Assembly: GCA_031254385.1 (NCBI GenBank)
Contig: JAIRUO010000198.1
Span: forward strand, 1-23,287
Direction of reading: 5' to 3'
DNA length: 23,287 bases
DNA from: Treponema sp.
Lineage (GTDB): Bacteria > Spirochaetota > Spirochaetia > Treponematales > Breznakiellaceae
The notes beneath the pieces are model-generated. The model saw only the letters and a program-made list of their open reading frames with translations. It ran no database searches and was not told where the DNA came from. Numbering within the stretch: the stretch's first letter is position 1; every line of letters begins with the position of its first letter. A program made the translations under genes and the position numbers. Positions 1 through 23,287 of the stretch are shown here, in pieces.

Positions 1-2
1 TA

Positions 3-71
3 TACCAAATCACTATTGATATGGCCCGGCAGATTTTGCAGAACGGGTTAGCGGATTGGGGCATGGAATAA
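3..71 (+). CDS. C-terminal end of an envelope protein (partial), similar to the middle of the next gene
   Basis: The reading frame is open from the window edge to a TAA stop at 69-71 and gives about 22 residues. The segment YQITIDMARQILQNGLAD matches residues 214-231 of the downstream M48 lipoprotein (YDITIALARDILLQGYDE) at 9 of 18 positions. The two genes therefore probably carry related N-terminal domains, perhaps LPP20-like as in other spirochaete lipoproteins; that family name is an inference. The stop lies 7 nt before the next start, so the pair is likely one operon. Nothing more can be said about function from the fragment. Confidence 0.5.
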   Translation, partial: YQITIDMARQILQNGLADWGME

Positions 72-78
72 ATGATCA

Positions 79-1539
79 ATGAGCAGTGAACAAAGAAAGG
101 GAAATTATCTTTATATTCACCTTACTCTTTTCTCTTTGTTCTTTTCCCTTGTTTTTTGCTTTTGCACCACAAGCGGCAGAACAAACATCACCGAATTGGA
201 AAACAAGGGAACCCTCATCGGGGTAACAACCCCCGATTGGGTAAGGCTCTACCTTGAAAAAGGCGTTTCGGCTTTACAGGCGCAGCCGGAGTACAACGGC
301 AAATATTGCATAGTCGGTGAGGAGAGCGGAACAAACCGTCAGTTCGTCCTTGCCTGGGCGGATCAGGCAAGCGCACAGCAAAGAATAGGCTCGCTGCTCC
401 GCACCAATATCGCCAACCGCTACACAGCCGCAGTAAACGCCGACGCCACTACAAGCGGCAGCATGGTAACCAGCTTGCCTGCAAGCCAATATCAGCAGGA
501 AATTGACAACATATTAGCCGCCGTAGTGAACGTGTCCTACTCAGGAGCGCAGCGCGAAGCCGACTGGTGGAGCCTACGCCGACGCTACGACCCGGACAAC
601 AAGGAAATATACACAGACGAATACACCGCCTACGTCCTCTACACCGTACCCAAAGCAGAGATGAACCGCCAGATAGCGTTAGCCCTGGAAACCAGCGTCA
701 GAGCAGACTCCGCACTTTATGACATCACCATAGCCCTTGCCAGAGACATACTCCTGCAAGGCTACGATGAAAGCGAACTTTTAGATGCCGCCGCCATTAC
801 GCGTACAGCCGCAGACTCTTACAACCCGCCCGGTAGCCCCACAGCCCTTGCGTTAGGCGAAATTTCTCCCTTTGACGAATATAGTATTGGCAGGGACGTA
901 GCCGCAACCATACTTGCAAACTACAGATTATGGAACAACAGCCCCGGCCTTACTCAGTATCTTAATTTAATATGCGCAACACTGGCCATCAACTCACCAA
1001 AACCTACACTATTCAACGGTTATCATGTCTCTATAATCGACAGCCCCGAAATAAATGCTTTTGCCACTCCCGGCGGTCATATCCTTATAAGCCGGGGCCT
1101 CATAAACGCCGCCCCATCCGAAGATGCGCTGGCAGCCGTAATAGCCCACGAGATCGCTCATATCCAGTTGCGCCACGGCCTCCGCACTATACAAACAAAC
1201 AGAGATGCTGCTGACTGGCTCGCCCAATTCAGCCAATCGGGAGCCGCCTTCATCGCTGAGGCAATCAACAACGGCTACTCCCAGACACAGGAATACGATG
1301 CTGACATAGCCGCACTTGCCCTCCTTGCTGCCACAGGCTACAACCCCCATGGCCTAATAGTAATGCTGCGCGAACTCCAAAAAATCCAGCCCGGTATAAG
1401 AGGCGGTTTTAATTCAACGCACCCTAGCCCCACAAGCCGCCTTGTCAACGCCCAAATCGCCGCTGCCCGTTACCCGCAAACAGCAGATAGCCGTGGGGCC
1501 ACGGCAAGGCAAGTCCGGTTTAATGCGGCAAAGAATTAA
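79..1539 (+). CDS. M48-family zinc metalloprotease lipoprotein with an LPP20-like N-terminal half
   Basis: This is a predicted lipid-anchored, envelope-facing metalloprotease. The N-terminus has a positive stretch, a hydrophobic core at residues 11-28 and Cys at 27 and 29, which suits a loose spirochaetal lipobox. Residues about 40-245 form a domain typical of secreted spirochaete lipoproteins that may be LPP20-like. Residues about 270-460 are an M48/Ste24-BepA-type peptidase: HEIAH at 357-361 gives two zinc ligands and the catalytic Glu, and EYDAD at 405-409 gives the third ligand. M48 proteins of this type usually act in envelope protein quality control, and the fusion to an accessory domain may set substrate or location. 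The start was chosen because the signal peptide follows directly; no strong ribosome site is visible. Only 7 nt separate it from the preceding partial gene. Confidence 0.85.
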   Translation: MSSEQRKGNYLYIHLTLFSLFFSLVFCFCTTSGRTNITELENKGTLIGVTTPDWVRLYLEKGVSALQAQPEYNGKYCIVGEESGTNRQFVLAWADQASAQQRIGSLLRTNIANRYTAAVNADATTSGSMVTSLPASQYQQEIDNILAAVVNVSYSGAQREADWWSLRRRYDPDNKEIYTDEYTAYVLYTVPKAEMNRQIALALETSVRADSALYDITIALARDILLQGYDESELLDAAAITRTAADSYNPPGSPTALALGEISPFDEYSIGRDVAATILANYRLWNNSPGLTQYLNLICATLAINSPKPTLFNGYHVSIIDSPEINAFATPGGHILISRGLINAAPSEDALAAVIAHEIAHIQLRHGLRTIQTNRDAADWLAQFSQSGAAFIAEAINNGYSQTQEYDADIAALALLAATGYNPHGLIVMLRELQKIQPGIRGGFNSTHPSPTSRLVNAQIAAARYPQTADSRGATARQVRFNAAKN

Positions 1540-1639
1540 TAGAACAATCCATCTAGATATTGCTCCATTGAATAATTTATTAGTTTCTTATTGTATTCCT
1601 TACCCTTTATATATGGTATATAATTAAAACGAGGCATAT

Positions 1640-1996
1640 ATGAAATTAGCCATAATTGGAAGCAGAGCCATAGAAAATCTAGATTTAAACGAATATATAA
1701 AGGAAAAACCTGATGTTATTATAAGCGGCGGCGCAAAAGGCATTGATACTATTGCATGGGAATGGGCTATTAAAAATAATATTGAAATTATAGTTCATAG
1801 ACCCAATTACAACAAAGACGGAAGATGGGCTGCCTTAAGAAGGAATGATGTAATAATAGATGAAGCCGATAAAATCATTGCATTTTGGAATGGAAAAAGT
1901 ACAGGAACTAAATATGTTATTGAAAGGGCAAAAAGACTAAATAAACCTTTAGAAATTATTCTTATTGGTGAGCAAGAAGACGGTGAAAAACATTGA
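1640..1996 (+). CDS. SLOG-superfamily (DUF2493/YspA-like) nucleotide-binding protein
   Basis: A single-domain Rossmann-like protein of 118 aa. Visible motifs are GSR at residues 7-9 after the first strand, SGGAKGID at 29-36 (glycine-rich nucleotide-binding loop), a conserved HRPNYNKDGRWAALRRND block at 53-70, and FWNGKSTGT at 82-90. These match the SLOG/DUF2493 families related to DprA and LOG proteins, which bind nucleotides or nucleotide-derived ligands; many members sit in phage or conflict loci. The ligand is not known here. A GAGG ribosome site lies 5 nt before the ATG, and a TATAAT at 1619-1624 is a plausible -10 with a poor -35. The 3' end overlaps the convergent XRE gene by 35 bp. The gene is AT-rich like the rest of the 1.6-4.5 kb island. 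Confidence 0.8.
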   Translation: MKLAIIGSRAIENLDLNEYIKEKPDVIISGGAKGIDTIAWEWAIKNNIEIIVHRPNYNKDGRWAALRRNDVIIDEADKIIAFWNGKSTGTKYVIERAKRLNKPLEIILIGEQEDGEKH

Positions 1997-2312
1997 GTGG
2001 CTCAATAAAGTAATGTAGTACCCGCAATTCGTCCTCGTTCATCTCTTTGACCTCCACAATTATTTTCCTTTGCAGGCTTGTCAAATTATGCCCCCTCCCG
2101 GCTATCATTTTAGGTTTCCGGCCCGTTAAGATCCAGTCTTTTGAATAGCCGTACAATTGCTCAATAAGCATGGCGGTACTGTTTGACATTCCGGATTCAT
2201 CCCTAAGAAGCTTGGATATATAGCTGTCAGTTACACTGATGCTTTTGGCAAAAGCCTTTTGCCTTAATTCGCTTTCCAAAATTATGGTTCTTATCCGGTC
2301 TGACAGCGCCAT
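1962..2312 (-). CDS. XRE-family HTH transcriptional regulator, copy 1
   Basis: A 116-aa DNA-binding protein with a Cro/CI-type helix-turn-helix at residues about 5-60: the QKAFAKSISVTDSYISKLLRD run is the typical helix 2-turn-helix 3, and GYSKDWILTG is the usual end of such domains. The C-terminal half may mediate dimerisation. It is nearly identical to the copy at 4060-4416 up to residue about 103; its last 13 residues differ because the repeat ends there and translation runs antisense into the SLOG gene. The MALSDR start was chosen because copy 2 begins there; the upstream in-frame ATG would add six residues that depend on a 2-bp insertion absent from copy 2. It is probably a local repressor that binds the half-sites upstream of it. 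Confidence 0.82.
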   Translation of the reverse strand: MALSDRIRTIILESELRQKAFAKSISVTDSYISKLLRDESGMSNSTAMLIEQLYGYSKDWILTGRKPKMIAGRGHNLTSLQRKIIVEVKEMNEDELRVLHYFIEPLNVFHRLLAHQ

Positions 2313-2325
2313 ATATGGTAAGGGT

Positions 2326-2386
2326 ATCAATAAAAATATAGTAAGTCAATAGTAAATTCTCTTCTTGACATTTATATTTAATCAAT
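2326..2386. promoter_or_regulatory. Putative operator array, left copy (four TCAAT-type half-sites)
   Basis: ATCAAT at 2326-2331, GTCAAT at 2345-2350, CTTGAC at 2364-2369 (the complement of a degenerate GTCAAT) and ATCAAT at 2381-2386 are spaced 19, 19 and 17 bp. The same layout occurs in the right copy, where the third site is intact ATTGAC. Sites about two helical turns apart between divergent promoters suggest binding of the XRE protein, which is an inference. Confidence 0.45.
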
Positions 2387-2394
2387 GTTAAAAT
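2365..2394 (+). promoter_or_regulatory. Rightward sigma70-type promoter with no gene behind it
   Basis: TTGACA at 2365-2370 and TAAAAT at 2389-2394 are separated by 18 bp, as in the right copy at 4467-4496. Here no supported ORF follows: the next gene, at 2605-3837, is on the opposite strand. It may be a relic of the duplication, or it may give an antisense transcript into the 3' end of the Ntn-hydrolase-like gene. Confidence 0.5.
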
Positions 2395-2406
2395 ATAGGT
2401 ATTCAA

Positions 2407-2604
2407 AAGTAAAGAATTTATCCGTAAAAAGTAATTATTTTTTAACTTAGCTGGTGTTTTTTGACCATACCGCATGGACGGACACCAAGACAGTGAAATT
2501 GACTTTTTTGAACTAATTATCGTAGCTTAGCCGCTTTAGCTCATGGAATGTACAGTGCAAACAGCTTCCGGCATTACCATTCTGTTATATGCCTTTTTGA
2601 TTGT
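2407..2604. other. Intergenic stretch without a supported gene
   Basis: About 200 bp of mostly AT-rich sequence lies between the left repeat and the end of the Ntn-hydrolase-like gene. Both strands were read for short ORFs with ribosome sites, tRNA-like sequence and terminator hairpins. Nothing convincing was found, and there is no clear remnant of the 67-aa ORF that follows the right repeat. Confidence 0.5.
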
Positions 2605-3837
2605 TCATTGATAAGTTAAATTGTTTTTTCTTTTAACCCAAACAAATCCATCAACTTTAGATATTATTGCTACATCGGTGGGCCCACCCACAGTGTCCTG
2701 ATCTGTTGAATTATGCCTTCTTAATGAAGTAATGTTAATTAACGCCTCCGCCATCTCTGCTAAATTTATTGTTGGTAATGATGCAACAATATCTAAAATT
2801 GGATCTCTGTATTTTTTAACAATTATTTCTTCTATTATTACATTAACAAAGGAAGCAACGAAGTCATTTCTTGCTTTTTCCTCATTTACTAAACCAGTGA
2901 TCTCTAGAAATTGCAATAATAATTGTGGAAGAATGATATATTGTAGGTCAGGATCAATTCCTCGGATAAACGTATTAATTACATCATCCTGTGCGAAGGG
3001 ATATATTATTGATGATCTATCATTAATAATAGGATTAGGCTCATTCAAATTGTATAGAAAATCAACACCCAATTTTCCAAATATTTCTACTGAACATATA
3101 GAAGGAAATATTTCTTCTTCTCCATATCCAACAAAAACTACTCCAGAATAACCTTTTTGTTTACCGTCTATGGGATAACTAAATAATCCATATAATTTTA
3201 CTTCGAGTATCAAAAGATTAATAAATTCTTGTAGTTGTTTTGCAGCAAGTGAAATATGTAATTCATTTTCTACTACACTTTTGATAAATTCTGTATTGGA
3301 TACAATATATTTACCTGAAAAATCTGGGAAACGTATTTCGGTATTTTTTAATTCATCAATTCGTTTTCTTAATGCAGATGAAAAAAATTTTATAACTTGT
3401 TTTTTTAATGCTGCAGTATCGTCGATTAATTTATCAGCGTATTCAACGTGATAAAAATCCCGGATATATTCAATTAATTTTGAACAGCTTCTTTTGCAAA
3501 TTTTATCCAAATTTTCCAATTGCTTATATTCTATATATTCATATTCAAAATCTGACAAAAATTTAATAAAATTCTTCATCAAATCTTCCAGTTTTTTAAA
3601 TTTATCCTTATCTGTTATCCTGCTACTGTATTCTTTTATTATCAACTTCCAATTAATGCCCATAAATTCTGCCGTGTTATAAATCATAATCCCTATTGGA
3701 ATTTTTTCTGAGATATTAAATATTTTTTCTGCTGTATAGTAAATTTTAGTTTCTCCTGATCCAAGTCTGATGGTTACAGCACTATCAGCGGCGATTGCAG
3801 CCCCCTGACTGTTTAGAATGGCTACTTCTGCTGTCAT
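2605..3837 (-). CDS. Proteasome-like Ntn-hydrolase domain protein of unknown function
   Basis: A 410-aa AT-rich gene with ribosome site GGAG about 7 nt before the ATG. The N-terminus begins Met-Thr and continues with AADS. If Met1 is removed, Thr becomes residue 1 and Asp falls at 17, the spacing of the catalytic Thr1/Asp17 pair in proteasome beta subunits and HslV. A KIF motif follows with Lys at 37, against Lys33 in the classic fold, so the intervening loop would be 4 residues longer. The next strand-like GIMIY and NTAEFMG also fit the fold. The remaining 300 residues are helical and charged, unlike the 170-220 aa HslV or Anbu. The C-terminus has TVGGPTDVAIISKVDGFVWV. I recall an uncharacterised family of this build but cannot confirm it here. 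Peptidase activity is an inference. Confidence 0.6.
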   Translation of the reverse strand: MTAEVAILNSQGAAIAADSAVTIRLGSGETKIYYTAEKIFNISEKIPIGIMIYNTAEFMGINWKLIIKEYSSRITDKDKFKKLEDLMKNFIKFLSDFEYEYIEYKQLENLDKICKRSCSKLIEYIRDFYHVEYADKLIDDTAALKKQVIKFFSSALRKRIDELKNTEIRFPDFSGKYIVSNTEFIKSVVENELHISLAAKQLQEFINLLILEVKLYGLFSYPIDGKQKGYSGVVFVGYGEEEIFPSICSVEIFGKLGVDFLYNLNEPNPIINDRSSIIYPFAQDDVINTFIRGIDPDLQYIILPQLLLQFLEITGLVNEEKARNDFVASFVNVIIEEIIVKKYRDPILDIVASLPTINLAEMAEALINITSLRRHNSTDQDTVGGPTDVAIISKVDGFVWVKRKNNLTYQ

Positions 3838-4059
3838 TATTTTTCTCCTATTACTATATCATTACACTGTTTTTATAATCTGTCAAACAAATTTTTCGAT
3901 AAAGTTAAAAATTAATGAATTTACGCAGAATTTATCGGTGTTTACAGAAATATTTAAGAATACTATACAAATGGCAAGGGGGGCTGGCTTCTCCTTTGTT
4001 GCTGCGTACTTTTGCTCGTCTTCTTCTATTTTCAACTGACCTTCAAATTCATTATATCA
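3838..4059 (-). promoter_or_regulatory. Upstream region of the Ntn-hydrolase-like gene
   Basis: On the minus strand a TTGACA lies at 3881-3886, but the best -10 candidates (such as TATAGT) are badly spaced, so the promoter is uncertain. The half nearest the XRE gene (about 4056-3973) stays open in the XRE frame after two adjacent stops and reads like ordinary coding sequence (EFEGQLKIEEDEQKYAATKE). It could be the lost tail of a longer regulator or chance. No other gene is supported. Confidence 0.35.
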
Positions 4060-4416
4060 CTATGCCTTTCGCTCATATAGCCCAATTATAGAATCTTTGA
4101 GTGGCTCAATAAAGTAATGTAGTACCCGCAATTCCTCCTCATTCATCTGTTCTATATCCACAATTATTTTCCTTTGCAGACTTGTCAAATTACGCCCCCT
4201 CCCTACTATCATTTTAGGTTTCCGACCCGTTAAGATCCAGTCTTTTGAATAGCCGTACAATTGCTCAATAAGCATGGCTGTACTGTTTGACATTCCGGAT
4301 TCATCCCTAAGAAGCTTGGATATATAGCTGTCAGTTACACTGATGCTCTTGGCAAAAGCCTTTTGCTTTAATTCGCTTTCTAAAATTATGGTTCTTATCC
4401 GGTCTGAAAGCGCCAT
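4060..4416 (-). CDS. XRE-family HTH transcriptional regulator, copy 2
   Basis: A 118-aa Cro/CI-type regulator. The helix-turn-helix occupies residues about 5-60 and is identical to copy 1 except Lys for Arg at 17. Substitutions cluster in the C-terminal half (for example DIEQMNEEE against EVKEMNEDE), and most DNA differences in the HTH part are silent, which suggests selection kept both proteins functional after duplication. The C-terminus EPLKDSIIGLYERKA is probably the original one, since copy 1 loses it at the repeat boundary. The gene reads toward the Ntn-hydrolase-like gene 222 bp downstream on the same strand, and away from the 67-aa ORF. It probably represses its own divergent intergenic region. 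Confidence 0.85.
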   Translation of the reverse strand: MALSDRIRTIILESELKQKAFAKSISVTDSYISKLLRDESGMSNSTAMLIEQLYGYSKDWILTGRKPKMIVGRGRNLTSLQRKIIVDIEQMNEEELRVLHYFIEPLKDSIIGLYERKA

Positions 4417-4427
4417 ATGGTAAGGGT

Positions 4428-4488
4428 ATCAATAAAAATATAGTAAGTCAATAGCGAATTTTCCTATTGACATTTATATTTAATCAAT
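4428..4488. promoter_or_regulatory. Putative operator array, right copy (four TCAAT-type half-sites)
   Basis: ATCAAT at 4428-4433, GTCAAT at 4447-4452, ATTGAC at 4466-4471 (the complement of GTCAAT) and ATCAAT at 4483-4488 are spaced 19, 19 and 17 bp. The third overlaps the -35 of the rightward promoter and the fourth lies just before its -10, so binding there would block transcription of the 67-aa ORF. Assignment to the XRE protein is an inference. Confidence 0.5.
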
Positions 4489-4496
4489 GATAAAAT
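4467..4496 (+). promoter_or_regulatory. Rightward sigma70-type promoter for the 67-aa ORF
   Basis: A consensus TTGACA at 4467-4472 and TAAAAT at 4491-4496 with an 18-bp spacer. Transcription would start near 4503, ahead of the ribosome site at 4517-4522 and the ATG at 4527. Confidence 0.65.
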
Positions 4497-4526
4497 ATAG
4501 CTATTCAATTGGATAAAAGAGGTGTT

Positions 4527-4730
4527 ATGAAGGAAAAACGTAAACTAAAGGACAAAATTATCAAATTTATCCAAAATTCTCCGGATGAGGTGAATTCTCA
4601 GTTGGCTGTATTTATAGCCGGGATGCAGGCGCAGAAGAGCCTGACTGATTGCAAAAAGAAAAGTGACCGTTCGCTTACAAAAGGCGAGACTGCTTTTTTG
4701 GCTGCAAAAACAGGTCCGCCGTTAAAATAA
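4527..4730 (+). CDS. Small basic protein of unknown function, divergent from XRE copy 2
   Basis: A 67-aa lysine-rich protein (MKEKRKLKDKIIKFIQ at the N-terminus) with no recognised domain, no signal peptide and no membrane segment. The ATG at 4527 was chosen over an in-frame TTG at 4509 because AAGAGG sits 4 nt before it and the TTG would be only about 6 nt from the predicted transcription start. It lies directly behind a promoter that overlaps the putative XRE operators, the usual place for a gene controlled by a divergent repressor. An accessory regulator, antitoxin or toxin are all possible; the sequence does not decide. Confidence 0.55.
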   Translation: MKEKRKLKDKIIKFIQNSPDEVNSQLAVFIAGMQAQKSLTDCKKKSDRSLTKGETAFLAAKTGPPLK

Positions 4731-4800
4731 ATTCCGAAAGAAATCTGATCGAGGCTTTTTACAGACCCCGTATGGGTTCTGATATTATGAGGAGGTTCTT

Positions 4801-6033
4801 ATGAAAAATTTCTTGCGCTTATTAGGTCTTAGTCTGACGATTTTTTTAGTATTTTCCTGTATGACCATTCAGGATGTACCACCCTACACTTATACTGGCG
4901 ATAAGGCTATTTATCCGGCAGTACATTATGCGATTGTAAATGGAAATTCAGCGTATTGGAGAAACAGCCAGATCTCTGTTCCCGATCCCAATACAGTTGT
5001 TATTGAGCATGTCCTGGTATCGGATGGAATCAGGCTGGCGGATTTTACCCTTAGAATAAGCCTGGTAAATAATGTGGTAACGTATCAGTTTTCCAATATC
5101 CGGCAAAAACCCCCTACCGGTCCTGATTCTGACTGGGTCAGGGTGGACCGCTTTTCACAGTCCGACAGGGAACTTATTTTTACCAGTTACTTTAATACGG
5201 AAATTCCAAAGGTAATGGAAAATGATGCCCTCTATGCTCGGGCAAAAGAAGCGGCGGATAGGAGCCTTGGCGGCTCAGTGGGCGGCGGTGCCCTCAGTTA
5301 TTCTCTGCCATTGCAGAACCCGCTGAATTATTTGTTGTATCCTGCGGTGGGCGCGGCGTTTGCCAGCCTCAAGGGAAGCCTGGGCGAAAAGACAGCCACT
5401 ATACGGGACATTTACTGCCTTGATAATGAATTCACCATTCAGGGATGCGTTGCCGAAAGGGGACGAGCTGATCTGATAACCTACCAGATCAAAATCACTG
5501 CGCAGGGCAATCAATTGGGTATATCATTCGTCAATATAGAACCTATTGGCTCATACCTAATGCAGTATACAGCCGCCGAGATTGAAGCGCTGCCACGGTT
5601 TGACACCCAAAGAATAGCGGATCAGCTAAAAACCCAAATTGAGCGAAATTTGGCAAGCGCTGCTATTTACAACGAAGCGAAGAAGGCATTTTTGGCAAAC
5701 AACGAATTCCTATACCGGGCATTTGCTCCGGTTACCAGGGCAATGATGAGCGAATTTGCCGCAGCGCTTTTTGATGGAGAGATAGCCTTGAGCGTTGCAA
5801 TTCTGGATGTCAGACAAAACGATAATGCGGAATTCGGTAATTACGCGACTGCAATCATGGCTGGATTGTATACCGAGTCTTCCGTTTCGAGGCTCTTTGC
5901 GAATATCACCTTGTATACAAATGACGCCAGCCTTGCACGGCTCAGACAATCTGATAGAACTACATTAAGCGGACAGCTTGTCAGGCTGGAGTATAACGCC
6001 GCTCTTACTCCCAGCCTCACCATGATAAAATAA
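4801..6033 (+). CDS. Predicted lipoprotein of unknown function
   Basis: A 410-aa exported protein. The signal peptide has basic residues at the start, a hydrophobic stretch at 6-18 and a lipobox ending VFSC with Cys20, so it is probably lipid-anchored. The mature part is rich in beta-type alternation in its first 130 residues, then a Gly/Ser-rich segment (SLGGSVGGG) and a more helical C-terminal half. I recognise no enzyme motif. GGAGG lies 5 nt before the ATG. The gene stands alone between the small ORF (70 bp upstream) and a convergent flavoprotein gene, and is followed by a terminator hairpin. Its base composition is more balanced than the island to its left, so the island appears to end before it. 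Confidence 0.75.
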   Translation: MKNFLRLLGLSLTIFLVFSCMTIQDVPPYTYTGDKAIYPAVHYAIVNGNSAYWRNSQISVPDPNTVVIEHVLVSDGIRLADFTLRISLVNNVVTYQFSNIRQKPPTGPDSDWVRVDRFSQSDRELIFTSYFNTEIPKVMENDALYARAKEAADRSLGGSVGGGALSYSLPLQNPLNYLLYPAVGAAFASLKGSLGEKTATIRDIYCLDNEFTIQGCVAERGRADLITYQIKITAQGNQLGISFVNIEPIGSYLMQYTAAEIEALPRFDTQRIADQLKTQIERNLASAAIYNEAKKAFLANNEFLYRAFAPVTRAMMSEFAAALFDGEIALSVAILDVRQNDNAEFGNYATAIMAGLYTESSVSRLFANITLYTNDASLARLRQSDRTTLSGQLVRLEYNAALTPSLTMIK

Positions 6034-6045
6034 TTTCGTATTAAT

Positions 6046-6071
6046 AAAGGGGGCTGAATAAGCTCCCTTTT
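6046..6071 (+). terminator. Rho-independent terminator between convergent genes
   Basis: A 10-bp stem with one G-T wobble (AAAGGGGGCT paired with AGCTCCCTTT), a 5-nt loop GAATA, and a T run at the end of the stem. It starts 12 nt after the lipoprotein stop. The complementary strand also gives a T-containing tail, so it may serve the convergent flavoprotein gene as well. Confidence 0.75.
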
Positions 6072-6089
6072 GATAATAGGCTATACCAC

Positions 6090-6689
6090 CTATGAACTTA
6101 TATTGACCGTCTCTCCATTTTTCCGGCCTTCCACCATTGCCCTGGCTGCGGAATATGCAGCGGATTTTTTATAGTCGCTATTCCAACGGTTGATACCGAT
6201 GTAATCAAAAATAGCCGATCCGGTATGTCGGCAGAATCGGTCCATCTGTTCAAGGCAGCTAAGCATGCCATTCCCGCTTCCACCGGGCGAAGCAACAAGG
6301 AGTACCTGCTTGCCTGACAGAGCCGCTTTCTGCTCTGGCGGCCTGGGCGGGTTCAACGGCAAAGCAAATTCGCAGCGACGAATACGATCAAAAAAGCATT
6401 TTAAGCTTTCTGCCATCTCGCCCCAATAAACCGGCGTGATAAAACAGAGCATATTGGCGGACTGGACGGCCTTTTGTGCCTCCGAAAAACCGTCATCCCC
6501 AAATGCGCAGATATGTTTTTCTCTGCAAGTTCCCCAGCCTTCGCCACAGACATGGCAGCGCTGTAGTTTTTCAACCGAAAGAACCTCAACATTAGAGCCG
6601 CCCTCTGATGCCCCTTTGCGGACTGCTTCCATAATCGAATGACAGAGTCCATCTTTTTTCGGGCTTCCCGAAATTATAAGATAATTCAT
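6090..6689 (-). CDS. NAD(P)H-dependent FMN reductase / iron-sulfur flavoprotein-like protein
   Basis: A 199-aa flavodoxin-fold protein. SGSPKKDG at residues 7-14 after the first strand is the FMN phosphate loop of the NADPH-dependent FMN reductase family, TPVYWGEM near residues 84-91 is the second flavin-contacting motif, and SPGGSGNG occurs near 128-135. Cysteines at 45, 48, 55 and 61 form a compact cluster in the position where iron-sulfur flavoproteins of anaerobes carry their cluster, but spacing alone does not prove one. The ATG at 6689 was chosen because MNYLIISGSP is the usual family start; an upstream TTG would add 21 residues of poor match. It lies downstream of lptC on the same strand, separated by a G-rich repeat. 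A role in electron transfer or quinone/oxygen detoxification is inferred from the family. Confidence 0.75.
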   Translation of the reverse strand: MNYLIISGSPKKDGLCHSIMEAVRKGASEGGSNVEVLSVEKLQRCHVCGEGWGTCREKHICAFGDDGFSEAQKAVQSANMLCFITPVYWGEMAESLKCFFDRIRRCEFALPLNPPRPPEQKAALSGKQVLLVASPGGSGNGMLSCLEQMDRFCRHTGSAIFDYIGINRWNSDYKKSAAYSAARAMVEGRKNGETVNISS

Positions 6690-6760
6690 ATTCAGATGGT
6701 ACAACCTATTGATGATATGCACAACAGCGCAAAAAAAAGCAAGAAGACGCAAATAATTGG

Positions 6761-6804
6761 TGCTCCCTGCTCCCTCCCTGCTCTTCCCTAACCCCTAATC
6801 CTCC
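6761..6804 (-). repeat. G-rich repeat tract, site A
   Basis: On the minus strand the tract contains five runs of three or four G separated by short spacers (GGGGTTAGGGAAGAGCAGGG then AGGGAGCAGGG). It could form a G-quadruplex in the transcript between lptC and the flavoprotein gene. Related tracts occur at 12491-12527 and 18760-18796. Confidence 0.6.
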
Positions 6805-7364
6805 ACATAAACGCCTTCAATTCCTGACTCAAAAACCCAGGTCATGTACCGGGCATCTGCGGAGAAGCCGCGGCCAATAAAACGGGTGCCGTCGGAGCGC
6901 GTTATCAGCACTTCCTCGGCTATGCCGGCAGAAAGCTGCCTTGTCTTATCCAGCCAATGCAGTTCCGATGTTTCTATGACAAAACCTTCGGATTCGACTG
7001 TGATCTTTACCCCTCCGGCAAGGCTTATATTCCCTGAATCAAGGTCCACAGATGCTTCTCCTGCGCTGCCTGCGGTATTTACTTCGGTTCCCTGATTGAT
7101 ATATTCTTCAAAGCTAAAATTATTCAGGTTCATTTTTTTGGCTTCTTCGTAGCGTTCTGCAGATTCCGCCTGGAACCGCACTATGGGGTCGCCGTTCCGC
7201 ACACGTACATATTCCACGTCAAGCATTATAAGGTCAGGTTTGCCTTCGTTTTCTGCTTGAGCGTTTCCATAGTCAAAGGAACATGCGGCAAAAAAACCGC
7301 AGACTGCAAAAAGAAAAACAGGCAATATAGCTATTTTAGCGCGGCCCTTGATCATCTTGATCAT
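6795..7364 (-). CDS. lptC: LptC-like lipopolysaccharide/glycolipid transport protein
   Basis: A 189-aa protein with an N-terminal signal and lipobox FAAC (Cys28), so it is predicted to be a lipoprotein rather than membrane-anchored as in E. coli LptC (191 aa). The mature part is a run of short beta strands with the LptC-type pattern: IVRFQAESAERYEEAKKMNL, then a strand with an asparagine/phenylalanine turn, then repeated glycine turns (AGGVKITVESEGF) and the conserved tail GRGFSADARYMTW. LptC forms part of the periplasmic bridge that moves LPS-like glycolipid to the outer membrane. If the host lacks classical LPS, the cargo would be another glycolipid. It diverges from cheR across 118 bp. No clear ribosome site precedes the ATG; a second in-frame Met lies at residue 4. 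Confidence 0.75.
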   Translation of the reverse strand: MIKMIKGRAKIAILPVFLFAVCGFFAACSFDYGNAQAENEGKPDLIMLDVEYVRVRNGDPIVRFQAESAERYEEAKKMNLNNFSFEEYINQGTEVNTAGSAGEASVDLDSGNISLAGGVKITVESEGFVIETSELHWLDKTRQLSAGIAEEVLITRSDGTRFIGRGFSADARYMTWVFESGIEGVYVED

Positions 7365-7446
7365 ATAGTAATAATATCATGATCCGCCTTTATTTGGGCA
7401 ACAAAAGCTGGACAAAAAATATTTATCCGAGTGGCGTAAAAGGTCA

Positions 7447-7475
7447 TTGACAGTCTGCTATTAGCCTCATAAAAT
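7447..7475 (+). promoter_or_regulatory. Sigma70-type promoter for cheR-cheB, placed for a leaderless mRNA
   Basis: A perfect TTGACA at 7447-7452 and TAAAAT at 7470-7475 with a 17-bp spacer. Transcription should begin 6-8 nt after the -10, at about 7482, directly at the ATG at 7483. No Shine-Dalgarno sequence precedes that ATG. Confidence 0.7.
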
Positions 7476-7482
7476 ATAATAT

Positions 7483-8301
7483 ATGGCAGATCCGGTATTT
7501 TTTGCTGATGCTGATTTCGAGCAGTACCGCAAACTAATTTATAATGAGAGCGGCATACATTTTACTGCAACGAACCGCTCCATCTTGGAAAGCCGACTTA
7601 AAGAACGGCTCAGAGAAAAGAATATTGATTCAGTAAAAACTTATTTTGCAACCATTTCTTCGGATCAGGGCGAGTTAAAGAGCTTCCTTGACTCAATTAC
7701 TACCAATTTGACCCGTTTTTTCCGGAATCAGGCCCATTTTGACGCTTTGGAGAAATTTGTCATTCCCGAATTGATGAAGATAAAGGGCAGCAGCGGAAGT
7801 ACCATCAAAATCTGGAGCGCCGGCTGTTCTACAGGGGAAGAGCCCTATACTATAGCCATGTTATTGAGTGAAATTTTGCCTCCTCCCTGGAAATTTGAGA
7901 TTGTTGCCAGCGATTTGAGCTTAAAATGCCTTATGACCGCCAAAGAAGGCTTTTATGGCGATAGCCGTATAGAAGGCATACCGGATGCGTACTTAAAAAA
8001 GTATTTTGACAAGGTAGAAGGCGGTTATAAAGTACATCCTAACATCATGTCCAAAATTCGTTTTGACTACCATAACCTTAATAATGATTCCGGCCAGCGG
8101 GGCGTGGACCTTATTTTTTGCCGGAATGTAATCATTTATTTTGATGAAGTTGCGCAAACTGCGGTTATTAATCGTTTTTGGGATTCTATGGCCTCCAAAT
8201 CCTTCCTGTTTATAGGCCATTCGGAATCGCTTTTTGGCATGGATACAAAATTTGAATTTGTTAAGACCCAGTGGGCCACTTTATACCGAAAATTTATCTA
8301 A
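7483..8301 (+). CDS. cheR: CheR chemotaxis receptor methyltransferase
   Basis: CheR methylates glutamates on chemoreceptors using S-adenosylmethionine, for sensory adaptation. This 272-aa protein has the usual two domains: an N-terminal helical domain (about 1-85) ending in TTNLTRFFRN at 73-82, and a Rossmann methyltransferase domain with the SAM motif WSAGCSTGEEPYT at 111-123, ASDLS at 142-146, CRNVIIYF at 213-220 and the C-terminal GHSES. Length matches the family (E. coli CheR 286 aa). No C-terminal receptor-binding or TPR extension is present. cheB follows after 12 nt, forming a two-gene adaptation operon; no receptor, cheA or cheW gene lies in the window. Promoter and start are discussed separately. 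Confidence 0.95.
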   Translation: MADPVFFADADFEQYRKLIYNESGIHFTATNRSILESRLKERLREKNIDSVKTYFATISSDQGELKSFLDSITTNLTRFFRNQAHFDALEKFVIPELMKIKGSSGSTIKIWSAGCSTGEEPYTIAMLLSEILPPPWKFEIVASDLSLKCLMTAKEGFYGDSRIEGIPDAYLKKYFDKVEGGYKVHPNIMSKIRFDYHNLNNDSGQRGVDLIFCRNVIIYFDEVAQTAVINRFWDSMASKSFLFIGHSESLFGMDTKFEFVKTQWATLYRKFI

Positions 8302-8313
8302 GGGAGTTGAACA

Positions 8314-9453
8314 ATGGCTGATGAAATATCCGTACTGATTGTTGACGATTCAGCACTAATGCGTAATCTGATTGGCAGGATGATAGAAGACACTCCTGGT
8401 CTTGTTTTAGCCGAGAAAGCCATGAACGGCATATTTGCCCTTCAGAAAATCCCCCGCGTGAATCCTGATGTTATTGTTCTTGACCTGGAAATGCCGGAGA
8501 TGAACGGCATAGAATTCCTAAAAGAACGGCAGAAACTGGGCATGAAAATTCCGGTTGTAATCCTTTCTTCCATTGCGGCCAAGGGCGCGCAAATAACCAT
8601 GGAAGCCCTGTCACTGGGCGCTAGCGATTTTATACAAAAGCCTTCTGGCTCTGTTTCCGAGGATATTCATACGGTAAGGGATACCCTTGTGGGTATGCTT
8701 TTTGGCTATGGCGGCGCTTACCGCCGTTCCCAGGGGAATAAGGTTCTTGCCCCTGATGAGTACACCAAAAAGCCCGATCGCCCACAGGCTGCGGATATTA
8801 TTTCTCATTTTAAGCTCAGCGTAACCCCTCCCGCAATCCCCGCAATCCCTCCAACCCCGCTTAGGAAGCCCGCTAAAACAGAAATTATTGCCATCGGCAT
8901 TTCGACAGGCGGGCCTGACGCCCTTAGGGTGGTATTTGCAAACCTTGACAAGGATCTGGCTGTACCTATTTTGGTTGTTCAGCACATGCCCCCTGGGTTT
9001 ACCAATGAATTTGCCAAAAGCCTTGACAGGATTTGCCCCCTGGAAGTTAAAGAGGCAGAAGAAGGGGACGCCGTAATAAAGGGCCGCATTCTTATTGCCC
9101 AGGGAAACAAGCATCTTGAAGTTGAAAGAAAGGCGACCGGCGGGGTTATTCATTTAAGCGACGCTCCTTTGGTTTCGGGGCACCGCCCATCGGCAGATGT
9201 GCTTTTTGCATCTGTGGCCATAGCCTATAAAAACAACGCCTTGGGAGTAATAATGACCGGCATGGGCAGAGACGGCGCACAGCAGTTAGGCAATATCTAC
9301 AAAGAAGGCGGGATGACCATAGGCCAGGATGAGGGCAGTTCGGTAGTTTACGGAATGCCCAGAGTTGCGTACGAATTAGGCCATGTAATGGAACAAGTTC
9401 CCCTGGACAAAATGGCCCGCCGCATCTGCGACACCGCCAAAACTGCACGTTAA
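8314..9453 (+). CDS. cheB: CheB chemotaxis response regulator / protein-glutamate methylesterase
   Basis: CheB removes methyl groups from chemoreceptors when phosphorylated, and can deamidate receptor glutamines. Residues 1-125 are a receiver domain with acidic pair Asp11-Asp12 and phospho-acceptor Asp57 (VLDLEMPEMNG). A proline-rich linker at about 150-185 includes a short duplicated PAI segment. The C-terminal esterase domain carries the catalytic triad Ser197 (GISTGGP), His224 (QHMPPGFT) and Asp320 (GMGRDG). Length 379 aa is slightly over E. coli CheB (349 aa), mostly from the linker. GGGAG lies 7 nt before the ATG. Its stop overlaps the stop of the convergent RicT-like gene in a shared TTAA. 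Confidence 0.95.
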   Translation: MADEISVLIVDDSALMRNLIGRMIEDTPGLVLAEKAMNGIFALQKIPRVNPDVIVLDLEMPEMNGIEFLKERQKLGMKIPVVILSSIAAKGAQITMEALSLGASDFIQKPSGSVSEDIHTVRDTLVGMLFGYGGAYRRSQGNKVLAPDEYTKKPDRPQAADIISHFKLSVTPPAIPAIPPTPLRKPAKTEIIAIGISTGGPDALRVVFANLDKDLAVPILVVQHMPPGFTNEFAKSLDRICPLEVKEAEEGDAVIKGRILIAQGNKHLEVERKATGGVIHLSDAPLVSGHRPSADVLFASVAIAYKNNALGVIMTGMGRDGAQQLGNIYKEGGMTIGQDEGSSVVYGMPRVAYELGHVMEQVPLDKMARRICDTAKTAR

Positions 9454-10400
9454 TCTGGTTTTATTACCCAGCGGCCGTCTGTTTTTACAAAGGCGGAGGC
9501 CGGGAATTGAGTGATGCGGCCGTCTTCCGCGCTTAGTTTTAGTTTTCCCAGAACGATGTTTACTTCCGTCACTTTCCAGAGAGTGCCATCCCAGGATATT
9601 TTGCAGCCCTCTTGTGGGATAAGGCGCCGCTGTTCGCTGTAAAAAAGGTGCTCGTAAGCCAGGCAGCAGAGTAGGCGTCCGCAGGGGCCGGATATTTTGA
9701 TGGAGTTGAGCGAAAGGTTCTGATCTTTTGCCATTTTAATGGACACGGGCTTTAGTTTGTCCGAGACCGAGTGGCAGCAGTAGCAGCGGCCGCAGACCCC
9801 TAAGCCTCCTACAACCCTGGATTCGTCACGGACTCCGATTTGGCGCAGTTCAATCCTTGATTTGAAGATGGTTACCAGGTCTTTTACCAAATCCCTAAAA
9901 TCCACGCGACTTTCGGCGGTAAAGAAAAAGAGGATTTTCGGTTCTTCCAGGAGATAATGGACAGAAACCAGCTTCATTTCCAGGCCGTGTTCCTGTATTT
10001 TTTGCTTGCAGATCGTAAAAGCTTCCTTTTCCTGCTCCTTATGAGCCTTGTTTTTTTCCAGGTCTTCGGAACTGGCCAGCCGTTCAATGCGGGCTATATC
10101 TGACAAAAGCTGCGCATGTTTCTCTATAAGGCTGATTATCTGGGCAAGGTCGCGGCCGTAGCGCGTAGGAACCATGACCATGCTACCCGGTTCCAGTATA
10201 TCTCCAGACCAAACCGCCAGGAAGGTTTCGTTAGAGTAAAGCAGCCTTAAACGGTAAACCGGGGTATCCGGGTTGATAGTATCCAGAGCTTCTCCGGTAA
10301 TAACCGAAGAAGTTATTGTTTCTTCAGAGCTGTCTTCCAGTTGGGAAATATCCTCATCATGTTCAATATCTTCATCTTCATAATTATCTGAATCGCTCAT
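9450..10400 (-). CDS. ricT: PSP1/RicT (YaaT)-like protein
   Basis: A 316-aa protein with an acidic N-terminal tail (residues 1-30), a PSP1-type domain at about 45-260, and a dense cysteine signature: CGRCYCC at 203-209 and KISGPCGRLLCC at 235-246. In Bacillus subtilis, RicT (YaaT) forms a complex with RicA and RicF that binds iron-sulfur clusters and affects RNA processing and development; the cysteines here match that family. No RicA or RicF partner is in the window. The gene is last in the M23 peptidase-bactofilin-YaaR operon, 12 nt after the YaaR-like gene; yaaR and yaaT are also near neighbours in Bacillus. A short ribosome site (AGGA) precedes the ATG. Confidence 0.85.
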   Translation of the reverse strand: MSDSDNYEDEDIEHDEDISQLEDSSEETITSSVITGEALDTINPDTPVYRLRLLYSNETFLAVWSGDILEPGSMVMVPTRYGRDLAQIISLIEKHAQLLSDIARIERLASSEDLEKNKAHKEQEKEAFTICKQKIQEHGLEMKLVSVHYLLEEPKILFFFTAESRVDFRDLVKDLVTIFKSRIELRQIGVRDESRVVGGLGVCGRCYCCHSVSDKLKPVSIKMAKDQNLSLNSIKISGPCGRLLCCLAYEHLFYSEQRRLIPQEGCKISWDGTLWKVTEVNIVLGKLKLSAEDGRITQFPASAFVKTDGRWVIKPD

Positions 10401-10412
10401 CTTTCCTGATCC

Positions 10413-10961
10413 TTATTCATCCTGGGATATTTTGCCTGTTACCGTAAGATCAATCAGAAGGCCAGTAATTTCTTCCAGCCTGTTTTTCAAATCTAGTTGA
10501 TTAATTTGCCTGGTCAGAATTCCGGCAGCCAATTCTTCCAGTTTTTGATCGATAACACGGATTTGCATATAGGGTTTTAGCTCTTTCCGTTTTCTCATCG
10601 CGGTCTGAGACTGTTCCAATTCAAAGGAATTTTCAACTACATAGTGAAGGAAATCCCGCACCGCTTTTTTGTACGATAATATTTCTTCGGGGAAAGGCCG
10701 GTGTTTTAGATCATTCCCCGCGCTATGCACAGCGTCAAGGAGTTCATGTACCGCCTCTTCAGAAGGAGCTATAGTTGTCAGAGGCCCAAGTTCGCCCAAA
10801 TCCAGGATAGACCTTTCCAGCGCGTTAGAAAACTCTTTTCTTTTGGAACCGGTGGCTCTGGTTCTCCGGGTTGATGTTCTGGTTCCGCCTAAAATAGAGG
10901 GGCTTAGATTTCCATTATTAAGGGTTGTTTCAATTCCCTGTGAAAAATCAACTTTATCCAT
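10413..10961 (-). CDS. YaaR-like protein (DUF327)
   Basis: A 182-aa, mostly helical, soluble protein. Residues 1-45 are basic and Ser/Thr/Arg-rich and probably disordered. The rest is helical, with PFPEEILSYKKAVRDFLHYV in the middle and IRVIDQKLEELAAGIL near the C-terminus; both resemble the conserved YaaR/DUF327 pattern. The function of YaaR is not established. Position supports the call, since yaaR sits close to yaaT in Bacillus and here precedes the RicT-like gene. Its ATG lies inside the last codons of the bactofilin gene (8-nt overlap), so the two are translationally coupled. Start codon choice is supported by that overlap. Confidence 0.75.
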   Translation of the reverse strand: MDKVDFSQGIETTLNNGNLSPSILGGTRTSTRRTRATGSKRKEFSNALERSILDLGELGPLTTIAPSEEAVHELLDAVHSAGNDLKHRPFPEEILSYKKAVRDFLHYVVENSFELEQSQTAMRKRKELKPYMQIRVIDQKLEELAAGILTRQINQLDLKNRLEEITGLLIDLTVTGKISQDE

Positions 10962-11364
10962 GGTATTTAGAAAAGGCCAGCATATCCCGGTGATCTCCCA
11001 CCGCCTTATTCCAGGCTTCTCCGTCCCTGCACACCTGAACCCGGCCGTGAATCAGGCAGCCTTCGTCTGCCTGTATTCTTCGGGTAATAATATCGCCTTT
11101 TACTAGGCCAGTAGCCAGAATTTTTATCCCTTCGCTGGCAAGCACATTGCCGTAGACCACGCCGCCTATGGTAATAAAGGTGCCGCTTACATTGCTCTTC
11201 ATCCGGGCATTTTCCCCTATTATTATCTTTCCCTTGGCTTTTAAGTCGCCCAAGATATTGCCGTCAACTCTGGTAAATCCCGTGGTCTCCACATTCCCGT
11301 GGACATATACTCCGGGGCCTATAATGGTATTGATTGAGAAATCTTCATGCCTTGAAGAGGCCAT
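10954..11364 (-). CDS. Bactofilin (polymer-forming cytoskeletal protein)
   Basis: Bactofilins polymerise without nucleotide into filaments at the membrane and position cell-wall enzymes. This 136-aa protein shows the single bactofilin domain: after a short N-terminal tail with INTIIGPGVYVHGNVETTG, a repeating 16-20 residue beta-helix pattern with turn glycines and a regular valine/isoleucine core (DGNILGDLKAKGKIIIGENA, GGVVYGNVLA, TGLVKGDIIT) runs to about residue 112. The C-terminal 24 residues are a polar tail. It follows the M23 peptidase gene by 10 nt, a pairing seen in several bacteria in which bactofilins direct M23 endopeptidases to set cell shape. Confidence 0.92.
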   Translation of the reverse strand: MASSRHEDFSINTIIGPGVYVHGNVETTGFTRVDGNILGDLKAKGKIIIGENARMKSNVSGTFITIGGVVYGNVLASEGIKILATGLVKGDIITRRIQADEGCLIHGRVQVCRDGEAWNKAVGDHRDMLAFSKYHG

Positions 11365-11374
11365 GTTCCGCCCT

Positions 11375-12418
11375 TTACCTGGTGCCTGTTCTTGCCAAGC
11401 TTGAACGGATGGTAATATATTTATAGGGGTCTACCACATCAGAACCTATGCGAATTTCATAATGAAGGTGCGGCCCTGTAGAAAGCCCTGTATTGCCTAT
11501 ATACCCGATGACCTCGCCCTGCTGAACTCTTTGCCCGACTTTGACCGCAAAAGAAAGCATATGTGCATAGCGCGTATAGAAACCGTGCTTGTGCCGTATA
11601 ACTACATTATTGCCAAAACCGCCTGCATCAAATTCCACTGTTACAACCTGTCCGTCCGCAGTAGCAACAATGGGATCTCCCTGCCTGTAAGTTGAAATAT
11701 CAATTCCCTTGTGTATATAATACTGGCCGGTAAAGGGATTTATAGTCTGGCCAAAGAAGCTAGAAATATGACCAATTCCGCCTCTGACAGGCCAGATGCT
11801 GGGAATTTCCGTTAAAAGAGCGCTTTGTGAATCCAAAAGCAGGCCGATTTCCTCAATAGGCCCTCTGGCCGCGGCCAGAAACTCCGCAAAGCGGCGCAGA
11901 TCCTCTACTTCTTTAATGCTTCCTTCCGGAATTTCATTAATGCGCAGGAGAGTTGCCAGATCGCCTGTGGAAGTTGTCCCGGTATTGTTTATTCCTTTGA
12001 TATTTATACCTAGAAGGCTAATGGTACCGGATAAGATAGGCTCGAAATTCCGGATTTCCCGGTTAAGCTGGTCAACTCCATCCCTCATGCTGTCCAGGCT
12101 GGCCTGAATATCCCTAAGACGAGTGTCCCTGTCCGGAGTCCGGCTCCTGGCCGTATTAAACGTTGTGCCGTACCAGAAAAAGCCTCCAACAATGCCAGAC
12201 ACTATGAGCAAGAAACAGATTACAGAAAGGATAGTAATATGAAGATTATAGACCTTCTTTTCTGAATGAGGAACAAAAACTATAGTATAGCGCCTGGTAA
12301 TAGCCCTGCCAAAAGCCTGAAAAAATTTGCCCACCGATATAACAAGGGTGGAAGCGCTGTCTTTCAGCTTTTTTACAAGACTGTTTTCGAATCGCTTATA
12401 TTCATGGACCGCAGCCAT
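11375..12418 (-). CDS. M23-family (LytM-type) peptidoglycan endopeptidase, membrane-anchored
   Basis: A 347-aa protein with a basic cytoplasmic N-terminus (1-58), one membrane segment at about 60-83, a periplasmic linker with coiled-coil character (about 95-200), and a C-terminal M23 domain. Zinc and catalytic residues are all present: HKGID gives His236 and Asp240, His286 lies in RYAHML, and HLH gives His317 and His319. It is therefore predicted to cut peptide cross-links in peptidoglycan. The long cytoplasmic N-terminus could contact the bactofilin encoded next. GGGAG lies about 6 nt before the ATG. It is first in the operon and has a consensus promoter. Confidence 0.93.
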   Translation of the reverse strand: MAAVHEYKRFENSLVKKLKDSASTLVISVGKFFQAFGRAITRRYTIVFVPHSEKKVYNLHITILSVICFLLIVSGIVGGFFWYGTTFNTARSRTPDRDTRLRDIQASLDSMRDGVDQLNREIRNFEPILSGTISLLGINIKGINNTGTTSTGDLATLLRINEIPEGSIKEVEDLRRFAEFLAAARGPIEEIGLLLDSQSALLTEIPSIWPVRGGIGHISSFFGQTINPFTGQYYIHKGIDISTYRQGDPIVATADGQVVTVEFDAGGFGNNVVIRHKHGFYTRYAHMLSFAVKVGQRVQQGEVIGYIGNTGLSTGPHLHYEIRIGSDVVDPYKYITIRSSLARTGTR

Positions 12419-12451
12419 GTGATACTCCCTGGATATAATTAACGGCTACTT

Positions 12452-12481
12452 ATTATAACAAATTAAATCCTGAGTTGTCAA
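12452..12481 (-). promoter_or_regulatory. Consensus sigma70-type promoter for the M23/bactofilin operon
   Basis: On the minus strand TTGACA (complement of 12476-12481) and TATAAT (complement of 12452-12457) are both perfect, with an 18-bp spacer. The predicted start near 12445 leaves a leader of about 26 nt containing the GGGAG ribosome site. It is the strongest-looking promoter in the window. Confidence 0.8.
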
Positions 12482-12490
12482 ATGTTTTTT

Positions 12491-12527
12491 TAGGGAATAG
12501 GGAGTAGGGAGTAGGGGGCTAAGGGCT
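12491..12527 (+). repeat. G-rich heptamer-like repeat tract, site B
   Basis: A run of GGGAATA/GGGAGTA-type units (TAGGGAATAGGGAGTAGGG followed by AGTAGGGGGCTAAGGG) on the plus strand, just after the polB stop and upstream of the M23 promoter. It resembles the short tandem heptamer repeats known from some bacteria, and has enough G runs for a quadruplex. Confidence 0.7.
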
Positions 12528-12528
12528 A

Positions 12529-15018
12529 TCAAAAGTCCAGTTCAATTTGGCCGGTATTTTGAAAATTTTTCTTATTAACGGAGAATATTTCCGTATCCCA
12601 GCCTGCGGCGGCAGCAATGGAGACAACAACAGGCAAAACCTGAGATTCGGCATAATGATCATAATCCAGGGGCGCATGGGGAAGGGCTGCCGGTTCCGGC
12701 CCGGAGACGGTCCAGACATATTCCACAGTTCCCCGGCGGTTTTTCCAACCCAGTGCGCGGGCGGCCTTTACCTGGGGCGGGGTTGATGAGGTATAGGTTT
12801 CCGGCGGACGTGCGAGCCTTTTTCGGTAGACCAGTTCCTTGTCAAGAAGTCCCTGCCGCAGTTCCTTGAGTATATTGGCAATATACGCCTTTAATTCATC
12901 TGGTCCACCTCCCCTAAAGACCTGTTCCAGAATTTCCAATTGAATGCGCCCAGCCAAGGCAGTGGAGTCGCTTCTTACCGCTTCCATGCCTTTGACTTCG
13001 GTGCTTAATTGGCCGGAAGAATCCAGTAGCCAGCCTCCGTAGCCCTTTGCCCTGCCACGGCTTTCTGTTTTTAGATTGCGGAGCGGCGGTATCATAAAAC
13101 GGCGGTAGGGCTTTTCAAAGCGCAGTTCTATACAGGATTCAAGGCCGTATTCTTTTTTGATGGTTTGGGAGAGGCAAAGGTTTAGCTCTTTTGTAAGGCT
13201 GTTCCCCCATTCGGTAAAATCTGCGTAAGATGCGTTATCCCCAAGTCCGGACTCCGCAAAAAGGGAATCAGTGTCCCCGTAAAGAACACGGCAGCCCTTT
13301 GCGTTGAACCAGTCTCTGGAAAGAAGCAGCCACTTCCTTGCAAAGGAGGTAATGGCCCCGACCAGCTCTGTCCTTCCGTAACGGCACGATGAAGTTCCCA
13401 AAACGCCGTAAAAACTGTTCATCAGTATCTTGTAAACATGGCTAGCCTCATTATCTCCTTTGGCAATGGCCTTGCGCCTTTCCTCAAAATAAGAAGCAAT
13501 AAGGCGCGGAAGTATCCCCGGTTCCCTGGAAAAGAGAGCCCCATTAGGCGCTTTGATCGCAGCCTCTGGTGTTTCTGCCTGGGTTCTGGCATTGGCCAGA
13601 GGGTCAATGTTAAAAGTCCTCATGATGGTGGGATAAAGGCTGCGAAAGTCAAATACCCCCACATTGTTGAATATACCCGGCATAGGCTCCAGCACGGTTC
13701 CTCCTGCCGCGCCTGAAACATCGCGTTCGGAATTTTCTGTCGGGGGTGCAATTTTTCTTTTGTAGAGTTCCAATCCGTAGACCCTTTCAAAACTCACAAC
13801 GCTGGTCCATGCCTTGTCAAGCGACACTCCCGTCAGGCAGGCCCGTTCCAGGGTAAGCCGGAAGAGCCCAGTCTTGTCCAGAATTTGCAGTACGAGCTCA
13901 GCATCGGTTTTACAGTATTCTCCAAATTTAACCGGATCTTCCCTGTACAGGCTTTCAAGCTCCCGGATTTTTTCGTCCCCTGAAGATGTGACAGTTTTGC
14001 TTACACCTAACACCGCCTGGGCCGCAGCCTCAAGGGTATAGCCGGGAAGTTTTCTCGGCCCTGACCTCATTATGCGCAGCGCGTCAATTACCTGTCTGCC
14101 AGGAACCAGCGCCACCGCCGAATAACGCCTTCCCATTTCATTGTCTGATGTCTCTTCTGCACCGCCGCCCGCGCCGGGGAAGTATTTTGCCTCTTCCTGC
14201 GAGCGTCCAAGCAGAAAAGGAATATGGTAAAACGCGCAGCGTTCCGCAAGACGCGGATAATCAAAATCCAGAAAATTCCACCCTGTCAGTATGTCCGCGT
14301 CAATTTCTGCCATGTCTCTAAGGAAGGCCCTCAGCATTTCTTTTTCATCATGATGAAAGATCAGCGTGTGCTGTCCTGTGTCTGGCGCGGCTAACGCTTC
14401 GGCTGTTTCCGGCAGCAGAACCCTGACCAGGCTGCGCCTATTTTGCACTTCATTCCATGCTGAAACAGAATGGCCTATCGCAAGAATAGTTCCATTTTTT
14501 ACATCCGTTTCTATATCTATGGAACAGATTTTTAGGGGAAAGCGGAGAGGCGAATATTCATCTGGGGCGGACAGTTCTGGGTCCTGAAAAACCAGGTTCA
14601 CAATACGTCCCTGTCTGGCCTTTCCGCTAATTTCTACAGGCCCGCGTAGACCTGAACTCATTAGGAATGTGTCCTGTATTTTCGTATCGCCGTCAGGACT
14701 CATTATCTTTGCTTCTTCAAGTATTTTTGCGGCGGTATTTCTATGAAAATAATTGCTGAATATCAATTCCAGAAGGTTTTCTTTTTTATCGAAAGATTCA
14801 ATATCGGTTTGGTGAATTTCATAATTAACAGAAGAGAGTATATTCTGGCAGCGTTCAAGGTCCTTTTGATATATCAAAAGCGAAGGCCGCCATCTGGTTT
14901 CGACAGCCGCAAATGACCTACCGTCCTCAAGGCGGCCCAGTATATAAAGCCTGGATTTGCGTGAGTCCGCATACGCGTGAACTATGAACCCCCGGAGGCA
15001 GAGCATTTCATCTTGCAC
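12529..15018 (-). CDS. polB: Family B DNA polymerase (Pol II-like)
   Basis: A replicative-fold polymerase with proofreading, as in E. coli Pol II (783 aa), which acts in repair and damage bypass. Motifs appear in order: exonuclease I DIET at 168-171, exonuclease II GWNFLDFDY at 246-254, exonuclease III YCKTDAEL at 368-375, polymerase A DFRSLYPTI at 457-465, polymerase B KILMNSFYGVLG at 530-541, and polymerase C YGDTDS at 580-585. All catalytic acids are present, so both activities should be intact. The N-terminal domain (1-160) is family-typical. Start is uncertain: GTG at 15018, or the ATG four codons later. TATACT (complement of 15027-15032) could be a -10, leaving almost no leader. The gene diverges from mtnA. 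Confidence 0.93.
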   Translation of the reverse strand: MQDEMLCLRGFIVHAYADSRKSRLYILGRLEDGRSFAAVETRWRPSLLIYQKDLERCQNILSSVNYEIHQTDIESFDKKENLLELIFSNYFHRNTAAKILEEAKIMSPDGDTKIQDTFLMSSGLRGPVEISGKARQGRIVNLVFQDPELSAPDEYSPLRFPLKICSIDIETDVKNGTILAIGHSVSAWNEVQNRRSLVRVLLPETAEALAAPDTGQHTLIFHHDEKEMLRAFLRDMAEIDADILTGWNFLDFDYPRLAERCAFYHIPFLLGRSQEEAKYFPGAGGGAEETSDNEMGRRYSAVALVPGRQVIDALRIMRSGPRKLPGYTLEAAAQAVLGVSKTVTSSGDEKIRELESLYREDPVKFGEYCKTDAELVLQILDKTGLFRLTLERACLTGVSLDKAWTSVVSFERVYGLELYKRKIAPPTENSERDVSGAAGGTVLEPMPGIFNNVGVFDFRSLYPTIMRTFNIDPLANARTQAETPEAAIKAPNGALFSREPGILPRLIASYFEERRKAIAKGDNEASHVYKILMNSFYGVLGTSSCRYGRTELVGAITSFARKWLLLSRDWFNAKGCRVLYGDTDSLFAESGLGDNASYADFTEWGNSLTKELNLCLSQTIKKEYGLESCIELRFEKPYRRFMIPPLRNLKTESRGRAKGYGGWLLDSSGQLSTEVKGMEAVRSDSTALAGRIQLEILEQVFRGGGPDELKAYIANILKELRQGLLDKELVYRKRLARPPETYTSSTPPQVKAARALGWKNRRGTVEYVWTVSGPEPAALPHAPLDYDHYAESQVLPVVVSIAAAAGWDTEIFSVNKKNFQNTGQIELDF

Positions 15019-15059
15019 AGGTAGATAGTATATTATTCATGAATCTTAGGTAACTATTG

Positions 15060-15089
15060 TTGAACACCATAAAATATATGGAGTATAAT
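15060..15089 (+). promoter_or_regulatory. Probable mtnA-mtnP promoter with a very short leader
   Basis: TATAAT at 15084-15089 is a perfect -10. TTGAAC at 15060-15065 is a partial -35 at 18 bp. The start would fall near 15096, about 5 nt before the mtnA ATG at 15101, which has no clear ribosome site. Confidence 0.5.
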
Positions 15090-15100
15090 AATCGCAGACC

Positions 15101-16231
15101 ATGAATGTTAATGGCTGTCATTATCGTACTATTTGGCTCAAGGAACCGGAACATAGGGCAGTGCAGATTATCAATCAACAAGTTCTTCCCTTTGCGTTTG
15201 AGATTCTTGATCTGCACACTGTGGAAGAGCTGTGCAAGGCCATAAAGGATATGTATGTCCGGGGCGCAGGACTTATCGGGGCTGCTGCGGCGTATGGCAT
15301 GTACCTTGCCGCCCTAAAAGCAGGGGAAAATTCTTTTGTCAAGGATTTAGCTGATGCAGGAGAGCTGCTGAAAAAAACTCGGCCTACTGCCAGTAATCTG
15401 GCATGGGCAGCGGACAGAATGGCTGGTTTGGAATATTCAGGAACAATGGAGCATAAAAGGGAAATGGCGCGGCTGGAAGCGGAAGCCATCGCGGATGAAG
15501 ATGCAGAGTATTGCAGACGCATAGGGCTCTACGGCCTTGAAATAATTAAAAAAATCTCTGAACAAAAACGCAGAACCGTAAACATCCTGACCCATTGCAA
15601 TGCCGGATGGCTTGCTTTTGTGGATTATGGTTCAGCCCTTTCTCCGGTTTACGCTGCCTTTGATCAGGGTATCGATGTTCATGTTTGGGTGGATGAAACT
15701 CGGCCCCGCAATCAGGGCGCGAGCCTTACAGCCTGGGAACTGGCACAGCACGGCATAAGCCATGATCTTATTTCGGATAACGCAGGCGGGCACATGATGC
15801 AGCACGGTCTTGTGGATATGGTAATCACCGGCGCAGATCGGGTTACCCGACAGGGAGACGCAGCTAATAAAATAGGAACTTACCTTAAGGCCCTGGCAGC
15901 CAGGGAAAATGATGTGCCTTTTTATGTCGCACTGCCTTCGTCGACTTTTGATTTTTCAATGCTGGACGGGGTAAAGGAAATTCCTATTGAAGAAAGGGAT
16001 TCCCAGGAGTTGCGATTTATCATGGGAAAAGCGTCGGATGGTTCAATTAAAAAAGTACAGATTTGCCCAGATTATACCCCCGCGAGAAATTGGGGGTTTG
16101 ATGTTACCCCTGCACGATTCATCAGCGGCTTGATAACCGAAAGAGGTGTCTGCGAAGCATCAGAAAAGGGTATTCATGACTTATTTCCCGAATGCGCTTC
16201 TGGAGTACTATACGATAAATACGGAGGATGA
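15101..16231 (+). CDS. mtnA: Methylthioribose-1-phosphate isomerase
   Basis: MtnA converts 5-methylthioribose 1-phosphate to the ribulose form in the methionine salvage pathway. This 376-aa protein has the eIF2B-like family fold. RGAGLIGAAAAYG near residue 50 is the N-terminal substrate loop; THCNAGW holds the catalytic Cys166; VDETRPRNQGASLTAWEL and DNAGGHMM are the central signature; and GADR holds the catalytic Asp246, followed by GDAANKIGTY. The family usually has HCNTG, so Ala for Thr after HCN is a small departure. mtnP begins 1 nt after the stop; the pair cleaves methylthioadenosine and isomerises the product. No further salvage genes (mtnK, mtnBCD) are in the window. Confidence 0.93.
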   Translation: MNVNGCHYRTIWLKEPEHRAVQIINQQVLPFAFEILDLHTVEELCKAIKDMYVRGAGLIGAAAAYGMYLAALKAGENSFVKDLADAGELLKKTRPTASNLAWAADRMAGLEYSGTMEHKREMARLEAEAIADEDAEYCRRIGLYGLEIIKKISEQKRRTVNILTHCNAGWLAFVDYGSALSPVYAAFDQGIDVHVWVDETRPRNQGASLTAWELAQHGISHDLISDNAGGHMMQHGLVDMVITGADRVTRQGDAANKIGTYLKALAARENDVPFYVALPSSTFDFSMLDGVKEIPIEERDSQELRFIMGKASDGSIKKVQICPDYTPARNWGFDVTPARFISGLITERGVCEASEKGIHDLFPECASGVLYDKYGG

Positions 16232-16232
16232 T

Positions 16233-16979
16233 ATGGCGATAATTGGAATAATCGGCGGGAGCGGACTGGACAATCCTGATATTTTCACCAATCCCAGAGA
16301 TGAAAAGATTAGCACCCCATACGGGGAACCTTCGTCGGCCTTAAAACACGGAACCATCGAAGGTGTTGAAGTTTTAATTCTTGCGCGTCACGGGCGGGAG
16401 CATACGATTCCACCAACCCAGGTGAATTACCGGGCAAATATTGCGGCACTCAAGGCCGCAGGATGTTCCCACATTGTTGCCACCACCGCAGTAGGTTCCT
16501 TAAGGGAAGAAATACGGCGGGGGGATCTTATTATAATCGATCAGTTCATTGATTTCACCAAACAGCGGAAAATGACATATAACGAATCCTTTGAACCCCA
16601 AAAACCCGTTCATTGCCCTATGGCTGATCCCTATGACAAAAGGCTCAGGAGAATCCTTATCGATGAATGTAAATTTTTAGGATACCCCTTCCACGATCAC
16701 GGCACGGTAGTAACTATTGAAGGTCCGCGCTTTTCCACCCGTGCGGAATCCCACATGTTCCGCACTCTGGGGGCAGATATCATTAATATGTCAATTGCCA
16801 CCGAGACTATTCTTGCAAACGAAACAGGCATTCCCTATGCGGCAGTGGCCATGAGTACAGACTACGATTCCTGGCGCAGCGACGAGGAACCGGTAAGTTG
16901 GGAAGCTGTCTTAAAGGTCTTTAATGAAAACGCCGCACGGGTAACGAGCTTGCTTAAAAGCGTCATTGGTAAAATATAG
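16233..16979 (+). CDS. mtnP: S-methyl-5'-thioadenosine phosphorylase
   Basis: MtnP splits methylthioadenosine with phosphate into adenine and methylthioribose 1-phosphate, the substrate of the MtnA encoded just upstream. The protein is 248 aa. GGSG at 8-11 and RHGREH at 52-57 bind phosphate, TTAVGSL at 84-90 is the base-pocket strand, IEGPRFSTRAES at 162-173 and NMS at 185-187 bind the ribose, and Asp210/Asp212 in DYDSW favour 6-amino purines, which separates it from ordinary purine nucleoside phosphorylases. The ATG at 16233 was chosen because GGAGG lies 5 nt before it and MAIIGIIGGSG is the family start; 29 more in-frame upstream codons overlap mtnA and do not fit. Confidence 0.93.
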   Translation: MAIIGIIGGSGLDNPDIFTNPRDEKISTPYGEPSSALKHGTIEGVEVLILARHGREHTIPPTQVNYRANIAALKAAGCSHIVATTAVGSLREEIRRGDLIIIDQFIDFTKQRKMTYNESFEPQKPVHCPMADPYDKRLRRILIDECKFLGYPFHDHGTVVTIEGPRFSTRAESHMFRTLGADIINMSIATETILANETGIPYAAVAMSTDYDSWRSDEEPVSWEAVLKVFNENAARVTSLLKSVIGKI

Positions 16980-17004
16980 GCCAGACATAAAATTTTATGA
17001 ATTT

Positions 17005-17958
17005 TCAACTTCGCTCCGTACCTACGGGCAAAAGCCCGAAGCGCCCCGCAATACGCTGGGCCGCCATTGCAAGGTAAACCCCGGCAAGCACCAGCGCTGC
17101 GCCTAGCAACTGGAGAGGCCGTAGTCGCTCGCCTAAAACCAAATATCCACCGATGGCGCTAATAACAGGAATAAAATTTATAAAGAGCGAAGTTGTCCCG
17201 ATTCCCAGGACTTCCAGAGACTGTGCGTAAAACCAGTAGCCAAGCGCGGAACAGAAAACGCCTAAAAAGATTATGTGCCCCCAGATCTCTATACCCGGCA
17301 TCATAAAATTCTGCATCTTCGAAACTTCATAAAAGGCAAAGGGCAAAAATCCTATAAAACCTGCTGCGGACTGCCAGAACACAATGAAGATACGACTGTG
17401 ACGCGCAAATAGTGGCGAGGTGAGGAAACAGTAGCATACCCAGCATACGCAGGCGCCGGCCATGTACAGATAACCCAGTGCGGTTCCAGAAAGCACGAAT
17501 GAAACTCCCGCTACCAGGGCAACGCCGGTAAGGGAAATTAAAGCACCCAAGCCGGGGAGTATTATTTTTTCTAGCACACGACCTCTCTCTTTTTGTCGGG
17601 AAATGATTCTTTCCCTTACTGTTTCTGCGACCATGGTTATTACCGGAATTGCGCCGGTAATAATCGAAGCCTCTGAAGCCGGAATCAGGAGAACGCCGTT
17701 GTTTTCAAAAAAGAAATAAAGAGTAACACCCGTTAGGCCCACGCAAGCAAGCAGGACCAGGTCCTTCCCGGAGGCTTTTTCTTTGGGAGCTATTTTTTTC
17801 TTGAGGAAAAAAAGGAAAATCAGAGCCAGGGTAAAGCGCAGCGCCCCCAGAGTCATAGGCGGGAAAACCGCCACGGCAATCTTTATAGAAATGAATGAGA
17901 AGCCCCAGAAAAGCATACAGGCTATAACTGCTGCCAGGGCCTTGGTACGGTTGGTCAT
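17005..17958 (-). CDS. EamA/DMT-superfamily transporter
   Basis: A 317-aa inner-membrane protein with about ten hydrophobic segments arranged as two EamA repeats (roughly 5-150 and 165-300). GFSFISIKIAV in the first repeat and PVISAIGGYLVLGERL in the second are the typical DMT signatures. Proteins of this family export or import small metabolites such as amino acids or nucleosides; substrate cannot be read from sequence. It lies 29 nt downstream of the thymidylate-synthase-like gene on the same strand, so the two are probably co-transcribed. No clear ribosome site precedes the ATG. The gene converges with mtnP, with a perfect AT palindrome (16986-16999) between them. Confidence 0.88.
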   Translation of the reverse strand: MTNRTKALAAVIACMLFWGFSFISIKIAVAVFPPMTLGALRFTLALIFLFFLKKKIAPKEKASGKDLVLLACVGLTGVTLYFFFENNGVLLIPASEASIITGAIPVITMVAETVRERIISRQKERGRVLEKIILPGLGALISLTGVALVAGVSFVLSGTALGYLYMAGACVCWVCYCFLTSPLFARHSRIFIVFWQSAAGFIGFLPFAFYEVSKMQNFMMPGIEIWGHIIFLGVFCSALGYWFYAQSLEVLGIGTTSLFINFIPVISAIGGYLVLGERLRPLQLLGAALVLAGVYLAMAAQRIAGRFGLLPVGTERS

Positions 17959-17987
17959 GCTATGATCGAGATCTAAGGAACCGATTG

Positions 17988-18731
17988 CTATCGGTTTCTT
18001 AGCTCCTCAACAAGCTTTTGTATGCCGGGGATTTCTGCTATCATCATTTCGTCCCAATCATCTTTGTAATTGTAGCAAAGGTCTTCAGCAGATTTTTCTT
18101 TAATGGCTTTGACGTAATTCTGCAAAAGCTGGAAGTCTTTTTCGTAGCAGTGCATGGAGTTGGCCCTGTGGGTGTAAGTTCCCACTGCCACGCCTAGTTC
18201 GGCGGCGACTTTTTCCTGTAGCATAATGAGGCCGAAGGCATTAAAGAAGAACGCCTCGGGCAGATCGTTTGATCTAAAAAAGATCATGCAATCGAGTTTG
18301 TTATCGCGGATAAAGTATTGAATGGACTGCATGCAGGCCGGGTCTTTGTTGCAGCTGTCAACTTCATTATCCCTTATGGAAATGACCGCCCTGCGGCTTT
18401 CCCTGTTGCGCCTGAGTTCAGTGATTACAAAGGGCATATATTTTGAAAAACGGTCATGGTAGGTGTAATCCCAGCCCGCATTAATTTTGAAGTCGAGAAT
18501 GCCGTCCACCAGTTCCATTACATAGCGCTGGAGATCATAAGCGCCCCCGATTATCAGCTTTGAAATCCGCGGCTCCGCTATCGGCTCTTCTATGTGAACA
18601 GTCATGGCACATTCTTTCTGCCGCTGGTTCCAGTCGGAACAGTCCAGGATACTGCCCCTGGTTTCCAGTTCCGTAAGCGCCTTATGGTAGGCTTCTGTGA
18701 GGTTGCGCCCCTGTACAAAAATTTCCTGCAT
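17988..18731 (-). CDS. Thymidylate-synthase-fold enzyme, divergent
   Basis: Thymidylate synthase methylates dUMP to dTMP with methylene-tetrahydrofolate. This 247-aa protein shares the active-site layout: Arg113-Arg114 (SRR), Cys133 (DPAC), Arg153-Ser154-Asn155-Asp156, Asn164, His194 and Tyr196. Each sits exactly 13 positions before its E. coli ThyA counterpart (Arg126, Cys146, Arg166, Asp169, Asn177, His207, Tyr209), so spacing is preserved throughout. Asn at 164 favours uracil over cytosine, since dCMP hydroxymethylases carry Asp there. Differences: the nucleophile context is PAC followed by Met, not PPCH, and the usual hydrophobic C-terminal lid is absent (it ends ELRNR). It could be an archaeal-type synthase or a dUMP-modifying relative. 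AAGGA precedes the ATG by 6-7 nt. Confidence 0.8.
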   Translation of the reverse strand: MQEIFVQGRNLTEAYHKALTELETRGSILDCSDWNQRQKECAMTVHIEEPIAEPRISKLIIGGAYDLQRYVMELVDGILDFKINAGWDYTYHDRFSKYMPFVITELRRNRESRRAVISIRDNEVDSCNKDPACMQSIQYFIRDNKLDCMIFFRSNDLPEAFFFNAFGLIMLQEKVAAELGVAVGTYTHRANSMHCYEKDFQLLQNYVKAIKEKSAEDLCYNYKDDWDEMMIAEIPGIQKLVEELRNR

Positions 18732-18759
18732 GGTTTGTTCCTTAATTATATATGAAGAT

Positions 18760-18796
18760 TAGGGAATGGGGAATAGGGAGTGGGGAGTAGGGAATT
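18760..18796 (+). repeat. G-rich heptamer-like repeat tract, site C
   Basis: Units of GGGAATA/GGGAGTA type (TAGGGAATGGGGAATAGGG then AGTGGGGAGTAGGG) in the divergent region between the thymidylate-synthase-like gene and the ferredoxin gene. It is closely similar to site B at 12491-12527 and less so to site A. Confidence 0.7.
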
Positions 18797-18804
18797 ATTA
18801 GCTC

Positions 18805-18834
18805 TTCACTAAGTCTTCATGTTTTTAGTATAAT
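18805..18834 (+). promoter_or_regulatory. Probable promoter of the 2-oxoacid:ferredoxin oxidoreductase operon
   Basis: A perfect TATAAT at 18829-18834 with a 4/6 -35 match TTCACT at 18805-18810, 18 bp apart. The start would be near 18841, just before the AGAGGT ribosome site and the ferredoxin ATG at 18852. Confidence 0.55.
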
Positions 18835-18851
18835 TATTTTTAGAGGTATCA

Positions 18852-19076
18852 ATGGCTAAAAAAGGAAAAGTGGTAATTGACAGGGATTTGTGCAAAGGGT
18901 GTTACTTGTGCATACGGGCCTGTCCGGTTAAGGTCTTGGATAAGGATAAGGAACCCAATTCCACAGGAACTTATCCCGTAATACCGGGGGCGGATAAAGA
19001 CAAGTGTATAGCCTGCGGTAATTGTTATGAAGTGTGCGCGGATGTATGCATCGATATATTTGAGCTTGGCGCGTGA
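18852..19076 (+). CDS. 2-oxoacid:ferredoxin oxidoreductase, ferredoxin-like delta subunit
   Basis: A 74-aa protein with two [4Fe-4S] binding motifs: Cys14, 17, 20 and 24 (CxxCxxCxxxCP) and Cys52, 55, 58 and 62, the second lacking the usual Pro and followed by an extra Cys66. It passes electrons from the thiamine-diphosphate centre of the complex to external ferredoxin. It is the first of four genes in the order delta, alpha, beta, gamma, a common Vor/Kor arrangement; the alpha gene starts 6 nt after its stop. AGAGGT precedes the ATG. Confidence 0.9.
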   Translation: MAKKGKVVIDRDLCKGCYLCIRACPVKVLDKDKEPNSTGTYPVIPGADKDKCIACGNCYEVCADVCIDIFELGA

Positions 19077-19082
19077 GGTTGT

Positions 19083-20237
19083 ATGAATACTGAAAAAGTT
19101 TTGATGAAAGGAAACGATGCCATTGCCGAGGGAGCAATCCGAGCAGGCTGTCAGGCGTATTTTGGCTATCCCATTACTCCGCAGAACGAAATTATAGCGT
19201 ATATGGCCCAGCACATGATTGCAAAGGGCAGGGTTTTTATCCAGGCGGAAAGCGAAGTCGCGGCCATCAACATGGTTTACGGCGCTTCCTGCGCCGGAGC
19301 GCGGGCTATGACCAGTTCTTCCAGTCCGGGAATCAGCCTTAAACAGGAAGGGATTTCTTACGCAGCGGGCGCGGATGTGCCCTGCGTTATCGTAAATGTT
19401 TCGCGGGGAGGCCCAGGGCTGGGTTCCATTGCGCCCGCGCAAAGCGACTATTTCCAGGCAACCAGAGGAGGCGGACACGGAGATTACTACAACATAGTCC
19501 TGGCACCCAAAAATGTTCAGGAGTGCGCTGACCTTACTTATCTGGCTTTTGATCTAGCGGATCAGTACCGTATGCCTGTCATGGTTCTTATAGACGGAAT
19601 GATAGGCCAGTTAATGGAAGGATTGGTGCTGCCGCGTGAAAAGACCATGGAAGAGCTGCCCAAACGATCCTGGACAGTGGGCCGGATGACTGAGACTGGT
19701 AGAGCTTCCAGGCATATCACTTCTATCCACCTGGTTCCTAGTGAACTGGAAGCGAAAACCAAAGCAAGGTTTGAACGCTACGAAGCTATCAAAAAGGCGG
19801 AAGTCCGTTTTGAAGCCTCCGGTTGCAAAGATGCGGATATTATACTTACCGCTTACGGGACATCTGCCAGGGTTTGCCAAGAGGCACAAAAGCTCGCCGC
19901 AAAGGAAAATATTAAGGTGGGGTTTTTTAGGCCCATAACGCTCTGGCCCTTTCCTCATGAGGAATTGGGACGCATTGCTTTAGGCAGCATGGATGCTGCT
20001 GTAACTAATGCTTTAGCTGACGAACGCACAGCGTTCGTCCAAGCAGAAAATCCGCAAGGACGCGGATTTTCTGCACCCGTTCTGTGCGTGGAAATGAGCC
20101 ACGGCCAAATGGTGGAGGATGTGCGCCTTTCGGTTTTGGGTACTGTGCCGGTTCATCTTTTGGGCCATTCCGGAGGGGTAATCCCGACCGAGGAAGAGGT
20201 CTTTGCAGAGATCAGGAAAATATTGGGGAAAATATGA
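19083..20237 (+). CDS. vorB: 2-oxoacid:ferredoxin oxidoreductase alpha subunit (VorB-type)
   Basis: The alpha subunit of an oxygen-sensitive enzyme that oxidatively decarboxylates branched-chain 2-oxoacids (or 2-oxoglutarate in Kor relatives) to acyl-CoA. GYPITPQNEI at 28-37, the SSSSPGISLKQEGI segment near 79-92, RGGPGLG and the C-terminal VEMSHGQMVEDVR at 336-348 are VorB/KorA signatures. At 384 aa it is about 25-30 residues longer than the members I recall; the surplus lies at about 303-332, just before VEMSHGQ, and is encoded by a run of perfect DNA palindromes (19984-20074). The reading frame stays open, so the enzyme may still work, as this is a surface turn before the last strand. The stop overlaps the beta-subunit ATG (ATGA). 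Confidence 0.88.
   Translation: MNTEKVLMKGNDAIAEGAIRAGCQAYFGYPITPQNEIIAYMAQHMIAKGRVFIQAESEVAAINMVYGASCAGARAMTSSSSPGISLKQEGISYAAGADVPCVIVNVSRGGPGLGSIAPAQSDYFQATRGGGHGDYYNIVLAPKNVQECADLTYLAFDLADQYRMPVMVLIDGMIGQLMEGLVLPREKTMEELPKRSWTVGRMTETGRASRHITSIHLVPSELEAKTKARFERYEAIKKAEVRFEASGCKDADIILTAYGTSARVCQEAQKLAAKENIKVGFFRPITLWPFPHEELGRIALGSMDAAVTNALADERTAFVQAENPQGRGFSAPVLCVEMSHGQMVEDVRLSVLGTVPVHLLGHSGGVIPTEEEVFAEIRKILGKI
19984..20074. repeat. Cluster of perfect palindromes inside the vorB coding region
   Basis: Three inverted repeats in a row: GCAGCA/TGCTGC (19984-19989 with 19994-19999, loop TGGA); GACGAACGC/GCGTTCGTC (9 bp, 20019-20027 with 20031-20039, loop ACA); GCAGAAAATCCGC/GCGGATTTTCTGC (13 bp, 20043-20055 with 20062-20074, loop AAGGAC). 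All are without mismatch and lie where the protein seems to carry extra residues. This recalls the in-frame palindromic elements of Rickettsia, though no relation is claimed. Confidence 0.8.
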
Positions 20238-21043
20238 GCGAGAAAAAACTATACGGCCATCCAAAGAGTCTATACGATGTGCCTACCAAATACTGCGGCG
20301 GTTGCGGCCACGGAATCATCCACCGTATCATTACAGAGCTTATTGATGAATTTGGTATGAGGGAAAAGACTGTGCTTACCAATCCCGTAGGCTGCGCAAT
20401 CTGGGCAGATCTTTATTTTGATACTGATACGGTACAGCCTGCACACGGCAGGACTCCTGCGGCAGCCACGGGCATCAAGCGGGTGCTTCCGGATCATCTG
20501 GTTATCTGCTATCAGGGCGATGGCGACATGGCAGCCATCGGCACCGCCGAGATGATCCATGCGGCCAACCGGGGCGAAAAGTTCACCACAATCTTTGTGA
20601 ATAACGCGATATACGGCATGACAGGCGGACAGATGGCCCCGACCACGTTGGTGGGACAGAAGGCAACGACATCCCCGCTTGGCCGTGACCCGGTTAATGC
20701 TGGTATGGGGTATCCTATTCGTGTGGCAGAATTATTGGCAACCTTAGACGGGACAGCCTATATTGCCAGGGGCGCGGTAAACAACGCGGCAAATGTACGG
20801 AAAACCAGAAATTACATACGTAAGGCTCTGGAACTCCAAATGAAGGGCATTGGCTTTACCATGGTGGAAATTCTTTCCCAGTGCCCGACAGGCTGGAGCA
20901 TGGAACCGGGGGCATCCACAGATTGGCTAGATAAAAACATGATCCCGGTTTTTCCGCTAGGTGAAATCAAGAAATCGTCTGAGGCCGCCAGTATGCCTGC
21001 TGCTGCAAAGTTAGACGAAACAGCAAAGCAGGGGGTAGCCTGA
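20234..21043 (+). CDS. 2-oxoacid:ferredoxin oxidoreductase beta subunit (thiamine-diphosphate binding)
   Basis: A 269-aa subunit that binds thiamine diphosphate and shares in 2-oxoacid decarboxylation. YCGGCGHG at 20-27 is the family N-terminal motif, GDGDMAAIG at 95-103 followed by NNAIYGMTGGQMAPTT at 123-138 is the thiamine-diphosphate/Mg binding block, and Cys54 lies in NPVGCA. Length fits VorA/KorB-type beta subunits. The ATG at 20234 was chosen because it overlaps the alpha stop (ATGA) and MSEKKLYGHP leads directly into the conserved region; more upstream in-frame codons only repeat vorB sequence. The stop overlaps the gamma start by 1 nt, so translation is probably coupled. Confidence 0.92.
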   Translation: MSEKKLYGHPKSLYDVPTKYCGGCGHGIIHRIITELIDEFGMREKTVLTNPVGCAIWADLYFDTDTVQPAHGRTPAAATGIKRVLPDHLVICYQGDGDMAAIGTAEMIHAANRGEKFTTIFVNNAIYGMTGGQMAPTTLVGQKATTSPLGRDPVNAGMGYPIRVAELLATLDGTAYIARGAVNNAANVRKTRNYIRKALELQMKGIGFTMVEILSQCPTGWSMEPGASTDWLDKNMIPVFPLGEIKKSSEAASMPAAAKLDETAKQGVA

Positions 21044-21600
21044 TGGCCGAAACTACTTCAACAAAGACAACCGAGAAAAGTTTTTTCGCTGGATTCGGCG
21101 GACAGGGAATAATTTCACTTGGGCAGATTTGGGTTTACTTTGCGATGCAGGAAGGCAAGCATGTAACGTTTTTTCCCTTTTACGGTGCAGAAAAAAGGGG
21201 AGGCATAGCCAGGGCTGGGGTTATCATTTCCAATGAAGAAATTTACAGCCCCCTTGTAACCCATGCCGATTCTGTACTGGTAATGAACAGCGATTCCCTT
21301 CCCCTCTGCGAAGGAATAGTCAAAAGTAACGGGATCATGCTTATCAATTCTACCCTGGTTAAAGAAAACCCCCAAAGGAATGATATAAGGGTTGTAGGTG
21401 TAGAAGCAACGGGGCTGGCTGAAAAAATCGGCGATATACGCATTGCAAACATGGTTGCATTAGGCGCTATGGCAAAACTATCAGGGGCCCTTTCTCTAAA
21501 TGACATAGAAGGGATATTAAAAAAATTCTTTCCCCCGGACAAGCATAAATTCGTCCCCATGAATGCGGAGGCTATCCGGGCTGGGCTTGGGGCCGTATAG
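21043..21600 (+). CDS. 2-oxoacid:ferredoxin oxidoreductase gamma subunit
   Basis: A 185-aa subunit of the same complex. GFGGQGI at 17-23 is the gamma-domain nucleotide/CoA-type loop; FPFYGAEKRGGIARAGVIIS near residues 44-63 and NMVALGAMAKLSG in the C-terminal third are also typical. The gamma domain helps bind CoA and assemble the complex. The start overlaps the beta stop by one base. Expression with the other three subunits is expected. A structured region follows the stop after 6 nt. Confidence 0.92.
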   Translation: MAETTSTKTTEKSFFAGFGGQGIISLGQIWVYFAMQEGKHVTFFPFYGAEKRGGIARAGVIISNEEIYSPLVTHADSVLVMNSDSLPLCEGIVKSNGIMLINSTLVKENPQRNDIRVVGVEATGLAEKIGDIRIANMVALGAMAKLSGALSLNDIEGILKKFFPPDKHKFVPMNAEAIRAGLGAV

Positions 21601-21606
21601 TAAAAC

Positions 21607-21638
21607 AAGTATCTGCCATTAAAACGGCAGATACTTTT
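21607..21638 (+). terminator. Hairpin after the oxidoreductase operon, possible weak terminator
   Basis: An 11-bp perfect stem AAGTATCTGCC/GGCAGATACTT with an 8-nt loop ATTAAAAC, and a short TTTT at its 3' edge. It begins 6 nt after the gamma-subunit stop. The T run is short, so termination may be partial. Confidence 0.6.
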
Positions 21639-21639
21639 G

Positions 21640-21669
21640 CGATAGGCGACATTAAAACGTCGCCTATCG
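21640..21669 (+). repeat. Second hairpin with the same stem length and loop
   Basis: An 11-bp perfect stem CGATAGGCGAC/GTCGCCTATCG enclosing the same loop ATTAAAAC as the hairpin before it, although the stems differ in sequence. No T run follows, so it is not a classical terminator. Confidence 0.75.
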
Positions 21670-21671
21670 TA

Positions 21672-21733
21672 GCGGTTTACGGGGCAGCTTAGCTGCCCCT
21701 ACATTCCACCTGCGGTGGAACGTCGTAAACCGC
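21672..21733 (+). repeat. Branched (three-way) palindromic structure
   Basis: Outer arms GCGGTTTAC (21672-21680) and GTAAACCGC (21725-21733) pair over 9 bp, or 10 bp if G21681 and C21724 also pair. They enclose two perfect hairpins: GGGGCAGC/GCTGCCCC with loop TTA (21681-21699) and TTCCACC/GGTGGAA with loop TGC (21704-21720). The fold ends 7 nt before the AGGAGG ribosome site of the next gene, so it could affect its expression. Confidence 0.75.
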
Positions 21734-21755
21734 CATAACGAGGAGGAACTTATTT

Positions 21756-22721
21756 GTGAAAAAGCAGAAACTCAAATTTATTGGGCTCATTTTTACCATA
21801 GCCATTGCTGCGGCATTTATCCTTTGCCCTGCGCTGGCTCGTGCTGATGAAGGAATTACTTCTTCCACTGAATTAACGCTTCAGATATCGACCAGGCCGG
21901 AGGCAAAATTAAGCCTGACTCAAAGTTTTATTTTTCCCTTTCTACAGGGTAGCGGCCCTCTGACATTAGGGAACAATATCAGGACAAATTTAAGCGCGGA
22001 AGTTACTCCTGTATCTCTGGCCGGTATCGGTCAGGCAATCTGGACGCCTATTGCGTTTCTGGAAATTGATGCAGGCGGCAGGCTGGGAACTGGTTGGAAT
22101 ATGGCATTGGGAAACGGGATTGGGCTTAATAAGCCAGAAGGCTCCGGCCCTCTTCGTACATTCAGTATTGACGGCAGTCCTTTCGACGGTTTCCAGTGGA
22201 GCGCTTGGGCTGGCTTGGCTTTTCAGTTTGACCTTGCAGCATTATTTCCCGGAGACTGGGACCATGTTATTTTCCGCGTTCATAACGAGTTTAGATATTC
22301 CGCTTATTCCCGTGCTAGACCCGGAGAATCATGGGTTCTTGAAAATAACGCTGAATACCAAAATGGTTGGGCCTTGCATGGCACTGCGGTACTTGGTTAC
22401 CAGATGCCCCTTTCCCCGGTGCTAAATTTTATTGGCCTAATGGGAGAAGCCGATTACAATTTATATGACGTACCTGGAAAGGGGAAATGGGGCGGCAATC
22501 TTCCCAATTGGATTTTTTCTGTACTTTTTAACTTTTCCATTACTCCTCAATTCAACAGCTCCTTAATTGTACAGATGAGAACCCGAAATAATTACGGGGA
22601 TTCTGATTATGAAAACAAGAACAATTACTATTATAAGGACAGAGTTTTGGAGAATGGCGGCGGCAACCAGCGGCTTGTTTTTTATCGACTAGCCCTCATG
22701 TTTACTTATAAACTGCGATAA
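21756..22721 (+). CDS. Predicted outer-membrane beta-barrel protein of unknown function
   Basis: A 321-aa exported protein. The signal peptide has basic residues, a hydrophobic core at 8-24 and an ALARA cleavage site before Asp31. The mature part is rich in glycine, aromatic residues and alternating hydrophobic stretches (for example VIFRVHNEFRYSAYSRA, WIFSVLFNFSITPQF, LVFYRLALMFTYKLR), typical of outer-membrane barrels; it ends Arg rather than Phe. No enzyme or pore family is recognised. It starts at GTG, 9-10 nt after a strong AGGAGG (21741-21746), and is preceded by a heavily structured 130-bp region. It converges with ftsK, with only 5 bp between the stops. Confidence 0.72.
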   Translation: MKKQKLKFIGLIFTIAIAAAFILCPALARADEGITSSTELTLQISTRPEAKLSLTQSFIFPFLQGSGPLTLGNNIRTNLSAEVTPVSLAGIGQAIWTPIAFLEIDAGGRLGTGWNMALGNGIGLNKPEGSGPLRTFSIDGSPFDGFQWSAWAGLAFQFDLAALFPGDWDHVIFRVHNEFRYSAYSRARPGESWVLENNAEYQNGWALHGTAVLGYQMPLSPVLNFIGLMGEADYNLYDVPGKGKWGGNLPNWIFSVLFNFSITPQFNSSLIVQMRTRNNYGDSDYENKNNYYYKDRVLENGGGNQRLVFYRLALMFTYKLR

Positions 22722-22726
22722 TTGGC

Positions 22727-23287
22727 TTAGGCGCTGTAACCACGCAGTAGCTCTCGCGGCTTCGACCCCTGCGCGGGACCTACAACCCCGTGGTGTTCCA
22801 TTTCTTCCACAAGGCGGGCGGCGCGGTTGTAGCCGATTTTTAAGCGGCGCTGAATAAAGCTGGCGCTGGCTTTGCCTTGCTGGAAAACTATTTCCAGGGC
22901 TTTGTCGTAGAGAGGATCATCACCGTCGGTAAAGAGAGAAGAGCTGTCTTCTTCGTCATCATCAAAGAAAATTTCATCATCAATATAATCCGGTTCGCCC
23001 AGGAATTTCACGTAATCCACCACGCGTTCCACTTCTTCTTCGGAGATAAAGGCACCCTGCATACGGATGGGGAAGGGGTCTACAGCGCCCGCATAGAGCA
23101 TGTCTCCCCGGCCTAGTAGTTTTTCCGCCCCGACCATGTCAATGATGATGCGGCTGTCCATTTTGCTGGCAACCATAAAGGCAATGCGGCTGGGGATATT
23201 GGCCTTAATGAGTCCGGTGATAACGTCGATGGAAGGCCGCTGGGTAGCAAGGACTAGATGGATACCTATGGCTCGGCTCATGGCGGC
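22727..23287 (-). CDS. ftsK: DNA translocase FtsK/SpoIIIE, C-terminal part (cut by window edge)
   Basis: FtsK/SpoIIIE is a hexameric motor that moves chromosome DNA through the division septum and activates dimer resolution. About 186 C-terminal residues are visible and the frame stays open to the window end. GIHLVLATQRPSIDVITGLI is the conserved motor-domain block after Walker B, followed by ANIPSRIAFMVASKMDSR and GAEKLLGRGDMLY (sensor and arginine-finger region). An acidic linker with DDEIFFDDDEED precedes the C-terminal winged-helix gamma domain (DPLYDKALEIVFQQGKASAS onward), which reads KOPS-type orienting sequences. The gamma domain is complete. The N-terminal membrane part must lie beyond the window. 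Confidence 0.95.
   Translation of the reverse strand, partial: AAMSRAIGIHLVLATQRPSIDVITGLIKANIPSRIAFMVASKMDSRIIIDMVGAEKLLGRGDMLYAGAVDPFPIRMQGAFISEEEVERVVDYVKFLGEPDYIDDEIFFDDDEEDSSSLFTDGDDPLYDKALEIVFQQGKASASFIQRRLKIGYNRAARLVEEMEHHGVVGPAQGSKPRELLRGYSA

Follow-up and report, generated by a model that had tools for sequence, protein, structure and literature searches.

In 2021, 22 proteasome-like families were described for which, as far as the available text of that paper goes, neither a function nor an informative genomic context was given (Fuchs, Alva and Lupas 2021, PMC8665760). PMI-4 is described there as a proteasome homolog with multiple insertions, represented by HDY66466.1 and comprising 501 sequences at 90% identity (Table 1 of PMC8665760). 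The same paper shows, with the example of connectase, that a monomer of the proteasome fold can act as a ligase (Fuchs 2021, PMC8665760). In the open-licence literature of PubMed Central, which mostly excludes subscription papers, the papers listed included no work on PMI-4 beyond this one. Swappable spots in phages and satellites have been reported to hold antiviral systems (Rousset et al. 2022, PMC9122126).

The current work concerns a gene for a proteasome-like enzyme in a stretch of 23,287 nucleotides from Treponema sp. (contig JAIRUO010000198.1), here called the window. A sequence-only reading had taken its product for a proteasome-like Ntn hydrolase of unusual size. The features of the gene are as follows.

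2605..3837, minus strand: protease gene (proteasome-like Ntn hydrolase; PMI-4-like, PHROG 5990), 410 aa, ATG start
3832..3834, minus strand: Thr2 codon, predicted N-terminal nucleophile once Met is removed; T in 132 and S in 2 of 134 relatives
3784..3786, minus strand: Asp18 codon (proteasome Asp17), 134/134 relatives
3724..3726, minus strand: Lys38 codon (proteasome Lys33), 134/134 relatives
3163..3546, minus strand: first helical insert, residues about 98-225, after H1/H2; helices 100-133, 141-163, 176-180, 182-193 and 199-216; hypervariable
2779..2952, minus strand: second variable part, formed by lengthened helices H3/H4 (296-314, 320-353), residues about 296-353; hypervariable; boundaries by our reading
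2626..2697, minus strand: C-terminal signature (D/E)TVGGP.DVA.I.K.DGF.W...K, residues 381-404; D388, G397, W400 and K404 in 134/134
3845..3849, minus strand: AGGAG upstream of the protease gene, resembling a ribosome-binding site, read off the sequence
3858..3886, minus strand: promoter-like TTGACA-17-AATGAT 5' of the protease gene, a weak match (10/12)

The reading frame is open and begins M-T-A-E, followed by AADS and KIF. When numbering starts with 1 at Thr2, Asp in AADS falls at 17, as had been claimed, and Lys in KIF (K38) at 37, not 33. The residues invariant in 134/134 non-redundant loci are D18, S19, K38, G232, G237, G239, G293, D388, G397, W400 and K404, the 134 being 136 loci less two (L064 and L078) in which a stop breaks the enzyme frame and which were excluded from the tree as well. 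Conservation of Thr2, Asp18 and Lys, which the sequence-only reading had proposed as a check, was thus borne out, with T or S at position 2; the catalytic set is intact in all 134 relatives and altered in none. In total, 2422 database proteins match the protease at E<=1e-3, so the ORF is not a product of chance. Among the best 120 of these, the first (P0001) is the window protein itself and two cover merely 71-72% of the query. The names given for the 120 read 'hypothetical protein', apart from three of JGI origin that we take for misnomers: two are nucleoid DNA-binding and one is SOS-regulon dsDNA-binding protein. An alignment of 109 of these 120 relatives displays the conserved N-terminus, AADS, K38 and the C-terminal GGP.DVA...DGF.W...K. 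The promoter-like match is weak, since the region contains 14 such sites against a shuffle mean of 15.6.

The protein matched no Pfam, NCBIfam or PADLOC profile up to E=1, with 0 families of known anti-phage systems in PADLOC-DB 2.0.0 at that threshold. A single-sequence search of the PDB returned nothing, and the sole sequence link to proteasome beta chains there, a weak one by profile search (E about 0.1), is the C-terminal signature stretch. The predicted structure is a two-sheet sandwich with the helix pairs H1/H2 and H3/H4. In structure comparisons, most of the listed alignments with proteasome beta chains begin at Thr2, which is paired there with residue 1 of the beta chain. At E<=0.001, one entry of a viral structure library matched (E 2e-5); it is named 'Proteasome beta type-2 subunit' and comes from a siphovirus. 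The structural comparison with proteasome-like enzymes suggested earlier has therefore come out in favour of that proposal, and the fold and active site of a proteasome-like Ntn hydrolase are well supported. Conservation of the active site together with the predicted fold makes an active threonine enzyme likely, and the position of Thr2 directly behind the initiator Met predicts a free N-terminal Thr.

In the predicted structure, the helices of the first insert follow the first helix pair and precede strand 231-237, with insert boundaries by our reading. Extra-long helices occupy residues 296-376, which we read as an H3/H4 insertion. The core fold and catalytic residues are those of 20S proteasome beta subunits, HslV and Anbu, but the protease has 410 aa and carries helical inserts. 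HslV is compact and insert-free, has about half the length and pairs with HslU; no ATPase partner was seen by eye in the ORF list of the 23-kb window, of which 7 proteins were also run against profiles. Anbu has a long C-terminal H5 helix or coiled coil, whereas the protease ends in strand 397-402 followed by a low-confidence tail. The length of 410 aa is usual for the family and not an oddity of this copy. Judged by published description, namely insert layout and taxon range, the protease most likely belongs to PMI-4. It has a beta-like core with Thr1/Asp17/Lys33, no propeptide, and additions after H1/H2 and between H3/H4 as described for that family (PMC8665760). This insertion layout is shared by PMI-3, and relatives of the protease are carried by bacteria, archaea and phages, as given in Table 1 of the same paper (PMC8665760). 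The protease also matches PHROG 5990, a phage cluster with no function assigned, along its whole length (E 1.9e-78 for the window protein and 6.8e-152 for a Providencia phage copy).

We propose that the enzyme, together with a small gene following it at most loci, is a mobile two-gene threonine-hydrolase module used in conflicts among phages and other mobile elements, in which the small protein acts as an inhibitor in trans or as an adaptor; we consider this proposal about evenly balanced. The evidence comes from the loci of the relatives, beginning with the region directly downstream of the enzyme gene. A total of 170 loci were surveyed there. Besides the window and 9 annotated records of phages or plasmids, they comprise the best 80 of 486 genome loci and the best 80 of 151 viral loci, so the survey leans to closer relatives. 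Removal of 34 loci at 80% identity or more, and then of 5 near contig ends, left 131. An ORF counted as a partner if it was 45-80 aa long and had its ATG no more than 30 nt before or after the enzyme stop. The control consisted of 1190 ends of other ORFs at these loci that reach at least 200 aa, taken as open frames and not as curated genes. By this rule, a partner ORF is present at 105/131 non-redundant loci, compared with 92/1190 control ends. Addition of a Shine-Dalgarno rule leaves 87/131 loci and 85/1190 control ends.

In this tally, L064 and L078 were measured from the early stop and are not among the 105; counted from the true enzyme end, both have a partner by the same rule, which raises the number to 107. 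In these two Bacteroidota copies, the stop interrupts the enzyme frame and the partner ORF beyond the true end is still open. Thirteen further loci contain, by inspection, a partner-like ORF that breaks the rule, through another start codon, a length of 34-37 aa or of 81 aa, an overlap over 30 nt or a start that is 49 nt off. This looser standard has no control, and the ORFs of two of these loci (L027 and L125) are unlike every other partner. A partner is absent, by rule or inspection, from 11/131 loci: the window, L001, L002, L013, L037, L044, L045, L051, L060, L080 and L083. L083 has a longer ORF in that position and L002 a TPR ORF. The latter, in Fibrimonas (L002:3330-4217), has 295 aa and an N-terminus of similar appearance (YKNIDEFILDVFP); its interpretation as a partner fusion was not adopted, as the partner profile gives no support. 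One Bacillus genome (G004) has two enzyme copies (L175 and L177), of which L045/L175 is without a partner. In the window, the profile of 25 partners, which represents one partner group, found no hidden partner (best E 1.5). The small ORF was invisible to the sequence-only reading because the window copy lacks one.

Of the 105 partners, 68 cluster with that of at least one other locus, with up to 26 members per cluster; among the 92 control ORFs, the number is 4. In 46 related pairs, which are not independent, the differences at codon positions 1, 2 and 3 number 825, 655 and 1322, a pattern indicating that the ORF codes for a protein. The profile from 25 partners of one group finds 67 database proteins; 0 of 25 members of one group match Pfam, and the 55-aa partner of Javan103 has no PHROG match. 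The model predicted for one partner has three helices at modest confidence (pLDDT 79.7, pTM 0.42). The small ORF was left unannotated in three E. coli regions that were opened and in a Stenotrophomonas phage. Partner ORFs of 49 and 34 aa stand right behind the enzyme gene in L186 and L187 and are missing from the E. coli RefSeq annotation. E. coli enzymes followed by such an unannotated ORF include those of strains H3 (WP_000123148.1) and NCTC 13148 (WP_023281761.1). The survey suggests that the enzyme and the small gene form a translationally coupled two-gene operon at most of the loci covered.

Short motifs are shared within each of three aligned partner groups, and two groups contain motifs with an invariant Pro: E-aromatic-x-K-x-[FY]-[FL]-P-K in A5 and ELREWQKxFNPS in A7. 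Such motifs are what a recognised peptide might show, and they bring to mind a dedicated processing peptidase or protein ligase for which the small protein would be the substrate, cleaved or attached as a tag through a Thr1 acyl intermediate. Connectase offers a precedent, being a proteasome-fold ligase with helical additions (PMC8665760). However, the partner groups do not all have a motif in common, many partners have none, and the active site remains intact at loci without a partner. Connectase itself differs from the protease in having its insert at S3/S4 and in lacking H1/H2 (PMC8665760). This explanation appears unlikely.

The inserts and the partner vary much more than the core of the enzyme. 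For pairs at a core identity of 0.6-0.7, the median identity is 0.63 in the core, 0.20 in the first insert, 0.24 in the second and 0.24 in the partner; in the remaining three bins, inserts and partner are also well below the core, a contrast that is somewhat overstated by the setting of bins on core identity and the alignment of the partner by another method. Partner similarity correlates with insert similarity beyond the core, but weakly (partial rank correlation 0.21; 0/500 shuffles as high). The correlation of partner with core beyond the insert is stronger (partial 0.33), so shared descent may account for much of the partner-insert relationship.

Relatives are spread across bacteria and archaea, and the distribution is very patchy. 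In the order to which the genome of L001 belongs, 3/291 genomes carry the enzyme, the carrier itself counted and two as contig-end fragments; in the family of a Bacillus carrier the number is 3/34, again including the carrier. Among E. coli genomes, 22/5426 match at the DNA level, 9 and 13 of two types. A quick tree joins the window to L001 (SH-aLRT 99) and then to L002 (95), with archaeal rows interspersed among bacterial ones and partner-less rows at several separate places. The neighbours of the enzyme gene in genomes belong largely to metabolic and housekeeping Pfam families (25 of 150 families shown), among which a ribosomal S2 match is present. Known defence genes are no commoner beside the enzyme than far from it: in samples from genome loci, covering proteins of up to 600 aa, 58 PADLOC families were matched nearby (148 of 238 sampled) and 122 at a distance (148 of 223). 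A defence-island neighbourhood was tested in this way and dropped.

Ordinary neighbours, the lack of enrichment of defence genes and carriage by both bacteria and archaea would suit a general quality-control or stress protease that has spread horizontally, with its presence in phages being incidental and without any special role in conflict. ATP-independent, 20S-like roles are discussed by Fuchs et al. (PMC8665760). But inserts and a partner as variable as these would be odd for a housekeeping protease, and the very patchy occurrence (3/291, 3/34 and 22/5426 genomes) and the repeated use of cargo sites in prophages and satellites also speak against such a function. We regard this explanation, too, as improbable.

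Relatives were also located in mobile elements. The enzyme is found in 13/50,697 phage records, nine of them from Streptococcus, and seven of those nine are satellites; 10/72,556 plasmid records contain it. Four of the 7 satellites were opened, and in each the enzyme gene stands behind a Gp49-like/HTH pair, close to the element's end. The pair is common to the satellites by DNA, and Pfam was run on one pair (Javan103). In Javan421, further genes including RelBE follow the enzyme gene; Javan342 and Javan99 have the same pair, but another large gene or none in that place. One prophage copy lies at the prophage end after the endolysin. Another copy is on the same strand between Q-region and holin genes, and that of a Stenotrophomonas phage is antisense, beside a holin. 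The copies on a Ruegeria megaplasmid and an Enterococcus plasmid are near recombinase genes, and that on a Pantoea plasmid is amid phage genes. A Porphyromonas phage copy, among head and tail genes and between those for head and neck, is not at an obvious cargo site.

Both E. coli types occupy exchangeable positions. In type 1 (H3/TW10722), the enzyme is antisense between Q and a methylase gene; in LZHX12, a different gene pair without a Pfam match is found at this site. The lambdoid antisense cassette from Q to the DNA methylase gene can be seen with the enzyme at L186:11744-13491 and with the pair lacking a Pfam match at L194:2236-3724. Pieces of the Q/methylase region match in 4454 E. coli genomes, 9 of which hold 80% or more. 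In type 2, the enzyme gene directly follows the repressor in a prophage that we read as Rac-like. The repressor stretch is common to the same 13 genomes (12 over at least 80% and one at 58%), and the downstream flank occurs in 78 genomes. Five others of these were opened (KL53, B18271, 23CRST046, WEM25 and NCTC11023); other genes, HicAB in WEM25, take the place of the enzyme. In L187 and L189-L193, the cassette between the repressor and ydaE is accordingly exchangeable, holding the enzyme, HicAB or uncharacterised genes, and it is a candidate hotspot for exclusion genes. PADLOC matches among the alternative cargo at the Rac-like site are marginal (2/10 proteins).

Because the enzyme gene adjoins repressor, Q and holin genes, it could be supposed that the enzyme regulates its own prophage, cleaving or stabilising a repressor or lysis protein and so setting induction or lysis. 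The copies of E. coli H3/TW10722 and Stenotrophomonas are, however, oriented opposite to the adjoining phage genes, and there are chromosomal copies beside ordinary genes as well as archaeal and plasmid copies; such regulation is therefore quite unlikely. Placement in satellite and prophage cargo sites gives indirect support to the defence role guessed earlier for this group, while the absence of PADLOC enrichment beside the enzyme gene does not.

The sequence-only reading had also drawn attention to the surroundings of the gene in the window, where the following features are found.

1988..2406, no strand: direct repeat copy 1 (XRE gene and its divergent promoter region)
4092..4508, no strand: direct repeat copy 2, 94% identical along one stretch of 300 nt and 93% along another of 94 nt
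1962..2330, minus strand: XRE-type HTH regulator downstream of the protease gene (HTH_3 E 1.1e-6), likely start ATG at 2312
4060..4416, minus strand: XRE-type HTH regulator upstream of the protease gene (HTH_3 E 5.2e-7)
1640..1996, plus strand: SLOG/DprA-like protein of 118 aa (YAcAr, E 1.3e-9), not part of the module

Duplicated XRE genes do flank the protease as 93-94% identical repeats, about 2.1 kb apart with one copy on each side, and the nearby SLOG-type protein is likewise real by its YAcAr match. The C-terminus of XRE copy 1 differs from that of copy 2, at the junction with the SLOG gene. Recombination between the XRE copies would excise the protease gene together with one of them; the gene therefore seems to have been inserted by homologous recombination. 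Six window neighbours were compared with the related loci, and the M48 peptidase alone has a relative near a protease gene, in the spirochaete locus L001. There, the protease gene comes after the M48 peptidase and before maf/rpsB-like genes (names by our reading). The M48 peptidase gene of L001 (4657-7011), the nearest relative, is related to window positions 79-1539 and differs in orientation. Unrelated HTH genes adjoin some protease relatives, namely the Gp49/HTH pair of satellites and a prophage repressor. Recurrent XRE or SLOG partners of the window type were dropped, as tblastn at E<=1e-3 found relatives of these genes at 0/169 related loci (3-21 kb each, many cut by contig ends). The arrangement is truly present in the window, but a local conflict island in which the XRE and SLOG neighbours work with the protease is very improbable in view of this result and of the resemblance of the duplication to a recombination scar.

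The mobile two-gene module remains the preferred reading. Once the initiator Met is cleaved off, Thr1 would be free to work with the equivalents of Asp17 and Lys33, and the variable helical insert and elongated H3/H4 probably recognise targets or the partner. As exchangeable cargo, the operon would pass from one chromosome, prophage or phage satellite to another; its most likely use is in the competition among mobile elements, where it would exclude other phages. In the simplest model, the small protein, made together with the enzyme, would keep it inactive in trans or steer it. Inhibition in trans would suit an enzyme that, like this one, lacks a propeptide. A cue from infection would then free the enzyme, leading to cleavage of a host or phage protein. 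That the partner is a trans inhibitor or adaptor is a guess, with somewhat less than an even chance of being right.

A conflict role between mobile elements has an even or slightly better chance, given where the gene is placed, how it is exchanged for others at the same sites, its patchy occurrence and its rapid evolution. The cargo sites speak for phage conflict because of the precedent of Rousset et al. 2022 (PMC9122126). On the other side are the lack of PADLOC enrichment, the housekeeping neighbours, the archaeal carriers, the site in the Porphyromonas phage and the marginal PADLOC matches of the alternative cargo. The window copy has no small gene and lies between duplicated XRE genes; thus, it may be an orphan, be differently controlled or have its partner elsewhere. 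A bolder form of the proposal is that the enzyme and its hypervariable partner are an undescribed phage-exclusion system of phages, satellites, bacteria and archaea, in which the inserts sense infection and the partner is a trans-acting propeptide or a tag ligated by the enzyme to phage proteins. This is put forward tentatively, as a possibility on the doubtful side.

The results provide the family to which the protease most likely belongs, PMI-4, probably the largest among those new in 2021, with a recurrent partner gene, a placement as phage and satellite cargo, and copies in E. coli prophages that can be tested in the laboratory. If the conflict role is true, proteasome-type proteolysis joins the chemistry of prokaryotic immunity, and the phage-exclusion reading, if true, would mean that prokaryotes use the proteasome fold for an immune effector.

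Among known systems, type II toxin-antitoxin modules are similar in consisting of two genes, as the small partner is adjacent at 105/131 loci, though absent in the window. The 11/131 loci without a partner, including the window and L001, may speak against a strictly required antitoxin. The antiviral hotspots of P2 phages and P4 satellites are similar in that small swappable cargo lies between conserved genes, including beside the repressor (PMC9122126), and they differ in that the words proteasome, Ntn and protease are absent from the main text of that paper (PMC9122126). The enzyme family itself is already known in outline, while the two-gene arrangement and the cargo placement are not part of the available text of Fuchs 2021 (PMC8665760). 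In that text, no context suggesting a function is given for the homologs, whereas here a recurrent small downstream gene and placement as exchangeable cargo were found.
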